Source of the DNA: Clavibacter nebraskensis NCPPB 2581 | GTDB lineage: Bacteria; Actinomycetota; Actinomycetes; Actinomycetales; Microbacteriaceae | Direction of reading: 5' to 3' | Assembly (NCBI RefSeq): GCF_000355695.1 | Contig: NC_020891.1 | Span: 620,001 to 684,000 of the forward strand | Length of the DNA: 64,000 bases | Part shown: positions 1 through 64,000 of the stretch, in pieces | Layout of the letters: each line of letters starts with the position of its first letter | Position numbering within the stretch: position 1 is the first letter of the stretch | Notes under the pieces: model-generated | What the model saw: the letters and a program-made list of their open reading frames with translations, nothing else | Told to the model about the DNA's origin: nothing | The model's database searches: none | Made by a program: the position numbers and the translations under genes

Positions 1-144
1 GTCGCCGGCGACGAGCACCACGTCGACCTCCCGCTCGCGCACGAGGTCCACCAGGTGGTCGAGGAATGCGGCGTGATGCGCGTGCAGGTCCTCGCCGTGG
101 AGGGTGCGCCCGAGGTGCCAGTCGCTCGTGTGGAGGATGCGCAC
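1..144 (-). CDS. sbcD: Exonuclease SbcD, N-terminal fragment (runs off the window)
   Basis: Only the first 48 codons lie in the window; the gene continues to the left. The GTG at 144 begins MRILHTSDWHLGRTLHG, the signature start of the SbcD/Mre11 metallophosphoesterase, with the metal-ligand Asp and His in SDWHLG. It is followed by a second conserved block ending VDVVLVAGD, the next metal-ligand motif. SbcD is the nuclease subunit of SbcCD, which trims hairpins and double-strand ends during DNA repair; SbcC normally follows directly and would be outside this window. The family call is firm from the motif spacing; nothing can be said about the rest of the protein. Confidence 0.9.
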   Translation of the reverse strand, partial: MRILHTSDWHLGRTLHGEDLHAHHAAFLDHLVDLVREREVDVVLVAGD

Positions 145-229
145 GCGGGTCCTTCCTCGGGTCTGCCTCGGTGCCCGTCACGCTACCGGAGGGCGCCGAC
201 ACGGCCTCGCCGGTCGGCGCCCGCGCGGG

Positions 230-1051
230 CTAGTCCTTCTTCCCGTGCGCCGCGACCGACACGTCCTCCCACTTCCGCCACGTCTCGAGACGCGACGCGT
301 AGTCCTTCTCCGCGATGGCGAGCGGGCCGTCGCCGAGGAAGATCCGCAGCGGCGGCTCCTCCGCGTCGACGATCGCGAGGATCGCGTCGCGCGTCGCCGT
401 CGGGTCGCCCGGCGTGACCTTCTTGTAGCCCTCGGCCCGGCGCTCGCGCATGCCGTCGTAGGCCGCGATCGGCTCGCTGCGCTTGGCCGAGGGGCCTGAC
501 CAGTCGGTGCTGTAGCCGGCGGGCTCGACGAGCGTCACGTGGATCCCGAACTCGGCCACCTCGAGCGCCAGCGACTGGCTGAGCCCCTCGAGCGCCCACT
601 TCGACGCGTGGTAGATCCCGGTGTTCGTGAACGCGCTGATCCCGCCGATGCTGGAGACCTGCACGATGTGGCCGGATCCCTGCTCGCGCATGATCGTCAC
701 GGCGGCCTGCGTGATCCACAGCGCGCCGAACACGTTGGCCTCGAACTGGCCGCGGACCTCGTCCTCGGTGAGCTCCTCGATGGCACCGAACTGGCCGAAG
801 CCCGCGTTGTTGACGACCACGTCGAGCCGACCGAAGCGCTCCGCCGCCTGCTGCACGGCCGCGATGCCGGCGTCGCGGTCGGTGACGTCGAGCTGGATGG
901 GGAGCACGGCGTCGCCGTGCCGCTCGACGAGCACGTCGAGGGTGGAGGTGTCGCGGGCCGTCGCGGCGATGCGGTCGCCGCGCTCGAGCGCCGCCTCCGC
1001 CCACTCGCGGCCGAAGCCCTTGGATGCGCCGGTGATGAACCACGTCTTCAT
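230..1051 (-). CDS. SDR family oxidoreductase (short-chain dehydrogenase)
   Basis: A 273-residue classical short-chain dehydrogenase. TGASKGFG (about residues 7-14) is the glycine-rich NAD(P) loop, NNAG (about 87-90) is the structural motif, the catalytic Ser lies in VSSIGG, and YHASK carries the catalytic Tyr and Lys. The frame is open far upstream, but the ATG at 1051 is the only start that gives the standard N-terminus a few residues before the Rossmann strand, and GGACATCCCC precedes it. The C-terminus is highly charged and ends in KKD. The substrate cannot be read from sequence. It is a single gene with no operon partner; sbcD lies downstream in the same direction 85 bp away. Confidence 0.9.
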   Translation of the reverse strand: MKTWFITGASKGFGREWAEAALERGDRIAATARDTSTLDVLVERHGDAVLPIQLDVTDRDAGIAAVQQAAERFGRLDVVVNNAGFGQFGAIEELTEDEVRGQFEANVFGALWITQAAVTIMREQGSGHIVQVSSIGGISAFTNTGIYHASKWALEGLSQSLALEVAEFGIHVTLVEPAGYSTDWSGPSAKRSEPIAAYDGMRERRAEGYKKVTPGDPTATRDAILAIVDAEEPPLRIFLGDGPLAIAEKDYASRLETWRKWEDVSVAAHGKKD

Positions 1052-1196
1052 GGGGATGTCCTCTCGTAGGTACCCCTCGGCCAACGTCCGGCGCGGCCCG
1101 CGCATGCCCCGGATCCCGGGATCCCCTCCCCGGGCGCGCTCGGCGGACACCCGCGACCGGATCCGCCCGCCCTCGGGACGCGCCGGACCGCCTTGG

Positions 1197-1208
1197 TAGG
1201 ATCGAGTG
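1197..1208 (+). promoter_or_regulatory. -10-like hexamer placing transcription start at the GTG (leaderless)
   Basis: TAGGAT at 1197-1202 matches the actinobacterial TANNNT -10 element and ends five bases before the GTG at 1208. Transcription would therefore start on or next to the start codon. No Shine-Dalgarno sequence is present. This decides the GTG start for the DUF3151 gene over the TTG at 1193. Confidence 0.5.
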
Positions 1209-1684
1209 TGACTGGAGAGAACCTGCTCGGCGTGCCCGAGACGCGCCTGGCCGACGAGCCCGAGGTCGCCGCCCGCATCCAGGATGCCGACGGCCACCAC
1301 GACACCCTCGGCGCCATCGCCGCCGACCACCCGCAGTCGTCGCTCGTCTGGGCGCTCCTCGCCGACTCCGCGTACGTGCAGGGCGACCGCATCGCCTCGT
1401 ACGCCTTCGCCCGCGTCGGCTATCACCGCGGCCTCGACTCGCTGCGCAAGTCCGGCTGGAAGGGCCAGGGGCCCGTGCCGTGGAGCCACGAGCCGAACCG
1501 CGGTGTCCTCCGCTCCGTGTACGCGCTGCGTCGCGCGGCCGCCGCCATCGGCGAGGAGGACGAGGTCTCGCGCCTCAGCGCCTTCCTGCGCGACGCGGAT
1601 CCCACGGCCGCCGGCCACATCGAGGCCGCCACCGCCGGAGGCCTCCCGCCCACGGAGGCCATCGTCATCCGCGGCCAGGACTGA
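1208..1684 (+). CDS. DUF3151 domain-containing protein
   Basis: A 158-residue cytosolic protein with the start TGENLLGVPETRL and the internal block SLVWALLADSAYVQGDRIASYAFARVGYHRGLD. Both are characteristic of DUF3151, a family largely confined to Actinobacteria. Conserved Trp/Tyr/Arg-rich segments and GPVPWSHEPNRGVLR suggest a folded helical domain. No catalytic motif, signal peptide or membrane segment is seen and no function is known for the family. It sits 83 bp upstream of purA in the same direction; this may be co-transcription, but purA has its own Shine-Dalgarno sequence (GACGAGGAG). Confidence 0.8.
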   Translation: MTGENLLGVPETRLADEPEVAARIQDADGHHDTLGAIAADHPQSSLVWALLADSAYVQGDRIASYAFARVGYHRGLDSLRKSGWKGQGPVPWSHEPNRGVLRSVYALRRAAAAIGEEDEVSRLSAFLRDADPTAAGHIEAATAGGLPPTEAIVIRGQD

Positions 1685-1767
1685 TCCACCGCCCCACCGC
1701 TCCGCCCGCACCACCGCACGCCACCCGATCCATACCGACCGACCCCGCCCCCGACGAGGAGTGAGCC

Positions 1768-3057
1768 ATGCCCGCAGTAGTGATCATCGGAGCCCAGTGG
1801 GGTGACGAGGGCAAGGGACGCGCGACGGACCTCCTCGGCAGCCGCGTCGACTACGTCGTGAAGTTCAACGGCGGCAACAACGCCGGCCACACGGTCGTCG
1901 TCGGCGACGAGAAATACGCGCTGCACCTGCTGCCGTCGGGCATCCTCACGCCGGGCGTGGTGCCCGTCATCGGCAACGGCGTCGTCGTCGACATCGAGGT
2001 GCTCTTCCACGAGCTCGACGCGCTCGCCGCCCGCGGCGTGGACGTCTCGCGCCTGCGCGTCAGCGCCAACGCGCACGTCATCACGCACTACCACCGCACC
2101 ATCGACAAGGTCACGGAGCGCTTCCTCGGCAAGCGCCAGATCGGCACCACCGGCCGCGGCATCGGGCCCACGTACGCGGACAAGATCAACCGCGTCGGCA
2201 TCCGGATCCAGGACCTCTTCGACGAGAACATCCTGCGCCAGAAGGTGGAGGCGGCCCTCGACGCCAAGAACCACATGCTCGTGAAGATCTACAACCGCCG
2301 CGCCATCTCGGCCGAGGAGATCGTCGAGAGCCTCCTCTCCTACGTCGAGCGCCTGCGCCCGATGGTGTGCGACGCGTCGCTCGAGCTGAACGCCGCGCTC
2401 GACGACGGCAAGACCGTGCTGTTCGAAGCCGGCCAGGCGACCATGCTCGACATCGACCACGGCACGTACCCGTTCGTCACGTCGTCGAGCGCCACGTCCG
2501 GCGGCGCGGCCACGGGCTCCGGCGTCGCGCCGAACCGGCTCGAGCGGATCATCGCGGTCGTCAAGGCGTACACGACTCGCGTCGGCGCCGGCCCCTTCCC
2601 CACGGAGCTGCACGACGAGTCGGGCGAGTACCTCCGCGCCAAGGGCTTCGAGTTCGGCACCACCACCGGCCGCCCGCGTCGCTGCGGCTGGTACGACGCG
2701 CCCATCGCGCGCTACACGGCCCGCATCAACGGCGTCACCGACTTCGTGCTCACCAAGCTCGACGTGCTCTCGGGCCTCGCGACCATCCCTGTCTGCGTCG
2801 CCTACGACGTCGACGGCGTGCGCCACGACGAGGTGCCCGTCTCGCAGTCCGACTTCCACCACGCGACCCCCGTCTACGAGGAGTTCCCAGGCTGGCAGGA
2901 GGACATCACGGCCTGCCGCCGCTTCGAGGACCTGCCGAAGAACGCGCAGGACTACGTGACGGCCATCGAGCGCATGAGCGGCGCCCGCATCTCCGCCATC
3001 GGCGTGGGCCCGGAGCGCGAGCAGGTCGTCGTGCTGCACGACCTCCTCGAGGCCTAA
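1768..3057 (+). CDS. purA: Adenylosuccinate synthetase
   Basis: A 429-residue enzyme joining IMP and aspartate with GTP hydrolysis, the first committed step from IMP to [19 protein letters not shown] at residues 7-22 is the GTP-binding P-loop with the catalytic Asp, [12 protein letters not shown] follows with the catalytic His, and [14 protein letters not shown] (about 128-141) binds IMP. The length is the usual one for bacterial PurA. The ATG at 1768 is preceded by ACGAGGAGTGAGCC. It is unlinked to the purSQL block at 38-42 kb. The start, length and all motifs agree, so the assignment is secure. Confidence 0.98.
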
Positions 3058-3059
3058 CC

Positions 3060-3278
3060 CTGATCCACGACGGCTGGGCCGACGACGCCCGCCTCGGCAC
3101 GGACGCGTCGGACCTCGCGCGCTTCCTCAGCCGCGCGGACGCCCGCACCATGAACCGCGAGCGCCTCCAGGCGGATCTCGACATGGGCCAGGAGCAGTAC
3201 GTCACCGCGTGGCGCGAGCTGCACCGCTTCGGGTACGTGTCGTCGGCGGAGCTCAGGCGGCTCGTCGTCGAGCGGTGA
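3060..3278 (+). CDS. Small hypothetical protein downstream of purA, possible CTG start
   Basis: The frame between the purA stop and the insert encodes about 72 residues, LIHDGWADDARLG and onward to LRRLVVER. It has a helical, charged character and the same codon bias as the neighbouring core genes. No ATG or GTG lies near the beginning. A CTG at 3060 sits seven bases after GAGG (3049-3052), a proper Shine-Dalgarno distance; the first in-frame ATG is at 3150 and would leave only 42 residues. Its last seven codons and stop form the left copy of the 23-bp repeat that bounds the ApeA-like insert, so the coding sequence is intact up to its stop. Function unknown. Confidence 0.45.
   Translation: MIHDGWADDARLGTDASDLARFLSRADARTMNRERLQADLDMGQEQYVTAWRELHRFGYVSSAELRRLVVER
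3256..3278 (+). repeat. Left copy of 23-bp direct repeat flanking the defence insert
   Basis: A perfect 23-bp match to 4709-4731, beginning GGCGGCTCG and ending GAGCGGTGA. The bases just outside differ on both sides (A/C on the left, C/T on the right), so the repeat is exactly 23 bp. This copy doubles as the end of the small ORF. It looks like an attachment-site or target duplication. Confidence 0.9.
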
Positions 3279-3306
3279 CGCAGGGGAAAGCTTCGACCAG
3301 CACTTG

Positions 3307-3321
3307 ATGTGATTTTCACAT
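3307..3321 (+). promoter_or_regulatory. Palindrome and promoter of the ApeA-like gene
   Basis: ATGTGA-TTT-TCACAT is a perfect 6-bp inverted repeat with a 3-bp centre. A good -10 hexamer, GATACT, lies at 3334-3339, seven bases before the GTG at 3347. The palindrome therefore covers the expected -35 region and could be an operator. The surroundings are AT-rich compared with the rest of the window. Confidence 0.5.
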
Positions 3322-3346
3322 TTGACCCAATTGGATACTAGGCGAT

Positions 3347-4696
3347 GTGGCCGCAATGCATCTAGAGTCTCTGCTTATGAAGCTCATTGGCGAGTGGTGG
3401 TCACCTAGTCATCCAGAGCAACGTGCTCACGGCTATTTACGGATTCGACGGTCCGGCCGGCCTTCCCTGTATGTCGATTCATCTACTTCACCAGCGACCT
3501 TGTCGCGCCTTCACTCGAAAACCCTTTACGGCCGAGCGGCTGGCGGTGTGGCCCTTACTCTATGGTTTGATGATTTTAGTCCGCTGCAAGAAGCGCCCCG
3601 CTCGTCGACCGTTGAGTGGTCTCGGAAAAGAGACGTTGGTACTGCTCTAGTCGGTGCCAATTGTGGAGATGAGGGGACGACGCTTTTCGATGAGATGACA
3701 TACTCGTACGAAGGCCTCGGTTCATGGTCGAGGTATTCCAAAACGGTTGATCATGAAGAGCCTGGGCCTCAGTATGGGGCTGCAAGATTTGTACCATACG
3801 TTGATGATGACATTGAAATGACAATTCGAGTGGATGACCCGGAGACTCTTCACCGCAGACCTGATATGGATGTTGCCATGATTAGGGATGGATCAGGCGA
3901 CGCTACACGAGTGGTGATGGTCACTAATCCACCGGCCCCGCTCGCTTTTTATAATCATCTGGCACTAGATCTCTCGAATCTACTTTCATTCTGCTTTCAG
4001 AGACAAGCCCATTTGTCTGGTAGATCTGGTCGAATCGGCGGCAAAGTCGTGACCATACACCGGCGTGTGGCCACGAAGTCTTCCGTCGTCCGCCCACACG
4101 GAAGCTCCATGATCCTCACGTGCAACCGTTTCGACCCAGTGCTTCTTTTTAGTGCTTGGTGGGAGGCATGTAGGCATTTGTATCCTTTGCCGCAAATTCT
4201 TGCCGGTCGCTACTCTACTCGGCGGGCCTTTCTTGAGCATCATGTGATCAGTGCTACGGCCGCCCTTGAGTCGGCGTACGAGCGTTTGAGCGACTACCCG
4301 CAAGTGGCTATGAACGAAGAATTGTTTTTGGAGCGCCAGGAGTGGCACGCGGCGCATGAGGATAACGAAGACTTCAAGAAGCTTTTATCAAACCTTGTGA
4401 ATCGCGTGACACTTAAGACCAAGCTGATGGGTGTCAAGTCCTATGTGGGTGCGGATCTAGTCGCAAACGCGGGCGTGCGTCAGAGGCAGTGGGTAAGCGA
4501 CGTAATGGCGACGCGTAACCGCCTCGCGCACTCCGGTTCTCACGTAGAGGGCGTGACTGACGGTGGCCAAGAACTCCTCTCAAGGGTCGATCAAAATACG
4601 AGGGCTGTCTTATCGCTGGTCTTATGCAAACAGCTTGGTGCTGATGCAGCTGCGCTCGACGCTGCGGCCTCAGTGCTGTCTCAGCGGGGTAGCTAG
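3347..4696 (+). CDS. ApeA-like HEPN-domain protein, probable anti-phage abortive-infection RNase
   Basis: A 449-residue soluble protein with two parts. The N-terminal half, with GEWWSPSHPE near residue 15 followed by beta-rich sequence, resembles ApeA N-terminal domains. The C-terminal helical half contains RNRLAH at residues 390-395, the R-X4-H active-site motif of HEPN ribonucleases. ApeA proteins are known single-gene phage-defence factors thought to cleave RNA on infection. Codon use is unlike the neighbours (many AT-ending codons), indicating horizontal transfer. It is the only gene in an insert bounded by 23-bp direct repeats. GTG 3347 fits the GATACT -10 as a leaderless start; ATG 3356 and ATG 3377 (MKLIGEWW) are alternatives. 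HEPN motif seen directly; the defence role is inferred from the family. Confidence 0.75.
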   Translation: MAAMHLESLLMKLIGEWWSPSHPEQRAHGYLRIRRSGRPSLYVDSSTSPATLSRLHSKTLYGRAAGGVALTLWFDDFSPLQEAPRSSTVEWSRKRDVGTALVGANCGDEGTTLFDEMTYSYEGLGSWSRYSKTVDHEEPGPQYGAARFVPYVDDDIEMTIRVDDPETLHRRPDMDVAMIRDGSGDATRVVMVTNPPAPLAFYNHLALDLSNLLSFCFQRQAHLSGRSGRIGGKVVTIHRRVATKSSVVRPHGSSMILTCNRFDPVLLFSAWWEACRHLYPLPQILAGRYSTRRAFLEHHVISATAALESAYERLSDYPQVAMNEELFLERQEWHAAHEDNEDFKKLLSNLVNRVTLKTKLMGVKSYVGADLVANAGVRQRQWVSDVMATRNRLAHSGSHVEGVTDGGQELLSRVDQNTRAVLSLVLCKQLGADAAALDAAASVLSQRGS

Positions 4697-4708
4697 GCGA
4701 ATAAGGGC

Positions 4709-4731
4709 GGCGGCTCGTCGTCGAGCGGTGA
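4709..4731 (+). repeat. Right copy of 23-bp direct repeat flanking the defence insert
   Basis: Identical to 3256-3278. It lies 12 bp after the stop of the ApeA-like gene and immediately before the 3' end of the MarR gene. Removing one repeat and the intervening DNA (1453 bp) would join the small ORF directly to the marR 3' flank, which is the likely ancestral arrangement. Confidence 0.9.
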
Positions 4732-4742
4732 TCCTCTAGCGG

Positions 4743-5195
4743 TCAGGCGCCGTCTGCGCGCAGCGACCGCACCATGCTGCGGAGTATCCGCGTCGCCGCC
4801 TCGCGGTCGGCGTCGCTGAGGCTGCCGAGCATGCGCAGCTCGACCGCGCGCACGGCCGCGCTCGCCGTCGCCAGCTGCCGACGGCCCGCCGCCGTGAGGC
4901 GGGTGGGCTGCACCCGGCCGACCGCCTCCTCCGCCGGGCGCGTGACGATCCCGTCGCGCTCGAGGGACTGCAGCAACACGTTCATCGACTGGCGCGTCAC
5001 GAAGGCGCCGCGGGCGAGGTCGGAGTTCGAGGACCCGGGGCGCTGGGCGAGGAGCTCCAGGCACGAGTAGTGCGTGATCGTCATGCCCAGGGGTCGCAGC
5101 GCCTCCTCCATCGCCGCGCGCAGGGCGCTCGCGGCCTCCTTCAGCAGGTAGCCGAGCGAGGTCGGGAGGTGGATGCCGTCGTCGCCTTGACTCAT
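4743..5195 (-). CDS. MarR family transcriptional regulator
   Basis: A 150-residue winged-helix repressor. LGMTITHYSCLELLAQRPGSSNSDLARGAFVTRQSMNVLLQSLERDGIVTR is the MarR helix-turn-helix and first wing strand, followed by an alpha-helical dimerisation tail with SDADREAATRILRSM. The frame is open further upstream, but ATG 5195 gives the usual family length. The upstream frame would read through two operator palindromes and is unlikely to be translated. It is divergent from a VOC-family gene with a 61-bp gap. The start codon overlaps the first of two TGTCAG-N4-CTGACA palindromes, so self-regulation and control of the VOC gene are likely. The ligand is unknown. Confidence 0.9.
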   Translation of the reverse strand: MSQGDDGIHLPTSLGYLLKEAASALRAAMEEALRPLGMTITHYSCLELLAQRPGSSNSDLARGAFVTRQSMNVLLQSLERDGIVTRPAEEAVGRVQPTRLTAAGRRQLATASAAVRAVELRMLGSLSDADREAATRILRSMVRSLRADGA

Positions 5196-5238
5196 GTCAG
5201 CATTCTGACATACGCTCATATATGTCAGGCATCTGACA
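5195..5238. promoter_or_regulatory. Two MarR-type operators in the divergent promoter
   Basis: Two copies of TGTCAG-N4-CTGACA lie at 5195-5210 (spacer CATT) and 5223-5238 (spacer GCAT), each with perfect 6-bp arms. Their centres are 28 bp apart. The AT-rich segment TACGCTCATATA lies between them and probably contains -10 elements for one or both directions. Position, symmetry and the adjacent MarR gene support an autoregulated operator pair. Confidence 0.8.
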
Positions 5239-5256
5239 TCGAACTGAGGAGACACC

Positions 5257-5625
5257 ATGCCCGTCACCGGACCCGACTTCATCTCGCTCCAGGTCACCGA
5301 CCTCGACGCGTCACAGGCGTTCTACGAGCGGTTCCTCGGCCTCGTCCGCTCGCCCGCCGGACCCCCGCACGCCGTCGTCTTCACCACGACGCCCATCGCG
5401 TTCGCGCTCCGCGACGTCGTCCCCGGCACCGACATCGCGGGCACGCCGCAGCCCGGGATCGGCGCGGCCCTGTGGCTGCACGCGACGGACGTGCAGGCGA
5501 TCCACGACGCGCTCGTCGCGGACGGGCACTGCATCGTCTCCGCTCCGATGGACGGCCCCTTCGGTCGGACCTTCACGTTCGCGGACCCGGACGGCTATCA
5601 CGTGACGCTGCACGACCGGGCCTGA
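5257..5625 (+). CDS. VOC family (glyoxalase/bleomycin-resistance-fold) protein
   Basis: A 122-residue protein with one vicinal-oxygen-chelate domain: DFISLQVTDLDASQAFYERFLGLV is the opening beta-alpha-beta unit and GRTFTFADPDGYHVTLH the closing one. H/E-type metal ligands are only partly evident, so the activity (dioxygenase, lyase or binding protein) is open. A Shine-Dalgarno AGGAG lies at 5246-5250. It is divergent from MarR and shares its operator region, so it is most likely the repressor's target and acts on, or sequesters, the MarR ligand or a related toxic or phenolic compound (inference). Confidence 0.85.
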   Translation: MPVTGPDFISLQVTDLDASQAFYERFLGLVRSPAGPPHAVVFTTTPIAFALRDVVPGTDIAGTPQPGIGAALWLHATDVQAIHDALVADGHCIVSAPMDGPFGRTFTFADPDGYHVTLHDRA

Positions 5626-5650
5626 CGGTCCGTAGCATCCGGCATCCGAC

Positions 5651-5713
5651 GGGTCCCGCCGTGACGAGGTCGCGGCGGCCGACCCGGACCAGGCTGGAGG
5701 GGCGGCGGGACCC
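5651..5713 (+). promoter_or_regulatory. Long-range inverted repeat upstream of the BLUF gene
   Basis: GGGTCCCGCCG at 5651-5661 and its exact complement CGGCGGGACCC at 5703-5713 are separated by 41 bases, 45 bp before the BLUF start codon. If transcribed it could fold into a stem in the 5' leader. TAGCAT at 5635-5640 is a possible -10 upstream of it. The role is unknown, and in GC-rich DNA chance is possible. Confidence 0.35.
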
Positions 5714-5757
5714 GACCCGTCCCGGGCCACGCGGCCCCGCGCACCGGGAAGGACCCC

Positions 5758-6186
5758 ATGCTCTCCATCGTCTACTCCAGCACCGCCGAGCGGTCCTTCG
5801 ACGACGTCGACCTCGCCCAGCTCCTGGCGCAGAGCCGGACGACGAACGAGGCCCACGGGCTCACCGGGCTTCTCGTGCACCGCGAGGGGCGATTCCTCCA
5901 GCTGATCGAGGGGGAGGAGGACGACGTCCGGGAGCGCATGGCCGCGATCCTCGCCGACGACCGCCACGGGCGCATCGCCATCCTCATGGAGGAGCGGATC
6001 ACCGAGCGCCAGTTCCCCGACTGGACGATGGGCTTCGCGCGCTACGACGCCCGCGTCGCCGAGCGGCTCCCCGGCTACCGCGAGTCCTTCGAGGACCTGG
6101 AGGGCGACCGCCCGGACGACCGCATCCGGCCCGCCCTCCGCGAGCTGATCCGGTGGTTCCAGGAGGACACCGGCCGGCTGTCCTGA
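5758..6186 (+). CDS. BLUF domain blue-light sensor protein (stand-alone)
   Basis: A 142-residue protein made almost entirely of one BLUF domain, a flavin-binding blue-light receptor. The photochemical Tyr is Y6 (SIVYSS), the flavin-contacting Asn is N30 (TTNEAHGLTGLLV), the key Gln is Q48 (GRFLQLIEG), and the C-terminal strand has W89 and M91 in FPDWTMGF. All residues needed for the light-driven hydrogen-bond switch are present. About 35 residues after the core form helices that could contact a partner. No output domain (EAL, cyclase) is fused, so it should signal through a separate protein. GGAAGGA lies eight bases before ATG. It is monocistronic and convergent with the hydrolase that follows. 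Confidence 0.93.
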   Translation: MLSIVYSSTAERSFDDVDLAQLLAQSRTTNEAHGLTGLLVHREGRFLQLIEGEEDDVRERMAAILADDRHGRIAILMEERITERQFPDWTMGFARYDARVAERLPGYRESFEDLEGDRPDDRIRPALRELIRWFQEDTGRLS

Positions 6187-6208
6187 GGGGCGGCGGCCCG
6201 ACCCCGGC

Positions 6209-7147
6209 TCACGCCGCGGGCGCCACGCCCCGCCAGAACCCCGCGAGCAGGTCCGCGCTCGCCTCCGGCTGGTCGACCTGGGCGGAGTGGCCCGCGTCCG
6301 CGACCACCTCGTAGCGGGCGCCCGCGCGCCCGGCCATGTCGCGCTGCCAGTCCTGGGGCCAGGCGTCGTCGGCGTCGCCGCGGGAGACGAGCACCGGGAG
6401 CCCCGTCGCGCGGAGCTCGTCAACGCGGTCGGTCTGGGCCTGCATGATCTCCAGCGCGCCGAGCAGCTGCGCCGACGCCGTGCCGAGCAGGCGTGTGCGG
6501 AACCACGCGACCTCGGGGTCGTCGCCGTCGAGCTGCTCGGGCAGGAACCAGAGCGGCCAGAGCCCGGCGCTGCCCGACGCGCGGAGGGCGGCGATCTGCT
6601 CTGAGCGCTCGCCGCGGCTGCGGGGGCCCGAGTTCCAGTGCGTGTAGCTGGCGAAGCGGCCGGGGTCGCGGATCACGGCCTGCAGCCCGACGACGCCGCC
6701 GAAGCTGTGGCCGAGGAGGTGCACGGGTCCGAGCGGCGCGGCGGGCGCGGCGTCGTTCGCGACGTGCCGACCGCCGGATCCGCCGACGCCCGCCAGCGCG
6801 TCGACCACGTGGTGCACGTCCTGGCCGAGGGTCTCGAGCTCGTAGCCGGTCGCGTCGACGGGCGGCTCGGCCTGGCCGGGGCCGGTGGATCCCCACTGCC
6901 CGCGCTGCGAGAACGCCACGACCGTGAAGCCGCGGTCGGCGAGCGGGCCGAGCAGCGGGAAGAAGTCCTCCTTGGATCCCGTGAAGCCGGGCACCAGAAG
7001 CGCGACGGGCGCGGTCGCCGGATCCCCGGTGCGGGCGCGCACGCGCACGGCCGACAGCCGGGCCGCCGGGACCTCGATGGTCAGGTCCTCCGCGTCCTCG
7101 GGCCGGTGGTCGGACAGGGTGCGCGGGGCGCGGGCGTCGGTGCTCAT
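6209..7147 (-). CDS. Alpha/beta hydrolase
   Basis: A 312-residue alpha/beta-hydrolase-fold protein. LLVPGFTGSKEDFFPLL forms the oxyanion region, GHSFGG the nucleophile elbow with the catalytic Ser, SRGDADDAW carries the acid, and AGHSAQ the His, in the expected order. No signal peptide is present. Between the His-motif strand and the nucleophile is a low-complexity, Gly/Ala-rich stretch (ALAGVGGSGGRHVANDAAPAAP) longer than usual for the fold. The substrate is unknown; similar proteins act as esterases, lipases or epoxide hydrolase-like enzymes. It lies 48 bp downstream of the histidine kinase in the same direction and may be read from the same transcript. Confidence 0.88.
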   Translation of the reverse strand: MSTDARAPRTLSDHRPEDAEDLTIEVPAARLSAVRVRARTGDPATAPVALLVPGFTGSKEDFFPLLGPLADRGFTVVAFSQRGQWGSTGPGQAEPPVDATGYELETLGQDVHHVVDALAGVGGSGGRHVANDAAPAAPLGPVHLLGHSFGGVVGLQAVIRDPGRFASYTHWNSGPRSRGERSEQIAALRASGSAGLWPLWFLPEQLDGDDPEVAWFRTRLLGTASAQLLGALEIMQAQTDRVDELRATGLPVLVSRGDADDAWPQDWQRDMAGRAGARYEVVADAGHSAQVDQPEASADLLAGFWRGVAPAA

Positions 7148-7195
7148 CTCGTCAGCGAAGGCCGGGGGCGATGCGGCGACCGGCGGCGGGGGCGC

Positions 7196-8665
7196 TCAGC
7201 CGACCGGATCCGCCACGGGCAGCGTCAGCAGGAACCGCGCGCCCGCACCCGGGACGGCGGGCAGGCACACGAGGTCGCCGCCCTGGGCGCGGGCGAGCGC
7301 GCGGGCGATGGGGAGGCCGAGGCCCGCGCCGCCGTCGCGGCGGTCGCGGCCGTCGTCGAGGCGCACGAGGCGGTCGAAGATCCGCTCGCGGTCGGCGTCG
7401 GGGACGCCGGGGCCGTCGTCGACGACCGTGATCCGCACGGTTCCGTCGTCGGCGCCCTCGGCCTCCACGCGCACCTCGGATGCCGCGTAGCGGGCCGCGT
7501 TCTGCAGGAGGTTGTCGAGGATCTGCGCGAGCCGGTCGGGATCGGCGCGCACCGCCGGGGGAGCGCCGCGGACGCCTGCGACGACGCGCGTGCCGGGCGT
7601 GCGCGCCTGCTGCTGCGCGACCGCCTGCCCGATGACGGGCGCCACGCGCACGGGCCGCCCCTCGACCGAGAGGCCCTCGTCGAGGCGCGCCATCATGAGC
7701 ATGTCGTCGACCAGGCGACCCGCGCGGATCGCCTCGCGCACCACGTGCACCGACAGGCGCTCGCGCTCCTCGGCGCCCGGGTCGGTGCGCACGAGGGCGT
7801 CGGCGGAGGCGCGGATCCCGGCGACGGGCGTCCGCAGCTCGTGCGCCGCGTCCGCCACGAAGGCGCGCATGCGTGCCTCGGCCGCGAGGGCCTGGCGCTC
7901 GGCGTGCTCGATGTCGTCGAGCATCTCGTCGAAGGCGGTCGCGGTGCGGCCGAGCTCGGTGCCGGGACGCGTGGGGCGGAGGCGGCGGCCCCGGTCGCCG
8001 CGGCCGATGGAGCGGGCGACGCCGGTCATGTCCTCGAGCGGCCGTAGCGTCCGGCGCACGACGACGACCAGCGCGACCGCCGCGAGCGCGAGGAACGCCA
8101 CGGAGGCCACCGCGAGGATCCCGCGGAGGGACGCGAGCGTACCGTCCACGGATCCGGTGCCCGCCGACAGCTCGAGCACCGTGCCGTCGCTGAGGTCGGA
8201 GCGGAGGGTGAGCGCGCCGTCCGCCGAGCTGACGGCGCTCGAGCTGACGGTCACTGCGTCGGCGTCCGATGGGGGCGTCGCGGTCGTGGCGGACCCGGGC
8301 GGGGAGCCCAGCGGATCCGGCCCGGGCTGCGTGGCGCCGAGCGGATCCCGGCCGGGCCGTGCCGAGACCTCGCCGCCGTCCGGGCTCGTGATCTGCACCG
8401 CCACGCCCTGCGCGCTCAGCCGCTCGGCGAGCGCGTCGTCGTCGAGCACGCCCACGAGCGCGGCCGCGGCGGACGACCGGTCGGCGAGCCGGTCCTGGAT
8501 CTGCTGCCGGAGCTGCGCCCCGAGGATCGCCTGCACGGTGAGCGACAGCGCCACGAGCAGCACGGCGAGGAGCGCGAGCACCGCGAGGACGGTGCGGGTG
8601 CGGAGGGATCCGGTGCGCAGCGGCGCGTCCGGCGCGGCAGCACGACCGAGGCCGCGCGCGCTCAC
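7196..8665 (-). CDS. Two-component sensor histidine kinase (OmpR/PhoB-partner type)
   Basis: A 489-residue membrane kinase. One transmembrane helix near the N-terminus (VLAVLALLAVLLVALSLTVQ) is followed by an extracellular domain of about 120 residues and a second helix. Then come a HAMP linker (TLRPLEDMTGVARSIGRGD), the phospho-acceptor His in DAAHELRTP, and an HATPase domain with N-box NLLQNAARYA, G1 DDGPGVPD and G2 GGAGLGLPIA. GTG 8665 overlaps the stop of the response regulator by 4 bp (GTGA), so translation is coupled. The extracellular domain is rich in Ser, Pro and Asp with no recognisable ligand fold. The pair probably controls the divergent Pro-rich secreted protein. Confidence 0.93.
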   Translation of the reverse strand: MSARGLGRAAAPDAPLRTGSLRTRTVLAVLALLAVLLVALSLTVQAILGAQLRQQIQDRLADRSSAAAALVGVLDDDALAERLSAQGVAVQITSPDGGEVSARPGRDPLGATQPGPDPLGSPPGSATTATPPSDADAVTVSSSAVSSADGALTLRSDLSDGTVLELSAGTGSVDGTLASLRGILAVASVAFLALAAVALVVVVRRTLRPLEDMTGVARSIGRGDRGRRLRPTRPGTELGRTATAFDEMLDDIEHAERQALAAEARMRAFVADAAHELRTPVAGIRASADALVRTDPGAEERERLSVHVVREAIRAGRLVDDMLMMARLDEGLSVEGRPVRVAPVIGQAVAQQQARTPGTRVVAGVRGAPPAVRADPDRLAQILDNLLQNAARYAASEVRVEAEGADDGTVRITVVDDGPGVPDADRERIFDRLVRLDDGRDRRDGGAGLGLPIARALARAQGGDLVCLPAVPGAGARFLLTLPVADPVG

Positions 8666-9330
8666 GCCTCCACCCGGTAGCCGAGCCCGCGGACGGTGTG
8701 CAGGAGCCGCGGCCCGTGCGCCTCCATTTTCTTGCGCAGCGCGCTGATGTGGACCTCGACGAGGTTCGGGTCGGCCTGGTCGTAGCCCCACACCTGCGTG
8801 AGCAGCTGCGTCTTCGAGAGCGTGCGGCCGCGGTGCGCGGCGAGGTAGGCGAGGAGCTGGAACTCGATGGAGGTGAGCTCCAGCTGCTCGCCGCCGCGCC
8901 GGGCGAGGCCCGCGTCGGGATCCACGAGCAGGTCGCCGATCTCCACCACGGACGTGAGCCGACCGCGCCGCCGCAGCACCGCGCCGACCCGTGCCACGAG
9001 CTCCGCGAGCGCGAAGGGCTTCACGATGTAGTCGTCGACGCCCTGGCCGAAGCCGCGCAGGCGGTCCTCGACGGCGTCGCGGGCGGTGAGCATGATGACG
9101 CTCGCGTCGCTCCATCGGCGGATCCGCTCGGCCAGCTGGATCCCGCTCGGGCCGGGCAGCATCCAGTCGAGCACCACGAGGTCGGGCAGGAACCCCTTGA
9201 CCTCCTCCTCGAGCTCGACGCCGGACGCGAGGCCGCGGACGACGAAGCGCTCGGCGGTGAGGGTGGCGACGACGGCGGCGCGGATGGCGGCGTCGTCCTC
9301 GACCACGAGGACGCGTGCGGGAGGGAGCAT
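8662..9330 (-). CDS. OmpR/PhoB-family response regulator
   Basis: A 222-residue regulator. The receiver domain has the acidic pocket EDD near residue 10, the phospho-accepting Asp in LVVLDWMLP, the conserved Thr in MLTARD and Lys in VKPFAL. The C-terminal winged helix shows GRTLSKTQLLTQVWGY and VEVHISALRKKM, the PhoB-type recognition helix and wing. ATG 9330 is chosen because it gives the standard MLPPARVLVVEDD start; the frame is open upstream but that part resembles no receiver domain. First gene of a regulator-kinase pair, divergent from the Pro-rich protein gene, with an 11-bp-period direct repeat between them. Confidence 0.95.
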   Translation of the reverse strand: MLPPARVLVVEDDAAIRAAVVATLTAERFVVRGLASGVELEEEVKGFLPDLVVLDWMLPGPSGIQLAERIRRWSDASVIMLTARDAVEDRLRGFGQGVDDYIVKPFALAELVARVGAVLRRRGRLTSVVEIGDLLVDPDAGLARRGGEQLELTSIEFQLLAYLAAHRGRTLSKTQLLTQVWGYDQADPNLVEVHISALRKKMEAHGPRLLHTVRGLGYRVEA

Positions 9331-9390
9331 GCCCCGACTGTAGGAGCCGCGCATGGGCGCTTCCGGCCGCATGTCCGCTCCGGGCGCCGA

Positions 9391-9408
9391 ACTTAAGGAG
9401 GACTTCAG
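9391..9408 (+). promoter_or_regulatory. Putative PhoB-type tandem binding site
   Basis: ACTTAAG (9391-9397) and ACTTCAG (9402-9408) are near-identical 7-mers with an 11-bp period, the arrangement bound head-to-tail by OmpR/PhoB-type regulators. They stand in an AT-richer patch between the divergent response-regulator gene and the Pro-rich secreted protein gene. TCAGAT (9405-9410) could serve as a -10 for the plus-strand gene. Confidence 0.45.
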
Positions 9409-9475
9409 ATCCGCTGCCGAGCCTGGATCCACGACCGCGACGCACCCGTGCCGCGGCGGACACGGAAGGACCACC

Positions 9476-10129
9476 ATGGACGACACCATCACCGTCTTCG
9501 AGAAGGGGTGCGGCGCCCGGGAGCCCGGCGCGCCGACGCCCGCCCCCCGGAAGCACCGCGCCGGCATCGCCGTCGGCATCGCGGGCGCCTCCCTCGGCCT
9601 CGTCGCGCTGTTCTCCTCGCCGGCGTTCGCCGACGGGAACGGCGGCGACACGAGCGGTGCGGCCGGATCCGGGAGCGGCACCACCGCGACCTGCCCCGCC
9701 CCGCCCGCGCTGCCCGACGGATCCACGCCCCCCGCCCCGCCCACGAACGCGGACGGGACGCCAGCGACGCCGCCCACGCCCCCGACGAACGCGGGCGGCA
9801 CGCCGGTGACGCTCCCTGTGCCGCCGACGAACGCGGGCGGCACGCCGGCGACGCTCCCCGCGCCGCCCACCAACGCGGACGGGACGCCCGCAACGCCGCC
9901 GACGCCGCCCACCCCGCCGACGAACGCGGACGGCACCCCCGCGACGCAGCCCGCGCCCCCCGCCGACGGCTGCGTTCCGCCCGCCCCACCCGTCGGCGCG
10001 GACGGCACGGCGCCCACCCCGCCCGCCGGCCCCGCCGCTCCGGCGACGAAGCCCGGGTCCTCCGAGGGCTCGACGTCGGGAGGCACGCCCGCCACGACGC
10101 CCGCGCCCGCGGCGACGTCCGGCAGCTGA
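9476..10129 (+). CDS. Secreted proline-rich repeat protein
   Basis: A 217-residue protein with an N-terminal signal sequence: basic HRAGIAVG, hydrophobic IAGASLGLVALFSSPAFA and a probable cleavage after AFA (about residue 53). The mature part is low complexity, with at least five imperfect copies of a 13-16 residue unit of the form PPTNADGTPATPP or PPTNAGGTPVTLP. Two cysteines, one before and one after the repeats, could form a disulphide. There is no enzymatic domain and no LPXTG anchor. Such Pro/Thr-rich repeats usually form extended stalks in the cell wall. GGAAGGA is well placed before ATG 9476. Divergent from the PhoB-type system, its likely controller. Confidence 0.75.
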   Translation: MDDTITVFEKGCGAREPGAPTPAPRKHRAGIAVGIAGASLGLVALFSSPAFADGNGGDTSGAAGSGSGTTATCPAPPALPDGSTPPAPPTNADGTPATPPTPPTNAGGTPVTLPVPPTNAGGTPATLPAPPTNADGTPATPPTPPTPPTNADGTPATQPAPPADGCVPPAPPVGADGTAPTPPAGPAAPATKPGSSEGSTSGGTPATTPAPAATSGS

Positions 10130-10143
10130 CCGGATCGCCCGCC

Positions 10144-10178
10144 CGGCCGGGGCCCGCGACCACCGCGGGTCCCGGCCG
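10144..10178 (+). terminator. Stem-loop terminator after the Pro-rich protein gene
   Basis: A 15-bp stem (one G-T pair) with loop ACCAC, starting 15 bp after the stop codon. No U-tract follows, which is common for terminators in high-GC actinobacteria. Confidence 0.6.
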
Positions 10179-10199
10179 CGCGTCTGCCACCATGGCCGG

Positions 10200-10841
10200 G
10201 TGACCGCCACCGTCCCCGCGCCCGCGTCCCTGATCGGCACCCACGTGCGGCTCGACCCGCTGCGCCCCGCCCATCTCCCCGCCCTGCGCGCGGCGATCGC
10301 GCACCCTTCCGTCTTCGCGGGCGGCTTCGGCGGCGGCGCGGCCGGGCTCCCCGCCGATGCGGACGCCTTCGACGCGTGGGCCCGCGGCTACTTCCGCTGG
10401 GACGACCTGCCGACCGCCGTGATCCTCGTCGGCGGCCCCCACGACGGCCAGCTCGTCGGCACCACGAGCCTCACCGAGCTCGACGTGCGCCGCGAGCGCG
10501 CGCACGTCGGCTGGACCGCCTACGACCCGCGCGTCTGGGGCACCGTCGTCAACGCGGAGGCCAAGCGCCTCCTGCTCGGTCGCGCCTTCGACTCCGGCTT
10601 CGGGCGGGTCAAGCTGCAGGCCGACGCGCGGAACGACCGCTCGCGGGCGGCGATCCTCAAGCTCGGCGCCACCTTCGAGGGCGTGTGCCGGCGGGATCAG
10701 CGGCGGGCCGACGGCACCTGGCGCGACGCCGCGATCCACTCGATCCTCGCCGACGAGTGGCCCGCCGTCCGCGCCGGCCTCGACGCGCGCATCGCCGCCC
10801 ACGAGGGACGGCCGGTCCTGTTCCGCACGCCCGCGACCTGA
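10200..10841 (+). CDS. GNAT family N-acetyltransferase (RimJ/RimL-like)
   Basis: A 213-residue acetyltransferase of the protein-N-terminal/ribosomal type. LIGTHVRLDPLRPAHLPALR is the usual opening, LVGTTSLTELDVRRERAHVGWTAYDPRVWGTVVNAEAKRLLL covers the acetyl-CoA-binding strand and helix, and RVKLQADARNDRSRAAILKLGATFEG is the conserved C-terminal block. GTG 10200 is preceded by a weak -10-like hexamer, CACCAT, six bases upstream, and by no Shine-Dalgarno sequence, so translation may be leaderless. The acceptor substrate is unknown. It follows the terminator of the Pro-rich gene, so it is a separate unit. Confidence 0.87.
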   Translation: MTATVPAPASLIGTHVRLDPLRPAHLPALRAAIAHPSVFAGGFGGGAAGLPADADAFDAWARGYFRWDDLPTAVILVGGPHDGQLVGTTSLTELDVRRERAHVGWTAYDPRVWGTVVNAEAKRLLLGRAFDSGFGRVKLQADARNDRSRAAILKLGATFEGVCRRDQRRADGTWRDAAIHSILADEWPAVRAGLDARIAAHEGRPVLFRTPAT

Positions 10842-10865
10842 GTGGCCGCGCCCCGGGGGGACGGG

Positions 10866-11231
10866 TCAGTCGGCGTACGGATCCGCGTCGTCGGGCTCCG
10901 CGGGGTAGTGGAACTGCATGCCGATGGAGTCGATGGCGCCGGTCCAGACCATGTCGGCCCCCTCGCGGTGCAGCGGGGGAGCGGTGGAGTCGATGACGTC
11001 GGCGAGGCCGAGCTCCGCGATCCAGTCCTCGATGATCTCCCGGCGCGCCCCGTGCGAGTAGGCGTCGGCGCTCCCGATGAAGTGCACGAAGTCCGCGTCG
11101 CCGACCTCCCACGCCAGCGGGCGGAGGCCGCGCGTGCGCCCCTCGGCGTTCCAGGCGATCGCGACCATGAGCTCGATGTCCGCGCGTCGCAGGGAGCGGC
11201 GTCCGAGTGGCATGGGTGCTCCGGCGGTCAT
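10866..11231 (-). CDS. Hypothetical protein of 121 residues
   Basis: A conserved-looking but unrecognised soluble protein: GRRSLRRADIELMVAIAWNAEGRTRGLRPLAWEVGDADFVHFIGSADAYSHGARREIIEDWIAELGLADVID is dense in aromatic and charged residues, with an acidic end (DDADPYAD). ATG 11231 has the Shine-Dalgarno sequence AGGAG seven bases upstream, so this start is preferred; ATG 11213 (MPLGRRS) is possible. No signal peptide or membrane segment. It is convergent with the GNAT gene (24 bp gap). Function unknown. Confidence 0.65.
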   Translation of the reverse strand: MTAGAPMPLGRRSLRRADIELMVAIAWNAEGRTRGLRPLAWEVGDADFVHFIGSADAYSHGARREIIEDWIAELGLADVIDSTAPPLHREGADMVWTGAIDSIGMQFHYPAEPDDADPYAD

Positions 11232-11763
11232 GGGGTCTCCTGGATCGTCGTACGGCTGCGGGACGGGCACGTGCGAGAGCGGATCCGACGCTCCGCCGTG
11301 CAGGCGGGCGGGGGCGGAGCGGGGAGGTGCGTCACCGAGCCCGAGCCCGACGAACGCGCGAACGCGCGTCGGGCCCGGCTCCCAGGTGCCCGGTTCGGGC
11401 GGACTCCTGGTGTGGTCGCCGTCGCACTGCCGGCACGTCGAGTTCCGGCAGTGCCACACGACGTCCCCAGCGACGGGTGATCGATCGGGACTCGGGCGAC
11501 CATAACCCCTCGGGTGGGGAAACGCCAGGCGCGGGGGCATACGGGGGGCGCTGCTCGCGGCGCATGGGCCCGCGCGCGTGACGGTTCGGACGTCGGGGCG
11601 GCGCGTCGTTCGGCCCCGGCGATGCGGGGCGACGGGCTCACCATACGGCGTCCGCGTCCGCGTCCGCGTCCGCGCCGCTCCCGCGGCGTCCCCGTCGCGC
11701 GCGGCGCCCCGGTCCGCCTCCTCGGTAGCGTGGACAGGACGGCACGACGACGGGAGGCGGACG
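11232..11763. other. Gene-poor 530-bp interval with structured repeats
   Basis: No convincing gene is seen; the open frames here have atypical composition and no start signals. It holds an inverted repeat at 11410-11459 (inner arms CACTGCCGG and CCGGCAGTG, outer arms GTGTGG and CCACAC) and four tandem GCGTCC hexamers at 11648-11671. It also holds a promoter for the next gene: TAGCGT at 11726-11731, then GGGAGG at 11752-11757. The inverted repeat lies upstream of the 121-residue minus-strand gene and may be regulatory. Confidence 0.5.
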
Positions 11764-12159
11764 ATGGCGGACGTCCGCGGATCCCTCCACCACGTGGAGC
11801 TGCAGGTGCGCGACCTCGACAGGGCGCTGGCCTCCTGGGGCTGGATCCTCGGCGAGCTCGGCTACACGGAGGACGCCAGCTGGGCCGACGGCCGGAGCCT
11901 CCGCCTCGGTGACGCCTACCTCGTGATCGCCCGGGCGCCGCGCGACGCCCCACACGACCGGCGCGGCGCGGGCCTCAGCCACCTCGCGTTCCACGCGGGA
12001 TCCGCCGCGGACGTCGACCGCCTCTGGGCCGAGGCGCCCGACCACGGCTGGGCGCGCCTGTACGAGGACCGCCACCCGTTCGCGGGCGGGCCCGACCACC
12101 GGGCCGCGTTCCTGGAGGACGGCGAGCGGTTCAAGATCGAGCTCGTGGCGGACTCCTAG
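11764..12159 (+). CDS. VOC family (glyoxalase-like) protein
   Basis: A 131-residue single VOC domain: GSLHHVELQVRDLDRALASWGWILGELGYT at the start, GAGLSHLAFHAGSAADVDRLW in the middle and FLEDGERFKIELVADS at the end. His in HHVEL, His in SHLAFH and the terminal Glu in KIELV are plausible metal ligands. GGGAGG lies six bases before ATG 11764. The frame is open upstream but that part is Arg-rich and noncoding in character. Comparable small VOC proteins act as dioxygenases, lyases or drug-binding proteins; the substrate cannot be assigned. Confidence 0.85.
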   Translation: MADVRGSLHHVELQVRDLDRALASWGWILGELGYTEDASWADGRSLRLGDAYLVIARAPRDAPHDRRGAGLSHLAFHAGSAADVDRLWAEAPDHGWARLYEDRHPFAGGPDHRAAFLEDGERFKIELVADS

Positions 12160-12267
12160 ACGCCCGGCCGTCGACGCCCGGCGACCCCCGCCTGCGACTC
12201 GAGTCGCAACCCGGGTGCCGACTCCCGCGCCCTGTGCGGGAGCGGCCGAGCGGGGAGCGTGGGATCC

Positions 12268-14331
12268 ATGGACACGACACCCCGCTCCACCCCCTCCGCC
12301 CCGACCCGCGGCCGCCGTCCGCGGCGCCTCGCCGCGACCGTCGGCGCGCTCGCCCTGGCCGTCGCCCTCCCGCTCGCCGCGGGGGCCGCCACCCCCGCCA
12401 CGCCCGCGGATCCACCGCCCCCTGCCCCGCCGCAGCACCAGCAGGGCGGCCACGACCTCACGAAGGACGACCTCGACGCCTGGCTCGACGGCGTCGTCGG
12501 CTCCGCGCTGCCGACCACCGGGATCCCCGGCGCCGCCGTCTCCGTGGTCGCCGACGGCGAGGTGCTCACCTCCCGCGGCTACGGCCTCGCCGACACCGGC
12601 ACCGAGAGCGGAACCGCCCGCCCGGTGGATCCCGACGACACCCTCTTCCGCGTCGGCTCCGTCTCCAAGGTGGTCTCCGCCACCGCCGTCATGCAGCTCG
12701 TGGAGGAGGGCCGCCTCGACCTCGACGCCGACGTGCAGCAGTACCTCGACTTCGACCTCGACACCCCGAAGGGCGCCGTCACGCTGCGGCACCTCCTCAC
12801 CCACACGTCCGGGTTCGAGGAGGTCATCACGGGCCTCATCGGCCTTCCCGGCAGCGAGCGCGCCCTCGGCGACGTGATGAAGGAGGATCCGCCGGAGCAG
12901 GTCTTCGTCCCCGGCACCACCCCCGCGTACTCGAACTACGGAGCCAGCCTCGCCGGCTACGTCGCCGAGCGCGTCGCCGGGAAGCCGTTCGTCGACCTCG
13001 TGCAGGAGGAGGTGCTCGACCGCGCCGGGATGACCTCGTCGTCGTTCGCGCAACCGCTCCCCGCCGACCTCGACGCGCGCCTCGCGGAGGGGTACCCCGA
13101 CGACTCCCAGCCCGCGTACCCGACGGAGGTCGTCAACGCGGCCCCGGCCGGCGCGCTCTCGGCGACCGCGTCCGACATGGCCCGCTTCATGCTCGGCCAC
13201 CTGGGCGACCTGCCCGCCGACCAGGCGCTGCTGGATCCCGCCACCCTCGACGAGATGCACCGCCCGGCCCTCGACGCCGACCAGCTCGGCACCCTCGCCG
13301 CCGGCCAGCGCATGGACCTCGCCTTCTTCGACGACAGCGCGCCCGGCGTCCCCGCCTTCGGCCACGACGGCGACACGAACGTCTTCCACACGGCCATGCG
13401 CATGTTCCCCGAGAGTGACGCCGGCATCTTCGTGACGTTCAACGGCTACGGCCGCGACGCCGTCGACACCCTGGAGCTGCGGACGACCGTGCTGCAGGGC
13501 TTCGCCGACCGGTACCTGCGCGCGGACGACGGCACGAGCGGGTCCGCCGCCGCGCCGACGGGCGATCCCGCCGCGGCCGCCGCGCTCGCCGGCACCTGGC
13601 TGTCCTCCCGCTCCCCGTTCTCGAACCCGGGCGCGCTGCTGAACCTCAGCGGCCAGACCGAGATCGTCCCGCGCGCCGACGGCACCATCGCGGTCACCCC
13701 GAAGCCGCTCGGCGTCACGACGGGCGTCTACGAGAAGGCGGGCGACGACCTGTGGCGCGAGGTGGGCGGCGACGCCGTGCTCGCGACCCGCGCATCCAGC
13801 GACGGCGGACCGGTCGACGCGATCTCCTGGGGCGCGTCCTTCACGCTGCTCCGGGCCGAGCCGTGGCAGGTCGCGTCCGTCGCGATGCCCCTGCTGCTCG
13901 CGTCCGTCGCCGTCCTGCTCGTGTCGGTGATCGTGTGGCCGGCCACCGCGATCGCGGGCTTCGGCCGACGCCGGGCCGCCCGCGCCGACGCCGAAGTCCC
14001 CGCCGCGCCGCGTCCCCGCCGCAGCCGCCCCCACCTGCTGTCCCGCATCGGGCAGGCCGTGACGCTCGTCGCGCTCCTCGGCTGGACGGCCGCGGCCGTG
14101 CAGGCCCTCTCGTTGGTCGACGTCCCCGCCGGCGCGCTCCGCACCCTGCAGGGGCTGCAGGTCCTCGGCGCCCTCGCCGTGATCCCCGCCGCGCTCGCCG
14201 CGTGGCAGGCCGTGCGGACGCGGCGCGGGGCGTGGATCGTCGCGGGACGGATCCTCGTCCTCCTCGCGCTGGTCGCCGTCGCCGCCTTCGCGGTCGGCTT
14301 CCGCCTGCTCGCGCCGAGCGTGAGCTACTGA
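12268..14331 (+). CDS. Membrane-anchored serine hydrolase (beta-lactamase/PBP-like)
   Basis: A 687-residue protein. A twin-Arg-like basic start (RGRRPRR) and hydrophobic stretch (TVGALALAVALPLAAGAA) form an export signal. The serine beta-lactamase-related domain follows: S131-V-S-K134 is the catalytic SXXK, YSNYG the YXN motif, and FGHDGDTN the third motif region. After a linker, the C-terminal 230 residues carry four or five transmembrane helices. The family includes D-aminopeptidases, esterases and PBP4-like cell-wall enzymes. ATG 12268 is preferred over the in-frame GTG at 12259, which is too close to GGGAG. Its stop overlaps the ATG of the following histidine kinase (TGATG), making a three-gene operon with a NarL-type system. 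Confidence 0.85.
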   Translation: MDTTPRSTPSAPTRGRRPRRLAATVGALALAVALPLAAGAATPATPADPPPPAPPQHQQGGHDLTKDDLDAWLDGVVGSALPTTGIPGAAVSVVADGEVLTSRGYGLADTGTESGTARPVDPDDTLFRVGSVSKVVSATAVMQLVEEGRLDLDADVQQYLDFDLDTPKGAVTLRHLLTHTSGFEEVITGLIGLPGSERALGDVMKEDPPEQVFVPGTTPAYSNYGASLAGYVAERVAGKPFVDLVQEEVLDRAGMTSSSFAQPLPADLDARLAEGYPDDSQPAYPTEVVNAAPAGALSATASDMARFMLGHLGDLPADQALLDPATLDEMHRPALDADQLGTLAAGQRMDLAFFDDSAPGVPAFGHDGDTNVFHTAMRMFPESDAGIFVTFNGYGRDAVDTLELRTTVLQGFADRYLRADDGTSGSAAAPTGDPAAAAALAGTWLSSRSPFSNPGALLNLSGQTEIVPRADGTIAVTPKPLGVTTGVYEKAGDDLWREVGGDAVLATRASSDGGPVDAISWGASFTLLRAEPWQVASVAMPLLLASVAVLLVSVIVWPATAIAGFGRRRAARADAEVPAAPRPRRSRPHLLSRIGQAVTLVALLGWTAAAVQALSLVDVPAGALRTLQGLQVLGALAVIPAALAAWQAVRTRRGAWIVAGRILVLLALVAVAAFAVGFRLLAPSVSY

Positions 14332-15734
14332 TGCGCGACGACGCGGGCGTCGGCGGCGGCCGGTCGGCCTGGCATGCTCGGAGCGTGACCGACCCGACGC
14401 CCGCCGACCTCGTCGCCGTCCGCCCGTGGGGCGTGCTCGGGGAGCGGATCCGCGCCGGCCTCGCCCGCGTCGGCATCCGCACGGACGCCGGGCGCGACGC
14501 CGCGGCCGCCGCGGCCTGGGCGGTCCTCACGGTGCTGCTCCTCGGCGTGCTCGCCGCGCTCGTCTGGGCGGACGGCACCTCGCGCAGCATGTCGCCGGCG
14601 CAGGGCGCGCTCATCGGGATCCTCGCGGTTGTCCAGTGCGCGCCCCTCGCCTTCCGCCGCCGCCACCCGCGGTCGACGCTCCTGGCGGTGTCGCTCCTCC
14701 AGGGCGCGCTCGTCGCGGTGATCCCGCCGCACTTCGGGTTCTGCGCCGCCGCCCCGGTTGTCGCGGCCTACACGGTCGGGTCGCGGCTCGCGCCGGCCTC
14801 CGCGGTGCGCGTCGTGGCCGCGGCCATCGGCATCGAGGCCGTCGGCGCCTACCTGGCCGCCACCGGCCAGGGCAGGGCGCTGCTCGTGCCCACGGCCGTG
14901 CACGCGGGGCTCAGCGTCGACACGGTGATCGCGGCCGTCTCGATCCTCGTCAGCGGCCTGCTCATCGCCGCGGCCAGCGCCGCCGTCGGCTCCTGGGTCG
15001 CGCTCCGCCGCCGCCACGACCGCGACGTGCTGGCGCGCGCCGCCGAGAGCCTCGAGCACCAGGCCGCGCTGAGCAGGGCCGCGGTCGCCGCCGAGCGCAC
15101 GCGCATGGCCCGCGAGCTGCACGATGTGGCGGCGCACCACCTGACGGCGCTCGTCGTGCAGGCCGGTGCCGCGGAGCGCCTGGTGGACCTCGACCCGGAG
15201 CGCGCCAAGGACTCCCTCCGCGGCATCCGCCGCCAGGGCCGCGAGACCCTCGACGCGCTGCGCTCCATCGTCGGGATCCTGCGGCAGGGCTCCGACGGCG
15301 AGGGCGGCGACGCGGCGGGCACCGCGCCCGTGCCCGGCCTCGCCGACCTGCCGGGGCTCGTGGCGGCGGCCCGCACGTCGGGCACCGAGGTCGAGGAGCG
15401 CGCGACGGGCGCCGCGCCCGCGCTCGCGCCGCTCGCCGACGTCACCGCGTACCGCACCGTGCAGGAGTCGCTCGCCAACGCGCGGCGGCACGCGCCCGGA
15501 TCCGCCGTCACCCTCACGACGGAGGCCGGCCCCGCGCGCATCGCCCTCACCATCGAGAACGCGCTGCCCGCCGCCGCCCCGGCGACCGCGCCCGGCTACG
15601 GCCTCGTCGGGATGCGCGAGCGGGCCGCGCTCGTCGGCGGCCGCCTGGAGGCGGGCCCCACCGGATCCGGCACCTGGCGCGTGCGCCTCGAGCTGCCCGT
15701 CGAGCCCGTCCTCGCGTCGGGGGCCGGCGCGTGA
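14331..15734 (+). CDS. Two-component sensor histidine kinase (NarL-partner type)
   Basis: About 467 residues from the coupled ATG at 14331, or 449 from GTG 14385, which has a -10-like CATGCT six bases upstream; both starts may be used. Four to five membrane helices occupy residues 45-190. Then follow a HisKA_3 dimerisation domain with the phospho-His in RMARELHDVAAHHLTALV and an HATPase domain with N-box YRTVQESLANARRHAPG and G-box GYGLVGMRERAALVGG. There is no extracellular sensor domain, so it probably senses an envelope or intramembrane signal. Sits between the serine hydrolase and its response regulator with overlaps at both ends, suggesting it responds to a state set by that cell-wall hydrolase. 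Confidence 0.93.
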   Translation: MRDDAGVGGGRSAWHARSVTDPTPADLVAVRPWGVLGERIRAGLARVGIRTDAGRDAAAAAAWAVLTVLLLGVLAALVWADGTSRSMSPAQGALIGILAVVQCAPLAFRRRHPRSTLLAVSLLQGALVAVIPPHFGFCAAAPVVAAYTVGSRLAPASAVRVVAAAIGIEAVGAYLAATGQGRALLVPTAVHAGLSVDTVIAAVSILVSGLLIAAASAAVGSWVALRRRHDRDVLARAAESLEHQAALSRAAVAAERTRMARELHDVAAHHLTALVVQAGAAERLVDLDPERAKDSLRGIRRQGRETLDALRSIVGILRQGSDGEGGDAAGTAPVPGLADLPGLVAAARTSGTEVEERATGAAPALAPLADVTAYRTVQESLANARRHAPGSAVTLTTEAGPARIALTIENALPAAAPATAPGYGLVGMRERAALVGGRLEAGPTGSGTWRVRLELPVEPVLASGAGA

Positions 15735-16408
15735 TCCGCGTGGTGCTGGTCGACGACCAGTCCATCGTCCGCGCGGGCTTCCGCGTCGTGCTGGAGACGG
15801 CCGGCGGGATCGAGGTGGTCGGCGAGGCCGCGGGCGGACGCGAGGCCGTGGAGCTCGTGCGCCGCCTCGCGCCCGACGTCGTGGTGATGGACGTGCGCAT
15901 GCCGGGCGGCGACGGCATCGAGGCGACCCGCGCGATCACCGGAGCCGACGCCGACGCCGACGCGGACACGCCTGGCGACCGGCCGGGACCGGCCGTCCTC
16001 GTCGCCACCACCTTCGACCTCGACGAGTACGTCTTCGGCGCGCTCGAGGCGGGCGCGCGCGGCTTCGTGCTCAAGGACGCCGAGCCCGAGGAGTTCATCC
16101 AGGCGGTCCGGGCGCTCGCCGAGGGCCGCGCCGCCCTCGACGGCGTCACGACCCGCCGCGTCATGGCCGAGTTCACCCGCCGCCGCGCCGCGTCCGCCGT
16201 GCACCCCGGCGCCGAGGTCCTCACGCCGCGCGAGCAGGACATCGTGCGGCTCCTCGGCGACGGCCTCTCCAACGACGAGATCGGCGGCCGGCTCGTGATC
16301 GAGACGAGCACCGTGAAGTCGCACCTCACGCGGATCATGACCAAGCTCGGCACCCGCGACCGCCTGCAGACCGTCGTGTGGGGCTACCGCTCGGGCCTAC
16401 TGCCCTGA
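15731..16408 (+). CDS. NarL/LuxR-family response regulator
   Basis: A 225-residue regulator. The receiver domain has DDQ near residue 9, the phospho-Asp in VVVMDVRMPG, Thr in VATTFD and Lys in FVLKDAEPEE. The C-terminal LuxR helix-turn-helix is LTPREQDIVRLLGDGLSNDEIGGRLVIETSTVKSHLTRI. GTG 15731 overlaps the kinase stop by 4 bp. An unusual alternating Asp-Ala run (GADADADADT, about residue 77) expands the loop after the third helix of the receiver domain; it is encoded by tandem GACGCC hexamers and is probably a slippage-prone loop insertion. Confidence 0.95.
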   Translation: MIRVVLVDDQSIVRAGFRVVLETAGGIEVVGEAAGGREAVELVRRLAPDVVVMDVRMPGGDGIEATRAITGADADADADTPGDRPGPAVLVATTFDLDEYVFGALEAGARGFVLKDAEPEEFIQAVRALAEGRAALDGVTTRRVMAEFTRRRAASAVHPGAEVLTPREQDIVRLLGDGLSNDEIGGRLVIETSTVKSHLTRIMTKLGTRDRLQTVVWGYRSGLLP

Positions 16409-16553
16409 CGGGCGGCGGCGCGCTCGGGCGGCCGCCGCGACGCGCCCGGGCGGCGCGCGGATCCTCGAAGTGCGACCCGCCGCGTTCGCCCGCGATCCAC
16501 CGTCCGTGCCGCGAACGTCCACCGCGGACGGCGCGCTCCCAGGCCCGTCGTGG

Positions 16554-16566
16554 TCTGATGGATCCA
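16554..16566 (+). promoter_or_regulatory. -10-like hexamer for leaderless ohr
   Basis: TCTGAT at 16554-16559 ends six bases before the ATG at 16566. No Shine-Dalgarno sequence is present. The position implies transcription starting at or next to the ATG. Confidence 0.45.
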
Positions 16567-16985
16567 TGGAACCCATCTACACCGCTATCGCGCACGCCTC
16601 CGGCGGAGGACGCGACGGACACGTCCGCAGCGAGGACGACCGCATCGACTTCGACACCCGTCCCCCCAAGGAGATGGGCGGCTCGGGTGAGGGCACGAAC
16701 CCCGAGCAGCTCTTCGCCGCCGGGTACAGCGCCTGCTTCCTCGGCGCCACCCACCTCGTCGGCAAGAACGCCGGCGTCGACACGAAGGACGCCGGCGTCT
16801 CCGCCAGCGTCTCGATCGGCGACAACGGCCAGGGCGGCTTCGGCCTCGCGGTCGAGCTCGACGTCTACCTCCCGAACGTGGCACCCGAGCGCCGCCAGGA
16901 GATCGCGGACGCGGCCCACCAGGTCTGCCCGTACTCCAACGCCACGCGCGGCAACATCGACGTGAAGGTCACCATCGTCGACTGA
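16566..16985 (+). CDS. ohr: Organic hydroperoxide resistance protein (Ohr/OsmC family)
   Basis: A 139-residue thiol peroxidase that reduces organic hydroperoxides, generally recycled by lipoylated proteins. The two redox cysteines are C57 (AAGYSACFLGA) and C121 (HQVCPYSNATRGN), and GEGTNPEQLF carries the catalytic-network Glu. Length and motif spacing are standard for Ohr rather than OsmC. The ATG at 16566 gives the usual MEPIYTAIAHASGGGRDG start. No OhrR gene is adjacent; the MarR at 4.7 kb is associated with a VOC gene instead. Monocistronic, with its own terminator. Confidence 0.93.
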   Translation: MEPIYTAIAHASGGGRDGHVRSEDDRIDFDTRPPKEMGGSGEGTNPEQLFAAGYSACFLGATHLVGKNAGVDTKDAGVSASVSIGDNGQGGFGLAVELDVYLPNVAPERRQEIADAAHQVCPYSNATRGNIDVKVTIVD

Positions 16986-17002
16986 TCCCCCCCGCACGAC
17001 AC

Positions 17003-17035
17003 GAGGCGGGCGTCCCCAGCGGGGACGCTCGCCTC
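17003..17035 (+). terminator. Strong stem-loop terminator after ohr
   Basis: A 15-bp stem (GAGGCG-G-GCGTCCCC against its complement, one G-T pair) closed by the 3-base loop AGC, starting 18 bp after the ohr stop codon. Confidence 0.8.
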
Positions 17036-17057
17036 CGTCGTCCCAGGCGCGGATGGG

Positions 17058-17070
17058 TAGGGTCATCGCA
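17058..17070 (+). promoter_or_regulatory. -10-like hexamer for leaderless chorismate mutase gene
   Basis: TAGGGT at 17058-17063 ends six bases before the ATG at 17070, directly after the ohr terminator. No Shine-Dalgarno sequence is present. Confidence 0.5.
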
Positions 17071-17453
17071 TGCCTGAGAACACCGGCCCCGCTGGGGCGC
17101 CCCTCGACGACGACGCCCGTGCCGCCCTCGAGGAGCTGGGGGAGATCCGCGGGAGCATCGACAACATCGACGCCGCCCTCGTGCACATGCTCGCGGAGCG
17201 CTTCAAGTTCACGCAGTCGGTCGGCCGGCTCAAGGCCGCGCACGGGCTGCCCGCGGCGGATCCCGAGCGCGAGCGCCGCCAGATCCTCCGCCTCCGCGCC
17301 CTCGCCGAGGAGTCCCGGCTCGACCCGGCCTTCGCGGAGAAGTTCCTGAACTTCATCGTCGCCGAGGTCATCCACCACCACACGCGCATCGCCGAGGACC
17401 AGGGCGCGGCCACCTCCGCGGTCGCGCCCGAGGACGGCGGCCCGGCGGCCTGA
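17070..17453 (+). CDS. Chorismate mutase (AroQ type)
   Basis: A 127-residue all-helical AroQ-class enzyme converting chorismate to prephenate for Phe and Tyr synthesis. ELGEIRGSIDNIDAALVHMLAERFKFTQSVGRLKAAHGLPAADPERE is the conserved first helix and loop: the Arg, the Asp and the Lys of the active site are in place. AFAEKFLNFIVAEVIHHH is the third helix. There is no signal peptide, so it is cytoplasmic. It is a stand-alone enzyme, as in other actinobacteria where it may be activated by DAHP synthase. Separate unit after the ohr terminator; convergent with the ATP-grasp gene. Confidence 0.92.
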   Translation: MPENTGPAGAPLDDDARAALEELGEIRGSIDNIDAALVHMLAERFKFTQSVGRLKAAHGLPAADPERERRQILRLRALAEESRLDPAFAEKFLNFIVAEVIHHHTRIAEDQGAATSAVAPEDGGPAA

Positions 17454-17460
17454 TCCGCCG

Positions 17461-17515
17461 GCCCTCCGGGGCTCAGCCTGGCGAAGCTCAGCCCTCCGGG
17501 GCTCAGCCCTCCGGG
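17461..17515. repeat. Short tandem duplication at the 3' end of the ATP-grasp gene
   Basis: GCCCTCCGGGGCTCAGCC occurs at 17461-17478 and again at 17491-17508, and the core GCCCTCCGGG a third time at 17506-17515. The third copy encodes the last codons and stop of the ATP-grasp gene (minus strand), so the others look like duplicated copies of that 3' end. Confidence 0.6.
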
Positions 17516-18486
17516 TACGTCTCCCGCAGCACGCGCTCCAGCAGCTCCGCCACGGCGCCCGGCCCCGACGCCGGCGCGACCGCCTCGACGCCCGCGTTGT
17601 AGTTGGTGTTCGTGTTCACGTCGTAGGTCACGAGGCGTCCGTCCGCGGTCTCGATGAACTCGATGCCGGCCACCTCGATCCCGAGCCCCGCGAGGAACGC
17701 GACGTAGCGCTCGACGAGCGGGTGCTCCGCGGTGATGTCCTCCCGCAGCGAGAAGATCGTGTCACCCGGCTCCTGGGCGATGGTCGCCCCGGGCGGCATC
17801 ACGAGCGCGCCCGTGGTCGGGTCGATCGCGCACGCGTCCGCCGGGCACAGCTGGTACCCGCCGCGCGCGGTGTCGGCCTGGATCGCGTAGACGAAGCGCC
17901 CGCCGACGATCTCGACGCGCGTCACCCGCGGCGTCGCCGCCTCGAGGAACTCCTGCAGCAGCGTGATCCCGTCCTGCGGCTCCTCGAGGTCCGGCCCCTC
18001 CACGTACGCGGCCAGCTCCTCGACGCTGTCGAACCTGCGGACGCCGAGGCCCTTGCCGCCCTGGTTGTGCTTGGTGATGAAGGGCGTCGGCAGGCCGCGC
18101 GCCGCCTCGACGATGCGGTGGCTGCCGATCACGGCGCGCGTCCGGGGCACCTCGATGCCCGCCGCCCGGAGCGCCGTGAGCTGGTCGACCTTGCTCACCT
18201 CGAGCTCGATCGTGCGGCGCCCGTTGACCGTGCGGCGACCGTGCGCCTCCAGCCAGCTCATGAGCGCGCGCGTGTAGTCCTTCGAGAGCGCGTGGTCGCG
18301 CGTGTGCGCGGAGGCGCTGATCCTCGACCAGAAGATCCCCTCGGGCGGCGCCTCGTCGATCTCGAGCACGCCGTCGGTGAGGAGCCACTCCTCGTACGGC
18401 ACGCCCCGCGCCTCGAGCGCGGCGGCGAACGGGCCGAACCACTCGGGGTTCTCGTGGATGGCGAATACCTTCGGTGCGGTGGTCAT
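17503..18486 (-). CDS. RimK-like ATP-grasp ligase
   Basis: A 327-residue ATP-grasp enzyme. The N-terminal alpha/beta domain (KVFAIHENPEWFGPFAAALEARGVPYEEW) is followed by the nucleotide-binding part, with TPFITKHNQGGKGLGVRRF as the Lys/Gly-rich ATP loop. The metal-ligand strand is VAGIEFIETADGRLVTYDVNTNTNYN, with Glu and the Asp-x-Asn pair. The family joins a carboxylate to an amine, for example adding glutamate tails; the substrate is unknown here. An insertion with two Cys (QLCPADACAID) is unusual for RimK and could bind metal. Monocistronic. Confidence 0.82.
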   Translation of the reverse strand: MTTAPKVFAIHENPEWFGPFAAALEARGVPYEEWLLTDGVLEIDEAPPEGIFWSRISASAHTRDHALSKDYTRALMSWLEAHGRRTVNGRRTIELEVSKVDQLTALRAAGIEVPRTRAVIGSHRIVEAARGLPTPFITKHNQGGKGLGVRRFDSVEELAAYVEGPDLEEPQDGITLLQEFLEAATPRVTRVEIVGGRFVYAIQADTARGGYQLCPADACAIDPTTGALVMPPGATIAQEPGDTIFSLREDITAEHPLVERYVAFLAGLGIEVAGIEFIETADGRLVTYDVNTNTNYNAGVEAVAPASGPGAVAELLERVLRETYPEG

Positions 18487-18570
18487 CCCCCCAGGCTACG
18501 AGGCGGGCGGGGCGGCGACGGACGCGTGACGGCCGGCGTCAGCGCGGTGACGTCAGCTCAGGCGGCGGTG

Positions 18571-19401
18571 TCAGCTCAACCGCACGAGCGCCTGCACCGG
18601 CAGGTGGTCGCTCATCATGCGGCCGCGCCAGGCGAAGTCGTTGACCGCGGCGGCGCGGACGTCCACGCGGTCGCTCACGAGGATCCAGTCGATGCGCGGA
18701 CCGTCGACCACCGGCGGCCGGTAGTCGGGGAACGTGCCGAAGGCGGGCGTCGCCTGGCGCGCGGTGTCGAGCCAGGAGTCGCGGAGGCCGGCCCGGCGGG
18801 TGAGCGCGTCGTAGGGGAACGAGTCGACGGGCGCGTTGAAGTCGCCCATGAGCACGAGCGGCAGCCCGGCGAAGCGCGTGCGCACGAGCTCGGCGATGGC
18901 CTCGGCGGCGCGGTCGCGCGCCTCGGCGACGTCGTGGTCGAGGTGCGTGTCGAGCACCACGAGCGAGTGGCCGGTGGCCTCGTCCTGGAAGCGGGCCCAG
19001 GTGAGGATCCGGGGCATGGGGTTGCCCCACGTCATGCTGCCGATCACGTCGGGGGTGTCCGAGAGCCACATCACGTCGTGCTCGAGGAGGGTGAGGCGGG
19101 AGGCCTGGTAGAAGATCGCGCCGTGCTCGCCGTGGCTGCCGCCCTCGCGGCCCTGCCCGACCATGCGGTACGACGGCGGGAGCGCCTTCTCGATGGCCTG
19201 GATCTGCGGCCAGAGCGCCTCCTGCACGCCGAGCACCGTGGGCCGCTCCTGCTGCAGGAAGCGCGTGAGCACCTCCTGGCGCTCGGGCCAGTGGTCGGCC
19301 TCGCCCTCGCGGGTGCCGTGCCAGGGCATGCGCACGTTGAGCGAGATCAGGTGGATGTCGTCGCCGGTCGTCGGGCCGATCGCGGGGGTCATGACCACCA
19401 T
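18571..19401 (-). CDS. Endonuclease/exonuclease/phosphatase (EEP) family hydrolase
   Basis: A 276-residue metal-dependent phosphodiesterase fold. LISLNVRMPW has the first Asn, VLGVQEAL the metal-ligand Glu, VVLDTHLDHD the His/Asp pair, LVLMGDFNAP the catalytic Asp and Asn, and MMSDHLPVQALVRL the terminal Asp-His. No signal peptide. Two close starts (GTG/ATG around 19401 and ATG 19392) are possible. It is clearly paralogous to the EEP gene at 36708-37760: both share ADHWPERQ/DHWADRE, RPTVLGVQEAL and the closing SDHLPVQALVRL. The substrate (nucleic acid, sphingomyelin or phosphoinositide type) is unknown. Confidence 0.88.
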   Translation of the reverse strand: MVVMTPAIGPTTGDDIHLISLNVRMPWHGTREGEADHWPERQEVLTRFLQQERPTVLGVQEALWPQIQAIEKALPPSYRMVGQGREGGSHGEHGAIFYQASRLTLLEHDVMWLSDTPDVIGSMTWGNPMPRILTWARFQDEATGHSLVVLDTHLDHDVAEARDRAAEAIAELVRTRFAGLPLVLMGDFNAPVDSFPYDALTRRAGLRDSWLDTARQATPAFGTFPDYRPPVVDGPRIDWILVSDRVDVRAAAVNDFAWRGRMMSDHLPVQALVRLS

Positions 19402-19459
19402 TCAACCCCGTGCGGCTGACCGCCTGGCCGCGCGACGACGATGAGGTGGCGAGCGGGCG

Positions 19460-20044
19460 TCAGCAGCCGGGCGTGACGAGCGCCTTGACGAAGGCGCCGG
19501 TCTGGTACGTGTACTGCGACACCCACTGGCGGAGGTCGAAGTCCACCGGGTCCTCGACCACCATGAGGTCGCCCGTGAAGCAGCGCGAGAAGATCAGCTG
19601 CGTGCGGGTCACGTGGGGGGTCCAGGTGATGACGATGGCGCTCGTCCAGTCGTTCTCCTCGGACTTCTCGCGCAGGTAGCGGGCCTCGCCCTGGGTGGTG
19701 AAGGGCGACGGGGTGTCGCACGTGACGGCGTAGGGGAACTCGCCGTTGCAGGCCGCGAGCTCGGCGGGCGACTGCGGGCCTGTGGGCGGCACCGAGAACA
19801 CGACCGTGTCGGAGTAGCCCTCGTCCACCAGCTTCGCCGCGAGGTCGCGGCGGGTGGGGTTGGGTGGGCCGATGACGTAGATCACGTCGGCCCTGTCCGG
19901 CTGGCTCGCCGGGGGGAAGACGAAGAGCGGGATGCCGGCCAGGAGCCACGCCAGCAGGAGCACCAGCAGCGCCAGGAGGGTGCGCACGATCCAGCGGCGG
20001 ACGCGATGCGCCCGGCGAGGCAGGGTGGTGGTGCTGGGTGTCAA
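19460..20044 (-). CDS. YdcF/SanA-like (DUF218) membrane-anchored protein
   Basis: A 194-residue protein with one N-terminal membrane anchor (TLLALLVLLLAWLLAGIPLFVF). A DUF218-like outer domain follows: ADVIYVIGPPNPTRRDLAAKLVDEGYSDTVVFS resembles the YdcF nucleotide-like fold with the conserved Arg, and TQGEARYLREKSEENDWTSAIVITWTPHVTRTQLIFSRCF is the second conserved block. Three or four Cys on the outside may form disulphides. Related proteins act in envelope polysaccharide metabolism. It lies just downstream of the exopolysaccharide operon in the same direction (159 bp gap) and fits an envelope role. Confidence 0.8.
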   Translation of the reverse strand: MTPSTTTLPRRAHRVRRWIVRTLLALLVLLLAWLLAGIPLFVFPPASQPDRADVIYVIGPPNPTRRDLAAKLVDEGYSDTVVFSVPPTGPQSPAELAACNGEFPYAVTCDTPSPFTTQGEARYLREKSEENDWTSAIVITWTPHVTRTQLIFSRCFTGDLMVVEDPVDFDLRQWVSQYTYQTGAFVKALVTPGC

Positions 20045-20203
20045 CGTGTGCTCTCGGCCTGGAGGATCCGCGGGGGCGGCATGCGGGCGTGCGGGGGCGG
20101 GTACGTCCCCCGGCGGCTCATCGAGCCTATGGGAGCGCGTGACGGGCGCTAAGCCCCCATCCGGGGCGGGCGGTGCGGCGTCGTCGGGGCGGCGTGCGGC
20201 GGA

Positions 20204-22090
20204 TCAACCGCCCGTGGTGCAGGGGACCTGCGTGATCTCGGACTCGAGCGGGCGCACGAGCGGCGTGTGCCGCACCTCGAGCGGGCCCGGGGCTTCGGCC
20301 GCCGGCATGGTGAACGTGACGTCGACGGTCTTCGTGTCCTGCGGCGCGAGCTCGGTGCGGATGCGGATCATGCCGCGCCCCATGTCGGTGCCCCGGGCCT
20401 CCTCGGTGGTGAGGTCGGCCGCGGTGGACCAGCCCGTGACGGTGGATCCGACGGGCCCGTACACGAGGAGGTCGTCGAACTGGCGGCCCTTGGCCTTGCC
20501 GTCGAGGCCCGTGACGTAGCGCGGCAGGCTCGTCGCGGCGTCGACCGGCGCGATGCTCGTCATGTCGACGGACACCGTGTACGTGGTCGTGTCGCCGCAC
20601 GTCTCCGCCTGGATCCGGGACGCGGAGCGCAGGTAGTAGCTCATCTTGGATCCGGAGCCGATGTCGTTGAAGTACAGGCCGATCGCGGTCTGGTCGGTGT
20701 TGTCGTCCGGCAGCGCGCCGCTCAGCGGCCCGCCCTCGATGAGCGCCTGCTCCTCGGGCACCGTGCTCCACAGCAGGAGGCGGCGCTCGTCGATGGCCCG
20801 GTCGATCGCGGTCACCAGCGGCACGACGGGCGGGGTGTCGGTGACGAGCTTCGCGAAGATCGTGCCGGCCGCGCTGGCGAAGTAGCGGTCCTGCGCGAGG
20901 TAGTCGGGGTACTGGCTGTAGACGGCGCCGAGGAGCGTGGGCACCGCGTTCTGGGCGTTGAGCTCGTCGCCCGTGGACAGCGTGATCGGCCCGGTCGCCT
21001 CCAGCAGGTAGCTGAGCGCGATGGGGTCGAACGACAGCACGCCGTCGACCCGGTCGCCGATGTTGGCCTCCCAGTACGACTTGGCGAGGGCGCCCGAGGT
21101 GGGGAAGTCGGGGAACATCGTGATGTTCTGCTCGAACCGGTCCGAGCGCGGCTCGATGAGGCGCACGGTCTCGTCGGGCACGTCGCCCTGGCGCACGTTC
21201 CGCGGGAAGTCGTTGCTCGACGCCTGCTTGGCGATCCGCACGCTGCCGTCCTCGACGGTCAGCAGCACGAGCGCGGCCGGGTTGCCGCCGGTGGAGCGCA
21301 CCTCCGCGTTGTTCTGGAACATCAGCAGGTAGTTGCGCGCGCCGTCGGCGCCGAGGAGGTCGGGCAGGATGCCCGTGACCTCGCGGAAGGTGCCCGCGGT
21401 CTCCTCGGTGCTCGTGAGCGTGTCGTCCATGAGGTCGACGTCGTCGGCCACCTGCGCCCAGAGGCGGTCGCGGTCGATGGTGTCGAGCTCGGCGCGGGCG
21501 CCGGCGAGGCCGTCGCTCGCGGTGTCGACGGTCTGGCCGAGGGAGCGGATCCCGTCGAGGTCGATGCGGCCGAGCACGGGGGTGAACGCCGAGAGGGAGA
21601 CCTCCGTGGCGGGCGTGACGACGTCGGTCGCGAGCCGGTCGCTCGTCGCGGCCAGCACGCGGGCGGCGTGGAGGTTCGGGCCGACGAACGGGATCCACTC
21701 GTAGGCGCCGAGCACGCCGTCGTCCGCCGCCTCGGCGGCCTTCGCGGTGTGGTCGCGGAGCTCGGCGGCGCCGGACTTCGCGGTGTCGATGTCGCCCGCG
21801 AGGAGCGCCGTCTGCACCTGGTCGGAGAGCGGGAGCGCGTCGCGCAGCTCGCTCTGCACCGTGTCGACGCGGGGCAGGATCAGCGCGGCCGAGACCGCGG
21901 TGCCGATCACGAGGACGCCGATGACGCCGATCGGGATCCAGAGGCGCTTGCGCTTCCAGATCGGCCGACGGGGGCGGGACGCGTCGCGGTCCGCGCGGTC
22001 GTCGCGGCGGCTGCGGCGGCCCGTCGCGCCGTCGGAGCGGGATCCGTCCGAGCCGTCCGCCGGGGGCAGGATGTCGTCGATGCCGCTCAC
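20204..22090 (-). CDS. DUF4012 domain-containing membrane protein of the EPS locus
   Basis: A 628-residue protein. A cytoplasmic Arg/Asp-rich head is followed by one transmembrane helix (LWIPIGVIGVLVIGTAVSAALIL, about residues 50-72) and a large extracellular part. DUF4012 markers are GADGARNYLLMFQNNAEVRSTGGNPAALVLLTVEDGSV and FPTSGALAKSYWEANIGDRVDGVLSFDPIALSYLLEATGPI. The family is widespread next to polysaccharide genes in actinobacteria and partly resembles the LytR-CpsA-Psr arrangement, but its function is not established. GTG 22090 overlaps the polymerase stop by 4 bp, so it is the last gene of the coupled EPS operon. A role in attaching or exporting the polymer is inference. Confidence 0.85.
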   Translation of the reverse strand: MSGIDDILPPADGSDGSRSDGATGRRSRRDDRADRDASRPRRPIWKRKRLWIPIGVIGVLVIGTAVSAALILPRVDTVQSELRDALPLSDQVQTALLAGDIDTAKSGAAELRDHTAKAAEAADDGVLGAYEWIPFVGPNLHAARVLAATSDRLATDVVTPATEVSLSAFTPVLGRIDLDGIRSLGQTVDTASDGLAGARAELDTIDRDRLWAQVADDVDLMDDTLTSTEETAGTFREVTGILPDLLGADGARNYLLMFQNNAEVRSTGGNPAALVLLTVEDGSVRIAKQASSNDFPRNVRQGDVPDETVRLIEPRSDRFEQNITMFPDFPTSGALAKSYWEANIGDRVDGVLSFDPIALSYLLEATGPITLSTGDELNAQNAVPTLLGAVYSQYPDYLAQDRYFASAAGTIFAKLVTDTPPVVPLVTAIDRAIDERRLLLWSTVPEEQALIEGGPLSGALPDDNTDQTAIGLYFNDIGSGSKMSYYLRSASRIQAETCGDTTTYTVSVDMTSIAPVDAATSLPRYVTGLDGKAKGRQFDDLLVYGPVGSTVTGWSTAADLTTEEARGTDMGRGMIRIRTELAPQDTKTVDVTFTMPAAEAPGPLEVRHTPLVRPLESEITQVPCTTGG

Positions 22091-23799
22091 CGGTCGGGCG
22101 TCCAGTCCACGGCGGGCTTGCCGGCCGGGAAGGCGCGGCCGTTGCCGATCACGGGGCGGGCGTCCGCGGCCGCGGGGGCGGATGCGCCGACGGGACCGAG
22201 GCCCGCGGCGCCGGCCCCGATGAGCGCCTGCTCGCGGACGGCCGCGGGCGCGGTCTCGTCGGGCAGGGGCACCGGGGCGCTGACGGGCCCGGTGACCTGC
22301 TTGCGCGTGGAGGAGATCCAGAAGAACAGCAGCAGGATCACGAGCGAGGCGATGCTGGTCGACATGCCCTGGTACGCGTCGCCGCGGATGAGGGAGAAGA
22401 GGTACGGCGTGACGACGACCGCGATGGCCGCGCCGAGGAGGCCGCGGCGGCGCATCCGGGCGCGGATGAAGAGGCCGGCCACGAGGCCGAGCAGCGCGCC
22501 GACGGCGACGACCCCGGGGATGCCGAAGTTCGAGAACGCCTCGCCGATGGCCGACAGGCTCGTCTCGACGCGGTTGACGCCGTAGAACCGGGGCACGTAC
22601 GTGGACGTGAACCACGTGTTGCCGCCGCCGAAGGGCTTGTCCTCCCAGAGCCCGCGCGGGACGAACCAGGCTGGCACCGCCGCGTAGGTGGCGCCCCACT
22701 GGTAGACGAAGTCGGGCAGCGACGCGACCTCGTTGAGGCGGATGAGCACGTCGAACGGGCGCGTCTCGATGCCGCTGGTGAGGCGGTCGAGGAGGACGCC
22801 CAGCGGGTCCTGCGTGAGGCGGCCGAGCGAGCGGCCGTTGTCGAACGTGGACTCGCGGATGACGATCGAGTAGACCATCGCGACCACGGCCGTGACGCCG
22901 CCGATGAGGGCGATGGTGCGGAAGCGGAAGGGCTTCGGGCCGATCTGCTTGAGGATCAGGAACGGCAGGAACACGCCGATGATGAGCGGGCCGCGGCCGC
23001 CTGCGGACCCGGCGCAGACCACGAGCACCAGGACGGCGACCAGGCTGACCCAGTTCCAGCCCTCGAGGCCCTTCTGGCGGCGCGCGAGCACGTTGTAGAC
23101 GATCGCGATCTGCACGGGGATGTAGGAGAGGCCGATGAACGACTTGCCCGAGAGGAAGTCGCTCCGGTTGGCGAGGCCCGTCGTGTACGCCTGGATGCCG
23201 CCGGAGGAGAGGACCAGGTAGACGAGGAGGCCGAGGGCCACGACCGAGGAGATGACCACGAGCGCCTGCGACACCGACGTGGTGAAGACGCGCTGCCAGC
23301 GCACCTGCGTGTCGGGGTCGACGAAGGCGGGGCCACCCGCGAGGGCGCTGTCCTCGAGGGCCTTCGCGTCCTCGCCGCCGCGGGAGACGCGACGGGTCTC
23401 GCGGGCCACCGAGTAGTAGTAGACGACGAAGAACGCCGAGAAGAAGATCAGCGCCTCGATGAGCGCGGAGCTCGCGGCGAGCTGCAGCGTGGGGGAGAAG
23501 AAGCGCGTGTCGGCGATGGCGCCGGGGCTCGTCTCCATGCTGTTGGCGACCGTGAGCGGGCGCAGCACGAACAGCAGCAGGCCCGTGAAGGCGACGATGC
23601 CGCCCGGGGTGATCGGGTCCCCGTTGGAGACCGTCTCCTTCACGAGCACGCCGACGAGCAGGATCGCGAGCACCGCGATCATGAACGGGTAGGAGAGCTC
23701 GTTGCCGAGCAGGGCCACGCCGCCGAGCGCGGCGAGGATGGTGAGCACCACGGCGGCCGCGAAGACCGCCGGGGTGGCTAGGCGGTACGTCGGACCCAT
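22087..23799 (-). CDS. Oligosaccharide repeat-unit polymerase (Wzy-like)
   Basis: A 570-residue polytopic membrane protein with about 11-12 hydrophobic segments and a large outward loop containing GGNTWFTSTYVPRFYGVNRVETSLSAIGEAFSNFGIPGVV. This resembles the Wzy/O-antigen polymerase signature, where conserved Arg residues contact the lipid-linked repeat units. GSAGGRGPLIIG is another conserved loop. The cytoplasmic C-tail is Pro/Ala-rich. It should polymerise the flipped repeat units of the exopolysaccharide. It overlaps the pyruvyl transferase gene by 22 bp upstream and DUF4012 by 4 bp downstream. Sequence identity within this family is always low, so the call rests on topology, the loop motif and context. 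Confidence 0.82.
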   Translation of the reverse strand: MGPTYRLATPAVFAAAVVLTILAALGGVALLGNELSYPFMIAVLAILLVGVLVKETVSNGDPITPGGIVAFTGLLLFVLRPLTVANSMETSPGAIADTRFFSPTLQLAASSALIEALIFFSAFFVVYYYSVARETRRVSRGGEDAKALEDSALAGGPAFVDPDTQVRWQRVFTTSVSQALVVISSVVALGLLVYLVLSSGGIQAYTTGLANRSDFLSGKSFIGLSYIPVQIAIVYNVLARRQKGLEGWNWVSLVAVLVLVVCAGSAGGRGPLIIGVFLPFLILKQIGPKPFRFRTIALIGGVTAVVAMVYSIVIRESTFDNGRSLGRLTQDPLGVLLDRLTSGIETRPFDVLIRLNEVASLPDFVYQWGATYAAVPAWFVPRGLWEDKPFGGGNTWFTSTYVPRFYGVNRVETSLSAIGEAFSNFGIPGVVAVGALLGLVAGLFIRARMRRRGLLGAAIAVVVTPYLFSLIRGDAYQGMSTSIASLVILLLFFWISSTRKQVTGPVSAPVPLPDETAPAAVREQALIGAGAAGLGPVGASAPAAADARPVIGNGRAFPAGKPAVDWTPDR

Positions 23800-24827
23800 G
23801 TGGTCATCTCCTCGAAAGCCGCGTCCAGGCGGGCGGTGGCGGCGACGAGCGCCGCCGCGGTGGTGGATGGGGCACCGGCGTCGGCCGGTGCGGCGATGGC
23901 GGTGCGGGCCGCCCGGTCGAACGCGGGCTCCGTGCGCGTGCCGAACTCGGTCGTGAACGCCCCGACCTTGGTGGCGCCTCCGACGGCGACCACGGGCGTC
24001 GTCAGCATCGTACCGAGGTACATGGCGTGCATGCGAGAGGCGATGACGACCTCGCGGTCTGCCATGAGCTCGGCCGCGCGGCGCCAGCCGTGGTCGCCGG
24101 GCTCGGTCGTGAGCCGGGCGCGGACCTCGGGATGCAGGGCGCCGGCGTCGGAGTCGTCGCCCTGGTCCATCGACACGAAGACGACCTCGCCGAAGCGCTC
24201 CTCGAGGGCCGCGACGTCCGCGAGGGTGACCTCGGGGGAGTGCTTCGCGTTCAGCGCGACGACGGCGCCGCGACGCCGGTCGGCGGGGGCCGCCATCGCC
24301 GCGAGCTCGGGGGCGGCGAAGAGGCTGACGTCGGCGGCGACCTCGACGGGGAGCTTCGAGTAGCCCGCGGCGCGGCCGGCGGAGTCGGGGTCGCGGGTCC
24401 AGACGCGGGCGCCGTCGAGGCCCGCGCGGAGGGCGAGGCGCGCGCGGCGGCGGGTGACGGGATCCGCGCCCACGCCGAACACGGCGAGCGGCGTGCGGTT
24501 GGTGCGCGCGATGAGGCCGGTGGCGGCCATGAGCCGGGGGAGGCCCGCGAATGGGCGGCCCGGCTGGTCGTCGGCGAGGAGGGTGCCGCCGCCGACGACG
24601 ACCGCGTCGACCTGGCGCACGACGTCGGCGAGGCCGCGGACGCCGCCGACGCGGACGCGCTCCTCGGTGGAGTCGCGGCGCGCGGTCTGCCCGAAGTCGG
24701 CGATCACGGTCTCGTGGCCGGCCCGGCGGAGGCGCTCGGACAGCGCGTCGGTGAGGAAGGCGTCCCCGAGGTTCTGGGGGTGGCCGGACGCGAGGGTGCG
24801 GTCGGCGGAGACGATGAGGGTCCTCAT
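23778..24827 (-). CDS. Polysaccharide pyruvyl transferase family protein
   Basis: A 349-residue GT-B-like enzyme that adds ketal-linked pyruvate to sugars. HPQNLGDAFLTDALSERLRRAGHE is the N-terminal motif, VDAVVVGGGTLL the Gly-rich turn, and ELMADREVVIASRMHAMYLGTMLTTPVVAVGG the conserved SRMHA block of the family. Pyruvate groups give polysaccharides negative charge. ATG 24827 overlaps the stop of the flippase gene (ATGA). Acts in the cytoplasm on lipid-linked intermediates before flipping. Confidence 0.9.
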   Translation of the reverse strand: MRTLIVSADRTLASGHPQNLGDAFLTDALSERLRRAGHETVIADFGQTARRDSTEERVRVGGVRGLADVVRQVDAVVVGGGTLLADDQPGRPFAGLPRLMAATGLIARTNRTPLAVFGVGADPVTRRRARLALRAGLDGARVWTRDPDSAGRAAGYSKLPVEVAADVSLFAAPELAAMAAPADRRRGAVVALNAKHSPEVTLADVAALEERFGEVVFVSMDQGDDSDAGALHPEVRARLTTEPGDHGWRRAAELMADREVVIASRMHAMYLGTMLTTPVVAVGGATKVGAFTTEFGTRTEPAFDRAARTAIAAPADAGAPSTTAAALVAATARLDAAFEEMTTWVRRTA

Positions 24828-26014
24828 GCGTCCTCCTTCCTGACGGTGCGGTGGCGGTGGCGGATGAGGAGCGCGGCGATGGCGGCGCTCAGGACGAGCT
24901 CGGCGGCGAGCGTGACGCCGGCGAGCAGCGCGGGTCCGGCGGTGAGCGCGGCGACGAGCGTGAGGACCACGGCGACGACGCCCGTGACGATGGTCGCGGT
25001 GAGCCGGACGCGCACGAGGCCGGAGCCCATGGCGTACGCCATGAGCGCGTAGTTGCCGAACTTGGGGGCGACCGAGAGCAGCACCACGAGGAAGATCGCC
25101 TGGTCGAACGCGTCGCCGCCGAAGACCTGCTCGACGGGCTCGCGGAGCAGGGCGAGGATCCCGGCGAGCACCAGGCCGCCGAGCGCGAACCGCCACCAGT
25201 AGGCGCGGGCGGGGCGGGCGGCGGCGCGGATCCGCGGGATCAGCTGCTGCGAGAGCGTGGCCGGCAGGACCTCGAGCGGCTGCACGATCCGGTAGGCGAG
25301 CGCCAGCGGCACGATGGCGTCGGCTCCGAGGATCGCCGTGCCGAGCACGAGCGGCGCCTGCGAGTAGAGGGCGGAGAGGGATCCGGAGAGGCCGAACTCG
25401 AGGATCTGCGGGAACACGCGCACGGCCTCGTCGCCCGTGGTGGCGAGGTCGCGGCGGACGGCGATCCAGGTGCCGGCGGTGACGAGGAGCGACACGACCG
25501 GGAGGGCCAGCAGCACGAGGATCTCGTGCACGAGCACCGCGACGACCAGCGGCACGGCCTTCAGCACCACGAGCGCGAGGTCGGGGAAGGCGTAGGAGGC
25601 GTCGCGGCGGCCGACGAGCAGGGGCGCGCGGATCGTGCGGGTGAGCGAGTCGAGCACCTGGCTCACGCCGAGCGCGACGAGCAGCAGCGCGGCCTCGCCG
25701 GGCACGGACGAGGCGGACGCGACGGTGAGCAGCACCGCGACGGCCGCGCCGACCGCGCCGAGCCCCGCGTGGAAGCCGACCGCCCGCGCATGCACGCTCC
25801 GGGTGAGGCGCGTGCGCGGCAGCGACAGCAGGAAGTTGGCGGCGCCCGAGTCGGTGATGATCGCGAACGAGCTGAGCAGCGCGAACCCGGTCACGAGCGC
25901 GGCCCGGGCCGACTCGTCGGCCAGCTGCGTGAGGACCACGAGCAGCACCAGCTGGAGCACGCGCGTGAGCCCTGCGGCTCCTGTGGGGAGCAGCAGCCCG
26001 ATCCGCCTGGTCAT
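24824..26014 (-). CDS. Polysaccharide flippase (Wzx-like, MOP superfamily)
   Basis: A 396-residue protein, hydrophobic throughout, with 12 or so membrane helices. Features of the oligosaccharide flippase family are seen in FALLSSFAIITDSGAANFLLSLPR near the N-terminus and in FPQILEFGLSGSLSALYSQAPLVLGTAILGADAIVPLALAYRIVQPLEVLPATLSQQLIPRI in the middle. It should flip undecaprenyl-linked repeat units to the outer face. ATGA overlaps link it to the glycosyltransferase before it and the pyruvyl transferase after it, so all are co-translated. Confidence 0.87.
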   Translation of the reverse strand: MTRRIGLLLPTGAAGLTRVLQLVLLVVLTQLADESARAALVTGFALLSSFAIITDSGAANFLLSLPRTRLTRSVHARAVGFHAGLGAVGAAVAVLLTVASASSVPGEAALLLVALGVSQVLDSLTRTIRAPLLVGRRDASYAFPDLALVVLKAVPLVVAVLVHEILVLLALPVVSLLVTAGTWIAVRRDLATTGDEAVRVFPQILEFGLSGSLSALYSQAPLVLGTAILGADAIVPLALAYRIVQPLEVLPATLSQQLIPRIRAAARPARAYWWRFALGGLVLAGILALLREPVEQVFGGDAFDQAIFLVVLLSVAPKFGNYALMAYAMGSGLVRVRLTATIVTGVVAVVLTLVAALTAGPALLAGVTLAAELVLSAAIAALLIRHRHRTVRKEDA

Positions 26015-27060
26015 CGCGTCCCGATGCTCTGGTAGGCGTCGTGGACGGTCTGCGCGGAGGTGCGCCAGTCGAAGCGGCAGGTGACGGCGCGGCGGATCCG
26101 GGCGGCCTCCTCCTCGTCGAGCGGGGACGCCGCGGCGAGCCGGGCGAGCGCCGCGGTGATGGCCGAGGTGTCGGCGGGGGAGAAGTAGTCGGCGTCGCCC
26201 TCGCAGATCCAGTGGAAGACGGGGATGTCGGAGACGGCCAGGCGGGCGCCCGCGACCATCGCCTCGACGAGCGGCAGGCCGAAGCCCTCCGCGAGGCTCG
26301 GGAAGACGACGCCGCGGGAGGCCGCGTAGAGCACGGCGAGCTCGTCGTCGGTGACGTAGCCGGCCAGCTTGATGTCGTCCGACTCGGCCATGTCGACGTC
26401 GCCGAACACGGCGCTCTTCGCGCCCACGAGCACGAGCGGCGTCTCGGCGCGGGTCTCCGCGGGCAGCTCGAGGTACGCCTCGGTGAGGCGCTTGAGGTTC
26501 TTGCGGGGATCCATGCTGCCGACCGCGAGCAGGTACCCGCCGTCGGTCACACCGAACCGCTCGAGCACGCGGGCGCGCTCCTCGGCGCCGCGCGGCTCGC
26601 CGAAGACGGGGCTCGGCGCGTTGGGCGCGACCACGACGGGCGCGCTGGAGAGGCCGAGCTCGCGCACCTGCTCGGCGACGGGCTCGCTCACGGTGACGAT
26701 GACGCGCGCGTCGCGCAGGTTGGCGCGCAGCAGCGGCACGTGGGTCACGACGTACTCGCGGCTGTACCACTCGGGGTTCGTGAGCACGAAGAGGTCGTGC
26801 ACGACCACGATGTGGCGTCGGTGCACGAGCGGCGCGCGGCTCGTGAGCGACAGCAGCACGTCCTGGCGCGTGATCCACGGCAGGGTCGTCTGCACCCAGA
26901 GCCAGCTGCGCGCGCCGGACGACGCGACGCCGTCGGACGGCGTCGCCCGGGTGACGCCCTGCTTGCCCTCGAGGGCGCGCGCGATCTCCGTCGCGTAGCG
27001 CTGCTGGCCGGTGACCCGCTGCCCCGCGTAGGCCTCGTTGACGACGAGCCGGCGCATCAT
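26011..27060 (-). CDS. Glycosyltransferase family 4 (EPS)
   Basis: A 349-residue GT-B enzyme. It opens with RLVVNEAYAGQRVTGQQRYATEIARAL, the donor-independent Gly-rich turn. HIVVVHDLFVL, LLAVGSMDPRKNLKRLTEAYLEL and PSLAEGFGLPLVEAMVAGARLAVSD follow; the last is the E-x7-E nucleotide-sugar motif of GT4. The first of two adjacent ATGs (27060) overlaps the stop of the preceding gene by 4 bp, so that start is chosen. It should add a sugar to the lipid-linked EPS repeat; the sugar cannot be named. Confidence 0.9.
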   Translation of the reverse strand: MMRRLVVNEAYAGQRVTGQQRYATEIARALEGKQGVTRATPSDGVASSGARSWLWVQTTLPWITRQDVLLSLTSRAPLVHRRHIVVVHDLFVLTNPEWYSREYVVTHVPLLRANLRDARVIVTVSEPVAEQVRELGLSSAPVVVAPNAPSPVFGEPRGAEERARVLERFGVTDGGYLLAVGSMDPRKNLKRLTEAYLELPAETRAETPLVLVGAKSAVFGDVDMAESDDIKLAGYVTDDELAVLYAASRGVVFPSLAEGFGLPLVEAMVAGARLAVSDIPVFHWICEGDADYFSPADTSAITAALARLAAASPLDEEEAARIRRAVTCRFDWRTSAQTVHDAYQSIGTR

Positions 27061-28187
27061 GCGGCCGCCCCGTCGAGCCGGGCGCCGTCGTGGCGGACCC
27101 AGGAGGCGATGCGGCGCTCGAACACGTCCGCGTCGAAGTCGGCGGAGCGGCGGACGCTGTCGGCGGGATCCAGCGCGCCGGCCCGCGTGACGGCGTCGGC
27201 GAGGCCGGCGCCCTCCCAGTCGTGCACGTGCACGCCGGTCACGCCGTCGACGACGCTCTCGGTCGCGCCGCCCACGTCGCTCACGAGCACGCGGGCGCCC
27301 GCGGCCATCGCCTCGACGGGCATGATCCCGAAGTCCTCGACCGCGGGGAAGACGTACGCGAGCGCGCGCTGGTACAGCGCGTAGAGGAGCGCGTCGCTCG
27401 GCCGCGGCACGATCGTGACGGGCACGCGCGCGGCGACGGCCTGCGCCCGCAGCTCCTCGGCGAGCGGCCCGGATCCGGCGAGGACGACGGGGACGCCCGC
27501 GGCCTCGCCCGCACGGATCACGAGGTCGAGCCGCTTGTACGGCACGAACCGGCTGGCGCCGAGCACGAACTCGGCGGGCAGCGACGCGGCGAGGGCGGCG
27601 TCGGATCCCGTGAGCGCATCGGCCCAGGAGGCCGTGGCGCGGATGACGGAGGCGTCGACGGGCGGGTGGATGACCTGCGCGTCCACGTCCCACGCGGCGC
27701 GGATGCGGTCGCGCACGAACGCGCTGTTCGCGGCGACCTCGGCGCCGGACGCCTGCGCGCGCCGCCGATCGAGCGCGCGGAGCGGTGGAGCGGCGGCCTT
27801 GACGAGCGGGTTGGCGCCGCGCTGGTCGAGGTCGGGGGTCCAGAGATAGCGGGCGGGGCTGTGCACGTACACGTGGCGCCGGGTGCCCTGGCCGCCGTGG
27901 CCGAGGTGGTGCGCGAACAGGTGCGAGCTGGCGAGGGTCCACTCGTAGGCGGACAGGTCGACCGCGCTCCACGTGAGCGGCATGAACGGCAGGGCCAGGG
28001 GCTTCTTCCGGCGCAGCGGCGTGCGGGCGATCCAGCTCTCCCGCACCGGGCGGTCGCCGAAGCGGCCCGGGTCGTCGTTCCAGAGCGTGAAGAGGTCGGC
28101 GTCGGGGAAGGCGTGCGCGAACGCGTCGAACACCTTCTCGGATCCGCCCGACTTCTCGATCCACTCCTGGACGACCAGCCCGCCCAT
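27057..28187 (-). CDS. Glycosyltransferase family 4 (EPS)
   Basis: A 376-residue GT-B enzyme. GGLVVQEWIEKSGGSEKVFDAFAHAFPDADLFTLW is a GT4 start, FVLGASRFVPYKRLDLVIRAGEAAG the acceptor-sugar hinge, and PAVEDFGIMPVEAMAAGARVLVSDVGG the E-x7-E motif. KRLDLVI and EDFGI are typical of the WbaZ-like mannosyl/rhamnosyl branch, but the donor is not determined. ATG 28187 shares one base with the stop of the sugar-transferase gene (TGATG). It presumably adds the second sugar after the initiating transferase. Confidence 0.9.
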   Translation of the reverse strand: MGGLVVQEWIEKSGGSEKVFDAFAHAFPDADLFTLWNDDPGRFGDRPVRESWIARTPLRRKKPLALPFMPLTWSAVDLSAYEWTLASSHLFAHHLGHGGQGTRRHVYVHSPARYLWTPDLDQRGANPLVKAAAPPLRALDRRRAQASGAEVAANSAFVRDRIRAAWDVDAQVIHPPVDASVIRATASWADALTGSDAALAASLPAEFVLGASRFVPYKRLDLVIRAGEAAGVPVVLAGSGPLAEELRAQAVAARVPVTIVPRPSDALLYALYQRALAYVFPAVEDFGIMPVEAMAAGARVLVSDVGGATESVVDGVTGVHVHDWEGAGLADAVTRAGALDPADSVRRSADFDADVFERRIASWVRHDGARLDGAAA

Positions 28188-29662
28188 CAGACGGCCCCGT
28201 CCGCGCCGAAGACGGCCTTGAACGTGCGGGCGAGGATGATGATGTCGCCCGTGAGCGACCAGTTCTCCACGTAGTAGAGGTCGAGGCGGATGGCGTCCTC
28301 CCACGAGAGGGAGGAGCGGCCCGAGACCTGCCAGAGGCCGGACATGCCGGGCTTGATGAGCAGGCGGCGGCGCGCGGCGCTGTCGTAGAGCGCGACCTCG
28401 CCCTCGCGCTGCGGGCGCGGGCCGATGAGGCTCATGGATCCGAGCAGCACGTTGAGGAACTGCGGCAGCTCGTCGAGGGAGTAGCGGCGGAGGACGCCGC
28501 CGACCTTCGTGATGCGCGGGTCGTCCGTCACCTTGAACAGCGGGGTGTCGGCCGTGCCCTGCTGCTCCAGAAGCGCGAACAGCTCGGCGTCGGCGTTCAT
28601 GCGCATCGAGCGGAACTTGAGCATGTGGAACGGCTCGCCGTTCAGGCCGATGCGCTCCTGCTTGTAGAAGACGTCGCCCTTGCTCGTGGCCTTGATGAGG
28701 ATCGCGAGCAGGAGGAACACCGGGCTCAGCACGATGAGCGTGATCCCCGCGACGACGATGTCGAACAGGCGCTTGGAGAGCAGCTTCCGTCCCTCGAAGC
28801 GCGGCGTCTCCACGTGGATGAGGGGGAGGCCGGCCACCGGCCGCGTGTGGATGCGCGGGCCGCCGATGTCGGTGAGGCCGGGCGCCATGACGAGGTGGTG
28901 GCGGCCGGGCTCGAGCGACCAGCTGAGCTCGCGGATCCGCTCGGGCGGCAGCTCGTCGCTGGAGGTGAGCACCAGCGTGTCGGCGCCGAGGCGCTCGAGC
29001 TCGGCGAGCACGTCGTCCGCGTCGCCGACCACGGGCACGTCGAGGCCCGGGAGGCGCGAGGGCCGCGCGTCGCCGGTGAGGCACGCGCCGACCACGCGGT
29101 AGCCGGCCTTGGGGGCGCGGGCGAGGGTGGTGGCGGTGTGGGTGGTGCTCTCCAGGGATCCGACCAGGAGGATCAGCGAGGAGAACTCGCCCCGGCGGCG
29201 CTGGGCCGACAGCCACACGCGCCAGAGCGCGCGGGACAGCAGCAGGAGCACGAGGCCGAGGGGCAGGCCTGTGATGATGTAGCCGCGCGCCAGGTCGATC
29301 TTCACGAGGAACGCGACGATGGCGATGATCCCGAAGAGCCGCAGCGTCGCGTCGGCGACCTGCTTGTACTCCTGCGTGCCGGTGCCGACGATGCGGTAGT
29401 CGCGCGTGCTGTAGACGGTGAGGACGAAGAGCCACGCGAGGATCAGCACGACGGAGACCATCGTGTAGGTCACCGCGACGCCCTGCGCGTTGCCGCCGAG
29501 GTCGACCGTGCCGGCCGTCGTGCCGAACCAGAGGAACTGCACCCCGAAGGTCGTGAGGACGATGACGATCGCGTCGCTCAGCGCGAGGCGCCGGGCGTAG
29601 ACGACCCGCCAGCGCGACCCCTCCTGGGCCTCGTCCGTGCGTCGTGTCTGTTGCGTGTCCAC
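28187..29662 (-). CDS. Initiating sugar-phosphate transferase (WbaP/WcaJ type)
   Basis: A 491-residue polyisoprenyl-phosphate hexose-1-phosphate transferase. Four N-terminal membrane helices are followed by a cytoplasmic Rossmann-like domain (ILLVGSLESTTHTATTLAR). The fifth helix (FDIVVAGITLIVLSPVFLLLAILIKATSKGDVFYKQERIG) leads to the catalytic domain with FKVTDDPRITKVGGVLRRYSLDELPQFLNVLLGSMSLIGPRP and KPGMSGLWQVSGRSSLSWEDAIRLDLYYVENWS. These are the signature blocks of the family. It starts the EPS repeat unit by moving a sugar phosphate to undecaprenyl phosphate. The GTG at 29662 is the annotated start. Confidence 0.95.
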   Translation of the reverse strand: MDTQQTRRTDEAQEGSRWRVVYARRLALSDAIVIVLTTFGVQFLWFGTTAGTVDLGGNAQGVAVTYTMVSVVLILAWLFVLTVYSTRDYRIVGTGTQEYKQVADATLRLFGIIAIVAFLVKIDLARGYIITGLPLGLVLLLLSRALWRVWLSAQRRRGEFSSLILLVGSLESTTHTATTLARAPKAGYRVVGACLTGDARPSRLPGLDVPVVGDADDVLAELERLGADTLVLTSSDELPPERIRELSWSLEPGRHHLVMAPGLTDIGGPRIHTRPVAGLPLIHVETPRFEGRKLLSKRLFDIVVAGITLIVLSPVFLLLAILIKATSKGDVFYKQERIGLNGEPFHMLKFRSMRMNADAELFALLEQQGTADTPLFKVTDDPRITKVGGVLRRYSLDELPQFLNVLLGSMSLIGPRPQREGEVALYDSAARRRLLIKPGMSGLWQVSGRSSLSWEDAIRLDLYYVENWSLTGDIIILARTFKAVFGADGAV

Positions 29663-29752
29663 TGGTCCCCCGGGGCAGGCGGCTCCGATGGGGAGCCGGT
29701 GGTGTCTGATGGAGCGGCGTGCGCTCGCGTGTGCGGTGGCGGGCTGGTCGGG

Positions 29753-30472
29753 TCAGCCCCGGAGGCGTGGCGCGTCCGTGCGGGTCACGGCCCGCACCGA
29801 CTCGAGGATCGACTCGATGGCGCCCCCGGCCTGCTCGCCCGAGGCGTCGTAGGTGGCCTGCGACCGGCGGTAGGGGTCGACCACGTCGTAGTCGTCCTCC
29901 TGCGCGGGAGGCAGGGTCACGCCGCGCTGCGCCGCCACGAGCGGGATGAGCGCCCGCAGCTGCTCCGGCACGTCGCCGTCGCACGCGATGTGCTTCTCGT
30001 CCCCGGTCACCTCGACGAGGTGCTCGAAGAGCGCCGCGAACTCGCGGATCGTGAAGGTGAAGCGGTTGGCGCGGGGCACCGCGCGCACGACGGCGCTGCG
30101 GTGCTCGCGCGCCATGGTGAGCACCAGGTCGACGCCCTGGATGATGCCGGGCGTCAGGAACCGCGCCTGGTGCTCGCTCGGGTCCCCGCCGTAGCGGACG
30201 GACAGCTCGGCCGCCTGCTCGGGCATGCGCTGCCCCTCGGCCGCGATCGTGCCGGCGCTGGAGAAGCGCACGACCGAGTCGGCCTCGGCGGCGTGGCCGC
30301 CGAAGATCGCGCGGACGCGGGCCCGCAGGACCTGCTCCGCGAGGGCGGAGCGGCAGATGTTGCCCGAGCAGACGAACAGGACGCGGAACGAGCCGTCGTC
30401 GACGCCCTCGGAGGACGCGTCGCCGAGGGCCGCGCGTGCGGCCCTGCGGCTCGTGGGGGGGAGTTCCGACAT
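29753..30472 (-). CDS. Low-molecular-weight protein tyrosine phosphatase (EPS regulation)
   Basis: A 239-residue LMW-PTP with the active-site loop C35-SGNIC-R41 (VLFVCSGNICRSALAEQ) and a general-acid Asp in VVDPYRRS. It carries an N-terminal extension of about 28 residues and an insertion between the halves, so it is longer than the usual 150-160 residues. It lies 9 bp after the BY-kinase stop. In such pairs the phosphatase removes phosphate from the kinase's tyrosine cluster and thereby controls polysaccharide synthesis and chain length. Cytoplasmic. Confidence 0.92.
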   Translation of the reverse strand: MSELPPTSRRAARAALGDASSEGVDDGSFRVLFVCSGNICRSALAEQVLRARVRAIFGGHAAEADSVVRFSSAGTIAAEGQRMPEQAAELSVRYGGDPSEHQARFLTPGIIQGVDLVLTMAREHRSAVVRAVPRANRFTFTIREFAALFEHLVEVTGDEKHIACDGDVPEQLRALIPLVAAQRGVTLPPAQEDDYDVVDPYRRSQATYDASGEQAGGAIESILESVRAVTRTDAPRLRG

Positions 30473-30481
30473 GGAGGGGAG

Positions 30482-31894
30482 CTACGCCTTGATCTTCTCG
30501 ATGGGCGCCTTGGTCTTCTGGCCGTCCTCGTCCTCCGTGTACCCGTACCCGTACCCGTAGTGGCCGTAGCCGTACGCGTCCGGGCCCTTGGTGGGGAGCA
30601 TGGTGATGACGAGGCCGAGCACGTCCGCGCCCACGTTGGTGAGGTTGGCGATGGCGCTCTTCAACTGGGTGCGGTGCGTGCGGCCCGCGGCGACGACGAC
30701 GATCGCGCCGCCGGCGTTCTTGGACAGGATCGCCGCGTCGGTGACGGGCAGCAGCGGCGGGGCGTCGATGAGCACCACGTCGTAGCGCGCCTCGAGGTCC
30801 TGCAGCAGGCGGGCCATGCCCTGCGAGCCGAGCAGCTCGGAGGGGTTCGGCGGGATCTGGCCGGCGGGGAGGATCGAGAGCATGCCCGAGCCCCAGGGCT
30901 GGATGACGTCCTCGATCTCGGCGCGGCCGATGAGGATGTCGGTGAGGCCCACGGCGCCCTCGAGGCCCATGTAGGAGGCGAGGCGCGGACGGCGGAGGTC
31001 GGCGTCGATGAGGACGACCTTGATGCCGGAGTCGGCCAGCGCCAGCGCGAGGTTCGAGCTGGTGGTCGACTTGCCCTCGCCCTGAATGGAGGAGGTGATG
31101 ACGAAGCTGCGCGAGCGGCCGCCGAACTCCAGGAACTGGAGGTTCGTGCGGAGGCTGCGGAAAGACTCGGCGCGGGGGCTGCGCGGGTCGTCCTGGACGA
31201 TGAGGGGACGTTCGGTCGCCTTCGGGTCGTACGCGATGCCGCCGAGGATGGGCTTGGTCGTGACGAGCTCGACGTCGCGCTCCCCGCGGATGCGGTTGTC
31301 GAGCGTCTCGCGGAGGAGGCTGACGCCCACGCCGATGAGGAGGCCGATGAGCGCGCCGACGATGATGTTGACGGTCAGGTTCGGGGAGGACGGCGACTCG
31401 GGGATCTCGGCCTGCTCGAGCTGCGTGATCTGCACCTGCGGCGTGCCCTCGATGGTCTCGGGGACGAGCGTGCCCACGACCGTGGTGAGGCTCGCGCCGA
31501 TCGCGTCGGCGAGGGTCGCGGCGTCCTGTCGGGACTGGTCCTTGACCGTGATGTCGATGATCGTGGTGTCGAGCGGCGCGGAGGCGCGGACCGACTCGGC
31601 GAGCTCGCGCGACGTCATGTCGAGGCCGAACTCGTCGATCACGGGCTGGAGCACGGCGCGGGTCGTGACGACGTCCGCGTAGCTCTTCACCGCCTGCTGG
31701 ATGAAATTGTTGCCCTGCTGGAGGTCCTGCACGCTGCCCGAGCTGCTCTGGGCGACGTACATCTTGGTGGATGCCTCGTACTCGGGGGTCTGGAGGAGGG
31801 AGAAGGCCGCTGCTGCGCCCACCCCGACCAGGAGCGTCAGGATGATGAGCACCGCGCCCCTACGCAGCATCCGAATGAAGTCACGGAGCGCCAT
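30482..31894 (-). CDS. Chain-length determinant / BY-kinase (Wzc-like tyrosine autokinase)
   Basis: A 470-residue fusion of a Wzz-type membrane domain and a bacterial tyrosine kinase. LIILTLLVGVGAAAAFSLL and LTVNIIVGALIGLLIGVGVSLL are the two helices flanking the extracellular domain (about residues 37-175). The kinase has Walker A in SSIQGEGKSTTSSN, Walker A' in VVLIDADLRRP and Walker B in VVLIDAPPLLP. The C-terminus has a tyrosine cluster (YGYGHYGYGYGY) as expected for autophosphorylation. It controls EPS chain length and export. First gene of the locus, followed by its phosphatase. Upstream are two hairpins and a T7 run. Confidence 0.95.
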   Translation of the reverse strand: MALRDFIRMLRRGAVLIILTLLVGVGAAAAFSLLQTPEYEASTKMYVAQSSSGSVQDLQQGNNFIQQAVKSYADVVTTRAVLQPVIDEFGLDMTSRELAESVRASAPLDTTIIDITVKDQSRQDAATLADAIGASLTTVVGTLVPETIEGTPQVQITQLEQAEIPESPSSPNLTVNIIVGALIGLLIGVGVSLLRETLDNRIRGERDVELVTTKPILGGIAYDPKATERPLIVQDDPRSPRAESFRSLRTNLQFLEFGGRSRSFVITSSIQGEGKSTTSSNLALALADSGIKVVLIDADLRRPRLASYMGLEGAVGLTDILIGRAEIEDVIQPWGSGMLSILPAGQIPPNPSELLGSQGMARLLQDLEARYDVVLIDAPPLLPVTDAAILSKNAGGAIVVVAAGRTHRTQLKSAIANLTNVGADVLGLVITMLPTKGPDAYGYGHYGYGYGYTEDEDGQKTKAPIEKIKA

Positions 31895-31912
31895 AACTTA
31901 GAACCCTTCCCC

Positions 31913-31968
31913 AAAAAAACACAGGCGCGGAGTATCCGCAAACGTGGGATATCCACAGCCTCGGCTGT
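31913..31968 (-). promoter_or_regulatory. Hairpins and poly-T run in the BY-kinase leader
   Basis: Read on the minus strand: a perfect palindrome ACAGCC-GA-GGCTGT (31968-31955), a hairpin GCGGA-TAC-TCCGC (31939-31927), seven bases, then T7 (31919-31913), 18 bp before the ATG. The region is unusually AT-rich. It could be an operator plus an attenuator-like element. The stem and T-run are separated by seven bases, so it is not a canonical terminator. Confidence 0.4.
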
Positions 31969-32108
31969 CTATCATCACACAGCTCACGAGCGGCGCCAGC
32001 AGCCTGGAACGCCCCCGTCCGGGGCATGGTAGGGCCTGAGGAGCCCTGTTAGGGTCGCTCAGACAGCAGTGCTGCACGGCGGTACACGAGTGAGTAGGGA
32101 CCTGGGCC

Positions 32109-34388
32109 ATGAGCTCGCAGACATTTCGCCGGGGCACGCCCGCGCTCCCGGACCCGTCGGAGCTCCGCTCCGCGCCGGACGACAAAAACCCACCACCTGC
32201 GGGGGATTCGCCGACGGTGAACCGGGGCTTCCGCCCAGACGTCGAGGGCCTCCGCGCCCTCGCCGTGGTCGCCGTCATCGTCGACCACCTCTTCGACTGG
32301 CCGTCCGGCGGCTTCGTGGGCGTCGACGTCTTCTTCGTCATCAGCGGCTTCCTCATCACGGGCTTGCTGCTCAAGGAGTATGAGCGCACCAAGACCATCT
32401 CGTTCCTCGACTTCTACAAGCGCCGCGTCCGCCGCATCATGCCGGCCGCGCTCCTCGTGCTGGTGGTCTCGACGGCCGTCTCGTTCCTCGTCTTCAACGT
32501 GGTGCGCGCGCAGGCCAGCCTGTGGGACGCCGTCTGGTCGGCCCTCTTCGTCTCCAACTGGCACTTCGCGAGCGCGGGCACCGACTACTTCGCGTCCGAC
32601 GGCCCCATCTCGCCGTTCCGCCACTACTGGTCGCTCTCGGTCGAGGAGCAGTTCTACCTCGTCTGGCCCGTGCTGATCTTCCTCGTGATCACGTTCGCCC
32701 GCCGCCGCACCCCCAAGAACCGCACCAAGCGCGCCCGCCTCTTCACGCAGACGATCGGCATCACGGTCGGCGTCCTCATCGTCGCGTCGCTCGCGTGGGG
32801 CTTCTACGAGACCTCGGCCCGCCCGACGGTCGCGTACTTCTCCACCTTCTCCCGCGCGTGGGAGCTCGGCATCGGCGCGCTCCTCGCGATCTTCGCGGCG
32901 CGCATCGCCACGCTGCCGGCCGCGATCCGCCCGGTGCTCGGCTACGTCGGCCTCGCGGGCATCGTCGTCTCCTTCTTCCTCGTCTCCGGCGACACCGCGT
33001 TCCCGGTGCCCTTCGGCCTGCTGCCGGTCGTTGCGACCGCGCTCGTGATCGCGTCGGGCATCGGCGGGGTGTCGAAGGCCATGGTGCCGATCACGAACCC
33101 GGTCACCACCTACATCGGCCGGCTGTCGTTCTCGCTGTACCTCTGGCACTTCCCGGCGATCATCCTGCTGGCGTCGCTGCTCGGCACCGGCACCCCCGAG
33201 TACTACGGCGCCGCGATCGCCGCGACCCTCGTGCTCGCCGTCGCGTCGTTCCACCTCGTCGAGGACCCGATCCGCCGCTCCAGCTGGCTCGACCCGAAGA
33301 AGGCCGGCCGCCGGTCCTCCGGCGCCCAGCTGAAGATGACCGTCGCGGCGCTCTCGGTCGTCGCGGTCGCCGTGGTGGGCGTCGTGGCCGTCGCCGTCGT
33401 GCGCGACGAGCCGAGCGGCCAGAGCCAGCTCGGGAACGGCCCGAGCACAGGTGGCACCGCGACCCCGCCTCCGGCGACCGGCACCGCGCTCGAGACCCGC
33501 GGCGAGCAGGTCTCCGCCGCCCTCGCCGCGGACGAGTGGCCGGCCCTCGATCCCGCCGTCGAGTCATTCGGCGACTTCGGCCGCGACGTCATCGCGACCG
33601 AGTGGGCGAAGGACGGCTGCCTCGGCGCCGACCTCGCCGAGGAGAAGGACGCCATCAAGAACGCCGAGCACTGCGTCTACGGCAACCAGGCGGCGGGACC
33701 GGAGAAGACCGCGGTCATCTTCGGCGACTCGCTCGCGATCAGCTACGCGCCCATGCTCCGCTCGACCCTCGGCGACGACTGGAAGGTGCGCGTGCTCACG
33801 ATGGCCCGTTGCCCCGCGTCCACCGTCACGAGCACGGACACCGACGGCTCCGAGTACACGGAGTGCACGGACTTCCGCAACTGGGCGCTCCGCGAGATGA
33901 ACGCGACGAAGCCCGCGCTCATCCTGATGAGCGAGGCCGTCGACAACTCGTACCTGTCGAGCGGGGCGACGGGCGGCGCCGCCGACCGCGAGTGGCAGGC
34001 CGGCGCGCTCACCACCATGGGCTCGCTGAAGACCGCGGCGTCCAACGTGATCGTCCTGTCCCGCCCGCCGGCAGCCACCGCCCTCGTGGAGTGCAAGACG
34101 CCGACGAGCTCGCCGAACGACTGCCAGTCCACGGTGTCGCCGTCGTTCATCAGCCACGCCCGCACGATGGAGGCCGCGGCGACGGAGGTCGGCGCGCCGG
34201 TCCAGTTCATCAACACGCAGGGCTGGTTCTGCAGCCAGGGCACGTGCCCGGCGTTCGTGAACGGGATCCCCGTGCGCGGCGACACCTCGCACCTCACGGC
34301 CCGTCAGTCGCAGGACCTCGCGCCGATCATGGCGGACATCCTCGCCCCGCTCGGCATCGGCGCGGCCCCGGCTCCGGCCGCCGGCTGA
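32109..34388 (+). CDS. Acyltransferase 3 with C-terminal SGNH domain (OafA/YrhL type)
   Basis: A 759-residue protein. FRPDVEGLRALAVVAVIVDHLF starts the membrane acyltransferase_3 domain (RxDVEGLRA, catalytic-type His), with FVGVDVFFVISGFLIT and PFRHYWSLSVEEQFYLVWPVL as further signature blocks and 10-11 helices. An SGNH-hydrolase-like extracellular domain follows: AVIFGDSLAISYAPML carries the Ser and DTSHLTARQSQDLAP the Asp/His. Such fusions O-acetylate or O-succinylate surface polysaccharide. A TAGGGT -10 lies at 32050-32055. Divergent from the EPS operon, so it probably decorates its product. Confidence 0.92.
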   Translation: MSSQTFRRGTPALPDPSELRSAPDDKNPPPAGDSPTVNRGFRPDVEGLRALAVVAVIVDHLFDWPSGGFVGVDVFFVISGFLITGLLLKEYERTKTISFLDFYKRRVRRIMPAALLVLVVSTAVSFLVFNVVRAQASLWDAVWSALFVSNWHFASAGTDYFASDGPISPFRHYWSLSVEEQFYLVWPVLIFLVITFARRRTPKNRTKRARLFTQTIGITVGVLIVASLAWGFYETSARPTVAYFSTFSRAWELGIGALLAIFAARIATLPAAIRPVLGYVGLAGIVVSFFLVSGDTAFPVPFGLLPVVATALVIASGIGGVSKAMVPITNPVTTYIGRLSFSLYLWHFPAIILLASLLGTGTPEYYGAAIAATLVLAVASFHLVEDPIRRSSWLDPKKAGRRSSGAQLKMTVAALSVVAVAVVGVVAVAVVRDEPSGQSQLGNGPSTGGTATPPPATGTALETRGEQVSAALAADEWPALDPAVESFGDFGRDVIATEWAKDGCLGADLAEEKDAIKNAEHCVYGNQAAGPEKTAVIFGDSLAISYAPMLRSTLGDDWKVRVLTMARCPASTVTSTDTDGSEYTECTDFRNWALREMNATKPALILMSEAVDNSYLSSGATGGAADREWQAGALTTMGSLKTAASNVIVLSRPPAATALVECKTPTSSPNDCQSTVSPSFISHARTMEAAATEVGAPVQFINTQGWFCSQGTCPAFVNGIPVRGDTSHLTARQSQDLAPIMADILAPLGIGAAPAPAAG

Positions 34389-34410
34389 CCCGCCCGCACC
34401 ACCGCACGCC

Positions 34411-34448
34411 ACGACGGGCGCTCCTCCTGAGGGAGTGGCGCCCGTCGT
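34411..34448. terminator. Bidirectional stem-loop terminator
   Basis: An 11-bp perfect stem ACGACGGGCGC / GCGCCCGTCGT with an inner CTCC/GGAG pairing, 22 bp after the stop of the large acyltransferase. It could also serve the convergent smaller acyltransferase gene that ends at 34668. The interval from 34449 to 34667 holds only short GCCGGT-like low-complexity repeats and no gene I can support. Confidence 0.7.
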
Positions 34449-34667
34449 CGTGCGTCCGGCGGCGTGACCGCGGCGTCGTGCGCCGGAGCAGGTGCCGGAG
34501 CTGGCGCCGGTGCCGGTACCGGCGCCTCGCTGCCGGACGTGGCCCTGTTCGCCACCCGCGGGCGGGCCGGGCGCGCGTCCGCATGCACCCCACATCGGGG
34601 AGATCAGGGCACGACGGCGCGGGTGCCCGATCCCTCGAGGCCGGGTGCGGGATCCGCGGTGCGGGCT

Positions 34668-35705
34668 CTAGCCCCGCGATGCCTTCGCAGCCGCCGGGCG
34701 GCTCGTGAGGCGGCGGGCGACGCCGACGAACGGCACCTCCACGAACCGGTGCACGAGCCACGAGACGACGAGCGTCAGGGCGATGGCGGCGATCACCCGC
34801 ACGATCCCCTCGGGCGCGTCCACGGCCCGTACCACGCGGTAGGCGAGCGGGTGCAGGAGGTACGCGGCGTAGGAGATCGCGCCGAGCCAGATGAGCACGC
34901 GCGAGTGGGCCGCCCCGCGCGACGCGTAGAACGCGAAGAACAGGCCGAGGCCGAGCAGGAACGACACGGCGTAGTCGAACGGCGGCCACGCCGCGTCCTG
35001 CCCGCCGTTGAGGTACGTGAACAGCGGCACGCCCACGACGCCGGCGACGAGGAGGCCGCGCCAGGCGGTGGATCCGTCGCGGTCGCGCAGGTGGATCGCG
35101 TGCCCGAGCGAGGCCGTGTAGAGCAGCAGCGGCAGGGTCCAGGGCAGCTCGCGCTCGAGCACCCGGCCGGCGATCGCCGCCGCGACGAAGCCCGCGAGCC
35201 ACACGTACCCCATGACCACGCTGCGGTCGAGGCGGCCGATGAGCTTCGCGACGAGGGACTGGCCGTAGAAGATCAGCTCGATGCCGAGGGTCCAGGCCGT
35301 CGGCACGATCGTGAAGATGCCCACGGCGCCCTGCACCATGAGCACGTTCGCCATGATCACGAGAGGGCCGCCGAGCTCGCCGTCGCCCGTGGCCGCGACC
35401 CAGAGCATCATGACGCCGAGCACGAGCCAGTAAAGCGGGAAGAGCCGGTAGAGGCGGCGCACCAGGAAGGTGCGGGTGTCCTGCCGCTGGAGGCTCAGCG
35501 GGATGACGTACCCGCTCACCAGGAAGAACGCGACGACGCCCACGCGCCCGGCGTCCACCCACTGCCGGCTGAAGTCCTCGAACGCCGGGTGCTCCGCGGC
35601 GATGAGGTGCTGCAGCACCACGATGAACGACGCGACGCCGCGGACCGCCTCGAGGAACTCGATCTTCCGACCGGTCTCGCTTTTCACAGTCACGGTGCTG
35701 GTCAC
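34668..35705 (-). CDS. Acyltransferase family 3 membrane protein
   Basis: A 345-residue integral membrane acyltransferase. FLEAVRGVASFIVVLQHLI holds the conserved Arg and His, VGVVAFFLVSGYVIPLSLQ the second motif, and about 10 helices follow to WLVHRFVEVPFVGVARRL, the usual family end. It lacks the SGNH domain of the neighbour at 32 kb. Such enzymes acetylate polysaccharide or lipid-linked sugars. GTG 35705 is the start. It lies 91 bp downstream of the SGNH lipoprotein gene in the same direction, so a membrane acyltransferase and a separate SGNH partner are encoded together, mirroring the fused protein on the other side. Confidence 0.9.
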   Translation of the reverse strand: MTSTVTVKSETGRKIEFLEAVRGVASFIVVLQHLIAAEHPAFEDFSRQWVDAGRVGVVAFFLVSGYVIPLSLQRQDTRTFLVRRLYRLFPLYWLVLGVMMLWVAATGDGELGGPLVIMANVLMVQGAVGIFTIVPTAWTLGIELIFYGQSLVAKLIGRLDRSVVMGYVWLAGFVAAAIAGRVLERELPWTLPLLLYTASLGHAIHLRDRDGSTAWRGLLVAGVVGVPLFTYLNGGQDAAWPPFDYAVSFLLGLGLFFAFYASRGAAHSRVLIWLGAISYAAYLLHPLAYRVVRAVDAPEGIVRVIAAIALTLVVSWLVHRFVEVPFVGVARRLTSRPAAAKASRG

Positions 35706-35796
35706 GCGGGCTCTCCTCTGGTGCGGGCGCGACGCTTCGGAGGCACCGCTTCGACCCTAACCGCCGGGTCGCCGACGGGAGGGCGGGGAATTGCCC

Positions 35797-36507
35797 CTAC
35801 TTCTGGGCGTCGTCCGCGAGCACCTCGGTGCGCACGTACTTGCGCACCTCCGCGCCCATGAGCTTGTAGCCCGTCATGTTGGTGTGGATCCCGTCGCGGA
35901 AGAACTCGGTCCGCCACTTCATGTCCTTGTTCGTGAGGTTCTTCCACGGGTTGAAGAAGTGGTACCCCTGCGCGCCGGCGAACTCCTCGAGGTGCGCGTT
36001 GACCTCGGGCGGCGTCTCGGGCGACGCGTTCTGCGGCGGGATGCCGAGGATCACCGTCTCCTTCGGCGCGAGCTTCTCGACCGTCTGGAGGATGTCCGCG
36101 TCGAGCTGCGTGTCCGGCACGCCCGCGATGCGGTTGTTCGTGCCGATCATGATGAGCGCGACGTCGACGTCCTCGACGGTGGGCGTGTTCGCGGCCATGA
36201 CGGTGCTCGTCGCGCCGTCGGTGCCCCAGCCGCCCGCGAAGGTCAGGGGGTCGCCCACGACGTAGTCGACGTAGGCCATGCCCTGGTCGATGCCCTGCGG
36301 CAGCGTGCCGACGAAGCCGTTCGTGTTCGAGTCGCCCATGACGACGATGCGGACCATGTCCTCGGGCGCCGTCGTGGCGGATGCGCCGGGCGCGGGCTCG
36401 CCCTCGGTCGCGGTGGGGGCGGGCTGCGGCGCGCTGGTGCACCCGGCGAGCAGGAGGACGGCGGCGAGGGCGCCGAGAGCGCCCCGGGCCATGCGACGTG
36501 CGGGCAT
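35797..36507 (-). CDS. SGNH/GDSL-type hydrolase lipoprotein
   Basis: A 236-residue secreted lipoprotein. The signal peptide ends in a lipobox (LLAGC, lipidated Cys23). The SGNH fold has GDSNT with Ser60, IMIGTNNRIAG with the block-III Asn, and FRDGIHTNMTGYKLMG with the Asp/His pair. Catalytic motifs are complete, so it should be an active esterase or acyl-transferase on the outer face. With the neighbouring membrane acyltransferase it forms a plausible two-part O-acetylation system for cell-wall or EPS sugars (inference). ATG 36507; promoter region contains a GGAAACC/GGTTTCC palindrome. Confidence 0.88.
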   Translation of the reverse strand: MPARRMARGALGALAAVLLLAGCTSAPQPAPTATEGEPAPGASATTAPEDMVRIVVMGDSNTNGFVGTLPQGIDQGMAYVDYVVGDPLTFAGGWGTDGATSTVMAANTPTVEDVDVALIMIGTNNRIAGVPDTQLDADILQTVEKLAPKETVILGIPPQNASPETPPEVNAHLEEFAGAQGYHFFNPWKNLTNKDMKWRTEFFRDGIHTNMTGYKLMGAEVRKYVRTEVLADDAQK

Positions 36508-36588
36508 AGGTGTTCATCCGATCGTGGAGGGGTCCGCGGCAGCGGCGAGCCGGTGACCCCGCCAGCCGCTGCGATCACGGGGCCGCTC

Positions 36589-36614
36589 GGAAACCATTGT
36601 GGCATGCGGTTTCC
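36589..36614 (-). promoter_or_regulatory. Inverted repeat around the SGNH-lipoprotein promoter
   Basis: GGAAACC (36589-36595) and GGTTTCC (36608-36614) are perfect 7-bp arms with 12 bases between. On the minus strand the spacer contains CACAAT, a reasonable -10 hexamer for the lipoprotein gene about 85 bp downstream. The symmetry suggests an operator. Confidence 0.4.
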
Positions 36615-36707
36615 ATCGCCCCGGGTGGCGGCGTGGCGGACCGCCGATCGGCGGAGGGCGTGATCGGGCCCCGGCCGACGTGCGGCCGGGCCTCGGTGCA
36701 GCGCGGG

Positions 36708-37760
36708 TCAGGCGGTGCGGGCGAGACGCACGAGCGCCTGGACGGCGGCGTGATCGGAGGGGGAGCGGCCCTCGAACGTGTACGGGTTGATGGCCGAGTC
36801 GACCACCTCGACGCCGTCGCCCGCGAGGATCCAGTCGATGCGCTCGCCCTCGGGCACCGGGTCGCCGTAGGCCGTGAAGGTGCCGATGCCCGGGGTCGCG
36901 TGGTGCGCGGCCGTGGTCCAGGTGTCGGCGAGGCCCGCGTCGCGCGTGAGGATGTCGTACGCCGCCGACTCCTCGGCCGGCGCGTTGAAGTCGCCGGTGA
37001 CGACGACGGGCGCGCCGGACGCGACCTCCTGCAGCCGCTCCGTGATGAGGTCGGCGCTCTTCACGCGCGCGAGCTCGGACTCGTGGTCGAGGTGCGTGTT
37101 GAGGTGCACGAACTCGGCGCCGCTGCGGCGGTCGCGGAAGCGCGCCCACGTCGCGATGCGCGTGGTGCTGCAGCCCCAGGAGCGGGATCCGATGAGCTCC
37201 GGCAGGTCGGACAGCCAGAACTGGTCCCACGCCACGACGTCGAGGCGGCGCTCGTCGTAGAAGATCGCGCTGTACTCGCCGCCGGAGCCGCCGTCGCGGC
37301 CGTAGCCGAGCATGCGGTGGTGGGGGAGCGCCCGGGCGATGGCGGGCAGCTGGGCCGAGAGGGCCTCCTGCACGCCGAGGACGGTGGGCTGCTCGAGCTG
37401 GAGGAACCGGGCGAGCACGGGCTCGCGGTCGGCCCAGTGGTCAGGGTCGCCCGGCTCGGTGGAGGGCCGGGCCAGGCGGATGTTGCAGGTCATGACGTGC
37501 ACGAGGTCGCCCTCGGCGGAGCCGATGGTCGCCTGCTGGGGCGGGGCGGGAGCGACGGAGGTCGCTGCCGCCTGACGAGACGGAGGGGGGTCGGCCTCCG
37601 CGGTGCCGTCCGGGCCGTCCGTCGTCGTGGTCGTCTCGTCCGCGCGCGGCCGCTCGAGGAGCGCCGTGCCGGAAGCGCGGGTGGGCCTTCCGACGCCGGG
37701 ATCGGAGGATCCGGCACCGTCGAACAGGTCGCGTCGGCTGAATCCGCCGCTGGCCATCAT
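36708..37760 (-). CDS. EEP-family hydrolase with Tat-like N-terminus
   Basis: A 350-residue endonuclease/exonuclease/phosphatase-fold protein paralogous to the one at 18.6 kb. HVMTCNIRLA, VLGVQEALSAQ, VHLNTHLDHES, VVVTGDFNAPAEESAAYDI and SPSDHAAVQALVRLAR are the five metal/catalytic blocks. The N-terminus, MMASGGFSRRDLFDG, carries a twin-arginine-like motif but is followed by a hydrophilic Thr/Pro/Ala linker of about 95 residues, not a hydrophobic region, so Tat export is doubtful. ATG 37760 with GAGGAG upstream is chosen over a longer frame. The substrate is unknown. Confidence 0.85.
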   Translation of the reverse strand: MMASGGFSRRDLFDGAGSSDPGVGRPTRASGTALLERPRADETTTTTDGPDGTAEADPPPSRQAAATSVAPAPPQQATIGSAEGDLVHVMTCNIRLARPSTEPGDPDHWADREPVLARFLQLEQPTVLGVQEALSAQLPAIARALPHHRMLGYGRDGGSGGEYSAIFYDERRLDVVAWDQFWLSDLPELIGSRSWGCSTTRIATWARFRDRRSGAEFVHLNTHLDHESELARVKSADLITERLQEVASGAPVVVTGDFNAPAEESAAYDILTRDAGLADTWTTAAHHATPGIGTFTAYGDPVPEGERIDWILAGDGVEVVDSAINPYTFEGRSPSDHAAVQALVRLARTA

Positions 37761-37957
37761 GGAGATCTCCTCGGGTCGCACGTGTCTCGCATGATCAGCC
37801 TGCGCGACGGGACCCCTGCGGGGACCAACGGCGCATGGCGGATGCGTGAACTGCACGGACAGGTCTACGCGAGGGGTGCGGGGATGGCAACCCGAGGGCG
37901 GCGTGTCGGCGGGTCGCGGAGGTTTCCACCAGCCGGCGCATGGCCCGCGGATAGACG

Positions 37958-37989
37958 CGCGCGCCGCCGGCTCGTGCCGGCGGCGCGCG
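37958..37989 (-). terminator. Strong stem-loop terminator of the purSQL operon
   Basis: A perfect 14-bp stem (CGCGCGCCGCCGGC and complement) with the 4-base loop TCGT, 18 bp after the stop of the dienelactone hydrolase gene, on the minus strand. Confidence 0.8.
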
Positions 37990-38007
37990 GGTCGACGCGG
38001 AGGAGGG

Positions 38008-38811
38008 TCAGCCCAGGTGCTCCGCGAGGAAGTCCGTGAGCGCGCGCCACGAGCGGCGCTCGGCCCGGTCCTGGTACTGCGCGCCGTGATCCGGGGAGTC
38101 GACGCCCGGCACGGAGAAGGCGTGCATGGCGCCGCTGTAGGTCACGACCTGCCAGTCGATCGCGGGACGCGTGCGCATCTCGTCCTGGAACGCGGCGACC
38201 TTCTCGTCGGGGACCATCGGGTCGTCCGCGCCCGTGAGCACGAGGATCGCGGCCTTCACGTCGGCGACGTCGGCGGGCTCGTGCACGACGAGGCTGCCGT
38301 GCAGCGAGATCGCGGCCTTGACGTCGGCGCCCGCGCGGGCGACCTCGAGCGAGGCACTGCCGCCGAAGCAGTAGCCCATGACGGCGATGCGCGACGGGTC
38401 GACGTCGGGCTCCGCCGCGAGACGGTCGATGCCGGCCTGCACGCGGGCGCGCATGAGCGGGAGGTCGCCGTAGAAGGATCCCGCCACCTGGCCGGCCTCC
38501 TCCGGGCCGGGGCGCACGTCGCGGCCGTAGACGTCGGCGGCGAACGCGACGTAGCCGAGGCGCGCGAGCATCTGGATCCGCGCGGCCACGTGCCCGCCGA
38601 CGCCGAACCAGTCGTGGATCACGAGCACGGCCGGGCGCCGGCCGCTCTGCGCGGCGTCGCGGGCGAGGAGCCCCTCGAGCTCGGTGCCCTCGTGGTCGTA
38701 CAGCACGGGGCCCATCTGGATGTCGGCGCCCGCGGGCAGCGGCACGCGCTCCGTGAGCTCGGCGAGGGACGGTGACCAGAAGGGGGTCGATGCGGGGTCG
38801 GTCATGCTCAT
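38008..38811 (-). CDS. Dienelactone hydrolase family protein
   Basis: A 267-residue alpha/beta-hydrolase with a Cys nucleophile: [14 protein letters not shown] places Cys148 in the elbow, [14 protein letters not shown] the Asp and [12 protein letters not shown] the His, as in carboxymethylenebutenolidase. [42 protein letters not shown] is the family's characteristic N-terminal half. ATG 38811 overlaps the purL stop by 4 bp, so it is translated with the purine genes; MTDPAS at 38805 is an alternative start. The link between a dienelactone hydrolase and purine synthesis is not explained by known biochemistry; it may simply be co-transcribed. Confidence 0.9.
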
Positions 38812-41164
38812 GCCTCCACGGCGGTGCCGAAGCGCGCGGGGAGCGTGGCGCGGTGGACCCCGCGCAGCTCGTCCACGGACAGGGTGAAGAGACCCTGCAG
38901 CTCGAGGCCGGGCGCCTGCGCGTCCGTCACCCCGATGCGGAGCACAGGGTAGCCGCGCCCCTCGCAGAGGCCCTGGAACTTGACGTCGTCCTCGCGCGGC
39001 ACCGTGACGAGCATGCGGCCGGTGGACTCGGAGAAGAGCGCGGTCGCCTGGTCGACGCCGTCGCGCTGGACGATGCCGTCGAGCCACACGCGGGCGCCGA
39101 CGCCGAAGCGCATCACGGACTCCGCGAGCGCCTGGCCGAGGCCGCCGTCCGAGAGGTCGTGCGCGCTCGCGATGAGCGACTGCGTGGCGCCTGCGGCGAT
39201 GAGCGAGGCGAGGTCCTTCTCGGCGGCGAGGTCGACGACGGGCGGGACGCCGCCGAGGTGGTCGTGCACGGTGCCGGCCCAGGCGGATCCGTCGAGCTCC
39301 TCGCGCGTGACGCCGAGCAGGTAGATGTTGTCGCCCTCGTCCTGCCAGCCGGAGGGGATGCGGCGCGCGACGTCGTCGATCACGCCGAGCACGCCCACGA
39401 CGGGCGTGGGGTGGATGGCCTGCGTGCCCGTCTGGTTGTAGAGGGAGACGTTGCCGCCCGTGACGGGGATCTCGAGCTCGAGGCAGCCGTCCGCGAGGCC
39501 CTCCACCGTGCGGCTGAACTGCCACATGACTTCGGGGTCCTCGGGGCTGCCGAAGTTGAGGCAGTCGCTCACGGCGACGGGCGTGGCGCCGGATGCGGCG
39601 ACGTTGCGGTACGCCTCCGCGAGGGCGAGCTGCGCGCCGCGGTACGGGTCGAGCTGGCAGAAGCGGCCGTTCGCGTCGGTCGCGACCGAGAAGCCGAGGC
39701 CGCTCTCCTCGTCGACGCGGACCATGCCCGCGTCGTCGGGGAAGGACAGGGCCGTGTTGCCCATGACATAGCGGTCGTACTGGTCGGTGATCCACGACGC
39801 GTCGGCGAGGTTCGGGCTGCCAAGGAGCTGCAGGAACTGGTCCTTGATCTCCTCCGGCGAGGTGGGCCGGGCGAGGCGCGACGCGGAGTCGGCCTGGAGG
39901 GCGTCGATCCACGCGGGGTAGGCGACGGGCCGGTCGTAGACGGGGCCGTCGACCGCGACCGTGCGCGGCTCCACGTCGACGATGCGCTCGCCGTGGTGGT
40001 CGATGACGAGGCGGCCCGTGTCGGTGACCTCGCCGAGCACGCTGGTCTCGACGTCCCACTTGCGGACGACCTCGAGGAAGCCCTCGAGCTTCTCCGGCGT
40101 GACGACCGCCATCATGCGCTCCTGGCTCTCCGACATGAGGATCTCCTCGGCCGTGAGCGACGGGTCGCGCAGCAGCACCTCCTCGAGCCGGATGTGCATG
40201 CCGCCGTCGCCGTTGGACGCGAGCTCGCTCGTGGCGCAGGAGATGCCCGCGGCGCCGAGGTCCTGGATCCCTTCGACGAGGTCCTTCGCGAACAGCTCGA
40301 GGCAGCACTCGATGAGCACCTTCTCCGCGAACGGGTCGCCGACCTGCACCGCGGGGCGCTTCGTCGGGCCGCCGTCGGCGAAGGTGTCGCTCGCGAGGAT
40401 GGACGCGCCGCCGATGCCGTCGCCGCCCGTGCGGGCGCCGAACAGCACGACCTTGTTGCCCACACCGCGCGCGTTGGCGAGGTGGAGGTCCTCGTGGCGG
40501 AGGACGCCGACCGCGAGCGCGTTGACGAGCGGGTTGCCCTGGTAGACGCGGTCGAAGTAGGTCTCGCCGCCGATGTTCGGGAGCCCCAGGCAGTTGCCGT
40601 AGAAGCTGATGCCCGCGACCACGCCGTGCACGACGCGCGCGGTGTCCGGGTCGTCGATGTCGCCGAAGCGCAGCGCGTCCATGACGGCGACCGGGCGCGC
40701 GCCCATCGAGATGATGTCGCGGACGATGCCGCCGACGCCCGTAGCCGCGCCCTGGAACGGCTCGATGTAGGACGGGTGGTTGTGGCTCTCGATCTTGAAG
40801 GTGACGGCCCAGCCCTCGCCCACGTCGACGACGCCCGCGTTCTCGCCCATGCCGACCATGAGGTCCTTCTTCATGGACTCGGAGACCTTCTGGCCGAACT
40901 GGCGCAGGTACTTCTTCGAGGACTTGTAGGAGCAGTGCTCGCTCCACATGACCGAGTACATGGCGAGCTCGCCGCTCGTGGGGCGGCGGCCGAGGATCTC
41001 GCGGATCTTGAGGTACTCGCCCTCCGTGAGCCCGAGCGCCGCGTACGGCTGCTCCTTCTCGGGGGTGCGCTCGGCCATCTCGACGGTGTCGGCGACGTGG
41101 CGGCGGTTGCTGCGTCCCTCTCCCGCGGGGTCGGTGGGGACGGAAGCGGGATCGGGGTGGACGC

Positions 41165-41168
<4 letters not shown>
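38808..41168 (-). CDS. purL: Phosphoribosylformylglycinamidine synthase, large subunit
   Basis: A 786-residue small-type PurL, the ATP-using subunit that makes FGAM from FGAR in step 4 of purine synthesis with PurQ and Pur[59 protein letters not shown] and [16 protein letters not shown] are diagnostic. The GTG at 41168 overlaps the purQ stop by 4 bp (GTGA); a later GTG or the ATG giving [15 protein letters not shown] would remove about 25-30 poorly conserved residues. It is the third gene of purS-purQ-purL. Confidence 0.97.
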
Positions 41169-41859
<691 letters not shown>

Positions 41860-41860
<1 letters not shown>

Positions 41861-42252
41861 CAGCGCTGCTCCGCCGCGGCGGAACCGTGGGGGAGCGGGT
41901 GCGCGGCGACGTCGGTGTCGGCCGTGCCGCCGTCGGCGACGGTGTGGTCGTCGGTGACGTTGCCGGTGGACATGTCGGCCTCGGCGCTGATGCCGAAGCC
42001 GTCGAGCCCGGCGACGTGGACGCTGATGACGTCCTCGATGACGGAGTTGGACAGCATGTCGGCGGCGAGGGTCTGGACGTCGGCGAGCAGCGCGTCGTCC
42101 ACCTCGCCCTCGACGGTGAGCTCGAAGCGCTTCCCGATGCGGACGCCGGTGAAGCGGTCCTTGCCGAGGCGGGCCAGGGCGCCGGCCACGGCCTTCCCCT
42201 GGGGGTCGAGCAGCTCGGCCTTGGGCATCACTTCGACGACGATCGTGGGCAC
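41860..42252 (-). CDS. purS: Phosphoribosylformylglycinamidine synthase subunit PurS (with C-terminal extension)
   Basis: A 130-residue PurS that bridges PurL and PurQ. The domain is about 82 residues: [26 protein letters not shown], then [16 protein letters not shown] and [17 protein letters not shown]. It is followed by about 45 extra residues rich in Asp, Thr, Ala and His ([19 protein letters not shown]) that are not part of the fold. Most PurS proteins end near residue 80-85. The extension may be a disordered tail. First gene of the operon. Confidence 0.93.
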
Positions 42253-42308
42253 GATGGATCTCCGGCTTCCTGCAGGCGGGTGGATGCGCTCAGCGTACCG
42301 GACGGCCG

Positions 42309-42336
42309 CGCCCCGCCGGGATGGGCCGGCGGGGCG
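42309..42336 (-). terminator. Stem-loop terminator after the DUF2848 gene
   Basis: A perfect 11-bp stem (CGCCCCGCCGG and complement) with a 6-base loop, 37 bp past the DUF2848 stop on the minus strand. It separates the catabolic cluster from the purS operon. Confidence 0.7.
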
Positions 42337-42372
42337 GGCGCGGGACGGTCGCCGGTCGGGCGCGGGTCGGGA

Positions 42373-43056
42373 TCAGCCGATCGCCTCGGGGAGCAGCTCC
42401 ACGCGGTAGGCGGCGTCGATGGTCTCGCCCGTGGCGGGATCCTCGAGCTGCACGCGCCAGCGGGACGCGAACTGGTCGACGCCCGGGACCATGGCGACCG
42501 TGCCCGAGATGAGCACCGTGCCGGGCACGCGGAGGCCGCGCTGCTCGAGCACCTCGAGCCAGTGGTCGGGCGTGAGGAGCGCGGCGAGCGTGGAGTCCTG
42601 GATGAGCTCCTCGGCGCCCTCCTCGCCGACCCAGCCGCGCAGGCGGATCGCGTCGAGGCGGTCGCGCACGTCGGCGAGGCGCCATGCCTTGCGTCCCAGG
42701 ACGTCGGGTCCGGCGTTCTTGCTCCACGCGACGCCGTGCACCTCGAGCGCGCGGTCGGTGTGGTCGCACGCGACGGTGAGGAGCACGTCGTCGTCGGTGA
42801 TCACGAGGGCCCACTCGGCCTCGCCCGAGGTGCGGCCGTGCTGCGCGGGGACGGTCGCGGCCTGCGACGCGAGGTACGGCGCGACGGGGTAGAGCGCGGG
42901 CGTGGTCTCGGGCCCGGGCACGCCGAGCTCGGCCAGCTCGTCGATGTGCGCCTGCACCTCGGCCTGGTCGCGGCCCGCGTAGCCGGCGTTGAGGAGCGAC
43001 ACGACCTCGACGCTCGGGGTGGATCCGTCGGGCAGCTGGAAGCGCAGGGTGGTCAT
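42373..43056 (-). CDS. DUF2848 family protein (FAH-like fold)
   Basis: A 227-residue soluble protein. TTLRFQLPDGSTPSVEVVSLLNAGYAGRDQAEVQAHIDELAELGVPGPETTPALYPVAPYLAS is the DUF2848 start; SGEAEWALVITDDDVLLTVACDHTDRALEVHGVAWSKN holds conserved Glu, Asp and His residues reminiscent of the metal site of fumarylacetoacetate-hydrolase-like enzymes. Its function is not established. ATG 43056 has GGAGGACCG upstream. It is divergent from the MHS transporter and shares its control region with a GntR-type operator, so it should work in the same amide/nitrogen catabolic pathway. Confidence 0.8.
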   Translation of the reverse strand: MTTLRFQLPDGSTPSVEVVSLLNAGYAGRDQAEVQAHIDELAELGVPGPETTPALYPVAPYLASQAATVPAQHGRTSGEAEWALVITDDDVLLTVACDHTDRALEVHGVAWSKNAGPDVLGRKAWRLADVRDRLDAIRLRGWVGEEGAEELIQDSTLAALLTPDHWLEVLEQRGLRVPGTVLISGTVAMVPGVDQFASRWRVQLEDPATGETIDAAYRVELLPEAIG

Positions 43057-43069
43057 CGGTCCTCCGGTG

Positions 43070-43089
43070 GTGTTTCGAGCGTGTGAAGA
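43070..43089. promoter_or_regulatory. GlnR-like repeated element, copy 1
   Basis: GTGTTTCGAGCGTGTGAAGA matches 44695-44714 at 18 of 20 positions. The complementary strand reads TTCAC-N6-GAAAC, which fits the GlnR a/b half-site pair (gTnAC-n6-GaAAC) of actinobacterial nitrogen control except at its first base. It is located 14 bp upstream of the DUF2848 start. Confidence 0.45.
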
Positions 43090-43130
43090 AATGCGGATCC
43101 GGGTGTCCCGGCCATGGTGCCGGGGCTCCG

Positions 43131-43149
43131 GTATGCCTACTGTATACAG
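43131..43149. promoter_or_regulatory. GntR-type operator, copy 1
   Basis: The 10-bp palindrome CTGTATACAG lies at 43140-43149, with an accessory hexamer GTATGC at 43131-43136. GTATGC-N5-GTATAC has the same 11-bp spacing as GCATAC-N5-GTATAC in front of the nitrilase gene. It lies between the DUF2848 and MHS transporter genes and overlaps possible -10 sequences. Confidence 0.65.
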
Positions 43150-43221
43150 CACACCGACCGGACGCCGGGCGGGATCCGATCGCCGGATCCTCCAGCCCGG
43201 CTCCCTCACCCGAGGAGCCCC

Positions 43222-44625
43222 ATGGCCGACGAACCCACCGCCTCCCCGGCGGCGACCGCGCCCGCATCCGGCGCGCACGCGGCACCCGCCGCGACCGAGA
43301 AGCCCACCCGCCGCGAGCTCGTCAAGGCGTTCACCGCGAGCCTCACCGGCACCTCGCTCGAGTGGTACGACTTCGCCGTCTACTCGGCGGCCAGCGCCGT
43401 CGTGTTCCCCGTCGTGTTCTTCCCCGCTTCGGACCCCTACACGGCGACGATCCTCGCGTTCTCCACCTACGCGGTCGGCTACGTCTCGCGCCCCGTCGGC
43501 GGGTTCGTCTTCGGGCGGCTCGGCGACAAGATCGGCCGGAAGCCGGTCCTCGTGCTCACGCTGCTGCTCATCGGCATCGCGACCTTCCTCATCGGCGTGC
43601 TGCCGGGCTACGCGACCATCGGGCTCGCGGCGCCGATCATCCTCGTGCTCCTCCGCTTCGCGCAGGGCGTGGGCGTCGGCGGCGAGTGGGGCGGCGCGGT
43701 GCTGCTCTCGAGCGAGTTCGGGGATCCACGGAAGAGGGGCTTCTGGTCGTCGGCCGCGCAGGTCGGCCCGCCCGCGGGCAACCTGCTCGCCAACGGCGCG
43801 CTCGCGCTGCTCACGGTGCTGCTCACCGAGGAGGACTTCCTCGCCTGGGGCTGGCGCGTGGCCTTCCTCCTCTCGGCGCTGCTCGTGGCGTTCGGCCTCT
43901 GGATCCGCCTGAAGCTCGAGGACACCCCCGTGTTCAAGGCGCTGCAGGAGCGCGGCGACCGGCCGAGCGCGCCCATCTCGGAGATCTTCCGCACCCAGAC
44001 CCGCCCGCTCGTCGCGGCGATCCTCTCCCGCGTCGGACCCGACGTCCTCTACGCGCTCTTCACCGTCTTCACGCTCACCTACGGCGTGAACACGCTCGGC
44101 TTCGAGCGCTCGCAGGTGCTCGTGGCGGTGCTCGTGGGATCCGCCGTGCAGCTGTTCACGATCCCGTTCGCGGGCGCCGTGAGCGACCGGATCAACCGCC
44201 GGGCGCTCTACGCGGCCGCCGCTCTGGGCGCGGCCGTCTGGGCGTACGTCTTCTTCGCGATCACCGACGGCTCGTCGACCTTCGTGCTCGGCGTGGGCAT
44301 CGTGCTGGGCCTCTTCTTCCACTCCTTCATGTACGGGCCGCAGGCGGCGTACATCATCGAGCAGTTCTCGCCGCGCCTCCGCTACACGGGCGCCTCGCTC
44401 GCGTACACGATCGCCGGCGTGATCGGCGGGGCCATCGCGCCGCTGATGTTCACGATCATCTACGAGGAGACCGGCAGCTGGGTCGGCATCGCGCTGTACC
44501 TCACGGCCGCGGTCGTGCTCACGCTCGTGGGCCTCGCCATGGGCCGCGACTCGGACGTGTCCGAGGACGAGGAGTACGTGCGCACGGGCGCCGAGGGCGT
44601 GGCGGCGCCGGTCACCGCGGGCTGA
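43222..44625 (+). CDS. MFS transporter, metabolite:H+ symporter (MHS) family
   Basis: A 467-residue transporter with 12 predicted helices. TGTSLEWYDFAVYSAASAVVFPVVFFP is the MHS-family start; RPVGGFVFGRLGDKIGRKPVLVLTLLLIGIATFLIGVLPGY is the A-motif loop, and VGGEWGGAVLLSSEFG a second signature. Relatives import organic acids, betaine, proline or aromatic acids. An Ala/Pro-rich hydrophilic N-tail of 30 residues precedes the first helix. ATG 43222 with CGAGGAG upstream is chosen. As part of the GntR regulon it likely imports the pathway's amide or acid substrate. Confidence 0.92.
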   Translation: MADEPTASPAATAPASGAHAAPAATEKPTRRELVKAFTASLTGTSLEWYDFAVYSAASAVVFPVVFFPASDPYTATILAFSTYAVGYVSRPVGGFVFGRLGDKIGRKPVLVLTLLLIGIATFLIGVLPGYATIGLAAPIILVLLRFAQGVGVGGEWGGAVLLSSEFGDPRKRGFWSSAAQVGPPAGNLLANGALALLTVLLTEEDFLAWGWRVAFLLSALLVAFGLWIRLKLEDTPVFKALQERGDRPSAPISEIFRTQTRPLVAAILSRVGPDVLYALFTVFTLTYGVNTLGFERSQVLVAVLVGSAVQLFTIPFAGAVSDRINRRALYAAAALGAAVWAYVFFAITDGSSTFVLGVGIVLGLFFHSFMYGPQAAYIIEQFSPRLRYTGASLAYTIAGVIGGAIAPLMFTIIYEETGSWVGIALYLTAAVVLTLVGLAMGRDSDVSEDEEYVRTGAEGVAAPVTAG

Positions 44626-44648
44626 CCCGAGGGATCCGGCTCACTCGG

Positions 44649-44679
44649 CGGCGTCGACGGTCCCCGGCCGTCGGCGCCG
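44649..44679 (+). terminator. Stem-loop terminator after the MHS transporter gene
   Basis: A 12-bp stem with one mismatch (CGGCGTCGACGG against CCGTCGGCGCCG) and a 7-base loop, 23 bp after the stop codon. Confidence 0.5.
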
Positions 44680-44694
44680 TCCTCGTCGTGAGGG

Positions 44695-44714
44695 GTGTTT
44701 CGGGCGCGTGAAGA
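44695..44714. promoter_or_regulatory. GlnR-like repeated element, copy 2
   Basis: GTGTTTCGGGCGCGTGAAGA, 18/20 identical to 43070-43089; the other strand reads TTCAC-N6-GAAAC. It lies upstream of the RidA gene, 45 bp before a possible -10 (GCATACCTT, 44760-44768) that itself contains one GCATAC half-site of the GntR-type operator. Confidence 0.45.
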
Positions 44715-44854
44715 GTCTGTTGCCGATCGCGGACGGGGCTCGTCCCGTCGTCGCGCGCCGCATACCTTCTCCCTCACCCGGGCCGGGCATCCGGTCCGCC
44801 CGCCTCCCCGGCGGCACCGCCCCCGTCGCCGCCGTGCGCTCCCGAGAGGACACC

Positions 44855-45292
44855 GTGACCCGCTCGCTCCCCGACGATCCCGCCCCCGTCCGCAGCGTCC
44901 ACTCCTTCGACGCCTCCACGGGCGTGCCGCCGCAGGTCGGCCCCTTCGCGCATGCCACCCGCTGGGGCGACACGCTCTACGTGACCGGGCAGATGCCGAC
45001 GGATCCCGCGACCGGCGAGCTCGTGGCCGGCGGCCTCGTGGCCGAGACCCGGCAGGTGCTCGCGAACCTCACGGCCGTGATCGCCCAGTTCGGCGCCACG
45101 CTCGACGACGCGCTCATGGTGCGCGTGTACCTCACCGACTTCGGCGACTTCGACCGCTTCAACGCGGAGTACCGCTCCTGGTTCGCGGGGTCCCTGCCGA
45201 GCCGCACCTGCGTGGGCGTCACGGGGCTCGCGGTCGGCGCGACCGTGGAGATCGACCTGGTTGTCGGGATCCCGGGCGGGGGCACGCGATGA
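44855..45292 (+). CDS. RidA family protein (reactive intermediate/imine deaminase)
   Basis: A 145-residue YjgF/RidA protein. ATRWGDTLYVTGQMPTDPATGELVAGGLVAETRQVLANLTAVIAQFGATLDDALMVRVYLTDFGDFDRFNAEY is the family core, and the ligand-binding Arg lies in SLPSRTCVGV. Such proteins hydrolyse enamine/imine products, for example aminoacrylate in RutC-like pathways. GTG 44855 with GAGAGGA upstream is chosen over a longer frame whose N-terminus is not conserved. Its stop overlaps the ATG of the acetamidase/formamidase gene (ATGA), so the two are co-translated. Confidence 0.92.
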   Translation: MTRSLPDDPAPVRSVHSFDASTGVPPQVGPFAHATRWGDTLYVTGQMPTDPATGELVAGGLVAETRQVLANLTAVIAQFGATLDDALMVRVYLTDFGDFDRFNAEYRSWFAGSLPSRTCVGVTGLAVGATVEIDLVVGIPGGGTR

Positions 45293-46410
45293 GCGGCGCC
45301 GTCCTGCAGCCCGGCACCGGACCGGTCCTCGGGCGGCACCACCTGCCGTCGCGGGCGGACGAGATCCGCTGGGGGTGGCTGCCGACCGAGGCGAGCCGCG
45401 CCGCGCTGACGGTCGCGTCGGGGGAGACCGTGACGATCGACACCGTCAGCCACGAGGGGATCCTCGACGACCAGGGCCGGGATCCCGTCGCCTACCTCGC
45501 CCAGTTCGGCGTCGGGCGCGACCGCGTGCTCGACGACGCCGTGGAGATCGCGGCGAGCGGGATCCCGAACACGGAGGCGGACGGCCCGCACGTGGTCACG
45601 GGTCCCGTGGGCGTCCGGGGTGCGCGACCCGGCGACGTGCTGCGCGTCGACGTGCTGGACCTGGCGCCCCGCGTGCCCTACGGCTTCATCAGCAACCGGC
45701 ACGGCTTCGGCGCGCTCGCCGGGGAGATGCCGGCCGACCCGCACTCGCTGGCCACGCGCGACGTCGACACGATCATCACGGGCGGATCCGTCAGCCACTT
45801 CGCCTGGGTCGAGGAGCGAGCCGGACGCCCCGTCGGCGTGATCCACGCGGGCGACGCCCGCACGCTCGCCTTCCCGCTCGCGCCGTTCCTCGGCCTCATG
45901 GCGGTGGCGACGCCCGGGTCCGACGCGCACCACTCGGTGCCGCCGGGCCGCTTCGGCGGCAACATCGACGTGAAGCACGCGATCGCCGGGTCGACCCTCT
46001 ACCTGCCCGTGCTCGCCGACGAGGCCCTCTTCTCCACGGGCGACCCGCACTTCGCGCAGGGCAACGGCGAGGTCGCGCTCACCGCGTTCGAGGCGCCGCT
46101 GCGGGCGACCCTCCGGCTCACGACCCTCTCGGGCGCCGAGGCGCGGCGCGCGACGGGCGGCCTCGCGGAACCGGTGCTCGAGAACGCGACCCACTGGATC
46201 CCCACGGGCATGGACGTGGACCTCGACGTCGCGATGCGGAACGCCGCGCGCAACGCGGTCGACTTCCTCGCGACGCGCTTCGACCTCCCGCGCTCGGTGG
46301 CGCTCGCCTACCTCTCGGCGGCGGGCGACTTCGAGGTGTCGCAGGTCGTGGACCAGGTGAAGGGCGTGCACTGCATGATCCGCAAGGCGGACTTCGCGGC
46401 CTGGCACTGA
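45289..46410 (+). CDS. Acetamidase/formamidase family hydrolase
   Basis: A 373-residue member of the acetamidase/formamidase family, which splits short amides into acid and ammonia. Typical are GPVGVRGARPGDVLRVDVLDL, PPGRFGGNIDVKHAIAGSTLYLPV and ALFSTGDPHFAQGNGEVALTAFEAPL, which contain the conserved metal-site Asp, His and Glu. A small insertion (HGFGALAGEMPADPHSLATRDVD) lies in the middle. Cytoplasmic. Coupled to RidA and followed by the convergent GntR gene. In this operon it presumably releases ammonia from an amide formed in the pathway. Confidence 0.9.
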   Translation: MSGAVLQPGTGPVLGRHHLPSRADEIRWGWLPTEASRAALTVASGETVTIDTVSHEGILDDQGRDPVAYLAQFGVGRDRVLDDAVEIAASGIPNTEADGPHVVTGPVGVRGARPGDVLRVDVLDLAPRVPYGFISNRHGFGALAGEMPADPHSLATRDVDTIITGGSVSHFAWVEERAGRPVGVIHAGDARTLAFPLAPFLGLMAVATPGSDAHHSVPPGRFGGNIDVKHAIAGSTLYLPVLADEALFSTGDPHFAQGNGEVALTAFEAPLRATLRLTTLSGAEARRATGGLAEPVLENATHWIPTGMDVDLDVAMRNAARNAVDFLATRFDLPRSVALAYLSAAGDFEVSQVVDQVKGVHCMIRKADFAAWH

Positions 46411-46441
46411 GGCGCGCGGTGGAGGGTCGGGCGGATCCGCG

Positions 46442-47116
46442 TCAGGTGCGCAGCAGCACGTCGAGCGTGACGGCGAGGTGACGGTCGATCGCGTCGCGGG
46501 CCGCCTCGGCGTCGCCCGCGGCCAGCGCGTCGACGATGCCGGCGTGCTCCTCGCAGACCCGGTCCTGCCGGTCGGTGGCGCGGTAGAGCGCCTCGACGCC
46601 GACGAGGATCTGCCGCGCGCGGAGCTTCGCGTACGTGCGGCTCATGAGCTCGCTGCCCGCGGCGTCGACGAGGAGCTGGTGGAAGCGGCGGTCGTGCTCG
46701 ATGAACTCCCGGCCGCTCTCGCGCGGCGGCGTCGCGACCATCGCGCGCTGCTGCTCGAGCACCTCGCGCATGGCGTCGAGCGGCGTGCGGTCGTGCTCGA
46801 CGGCGCTCGTGGCGGCGTGCCGCTCGAGGACGCCGCGCAGCTCCATCAGTTCGGCGATCTGGCGGCCGGTGATGACGGGGATCCGGGCGCCGCGCTTCGG
46901 GATCATCTCCACCAGGTCGTCGGCGGCGAGCAGCAGCAGCGCCTCCCGGACGGGCGTGCGCGAGACGCCGATGCGCTCCGCGAGCTCCTGCTCGTTGAGG
47001 AACGCGCCCTGCTGGTCCGGGTCGGTAAGGACGTGCGCGTGCAGGAACTCGTAGGCCCGCTCGCGGCCGGAGAGGGCGCTCGCCGAGGTGCCTGGATCGC
47101 CCGCCTGTTCTCGCAT
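46442..47116 (-). CDS. GntR family transcriptional regulator (FCD-type)
   Basis: A 224-residue regulator: winged helix FLNEQELAERIGVSRTPVREALLLLAADDLVEMIPKRGARIPV at the N-terminus, and an all-helical FCD ligand domain with AELMELRGVLERHA, FIEHDRRFHQLLVDAAGSEL and DRVCEEHAGIVDALAAGDAEAARDAIDRHL, whose Asp/His residues bind metal and an organic acid. ATG 47116 is preferred; an ATG at 47131 would place the operator palindrome in the coding region. Divergent from the nitrilase gene. It is the probable controller of all genes from 42.4 to 48.0 kb. Confidence 0.93.
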   Translation of the reverse strand: MREQAGDPGTSASALSGRERAYEFLHAHVLTDPDQQGAFLNEQELAERIGVSRTPVREALLLLAADDLVEMIPKRGARIPVITGRQIAELMELRGVLERHAATSAVEHDRTPLDAMREVLEQQRAMVATPPRESGREFIEHDRRFHQLLVDAAGSELMSRTYAKLRARQILVGVEALYRATDRQDRVCEEHAGIVDALAAGDAEAARDAIDRHLAVTLDVLLRT

Positions 47117-47131
47117 ACGATATGTATACAT
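47113..47131. promoter_or_regulatory. GntR-type operator, copy 2
   Basis: The palindrome ATGTATACAT (47122-47131) with the accessory hexamer GCATAC at 47113-47118 gives GCATAC-N5-GTATAC, the same 11-bp spacing as the copy at 43131. It sits between the divergent gntR and nitrilase starts, 13 bp before the nitrilase ATG. Confidence 0.7.
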
Positions 47132-47144
47132 CACGAGGAGGACC

Positions 47145-47984
47145 ATGAAGATCGCGCTCGCCCAGATCATCAGCTCGCCCGATCCCGCAGAGAACCTGGC
47201 ACGGATCACCGCGTTCGCGGAGGACGCCGCGCGGCAGGGCGCCGAGCTCGTGGTGTTCCCGGAGGCGGCGCAGCGCGCGTTCGGGAACCCGCTGCCGGAG
47301 ATCGCCGAGCCGCTGGACGGGCCGTGGGCCTCCGGGGTGCGGGCGATCGCCGACCGGCTCGGCGTGACGATCGTCGCGGGGATGTTCACGCCCGGCGCCG
47401 ACGGGCGCGTGCGCAACACGCTCCTGGTGGCCCGGCCCGCGGGAGCGCCGGCCGCGGGTGCCTCCTCGTACGACAAGATCCACCTCTTCGACGCGTTCGG
47501 GTTCCGCGAGTCCGACACCGTCGACCCGGGCGAGGACGTCGCCGTGATCGAGGTCGCCGGCACGCGCGCATCCCTCGCCACCTGCTACGACGTGCGCTTC
47601 CCCACGCTGTTCCTGGCGGGCGCCGACCGCGGCGCCGTCGTCAGCATCGTCTGCGCGAGCTGGGGCGCGGGCCCCGGCAAGGCCGACCAGTGGGACCTCC
47701 TGCTGCGGGCCCGCGCGCTCGACTCCACGACCTTCGTGGTCGCGGTCGGCCAGGGCGACCCCGCGACGCTGCCCGCCGGATCCCGCGGCCACGACCCCGC
47801 GAGCGGCGCGCCCACGGGCATCGGCCGCAGCGCCGTGATCTCCCCGCTGGGCGAGGTGCTGCACCGCCTCGGCGGCGAGGAGGAGCTGCTCGTCGTGGAC
47901 GTCGACCCGTCGGCCGTGGAGGCCGCGCGCGGCACGCTGCCCGTGCTCGCGAACCGGCGCCGGGGGCTCGAGCAGGCGGTCTGA
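47145..47984 (+). CDS. Carbon-nitrogen hydrolase (nitrilase superfamily amidase)
   Basis: A 279-residue amidase with the complete Glu-Lys-Cys triad: E40 in LVVFPEAA, K111 in SSYDKIHLFDAFGF and C147 in LATCYDVRFP. The sequence is closest in style to omega-amidase/deaminated-glutathione amidase and ureidopropionase-like branches; the exact substrate is not readable. GAGGAGGACC precedes ATG 47145. It is directly controlled by the adjacent operator and is expected to work with the acetamidase and RidA in degrading an amide-containing nitrogen compound. Confidence 0.9.
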   Translation: MKIALAQIISSPDPAENLARITAFAEDAARQGAELVVFPEAAQRAFGNPLPEIAEPLDGPWASGVRAIADRLGVTIVAGMFTPGADGRVRNTLLVARPAGAPAAGASSYDKIHLFDAFGFRESDTVDPGEDVAVIEVAGTRASLATCYDVRFPTLFLAGADRGAVVSIVCASWGAGPGKADQWDLLLRARALDSTTFVVAVGQGDPATLPAGSRGHDPASGAPTGIGRSAVISPLGEVLHRLGGEEELLVVDVDPSAVEAARGTLPVLANRRRGLEQAV

Positions 47985-48027
47985 CGCCCACCGCGGATCG
48001 GTTCCCCGCGACCGCTCCGCCTCCCGC

Positions 48028-49185
48028 TCAGCCGGGCGCCGGGCCCGCCGGCGCCCCGCGGCTGCGCACGCGCGACGCCCGCAGCGCCGCCGCGGCGGGG
48101 AGGCCGACCGCGCCCAGCGCGCCGACGAGCGCGAGGACGCCCCAGCTGCCCGCGGTGCCGACCGCGGCCACCGCGGCCCCGGACACGGCGGGCGTGATCG
48201 CCGCGGTGAGCCCCCAGGACGAGCCCACCATCCCGAGTGCCGCCACGTGGTCGGCGGCGGGGACGCGGGCGAGGATGGTCGGCACCATGCCCGCCGTCAC
48301 GAGCAGCTCGCACGCCGTCCAGCCGACGCCGAACGCGAGCCAGCTGTCGGTCGCGGCCGTCGCGACCGCGGTGAGCGCGCCCGCGGCGAAGCCGGCCACG
48401 AGGTAGGCCGGCGCCCGCTCGTCGCGCACCACGCGGAGCAGGAGCGGCTGCAGGCCGATGAGCAGCACGACGTTGGTCAGCGCGGCGTACACGTACGACC
48501 CCGGCGTGGCCGTCGTCAGCGCGAACTGGATCGCGAGGCCCTGCATCAGCGCCGTCCCGGCCAGGGCGACGAGGAGCGACGAGCCCAGGCGGCGGATCGC
48601 GGACGGCGACCCGCCGCCGGCCGGTTCGGGGTCGCCCGCCGCACCCGGGGCGGAGCGCGGCACGAGCAGCGCCACGACGAGCAGCAGCGCGCCCTCGACG
48701 AGCATCAGGGGCCCGTAGCCGATCCCGGCCGCCGTGACGAGGCCGGCCACGCCCGTCGCGACCACGCTGCCCACGTTCGCCGTCCAGGAGATCGCGGACT
48801 GCGTGCGCGCCTGCCGGTCCCCGTCCACCTGCACCGTGATGAGCGTGCCGATGAGCGAGCGCGCCAGCCCCGCCGCCCCGCCCACCACGAGCATGACCGC
48901 GGCCAGCAGGAGGGCGGATCCCCCCACCGCGGCGGGCAGGACGAGGAGCGCGGCGCCGTCGAGCGCCAGCGTGCCGATCAGCAGGGGACGCAGCGCGCGG
49001 CGCGGCGCGAGGAGCCCGGCCGCGGCGGGGAGCACGACGGATCCGACGCCGGCCGCCGTGAGGATCAGCGCGACCTCGCTCGTCGTGTAAAGCTCGCGGA
49101 ACCACACGACCGCGACGATCGACGTGAAGCCCGCCGCTCGCACGAGCACGAGGAGCGCGAGCAGGCGGCGCGGCAGCCGCGTCAC
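48028..49185 (-). CDS. MFS transporter (putative product exporter)
   Basis: A 385-residue transporter with 11-12 hydrophobic helices. RAAGFTSIVAVVWFRELYTTSEVALILTAAGVGSVVLPAAAGLLAPRR is the first helix pair and loop, and GAAGLARSLIGTLITVQVDGDRQARTQSAISWTANVG a conserved second block; the style is that of drug/metabolite exporters rather than nutrient importers. GTG 49185 overlaps the stop of the methionyl-tRNA-synthetase-like gene by 4 bp. As the last gene of the six-gene operon it would export or confer resistance to the product (inference). Confidence 0.82.
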   Translation of the reverse strand: MTRLPRRLLALLVLVRAAGFTSIVAVVWFRELYTTSEVALILTAAGVGSVVLPAAAGLLAPRRALRPLLIGTLALDGAALLVLPAAVGGSALLLAAVMLVVGGAAGLARSLIGTLITVQVDGDRQARTQSAISWTANVGSVVATGVAGLVTAAGIGYGPLMLVEGALLLVVALLVPRSAPGAAGDPEPAGGGSPSAIRRLGSSLLVALAGTALMQGLAIQFALTTATPGSYVYAALTNVVLLIGLQPLLLRVVRDERAPAYLVAGFAAGALTAVATAATDSWLAFGVGWTACELLVTAGMVPTILARVPAADHVAALGMVGSSWGLTAAITPAVSGAAVAAVGTAGSWGVLALVGALGAVGLPAAAALRASRVRSRGAPAGPAPG

Positions 49186-50423
49186 GCGCGGGCCCCCGCG
49201 CCGACGACCCAGGCGACGAGGGCGTCGAGCCGCGCGCGGTCGGTTCCCGCGGCCACGGCGTCGAGCCCGCCGCGGTCCGGCGCGGCGAGCAGCGACCGGG
49301 TGAGCCCGCCGAGGTCGAGGGCCGCGAGCTGCGCCGCCGTCCGCCGCCCGGCGGCGGGGTCCGCGTCGGGCCCGGGCATCGCGTCCGCGTCCGGGCCCGC
49401 GCATCCGGCCAGCGCGGCCACGCGCGGCGCCTCCCGGGACCCGAGCGCCGCGAGGTCGCGGAGCAGCAGCGACGCGTCGCGGCGGGCCAGCGCGAGGCGC
49501 AGGATCCCCCAGCGCACCGCGGTCGGCCCGTGCCGCTCGACGAGCGCCGACGCGGTGATCCCCGCGGCCGCCGCCTCCCGCGGGGACCGCCCCTCCACGC
49601 GCAGGTGGTGGTGCACGTGGAGCACGTCGGCGGTCGGCGCGTCGAGCGCCTGGCACAGGAGCGGCACGAGGGTGAGGTGCAGGTTGAGCAGGCCCTTGCC
49701 GAGCACCTGGATCCGCGTCGCCGCCTCCGCCCACCCCGCGTCGGGCCGCGGCGCCAGGTAGCTCGCCGCCGCCACGAACCCCGAGTGGATCACCTGTCCG
49801 GGGTCGCCCGGCACGGGCACGCCGTGCCCGCCCGTGCGGGACGCCGACCGCGAGACGCTGAGCGTCGCGGGCGGGGCCGCGCTCGCGCGCCCGAGGGCCG
49901 CGGCCGGGCCCCGGAGGTCGACGCGCGCGCGGAACGCGGCGATCCCCTCGGCGAACGGCGCGACGCGGAGGAACCAGTTCGGCTCGCCGTCGCCCGGGGG
50001 CGCCGGGCTCCCGCACCCCGCGCAGGCGGAGGTGGCGGAGGCGTCCGGCAGGGCCCCGCACCGGGAGCATCGGGGCCGGGCGTGCACCCCGCGCTCGAGC
50101 GCGCCCCGCGCCGCGAGCGCGTCCCACGCGGCACGGGCGTAGTCGGCGACCGCGGGCTGCGCCGTGGATCCCACGACGACGTCCCCGCCGGCCACGGACC
50201 GCGCGAGGGCCCCGAGGTGCGCGAGCGGCGGAGGCGGTCCGCCCGCGAGCGCGGGGATGCTGTGCTCGTCGCGCGTGGCGACCACCGCGGGGGCCCGGCC
50301 CCCCGGGCCCCCGCCGAGGATCGCCCCGAGGGCCCCCGCGACGACGAGGTCCGTCGCCCAGCCCGCGTGGTCGTAGGAGTGCGCGGACGCGGGCGGGACG
50401 GTGATGACGGCGCCCGGCCCCAT
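49182..50423 (-). CDS. Class I (methionyl-)tRNA synthetase-like protein, KMSKS lost
   Basis: A 413-residue homologue of the MetRS catalytic half. ITVPPASAHSYDHAGWATDLVVAGAL is a degenerate version of the PPxxNGxxHxGH start. A zinc knuckle is intact (C119-SR-C122 and C134-AG-C137, CSRCGALPDASATSACAGCG). NWFLRVAPF, RIQVLGKGLLNLHLTLVPLLCQALDAP and ASALVERHGPTAVRWGILRLALARRDA align with MetRS regions. The position of KMSKS instead reads VEGRSPREAAAAG, and there is no anticodon-binding domain. It is unlikely to charge tRNA and may activate or ligate a methionine-like substrate in biosynthesis. Coupled by overlaps to the radical SAM gene before it and the MFS gene after it. Confidence 0.72.
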   Translation of the reverse strand: MGPGAVITVPPASAHSYDHAGWATDLVVAGALGAILGGGPGGRAPAVVATRDEHSIPALAGGPPPPLAHLGALARSVAGGDVVVGSTAQPAVADYARAAWDALAARGALERGVHARPRCSRCGALPDASATSACAGCGSPAPPGDGEPNWFLRVAPFAEGIAAFRARVDLRGPAAALGRASAAPPATLSVSRSASRTGGHGVPVPGDPGQVIHSGFVAAASYLAPRPDAGWAEAATRIQVLGKGLLNLHLTLVPLLCQALDAPTADVLHVHHHLRVEGRSPREAAAAGITASALVERHGPTAVRWGILRLALARRDASLLLRDLAALGSREAPRVAALAGCAGPDADAMPGPDADPAAGRRTAAQLAALDLGGLTRSLLAAPDRGGLDAVAAGTDRARLDALVAWVVGAGARA

Positions 50424-51685
50424 CAGTATAGCGCGTTGCCGATGTAATTGGGCAGCGCCTGCAGCCGGCGCTCGAGGTCGTCGAGGTCGGCCGGGTACTC
50501 CTCTCTATAGCGCTGCGTGATGCGGTCGACGCCGTGCCAGTCCCGCGGCGGGCCGTCGGGGGAGTAGCGGTCGGCGACCTCGGAGTAGAGGGGCGTGCCC
50601 GGCCGGAGGAACAGCTGGTTGAGGCCGAAGTAGCCGGGGATGGTCGCCGCCCAGTCGACGATCTCGCCCGACTGGCACGTCGGGTCGTCGGGCAGCCCGA
50701 GCAGCACGAAGGCGAACGGCGTGATCCCGGCGTCCGCCAGCCGCTCGACGGCGAGCTGGATCTTCTCCGCCGGGATCCGCTTGCCCACGCCCGTCTCGCT
50801 CACCGCCGGCGACTCGGCACCGAGCCACATGCCGCGGCACCCGGCCTCCGCCCACGCCTCGACGTCGGTGCGGAGCACCACCTCCGTGCGCGTCTGCCCG
50901 GTCCAGCTCACCCCGCGGCCGGTCAGCCGCTCGCAGAGCTCGGTGTAGAAGGTCTTGTGCAGGCCGAAGACGTAGTCGAGGAAGAACACGTCCGAGACGC
51001 CGCGCGCGGTCTGCTGCTCGATGGAGGCGAGCGTGGTCTCCACCGGCTCGGCGCGCATCCGCGTCCCGAAGGGCAGGTGGCAGAACGTGCACCCGTAGGT
51101 GCAGCCGCGGACCCCGAGGGCGATGCCGCACGTGCTGCGGTGCAGGGATCCGTCGGTGAAGGTCTCGGCCGTGTAGAGGGAGGGGTCGATGAGCTCGTAG
51201 TCGGGCACCGGCATCTCCTCGGGGCCGAGCGGCGGGAAGACGCCGGAGAAGGGGAGCACGCGCGACAGCGGGGTGCCACCCGCCTCGAGCAGGCGGACGG
51301 CGCCGATCGCGGCGGCGTCGGACTCGCCGCGGGCGACGAAGTCGACCCCGAGGTCGTCCAGGGTGGCCTGCGGCAGCTGCGTGCCGTGCGGGCCGACGGC
51401 GATCACGTCGGCCGCGGGCCAGCGCTCGCGGAGGCCGGCGACGCAGGCCCGGACGGGCGACAGGTCGAGCGGGTAGCACTGGGCGCGGTCGGCGATGGCG
51501 GTGACGACCACGACGTGGTCCGGATCGGTCCCTGCGGGCGGTTCGTCGGCGACGCGCTGGTCCCAGATGACCACGTCGTGCCCGGACCGCTCGAGCACGG
51601 TGGCGGCGATGAGGGCGTCGAGGGGGTGCTGGAGGAAGTCGCGGGAGAACTCATCCTCGACGATGGCGAAGGCGGTGGACGGCAT
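50423..51685 (-). CDS. B12-binding-type radical SAM enzyme
   Basis: A 420-residue radical SAM protein. The N-terminal 150 residues are a cobalamin-binding-like alpha/beta domain (FLQHPLDALIAATVLERSGHDVVIWDQRV, VIAVGPHGTQLPQATLDDLGVDFVARGESD) but lack the His of the DxHxxG B12 motif. The radical SAM core has C195-x3-C199-x2-C202 (GVRGCTYGCTFC) for the 4Fe-4S cluster, followed by FFLDYVFGLHKTFYTELCERLTGRGVSW and ITPFAFVLLGLPDD. B12-type members methylate or rearrange unactivated carbons. AGGAAGG stands before ATG 51685. Stop and next start overlap (TGATG). Confidence 0.88.
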   Translation of the reverse strand: MPSTAFAIVEDEFSRDFLQHPLDALIAATVLERSGHDVVIWDQRVADEPPAGTDPDHVVVVTAIADRAQCYPLDLSPVRACVAGLRERWPAADVIAVGPHGTQLPQATLDDLGVDFVARGESDAAAIGAVRLLEAGGTPLSRVLPFSGVFPPLGPEEMPVPDYELIDPSLYTAETFTDGSLHRSTCGIALGVRGCTYGCTFCHLPFGTRMRAEPVETTLASIEQQTARGVSDVFFLDYVFGLHKTFYTELCERLTGRGVSWTGQTRTEVVLRTDVEAWAEAGCRGMWLGAESPAVSETGVGKRIPAEKIQLAVERLADAGITPFAFVLLGLPDDPTCQSGEIVDWAATIPGYFGLNQLFLRPGTPLYSEVADRYSPDGPPRDWHGVDRITQRYREEYPADLDDLERRLQALPNYIGNALY

Positions 51686-51698
51686 GGTGGATCCCTTC

Positions 51699-52709
51699 CT
51701 AGAGAGGTGCGTTGGTGTCGTTCAGGTGCTGCTGGAGGCGGTCGATCAGGTCGACGGTGCGGAGGGAGCCGGCGTCGAGGCGCGGGGGCGACGCCGCCCG
51801 GGGGTCGGCGAGGAAGGCGCGGAGCTGGACCACGTGCGGGGCGAGCCAGTCCGACGGCGCGGTCGTCGCGGGTCCCTCGCGGGCGTACAGGCCCGCGTCG
51901 GGGACCTGCTCGGGCGACGGCGCGAGGTCGAGCACGGCCGTCTCCGACTCGAGCACGACCGAGCCGGCCGTGCCGTCGAACGCCAGCCGTGGCGCGCGGC
52001 CCGGGAACGCCTCCGTCGTGTACCGCACCGTGGTGAGGCAGCCCGACGCGTGCTCGAGCGCGGCGGTGAAGGCGCCCTGCCGCATGCCGGGGCCGCGGCA
52101 GGGCGCCCGGGACGCCGTGACGGAGATCCGGTCGACGGGTCCCAGGCACCAGACCGCGAGGTCCAGCTGGTGGTACGCGAGGTTCCACAGCTCGTGGGTC
52201 GTGCGTGCGGGCGACGCCCGGAAGTAGGCGTCGGAGCGCCAGAGGGGGAGCTCGACGAGGGCCGTGCGGATCCGGCCGAGGTCGCCCGCGCGGATCCTCT
52301 CCCGGACGCGCCGTACGTCGTCGACCCGGCGCAGCTGGCTGATCACCTGCAGGGTGCGCCCGGCGGCCGCCGCGTGCCGGTCGAGCGCCCGGGCGCCCGC
52401 GGCCGTGAGCGCGGCCGGCTTCTCCACGAGCACGTGCGTGCCCCGGTCGAGCGCGCGGTGGGCGAGCTCCTCGTGGGTGTCGGGCGGGGTCGCGATGAGG
52501 ACGGCGTCGAGCGAGGCGTCGTCGAGCACGGCGTCGGGGGAGGCCGCCTCGTCGCGCGGGTCGAGCGGCCGCCAGCCCGGCGGGAGCCGGCGCGCGCCGA
52601 TCCGCAGTCGGCCCACGAGGGGCGCGAGCGCGGGATCCGTGCGGAGGAGCCGGTGGTACGTCGCGCCCATCGCCCCGAGGCCGACGAGCCCGACGTCCCG
52701 GGCCGTCAC
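51699..52709 (-). CDS. Gfo/Idh/MocA family oxidoreductase
   Basis: A 336-residue NAD(P)-dependent dehydrogenase. DVGLVGLGAMGATYHRLL is the Rossmann loop, AVLIATPPDTHEELAHRALDRGTHVLVEKPAALT the EKP motif typical of the family, and HELWNLAYHQLDLAVWCLGPVDRISVT the C-terminal substrate domain with the conserved H-x-x-D. Acts on sugars, inositols or related carbonyls. GTG 52709 overlaps the stop of the next-upstream dehydrogenase gene by 4 bp. Paired with a second, divergent member of the same family, so two redox steps on one intermediate are likely. Confidence 0.88.
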   Translation of the reverse strand: MTARDVGLVGLGAMGATYHRLLRTDPALAPLVGRLRIGARRLPPGWRPLDPRDEAASPDAVLDDASLDAVLIATPPDTHEELAHRALDRGTHVLVEKPAALTAAGARALDRHAAAAGRTLQVISQLRRVDDVRRVRERIRAGDLGRIRTALVELPLWRSDAYFRASPARTTHELWNLAYHQLDLAVWCLGPVDRISVTASRAPCRGPGMRQGAFTAALEHASGCLTTVRYTTEAFPGRAPRLAFDGTAGSVVLESETAVLDLAPSPEQVPDAGLYAREGPATTAPSDWLAPHVVQLRAFLADPRAASPPRLDAGSLRTVDLIDRLQQHLNDTNAPL

Positions 52710-53746
52710 GGGCGGGACCCGGCGTCGCCGCCGACGACCGGCACGGCGCGCGAGCCGAGCAGCAGGCGCGTGTGCTCGATCATGTCGAGGTCGACGTCGA
52801 TGCGGCGCGGGCGTCGCGTGACCAGGCGCAGCAGCGCGTCCCGCATCGACACCCGCAGCGGGTCGTCCGGGATCGTCCGCACGCGCCGGCCGTCGGGCGT
52901 CTCGTGCACGAGCAGCGCGGTCTGCGCGCTCGGGAACGTCCGCTCGTCGGCGTACGAGGGCGCGAGCCACAGCGTGATCCGCTCCCGCCCGTCCGACAGC
53001 CGCACCACCCGGTGGTTGGCCGGGTCGCACGCCGGGTCGTCGTCGGGCTCGAGCGGGACCGAGGGGGACGCCCCCGCGATGCGGCTGTGGAGCACGAGGT
53101 CCCGTCCGTCGGCGCACACGGCGGCGAACCGCGCCTCGACGAGGGACCCGCCCTCGTCGACGAGCTCGAGGCGCCGGGCGTCCGGATCGGTCGGCACGAG
53201 GTCGTCCCGGCTCGCGCCCAGCGCCCGGGCGATCGCGTAGAGGTGCGGCCACTCGTAGCCGAGCACCCCCGCGATCCGGTCGGTGAAGCGACCGCGGGCC
53301 TCGTCGGGCCGCCGGTCCTTGACGAAGCTCACGGTGAGCGCGTGCCGCGGGCGGATCCGCGCCTCGTGCCCGAGGGCCCGGATCGCGACGCTGTCCTGGT
53401 ACTGCGACGCCACCTCGAGCACGACCCCGGGGTGCTCCGCGATCAGCGCCCGCAGCGCGTCCAGCTGCTCGGGCGAGCAGACGGGCTTCTCCACGAGCAC
53501 GGCCGCGTCGGGGCATCGCGCGACGATCTCCCGGAGCCGGTCGAGGTGCGTCGCGGTCGGCGTCGCGATGATCCAGACGGCCGTGTCCGCGGGGGCGCCC
53601 GCGAGATCGGGGGAGGTCGGCCAGGGCACGGCGCGCGGGTCGAGGCGCGGATCCACGATCGTGACCTCGTGCCCCATGCGGTCGAGGAGGGACGCGCGCA
53701 GCAGGCCGATCCGCCCGCCGCCCACCACGGTGACGCGCACGCTCAC
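52706..53746 (-). CDS. Gfo/Idh/MocA-like oxidoreductase (second copy)
   Basis: A 346-residue NAD(P)-binding protein: VRVTVVGGGRIGLLRASLLDRMGHEVTIVDPR is a Rossmann fold and AAVLVEKPVCSPEQLDALRALIAEHPGVVLEVASQYQDS is the EKP block. The C-terminal part (VSFVKDRRPDEARGRFTDRIAGVLGYEWPHLYAIARALG) differs clearly from the neighbour, so this is not a recent duplication. GTG 53746 overlaps the SAH-hydrolase-like gene's stop by 4 bp. The substrate is unknown. Confidence 0.83.
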   Translation of the reverse strand: MSVRVTVVGGGRIGLLRASLLDRMGHEVTIVDPRLDPRAVPWPTSPDLAGAPADTAVWIIATPTATHLDRLREIVARCPDAAVLVEKPVCSPEQLDALRALIAEHPGVVLEVASQYQDSVAIRALGHEARIRPRHALTVSFVKDRRPDEARGRFTDRIAGVLGYEWPHLYAIARALGASRDDLVPTDPDARRLELVDEGGSLVEARFAAVCADGRDLVLHSRIAGASPSVPLEPDDDPACDPANHRVVRLSDGRERITLWLAPSYADERTFPSAQTALLVHETPDGRRVRTIPDDPLRVSMRDALLRLVTRRPRRIDVDLDMIEHTRLLLGSRAVPVVGGDAGSRP

Positions 53747-55281
53747 GCGCCCCGACGGAAGTGGTGCTCGTAGTACCTCTCGTAGACGCCGGAGGTGCGC
53801 ACCCACCCGTCGACGTCCGCGAGCGGCACGGGCGCGCCGGGCCGGGCCTCGACGCGCTCCATGAGGCGGCCGAGGACGATCCACGTGGCCGCGCGGTACA
53901 TGTCGTACCCGCCGTTCGGGATCCCCTCGAAGCGGTGCAGGTTGAACGACCGGCCGTCGCCGAGCACGACGGGACCGTCGTCCGGCCCGTCCGCGAGCGC
54001 CGACAGGTCGGCGGTCGCGAACGCGGTCACGTAGGAGGTCCGCGGCAGCGCCCGGAGCGTCGCCGCGTCGGCGATGGGCTCGCCCGTGCTGGAGACGAGC
54101 AGCGTGGGCGCCATCGCGACGGCCTCGCCGATGGACGGGGTCGTCTCGAAGCCGTCCTCGGCCGCAGCGATGAGCTGGAGGTGGTCGGTGTCGACCACGA
54201 CCACGCGGCAGCCGAGGGCGCGGAGCCCGCGGGCGATGCGCGCGCCGAGCGAGCCGAAGCCGACGCTCACGACGCGCATCCCGATGAGCTTCTCGCCGCG
54301 GAGCGCCTCGCGCAGCCGGCGGATGCAAGAGTCGGCGATCTCGTTGTAGCCGATGCGCTGCTTCACCTCGGACCGCGCCATGTTCGCCACCGGCAGGTCG
54401 CGCGCGAGCGGGCTGCGGGCGAGGCGCTTGAGCCCGCTCACGGTCAGCTCGACCGCGGCATCCGGGCGCTGCTGGAGCACGGACCGTCCGTCGGCGCCGG
54501 TGAGGCCGAGCAGCCCGCCGTCGTCGATCATCACCACCCGCTGGCCGGATCCGTGCGCGTCGGCGACGAACCGGTCGACGGCGCGGGCGGACTCCTCCGC
54601 GCGCGCGGCCTCGGCGCCCGACGCCGTGCCGTCGACGGCGGCGTTGTCGAGCTTCCGCACGTCCACGCCGTGCGCGCGCAGGGTCGCGGCGATGCGCGCC
54701 CGGTTGAGCGTGCGGTCGCCCTTGTCGAGCACCATCACCTCCTCGGGCGCGATGCCCGCGGCGAGCAGCGCGCGCACGAAGCCGAGCGAGTTCTCCACGA
54801 GGTGGTCGCGGAAGACGATCCGCCAGCCGCCCGGCGCGATCGGGTGGGTGCGGGCGGCCCAGTCGAGGACCGGCATGGCGGCGGACAGCGTGGCCTGCTC
54901 CTCCTCGGACAGGCGCCGGTCGTGCCGCTCGACGGCGTCGCGGAGGAGCTCCGCGACCTCCGGGTCGTCCGCCCGGACGATCGCGTGGAAAGCCCGGCTC
55001 CGCGGGTTCGCCGGGAGGAGGGAGCGCGGGGCGACGCCGCCGAGGTGGATCCCGACGTGGACGCGACCGCCCGTCGGATCCGTCCACGATCGCTGGCGGA
55101 GGTCGGCGTCGTCGTCGTCCGGCGCTGCCGGACGATCGGGGTCGGGGAGCAGGCCCAGCTGATGTGCCGTCGCGTCGAGCGCGGCCATCAGGGGGCGGGG
55201 ATCGGCGACGCCGGCGATGCTGCGATCGCGGGCCGTCGCGGGAGCGGTTCCTGCAGGTGACGTGGTCGAGAGCATGTTCAC
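53743..55281 (-). CDS. S-adenosylhomocysteine hydrolase-like NAD-binding protein
   Basis: A 512-residue protein whose C-terminal half follows the SAHH layout: LARDLPVANMARSEVKQRIGYNEIADSCIRRL corresponds to the INVNDSVTKSKFDN region, and GMRVVSVGFGSLGARIARGLRALGCRVVVVDTDHLQLIAAAEDGFE (about 335-380) is the NAD-binding Rossmann. The N-terminal half (FRDHLVENSLGFVRALLAAGI) also matches weakly. The catalytic Asp of KFDN and the C-terminal Lys/Tyr tail of true SAHH are not evident, so it is a divergent member, not the housekeeping enzyme. The start is GTG 55281 (leaderless after TACCGT) or ATG 55275. First gene of the operon. Confidence 0.72.
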   Translation of the reverse strand: MNMLSTTSPAGTAPATARDRSIAGVADPRPLMAALDATAHQLGLLPDPDRPAAPDDDDADLRQRSWTDPTGGRVHVGIHLGGVAPRSLLPANPRSRAFHAIVRADDPEVAELLRDAVERHDRRLSEEEQATLSAAMPVLDWAARTHPIAPGGWRIVFRDHLVENSLGFVRALLAAGIAPEEVMVLDKGDRTLNRARIAATLRAHGVDVRKLDNAAVDGTASGAEAARAEESARAVDRFVADAHGSGQRVVMIDDGGLLGLTGADGRSVLQQRPDAAVELTVSGLKRLARSPLARDLPVANMARSEVKQRIGYNEIADSCIRRLREALRGEKLIGMRVVSVGFGSLGARIARGLRALGCRVVVVDTDHLQLIAAAEDGFETTPSIGEAVAMAPTLLVSSTGEPIADAATLRALPRTSYVTAFATADLSALADGPDDGPVVLGDGRSFNLHRFEGIPNGGYDMYRAATWIVLGRLMERVEARPGAPVPLADVDGWVRTSGVYERYYEHHFRRGA

Positions 55282-55295
55282 GTTACGTGACGGTA
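55279..55295 (-). promoter_or_regulatory. Promoter and palindromic operator of the six-gene operon
   Basis: On the minus strand TACCGT (55295-55290) is a -10-like hexamer eight bases before GTG 55281. The next bases form CACGT-A-ACGTG (55289-55279), a perfect 5-1-5 palindrome exactly where transcription should start. Repressor binding there would block initiation. No regulator gene is part of the operon. Confidence 0.5.
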
Positions 55296-55365
55296 GGTCC
55301 CCGTCCAGCCCGGCGGAACCGGCTCCGGCTCGATTTGCGCGAACTCTTTGTGGGCCCTAGTATGC

Positions 55366-55397
55366 GCGGGCCCGGCCTCCGAGATGACCGGGCCCGC
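55366..55397 (-). terminator. Stem-loop terminator after the aldo/keto reductase gene
   Basis: A perfect 10-bp stem GCGGGCCCGG / CCGGGCCCGC with a 12-base loop, 15 bp past the stop of the aldo/keto reductase on the minus strand. It insulates the downstream six-gene operon. Confidence 0.7.
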
Positions 55398-55412
55398 AGG
55401 TGCGCGACGGGG

Positions 55413-56402
<990 letters not shown>

Positions 56403-56490
56403 GCGGTGCTCCGTTCTCCTGCGGCCGGATGGGCCGCCTCTCGAGCCTAGGCACGCTCCTGACCGCGACGCGCCGCGTTCACGTCGTGTT

Positions 56491-56520
56491 TTGAACCACT
56501 CAAGGGAACTGTGCTTGACT
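56491..56520 (+). promoter_or_regulatory. Promoter with short inverted repeat for the Fur-family gene
   Basis: TTGAAC at 56491-56496 and TTGACT at 56515-56520 are separated by 18 bp, and the latter ends six bases before ATG 56527, implying a leaderless start. TTGA-N5-TCAA (56491-56503) is a small dyad in the -35 region that could be the binding site of the encoded regulator. Confidence 0.4.
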
Positions 56521-56526
56521 CGGCGC

Positions 56527-57012
56527 ATGCCCACCGACCACGCGCACCACCACGCGCCGCCCCTCGACGCCGACGCCCTGCGCGTCGCGCTCCGCGAGGC
56601 GGGTCTCCGCGTGACCCGGCCGCGCGTGGCCGTCCTCACGGCGGTCGACGCGAATCCGCACTCGGACGCCGACGAGGTGCTCCGGGCGGTCAAGGGCGAG
56701 CTGCCCGGCACGAGCATCCAGGCGGTCTACGGCGTGCTCGGCGCGCTGCTGGCCGGCGGGCTCGTGCGCCGCATCGAGCCCGCGGGATCATCCGCGCGCT
56801 ACGAGCGCCGGACGGGCGACAATCACCATCACCTCGTGTGCACAGGTTGCAGGACGATCGTCGACGTGGATTGCGCGGTGGGGGAGTCCCCCTGCCTCAC
56901 GCCGTCCGACTCGGCGGGGTTCCTCGTGGCCAGCGCCGAGGTGACGTACTGGGGCCTGTGCCCCGCATGCCGGACCGCAGCCGCGGATCCCGGTTCCACC
57001 GTCGCGGCCTAG
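56527..57012 (+). CDS. Fur family transcriptional regulator (catalase-linked, CatR/FurA-like)
   Basis: A 161-residue Fur-family repressor. [34 protein letters not shown] is the winged-helix start; [21 protein letters not shown] holds regulatory-metal ligands, and C105, C108, C145 and C148 form the structural zinc site (CTGC, CPAC). A His-rich head (DHAHHHAPP) is unusual and may bind metal. It stands 77 bp upstream of a catalase gene in the same direction, the arrangement of FurA/CatR-type peroxide regulators, so it probably represses the catalase in response to peroxide or metal. Not a general iron regulator on this evidence. Confidence 0.88.
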
Positions 57013-57089
57013 CGGTCGCCACCGGCCCGCCCCTCGGCCGACCACCCGAGCCAGCACCTCCCCGTACCACCGCTGACAGGAGAAACACC

Positions 57090-58619
57090 ATGACCGACCA
57101 GAAGTACACGACCACCGACTCCGGCGCCCCGGTCGCCAGCGACGAGCACTCGCTCTCCGTCGGGCCCGACGGCGCCATCCCGCTGCACGACCACTACCTC
57201 GTCGAGAAGCTCGCGCAGTTCAACCGCGAGCGCATCCCGGAGCGCGTCGTCCACGCCAAGGGCGGCGGGGCGTTCGGCACCTTCCGCGTCACGGGCGACG
57301 TGAGCGCCTACACGCGCGCCTCCCTCTTCCAGCCCGGCGCCGAGGTCGAGATGCTCGCGCGCTTCTCCACCGTCGCCGGCGAGCAGGGCAGCCCCGACAC
57401 GTGGCGCGACCCCCGCGGCTTCGCGCTGAAGTTCTACACGGACGAGGGCAACTACGACCTCGTCGGCAACAACACGCCCGTCTTCTTCATCCGCGACGGG
57501 ATCAAGTTCCCCGACTTCATCCGCTCGCAGAAGCGCCTGCCGGGCTCGCACCTCCGCGACCACGACATGCAGTGGGACTTCTGGACGCTCTCGCCCGAGT
57601 CCGCCCACCAGGTCACCTGGCTCATGGGCGACCGCGGCCTGCCCTCCTCGTGGCGCCACATGGACGGCTTCGGCTCGCACACCTACCAGTGGATCAACGC
57701 GGCCGGCGAGCGCTTCTGGGTGAAGTACCACTTCAAGACCCAGCAGGGCATCGAGATCCTCAAGCAGGAGCAGGCCGACCAGATCGCCGGAGAGGACGCC
57801 GACTTCCACATCCGCGACCTCACCGAGGCGATCGACCGCGGCGACTACCCGGAGTGGAAGCTCGAGGTGCAGATCATGCCCTACGAGGAGGCGAAGTCGT
57901 ACCGGTTCAACCCGTTCGACCTCACCAAGGTCTGGTCGCAGAAGGACTACCCGCGCATCGAGGTCGGCACCATGACCCTGAACCGCAACCCGGAGAACTA
58001 CTTCGCGCAGATCGAGCAGGCCGCGTTCGCGCCCTCGAACTTCGTGCCCGGGATCCAGACCAGCCCCGACAAGATGCTCCTCGCCCGCATCTTCAGCTAC
58101 GCCGACGCGCACCGCTACCGCGTGGGCACCAACCACGCGCAGCTGCCGGTGAACGCGCCGAAGTCGCCCGTGCACAGCTACTCGAAGGACGGCCAGGGGC
58201 GCTACACGTTCCAGGACGCCGGCACGCCCGTCTACGCGCCCAACTCGCACGGCGGCGCGCACGCCGACCCGGCTCGTGCCGCGGAGAGCGCCGGCTGGGA
58301 GCAGGACGGCGAGCTCGTCCGCGCGGCCGCCACGCTGCACGCCGAGGACGACGACTTCGTCCAGGCCCGCATGCTCGTCAACGAGTCGATGGACGACGCC
58401 CAGCGCGAGCGCCTCGTCGGCAACATCGTCGGCCACGTGAGCAAGGTCACGAGGCCCGAGCTCCGCGCCCGCGTCATCCAGTACTGGACGAACGTGGACG
58501 GCTGGCTCGGTGCCGCCGTCGCCGCGGGCCTGCCGCCGCTCGCCGGCGACGCGCCGGTCGCCGAGGCCACCCCCGGCCCGACGCGCGACGCCGAGGAGGT
58601 CGGCGTCGCGGCCCACTGA
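57090..58619 (+). CDS. Monofunctional haem catalase
   Basis: A 509-residue small-subunit catalase that splits hydrogen peroxide. [54 protein letters not shown] holds the distal catalytic His, [24 protein letters not shown] the distal Asn, and [27 protein letters not shown] the proximal haem-ligand Tyr. The length and end (EEVGVAAH) are normal for the small catalase clade. ATG 57090 has CAGGAG seven bases upstream. Downstream of a Fur-family regulator; followed by a terminator. Confidence 0.96.
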
Positions 58620-58647
58620 GCCGCGGCGGTGATCCGCTGATCGAACG

Positions 58648-58688
58648 ACACGACGCCCGTCCCCTCGGTGAGGGGGCGGGCGTCGTCG
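58648..58688 (+). terminator. Stem-loop terminator after the catalase gene
   Basis: A long stem (ACGACGCCCG...TCCCCTC against GAGGGGG...CGGGCGTCGT) with loop GGT, beginning about 30 bp after the stop. It is the end of the fur-catalase unit and may also serve the convergent GNAT gene. Confidence 0.8.
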
Positions 58689-58737
58689 TGTGCGGGCCGG
58701 ACATGCGCACATGTCCGCCGTCCCGTCGGCGCCCCGC

Positions 58738-59259
58738 TCAGGCGAGGGGCAGCTCCATCTCCAGGTCCTTCTGCGTGCGGTCGAGCGCGTAGGGCACGCT
58801 GCGGCCCGTGAGGACGAAGCCGCGGCGCTCGTAGTAGGCGCGGGCGCGCGGGTTGTCCTCGTGCACCTCGAGGCGGAGGGCCCGCGCGTTCGGGCGCTCG
58901 CGGGCCCAGGCGATCACGGCGTCGAGGAGCATGTCGGTGACGCCCGCGGCGCGGCCCCGGGCGTCCGGCGTGATGTAGACGCTCACGAGCATCACGACGG
59001 CGGGGTCGGTGGCGACGTACGCGTTCATCGCGCCGAGCCAGCGTCCGGTCGTGGGATCCACCGCGGCGTAGGCCGTGTTGCCGGGGCGCGCGGAGCGCAG
59101 GGTGCGGGCCTGCCAGTCGGCGTCGGGCCGGGTCAGCGCGCTCTCGAGGGTCTCGAGGTAGGCGAGCGGGGTGTCCTCGAGCATCTCGAGGCGGAGCGTG
59201 CGGTACTCGCGCCAGTCCTCCGGCCGCACCCGGCGGATCACGGCGGTGGGCGCGCTCAC
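58738..59259 (-). CDS. GNAT family N-acetyltransferase
   Basis: A 173-residue acetyltransferase: VIRRVRPEDWREYRTLRLEMLEDTPLAY is the start, VMLVSVYITPDARGRAAGVTDMLLDAVIAWARE the acetyl-CoA loop (R-x-x-G-x-A/G), and RLEVHEDNPRARAYYERRGFVLTGRS the C-terminal signature. Its GTG overlaps the stop of the neighbouring GNAT gene by 4 bp. The acceptor is unknown. Convergent with the catalase. Confidence 0.88.
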   Translation of the reverse strand: MSAPTAVIRRVRPEDWREYRTLRLEMLEDTPLAYLETLESALTRPDADWQARTLRSARPGNTAYAAVDPTTGRWLGAMNAYVATDPAVVMLVSVYITPDARGRAAGVTDMLLDAVIAWARERPNARALRLEVHEDNPRARAYYERRGFVLTGRSVPYALDRTQKDLEMELPLA

Positions 59260-59831
59260 ACCAGCTGCCCGTTCACGTGCAGAGCGCCCGCGGGGAAGGC
59301 GTCGGCGGGGGAGGTGACGGGCAGGATCATCCAGCCGTGGTCCTGGTGCACGACCTCGGCGGCGCCGAGCAGGGTGAAGCCGTTGTAGTGGCCGGTGCGG
59401 TCGGGGAGCGGGATCCAGCCGTGGCGCTCGTAGTACCCGGTGGTCTCCGCGCCCGTCTCGAGGAGGCCGAACGGGACGGCGAGGCGGGCGAGCGCGCCGC
59501 GGATCCCGTCGGCGAGCAGCGTGCCGATGCCCTGCCCCTGCCGCTCCGGGTGCACGGCGACCATGCCGGTGGATCCCATGAGCAGGTCGTCCGCCGGGTC
59601 GCCCTGGCCGTCGCCGAGCTCCGCGAACACGCGCCGGAGACCCGCGTGCGCGACGATCTCGTCGCCGTCGTGCACGAGGACCCGCAGCTCGGGCTGCGCG
59701 CCCGCCCAGCTGCGCGCGCCCACGTAGCCCGCGGCGAAGTCGGGGAAGGCGAGGGCCAGGAGCGCCGCGATCCGCTCGTGGTCGGCGACGTCGAGCGCGC
59801 CCTCGCGGACGACGGAGAGGCGGGGTCCCAT
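59256..59831 (-). CDS. GNAT family N-acetyltransferase
   Basis: A 191-residue acetyltransferase. AHAGLRRVFAELGDGQGDPADDLLMGSTGMVAVHPERQGQGIGTLLADGIRGAL contains the Q-x-x-G-x-G acetyl-CoA motif; LLETGAETTGYYERHGWIPLPDR is the C-terminal block. The first of a two-gene unit with the GNAT at 58.7 kb, translationally coupled. Similarity to NodA/aminoglycoside-2'-N-acetyltransferase-like proteins is possible but not certain. The substrate is unknown. Confidence 0.85.
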   Translation of the reverse strand: MGPRLSVVREGALDVADHERIAALLALAFPDFAAGYVGARSWAGAQPELRVLVHDGDEIVAHAGLRRVFAELGDGQGDPADDLLMGSTGMVAVHPERQGQGIGTLLADGIRGALARLAVPFGLLETGAETTGYYERHGWIPLPDRTGHYNGFTLLGAAEVVHQDHGWMILPVTSPADAFPAGALHVNGQLV

Positions 59832-59905
59832 GGGTCGAGGCTAGCGGCCGGTCACGCGGGTGTCCGGGCCCGGACCGCGGCCCGGTCGCGCGGCCCGCCC
59901 GCCCG

Positions 59906-59919
59906 TAGGGTGGAGCGCA
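59906..59919 (+). promoter_or_regulatory. -10-like hexamer for leaderless AI-2E permease gene
   Basis: TAGGGT at 59906-59911 ends seven bases before ATG 59919; no Shine-Dalgarno sequence lies between. Confidence 0.5.
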
Positions 59920-61076
59920 TGACCACCCCGCAGTCCGTCTGGCAGGACAAGCTCGGCCGCCTCTCCATCCGCTGCGTGCAGATCCTGGCGGTCCTCGTGG
60001 TCGCCATCGCGATCGTGTACGCCGCCATCTCGCTCAAGCTCGTCGTGATCCCGGTGATCATCGCGCTGATCCTCGCCTGCGCCGTGCGCCCGATGGTGCT
60101 CTGGATGGAGCGCCGCGGCGTGCCGGACGCGCTCGCTGCCGCCATCGCGCTGCTCACCGGCCTCGTGCTCTTCGGCGGCGCGATCACGGCCGTCGTCTTC
60201 GGCGTGCAGAGCCAGTGGCCGACGCTCGTGAAGGCCACCAGCGAGGGCGTCGACCAGCTGCAGACGTTCATCCAGGAGGGCGGACTGCCCATCGACTCCG
60301 CGCAGATCGACTCGATCCGCCAGTCGGCCGTCGACTTCCTCACCAGCAGCCAGTTCGGATCCGGCGCCATCGCGGGCGTCTCCGTCGCCGCCGAGGTCGT
60401 CACGGGGGCGATCCTCGGGCTCGTCGTCTTCTTCTACTTCGTCAAGGACGGGCCGCGGATCTGGGCCTTCCTCATCCGCCCGTTCCGCGGTCGAGGCCGC
60501 AAGCGCGCCGTGCGCGTGGGCCACGAGGGTTCGAAGGTGCTCGGCGGGTACATCCGCGGCACGGCGACCGTCGCGCTCGTCGACACCGTCTTCATCGGCG
60601 CCGGCCTCTTCATCCTCGGCGTGCCGCTCGCGCTGCCGCTGTCGCTCGTGGTGTTCATCGGCGCGTTCGTGCCGATCGTCGGCGCGACCGTCGCGGGCAT
60701 CCTCGCGGCGCTCGTCGCGCTCGTGACCAACGACCTGCTGACGGCGATCATCGTCATCGGCATCGTGATCGCCGTGAACCAGCTCGAGGGCAACCTGCTG
60801 CAGCCGGTCGTGCTCGGCAACGCGCTCAAGCTGCACGGCCTCGTCGTCCTGCTGGCCCTGACCGCCGGCACGATCCTCGGCGGCATCATCGGCGCGATCC
60901 TCTCGGTGCCGCTCACCGCCGTCGCCTGGACCGCCTGGAAGATCATCATGGAGCCGGACGAGGAGGAGCCGGAGCCGCCGGCACCCGCGCCCCTCGAACC
61001 CGTGACGAAGGCGGCGCGCGGGCTCACCGCGATCCTCACGGGCCGCACCGCCACCGCCACCCGCGCCGAGCGATGA
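59919..61076 (+). CDS. AI-2E family transporter (TqsA/PerM-like permease)
   Basis: A 385-residue membrane protein with about eight helices. ISLKLVVIPVIIALILACAVRPMVLWMERRGVPDALAAAIALL is the first part, SLVVFIGAFVPIVGATVAGILAALVALVTNDLLTAIIVIGIVIAVNQLEGNLLQPVVLGNALKLHGLVVLLALTAGTILGGIIGAILSVPLTAV the conserved second half. Members export signals or ions; the substrate is uncertain. A cytoplasmic Pro/Glu-rich tail ends the protein. Its stop overlaps the DUF1206 ATG (ATGA). Three genes (this, DUF1206, PhzF) form an operon. Confidence 0.9.
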   Translation: MTTPQSVWQDKLGRLSIRCVQILAVLVVAIAIVYAAISLKLVVIPVIIALILACAVRPMVLWMERRGVPDALAAAIALLTGLVLFGGAITAVVFGVQSQWPTLVKATSEGVDQLQTFIQEGGLPIDSAQIDSIRQSAVDFLTSSQFGSGAIAGVSVAAEVVTGAILGLVVFFYFVKDGPRIWAFLIRPFRGRGRKRAVRVGHEGSKVLGGYIRGTATVALVDTVFIGAGLFILGVPLALPLSLVVFIGAFVPIVGATVAGILAALVALVTNDLLTAIIVIGIVIAVNQLEGNLLQPVVLGNALKLHGLVVLLALTAGTILGGIIGAILSVPLTAVAWTAWKIIMEPDEEEPEPPAPAPLEPVTKAARGLTAILTGRTATATRAER

Positions 61077-61870
61077 GCGCGTCCGGCGCCGCGGCGGGCC
61101 TGCAGCGCTCGCCCGGCTTCGCGGTCGCCGCGCGCCTCGGGCACGCGGTCAACGGCCTGCTGCACCTCCTCATCGGCGTGGTCGCGTTCCGCCTCGCGAC
61201 GGGCGGCGGCGGCTCGGCCGACCAGTCGGGCGCGCTCGGCTCCATCGCGGGATCGCCCGGGGGCCGCGTGCTGCTGTGGGTCGTCGTGGTCGGCCTCCTC
61301 GGGCTCGGCCTCTGGCAGCTCGTCGAGACCGTGCTCACGCGCGGCGAGAACGCGAAGCGCACCTGGGCGGCGCGCGCGAAGGAGCTCGGCAAGGCCGTGG
61401 CGTACTTCGCGATCGCGGCCACCGCGCTGCGCTTCGCGACGGGCGGATCCAGCGACTCCTCCGAGCAGACCCAGTCGCTCAGCGCCAGGCTCCTCGCGGC
61501 GCCCGGCGGCGTCGTGCTGCTCGTGGCCCTCGGGCTCGCCGTCGTCGCGGTGGGCGTCTACTTCGGGTTCAGGGGCGCGACGAAGCGCTTCCGCGAGGAC
61601 CTGGCCGTGCCGTCGGGGTCGCTCGGGCGCGGGATCACGGCGCTCGGCGTCGCGGGCTACGTCGCCAAGGGCGTCGCGCTCGTCGCGGTCGGCGTGCTGT
61701 TCGTCGTCGGCGCGGTCACGGCCGACCCGAGCCGCGCGACCGGTCTCGACGGCGCGCTCCAGTCGCTCGCGGGGCTGCCCGCGGGCGTCGCCGTGCTCGC
61801 GATCACCGGGCTCGGCCTCATCGCCTACGGCCTGTACTGCGGCGCCCGCGCGCGCTACGCGAAGCTGTGA
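61073..61870 (+). CDS. DUF1206 domain-containing membrane protein
   Basis: A 265-residue protein with six membrane helices arranged as three repeats of about 70 residues, each with a helix-loop-helix. Examples are LGHAVNGLLHLLIGVVAFRLATGGG, LGKAVAYFAIAATALRFATGGS and ALGVAGYVAKGVALVAVGVLFVVGAVTADP. This triple-repeat layout is that of DUF1206, a membrane family of unknown function common in actinobacteria. The ATG overlaps the preceding stop and its stop overlaps the PhzF GTG (GTGA). Confidence 0.87.
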   Translation: MSASGAAAGLQRSPGFAVAARLGHAVNGLLHLLIGVVAFRLATGGGGSADQSGALGSIAGSPGGRVLLWVVVVGLLGLGLWQLVETVLTRGENAKRTWAARAKELGKAVAYFAIAATALRFATGGSSDSSEQTQSLSARLLAAPGGVVLLVALGLAVVAVGVYFGFRGATKRFREDLAVPSGSLGRGITALGVAGYVAKGVALVAVGVLFVVGAVTADPSRATGLDGALQSLAGLPAGVAVLAITGLGLIAYGLYCGARARYAKL

Positions 61871-62607
61871 CGAGCCGTCCGGCCGTCGCGCTCGACGGCG
61901 TGCGGCCGGATGAGGTGCACGTCGTGCGGGTCTTCGTCGATGCGGACGGGCGTCACGGCAACGAGCTGGGGATCGTGCTCGCCTCGCCCCGCACCGTCGG
62001 CCGGGAGCTCGCGATCGCGCAGGCGCTCGGCTTCAGCGAGACCGTCTTCGTCGATGCGGTGGACGCGCCGGGCGCGGAGCCGCGGGGCGCGTCGATCCGC
62101 ATCCTCACGCCCGCGCGCGAGCTGCCCTTCGCCGGGCACCCCACCGTCGGCACCGCGTGGTGGCTGGCGTCGCGCGGCGTGCCGGTCGACCACCTGCGCG
62201 TGCCGGCCGGGATCGTGGCCGTGACCCACGACGCGGGCGTCGAGCGCGTGACCGCGGACCCGGCCTGGGCGCCCGTCTTCGCCTGGCGCGAGCTGCCCTC
62301 CGCCGCCGAGCTGGCCGCGCTCGACCTCGCCGCGGCGGTATCCGAGGCGGGCGCGGACCACCTCTACGCGTGGGCGTGGATCGACGAGTCGGCCGGCTGG
62401 ATCCGCTCGCGCATGGCCGCTCCCGCCCTCGGCATCGCCGAGGACGAGGCGACCGGAGCCGCCGCCCTGCGGGTCACCGCGCACCTCGGCCGCGGCCTCC
62501 GCATCACGCAGGGCCAGGGCAGCGAGCTGGTCACGCGGCTGCTCGACGACGGCCGGGCCGAGGTCGGCGGCTGCACGGTCGCGGACCGCGTGATCCCGCT
62601 GCCCTGA
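61867..62607 (+). CDS. PhzF family isomerase-like protein
   Basis: A 246-residue protein of the PhzF/diaminopimelate-epimerase fold. VVRVFVDADGRHGNELGIVL is the start with the Gly-Asn turn, SIRILTPARELPFAGHPTVGTAWWL contains the conserved PFAGHP block, and GIAEDEATGAAALRVTAHLGRGLRITQGQGSEL the second half with EDEATG. It is slightly shorter than typical PhzF proteins (about 260-290). The physiological reaction of most members is unknown. GTG 61867 overlaps the DUF1206 stop. Confidence 0.88.
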   Translation: MTSRPAVALDGVRPDEVHVVRVFVDADGRHGNELGIVLASPRTVGRELAIAQALGFSETVFVDAVDAPGAEPRGASIRILTPARELPFAGHPTVGTAWWLASRGVPVDHLRVPAGIVAVTHDAGVERVTADPAWAPVFAWRELPSAAELAALDLAAAVSEAGADHLYAWAWIDESAGWIRSRMAAPALGIAEDEATGAAALRVTAHLGRGLRITQGQGSELVTRLLDDGRAEVGGCTVADRVIPLP

Positions 62608-62633
62608 GCCGGGACGCGCCCGCCGCCGTCCCG

Positions 62634-63947
62634 CTAGGCGGTCGCGGCGTCCGCGTCCTCCGTCGCCGGCTCCTCGCGCGGGATGACGAGGATCTCGGAG
62701 ATCCGCCGCCGGTCGAGCGCCGTCACCTGGAGGGTCACGCCGTCGACCTCGACCGTGTCGCCGACCTGCGCGAGCCGGCCGAGGTTCTCGATGACGAAGC
62801 CCGCGACCGTGTCCGACGCGGAGTCGGGCAGCTTCACACCCGTCGCCTCCTCGAAGTCCTGGAAGTTGAGCCGGCCGTCGATCGTGCCGCCGTCCTCCGC
62901 GAGGTCGCGTGCGGCCGAGTCGGTGTCGTACTCGTCGAAGATCTCGCCGACGACCTCCTCCACGAGGTCCTCGAGCGTGACGATGCCGTCCGTGCCGCCG
63001 TACTCGTCCACGATCACGGCGATCTGGTGGCCCTCGGCGCGCATCATCGTGAGAGTCGGCAGCACGCGCGCGGTCGCCGGGAGGTACGGGATCGGGCGGA
63101 GGATCTCGGAGACGGGACGCTCCGGATCCGCCGCGATCGCCTGGTACAGGTCGCGCACGTGCACGAAGCCGATGACGTCGTCGATGGTCTTGTCGACCAC
63201 CGGGTAGCGCGAGTACGGCCGGTCCTGCACGTCGATCCCCGCCTCGCGGACCGTGCCGGTGCCGTCGAGCGCGGCGATCTCGGGCCGCGGCTTCATCACC
63301 TCGCTGAGCTGGCGGTGGCGGAGCGAGAGCACGTCGTCGAGGATCCGGCGCTCGTCGTCGGGGAGGCCCTCGTGGCTGGAGACGATGTCGCGGAGCTCCT
63401 CCTCGCTCATCTCCTCGCCGGTCTTGTGCGGGTCGCCGCCGAGGAGGCGCACGACCACGTTCGTGGAGACGGACAGCAGCCAGATCACCGGGCGCATGAG
63501 GATCGCGAAGCCGTTGAGCACGGGCGCGACGCCGTACGCGAAGCCGGCGTTGCGCTGGATGGCGAGGCGCTTGGGCGCCAGCTCGCCGAGCACGAGCGAC
63601 AGGTAGGCGATCACCAGCGTGAGCAGGAGCGTCGCGATCGTGGACGCGAGTCCGGACTCCAGGCCCCACGATTCGAGCACCGGAACCACGGACGGCGCGA
63701 TCGACGAGGCGCCGTACGCCGCGGACGCGAAGCCGGCGACGGTCACGCCGATCTGCACCGCCGCGAGGAAGGTGTTGGGGTTCCGGGCGAGCGCGGCGAC
63801 CTTCTCGCCGCGGCGTCCGCGGGCGGCGAGGGCGTTCAGCTGGCCCTCGCGGAGGGTGACGAGCGCCATCTCGGTGGCGGCGAACACGCCGCCGACGAGG
63901 ACGAACACCACGACCAGGACGATGTTGAGGACGAGGTCGCCGTTCAC
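62634..63947 (-). CDS. Hemolysin-family/CNNM protein (DUF21-CBS-CorC)
   Basis: A 437-residue membrane protein. The DUF21 domain has four hydrophobic segments (VLNIVLVVVFVLVGGVFAATEMALVTLREG through LMRPVIWLLSVSTNVVVRLLGG). Two CBS domains follow (VMKPRPEIAALDG, RYPVVDKTIDDVIGFVHVRDL), then the C-terminal CorC/HlyC domain (QIAVIVDEYGGTDGIVTLEDLVEEVVGEIFDEYD). The family includes magnesium/cobalt efflux transporters. The GTG at 63947 begins the protein. Convergent with PhzF. Confidence 0.95.
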   Translation of the reverse strand: MNGDLVLNIVLVVVFVLVGGVFAATEMALVTLREGQLNALAARGRRGEKVAALARNPNTFLAAVQIGVTVAGFASAAYGASSIAPSVVPVLESWGLESGLASTIATLLLTLVIAYLSLVLGELAPKRLAIQRNAGFAYGVAPVLNGFAILMRPVIWLLSVSTNVVVRLLGGDPHKTGEEMSEEELRDIVSSHEGLPDDERRILDDVLSLRHRQLSEVMKPRPEIAALDGTGTVREAGIDVQDRPYSRYPVVDKTIDDVIGFVHVRDLYQAIAADPERPVSEILRPIPYLPATARVLPTLTMMRAEGHQIAVIVDEYGGTDGIVTLEDLVEEVVGEIFDEYDTDSAARDLAEDGGTIDGRLNFQDFEEATGVKLPDSASDTVAGFVIENLGRLAQVGDTVEVDGVTLQVTALDRRRISEILVIPREEPATEDADAATA

Positions 63948-64000
63948 GAGCGGGGGCCGGTCGGGCGGGTGCCGGTCGAGCGGGTGGCGCCGATCCCGGT

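What the first reader, a model, noticed from the sequence alone, without database searches (positions are those of the whole stretch)
48028..55281. Uncharacterised six-gene biosynthetic operon: SAHH-like, two Gfo/Idh/MocA, B12-type radical SAM, MetRS-like, MFS exporter
Six genes on the minus strand are packed with 4-bp GTGA overlaps, one TGATG overlap and a single 13-bp gap. Together they hold a divergent SAH-hydrolase-fold protein, two different Gfo/Idh/MocA dehydrogenases, a radical SAM protein with a B12-like N-domain, an aminoacyl-tRNA-synthetase-like protein and an exporter. None of these is a housekeeping copy, and the set matches no pathway I can name. Family knowledge suggests a tailored small molecule, perhaps made from a nucleoside- or methionine-like precursor; that is inference.
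Basis: partly seen in the sequence, partly recalled or inferred. Interest (0 to 1): 0.85.

Follow-up and report, generated by a model that had tools for sequence, protein, structure and literature searches.

The report
Herbicidin-type nucleoside operon with MetRS relative
Six tightly packed genes in a plant-associated bacterium resemble the known genes for the herbicidin and aureonuclemycin family of nucleoside antibiotics, with one unstudied extra gene derived from a tRNA-charging enzyme that has lost its usual active-site signatures.

Summary
The six minus-strand genes are real and sit at the stated coordinates. The pathway is not unknown: the first four genes (SAHH-like, two Gfo/Idh/MocA, B12-type radical SAM) are homologues of the aureonuclemycin/herbicidin core set anmB-E/hcdB-E. 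A 2019 paper already names an hcd-like cluster in Clavibacter michiganensis subsp. nebraskensis (PMC6794829), and anmB-E alone make aureonuclemycin in Streptomyces hosts (PMC10339500). The four-gene set is in 10 of 16 loci read from one unnamed genus that I take to be Streptomyces; three have the window's order plus an MFS gene. The new part is the MetRS-like gene: in 6 of 6 Clavibacter/Rathayibacter clusters and 0 of those 16 loci. It keeps the MetRS fold but has lost KMSKS, the second HIGH histidine and the aligned pocket Trp, and its C-terminal part is about 100 residues shorter, yet it is under purifying selection. Best guess: it acts on the aureonuclemycin-like nucleoside, as an aminoacyl-transfer tailoring enzyme or else as self-protection. 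In Clavibacter the operon is an optional cassette at one site (5 of 18 genomes).

The parts
53743..55281 (-). AnmB/HcdB-like protein: SAHH fold from about residue 118 to the end, with an extra N-terminal domain of about 117 residues
52706..53746 (-). AnmC/HcdC-like Gfo/Idh/MocA protein with only the N-terminal Rossmann domain recognised
   Evidence: Pfam GFO_IDH_MocA E 3.1e-5; 31-40% identical to its homologue in 15 of 16 loci
51699..52709 (-). AnmD/HcdD-like Gfo/Idh/MocA dehydrogenase
   Evidence: Pfam GFO_IDH_MocA and C3 domain; 31-41% identical to its homologue in 10 of 16 loci
50423..51685 (-). AnmE/HcdE-like radical SAM protein with B12-type N-domain; CxxxCxxC at residue 195
   Evidence: Pfam, motif, NCBIfam nearest TIGR04295 and AprD4, far below their cut-offs; 51-65% identical to its homologue in 11 of 16 loci, apart from a second copy in L074 at 45%
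49182..50423 (-). MetRS-like protein, 413 aa: MetRS fold without KMSKS, with HAGW in place of HIGH, and with a shortened C-terminal part
48028..49185 (-). MFS exporter
   Evidence: Pfam MFS_1; an MFS gene ends the four-gene clusters of L064-L066 (27-31% identical)

Best explanation
The operon makes and exports an adenosine-derived tricyclic undecose nucleoside of the aureonuclemycin/herbicidin family. The first four genes (B, C, D, E) build the core: the SAHH-like protein probably oxidises a ribose 3'-OH with bound NAD, the two Gfo/Idh/MocA proteins carry out sugar redox steps, and the radical SAM protein probably forms the C-C bond between the nucleoside C5' side and a hexose. The MFS protein exports the product. 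The MetRS-like protein, translationally coupled to the radical SAM gene, is a former MetRS whose adenosine/aminoacyl pocket has been reused. It most likely binds the aureonuclemycin-like nucleoside and transfers an aminoacyl group to it, by analogy with the IleRS-like SbzA and the AlaRS-like AcmF. Shown: homology, gene set, gene order, distribution, selection and loss of motifs. From the literature: the four core genes suffice in Streptomyces. Inferred: the reactions and their order, the identity of the Clavibacter product, and the whole role of the MetRS-like protein.
For: Core: PMC6794829 names anmB, anmC, anmD and anmE as the necessary set, annotates the hcd homologues as SAHH, two oxidoreductases and radical SAM, and names a Clavibacter cluster of this kind. 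PMC10339500 produces aureonuclemycin from anmB-E alone. Locus L067 has a matching hcd-type set (LuxR/AAA regulator, B, C, E, D, methyltransferase, beta-lactamase-type protein, O-methyltransferase, POT/MFS transporter) and its B, C, E, D are 47, 33, 53 and 37% identical to the window's. L064-L066 have the window's order B-C-D-E-MFS. SAM dependence: the R. tanaceti cluster ends in a second metK whose ATG overlaps the MFS stop, while the three Clavibacter genomes searched have one metK each. 5'-deoxyadenosine, the usual by-product of radical SAM enzymes (recalled), is reported as aureonuclemycin B. MetRS-like: present in 6 of 6 clusters, TGATG coupling to the radical SAM gene in 6 of 6, dN/dS 0.24-0.62. 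Precedents SbzA and AcmF (PMC12945691).
Against: No product is known from Clavibacter or Rathayibacter in anything I read. Identities of the two Gfo/Idh/MocA proteins are only 31-41%, so substrates may differ. The LuxR/AAA cluster regulator is missing near the operon. SbzA keeps HYGH and AMSKA and the whole IleRS architecture, whereas the window's MetRS-like protein has lost KMSKS and about 100 residues of its C-terminal part; transfer from aminoacyl-tRNA is therefore an analogy, not a test.
Confidence: 0.75

Rival explanations
1. The MetRS-like protein is a self-protection protein: a decoy or binding protein that sequesters the nucleoside in the producer, or a relic of a resistant second MetRS. 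It adds nothing to the product.
For: Its nearest relatives found are a second full-length MetRS type; four of the six genomes searched with metG hold two full MetRS genes. Extra aaRS copies in clusters are often resistance genes (recalled); SbzA itself is called a self-resistance protein. Adenosine-type ligands could fit a MetRS pocket (inference).
Against: Without KMSKS, the second HIGH His and the aligned pocket Trp it is unlikely to charge tRNA, so a simple resistant target copy is unlikely. Loci with the same four core genes in the other genus do without it. The passages I read name no MetRS target for these compounds.
Confidence: 0.3
2. The four core homologues have been redirected to a different nucleoside, so the product is not of the aureonuclemycin type.
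For: The SAHH-like + Gfo pair occurs without the other two genes in some loci, fused into one protein of 903-910 aa in L073, L077 and L078, so the pair is probably used in more than one pathway. The Gfo proteins are only 31-41% alike.
Against: The whole set of four, in the order of L064-L066 with the exporter, is kept, and the radical SAM protein is 63-65% identical to those of L064-L066.
Confidence: 0.12
3. The MetRS-like gene is decaying and has no function.
For: Among the operon's proteins it has the lowest identity in 5 of the 8 pairs of clusters compared (55-60% between the two Clavibacter types against 85% for the radical SAM protein), and it has lost signature motifs.
Against: Open in 6 of 6 clusters, dN/dS 0.24-0.62, many invariant columns including HSxDHxG, TRD and four cysteines, and TGATG coupling to the radical SAM gene in 6 of 6.
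Confidence: 0.05

Closest known systems
Aureonuclemycin (anmB-E) and herbicidin (hcd/her/hbc) clusters of Streptomyces
   Same: Same four core enzyme types; in L064-L066 the same order B-C-D-E followed by an MFS gene; PMC6794829 already names a Clavibacter nebraskensis member
   Different: The window has a MetRS-like gene between E and the MFS gene; within the operon there is no LuxR/AAA regulator and none of the methyltransferase, acyltransferase and P450 tailoring genes described for herbicidin clusters
SbzA (IleRS-like, SB-203208) and AcmF (AlaRS-like, ascamycin), read in PMC12945691 sections 5 and 6
   Same: A duplicated aminoacyl-tRNA synthetase relative inside a small-molecule cluster; AcmF acts on a nucleoside
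   Different: SbzA keeps HYGH, AMSKA and the full IleRS architecture; the window protein is MetRS-derived, has lost KMSKS and part of its C-terminus, and its activity is untested
Cyclodipeptide synthases
   Same: Aminoacyl-tRNA-using enzymes of the class I aaRS fold without the ATP-binding signatures (fold and signatures recalled; only a listing and review passages seen)
   Different: Not compared directly; the window protein's listed matches are all MetRS
S-adenosylhomocysteine hydrolase (AhcY)
   Same: Fold over residues 118-512 and conserved DDGG and E-L-T stretches
   Different: Extra N-terminal domain of about 117 residues; the HFD motif reads ATAD and the C-terminal HYRY tail is missing; 15-20% identity in structure alignments

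Membership tests
Aureonuclemycin/herbicidin-type core cluster | SAHH-like, two oxidoreductases and radical SAM protein together (anmB-E) | tested here: met
   All four adjacent in the window; all four together in 10 of 16 loci read; definition from PMC6794829 and PMC10339500
Aureonuclemycin/herbicidin-type core cluster | Homology to a cluster with herbicidin-type tailoring genes | tested here: met
   L067: LuxR/AAA, B, C, E, D, methyltransferase, beta-lactamase-type protein, O-methyltransferase, POT/MFS transporter; B, C, E, D are 47, 33, 53, 37% identical to the window's
Aureonuclemycin/herbicidin-type core cluster | Cluster-situated LuxR-type regulator HcdR2 (common, not universal) | tested here: not met
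   The LuxR-type GerE domain nearest to the operon lies at window 16217-16381, more than 31 kb away. The paper has four clusters with binding sites but no such regulator nearby
Aureonuclemycin/herbicidin-type core cluster | Product is a tricyclic undecose adenine nucleoside | not testable with these tools
   Needs chemistry
Functional methionyl-tRNA synthetase | MetRS fold | tested here: met
Functional methionyl-tRNA synthetase | KMSKS signature | tested here: not met
   Reads SPREA, SPQAA or SPQSA in 6 of 6, where the 6 MetRS in the same alignment read KMSKS
Functional methionyl-tRNA synthetase | HIGH signature | tested here: not met
   HAGW, HVGY or HVGF in 6 of 6: first His and Gly kept, second His lost
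Functional methionyl-tRNA synthetase | YVWxD/EA stretch holding the methionine-pocket Trp (role recalled) | tested here: not met
   HSGFVA or HSGLVA in 6 of 6
Functional methionyl-tRNA synthetase | Anticodon-binding domain | tested here: inconclusive
   107-135 residues follow the KMSKS position in 6 of 6, against 210-221 in the six MetRS; model confidence is low there (blocks of 10 residues down to 32-41)
S-adenosylhomocysteine hydrolase | SAHH fold and NAD-binding domain | tested here: met
S-adenosylhomocysteine hydrolase | NCBIfam adenosylhomocysteinase equivalog score | tested here: not met
   34-38 bits in the three best models against cut-offs of 275-498
SbzA/AcmF-like aminoacyl transferases | Transfer of an aminoacyl group from tRNA to the small molecule | not testable with these tools
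   Needs a biochemical assay

The most novel reading that the evidence does not exclude
The MetRS-like protein is a new kind of nucleoside-tailoring enzyme: a MetRS that gave up ATP-dependent amino-acid activation, kept its adenosine pocket, and now transfers an aminoacyl group onto an aureonuclemycin-type core in plant-associated Clavibacter and Rathayibacter, giving an aminoacyl-aureonuclemycin that I have not seen described.
Probability: 0.3. Interest if true: 0.75.

Novelty: new variant of a known kind. Interest (0 to 1): 0.5.

Why it matters
It gives a concrete prediction of what an operon in plant-associated Clavibacter makes: a relative of herbicidal and antibacterial nucleosides. It also points to one unstudied protein, a MetRS relative without its signatures, that may either diversify the nucleoside or protect its maker. 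The operon's on/off presence at one site in the genus allows comparison of positive and negative strains without any engineering.

Tried and rejected
Rejected: a wholly unknown pathway (the four core genes match anm/hcd). Rejected: housekeeping copies (separate SAHH and MetRS in the genome). Held unlikely: origin of the MetRS-like gene by duplication of Clavibacter's own MetRS. On the tree the six MetRS-like proteins and the 11 rows of a second MetRS type are separated from the other 23 MetRS rows, the window genome's own among them (support 99/99), but the branch to the six is very long (3.29), the drawing is midpoint-rooted, and five of the six have an unlike letter make-up, so this is a lead rather than proof. 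Rejected: recognisable remnants of the operon in operon-negative Clavibacter. Nine of 18 have 77-86 bp between the match ends of the flanking genes; four have another 673-880 bp stretch, in which blastn finds only matches of 23-52 bp to the operon (E 4e-5 to 0.005) and tblastn one weak match (G3 protein in L119, E 0.094).

Led nowhere: Rfam on five loci of the second MetRS type (no match); a four-term paper search (0 papers); papers on the herbicidin cluster and tailoring pathway, which are not held. What I read of papers: PMC6794829 sections 7 and 9 and passages, parts of the abstract among them; PMC10339500, PMC9370760, PMC12868415 and PMC11521342 passages only; PMC12945691 sections 5 and 6 and passages. 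The remark that I saw no discussion of the MetRS-like gene in print rests on these and on searches alone; 'tRNA' occurs 0 times in the main text of PMC6794829, and its Fig. 3, which draws the mined clusters, could not be seen.

Limits: the genome search scored only the best few candidates per genome (3). The genus of the 392 genomes is unnamed; I take it to be Streptomyces from genome size (mostly 7-11 Mb) and from the hcd-type cluster of L067. In the family search 7 of 398 genomes matched at E <= 1e-10: the window's own and G687 over nearly full length, the other five over 164-204 residues at 32-36%; not all Clavibacter genomes were drawn there. dS was computed by a simple Nei-Gojobori script. 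The profile search for MetRS-like proteins covered about 19.5 kb around each of 16 hits (13 kb for one), with a best chance match at E 0.39.

Full report
What is there. The window is bases 620001-684000 of a single-contig genome of 3,063,596 bases. The genus is Clavibacter: a same-genus genome in the search (G1175) has a contig of the same length (2,167,218), with the operon in the same range, as the named record NZ_JADKRR010000001.1, Clavibacter sp. VKM Ac-2872. From memory, the genome length is that of C. nebraskensis NCPPB 2581; no call names it.

What it is. PMC6794829 (sections 7 and 9 and passages read) gives anmB, anmC, anmD and anmE as the necessary set for aureonuclemycin, annotates the herbicidin homologues hcdB (SAHH), hcdC and hcdD (oxidoreductases) and hcdE (radical SAM), and reports 15 further clusters in actinomycetes; its discussion names one in C. 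michiganensis subsp. nebraskensis NCPPB 2581. PMC10339500 (passages) makes aureonuclemycin from the anmB-E cassette in S. albus and S. lividans. This is the same gene set as the first four genes of the window.

Test by sequence. The SAHH-like protein was found at E <= 1e-40 in 16 of 392 genomes of one genus, unnamed, which I take to be Streptomyces. I read about 19.5 kb around each (13 kb for one). In 10 of 16 all four core homologues are present: L064, L065, L066, L067, L068, L069, L071, L072, L074, L075. L064-L066 have the window's order followed by an MFS gene. L067, L068, L069, L071 and L075 have the order SAHH-like, Gfo, radical SAM, Gfo. So does L074, where the radical SAM gene in line is only 45% identical and a second one at 62% lies upstream on the other strand; in L072 the radical SAM gene lies upstream on the other strand. 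L067 also has the regulator and tailoring types listed for hcd: LuxR/AAA protein of 945 aa, methyltransferase, beta-lactamase-type protein, O-methyltransferase of 367 aa and a POT/MFS transporter. The remaining six loci (L070, L073, L076-L079) lack one or more core genes; in L073, L077 and L078 the SAHH-like and the first Gfo protein are one protein of 903-910 aa, and in L079 the SAHH-like part is broken in frame.

Where it sits. All 18 Clavibacter genomes searched have the flanking nitrilase gene. Between it and the aldo-keto reductase gene, 5 of 18 have the operon (the window, L080, L112, L115, L116), 9 have 77-86 bp between match ends, and 4 have another stretch of 673-880 bp. Flanking genes of the pairs of operon-positive genomes compared differ by dS 0.06-0.25. 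The operon of the window differs from those of L039 and L080 by dS 0.50-0.77, and from that of L112 by 0.07-0.13; L039, L080 and L115 differ among themselves by 0.22-0.49. I read this as at least two old versions of the operon at one site: an optional cassette gained or exchanged more than once. That is inference; no species tree was built.

SAM. The R. tanaceti cluster runs on into a SAM synthetase gene whose ATG overlaps the MFS stop; that genome has two such genes, the three Clavibacter genomes searched have one each. This fits a pathway that spends SAM in the radical SAM step. 5'-deoxyadenosine, the usual leftover of radical SAM enzymes (recalled), is reported as aureonuclemycin B in PMC9370760 (passages).

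How it probably works. [quoted passage not shown] The SAHH-like protein keeps the SAHH fold and the DDGG and E-L-T stretches, while the HFD motif and the C-terminal tail are gone, which suggests 3'-oxidation of a nucleoside without SAHH's normal elimination. The alignment around the SAHH lysine is not the same, so I do not lean on that residue. The radical SAM protein then most likely makes the C-C bond; both are inference. For the MetRS-like protein the best precedents are SbzA and AcmF, aaRS-derived enzymes that move an aminoacyl group from tRNA to a small molecule (PMC12945691 sections 5 and 6). Against a simple copy of that model, SbzA keeps its signatures and tRNA-binding parts and the window protein does not. 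I put transfer or other tailoring at about 0.4-0.5, self-protection at 0.3, and decay at 0.05.

Verdict. Ordinary in its core and already noted by genome mining in 2019; new, as far as my reading goes, in its MetRS-like member, in the cassette behaviour within Clavibacter, and in the second SAM synthetase of R. tanaceti.

Noticed in passing
L073 8073-10784, L077 7401-10121, L078 9914-12646: In three loci of the genus taken to be Streptomyces the SAHH-like and the first Gfo/Idh/MocA protein are fused in one protein of 903-910 aa, with neither of the other two core genes found in the stretch read (both domains seen by Pfam in L077): a second pathway may use this pair.
   Followed up: partly
L040 17093-18325: R. 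tanaceti has a second SAM synthetase gene at the end of its cluster, overlapping the MFS gene's stop codon.
   Followed up: yes
L111 1877-2745, L118 1883-2764, L114 11371-12045, L119 11213-12060: Four operon-negative Clavibacter genomes share a related stretch of 673-880 bp, unlike the operon, at the site where the operon sits in others, so the site seems to accept inserts.
   Followed up: partly
L130-L140: A second MetRS type with GTDDN in place of GTDEH and a KLAKS/KIAKS/KISKS signature; the three genomes of this group checked (G1271, G1286, G1308) also hold a canonical MetRS. Its role is unknown to me.
   Followed up: partly
G1179 C48:19708-20523 (L129): The only match to the SAHH family PF05221 in the R. 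tanaceti genome is partial (62.7 bits, positions 177-286 of 299), against 482-483 bits in three Clavibacter genomes; draft assembly or loss, not resolved.
   Followed up: no
L040 10001-11484: The SAHH-like gene of R. tanaceti reads in two frames in this draft contig; described only, not mended.
   Followed up: no
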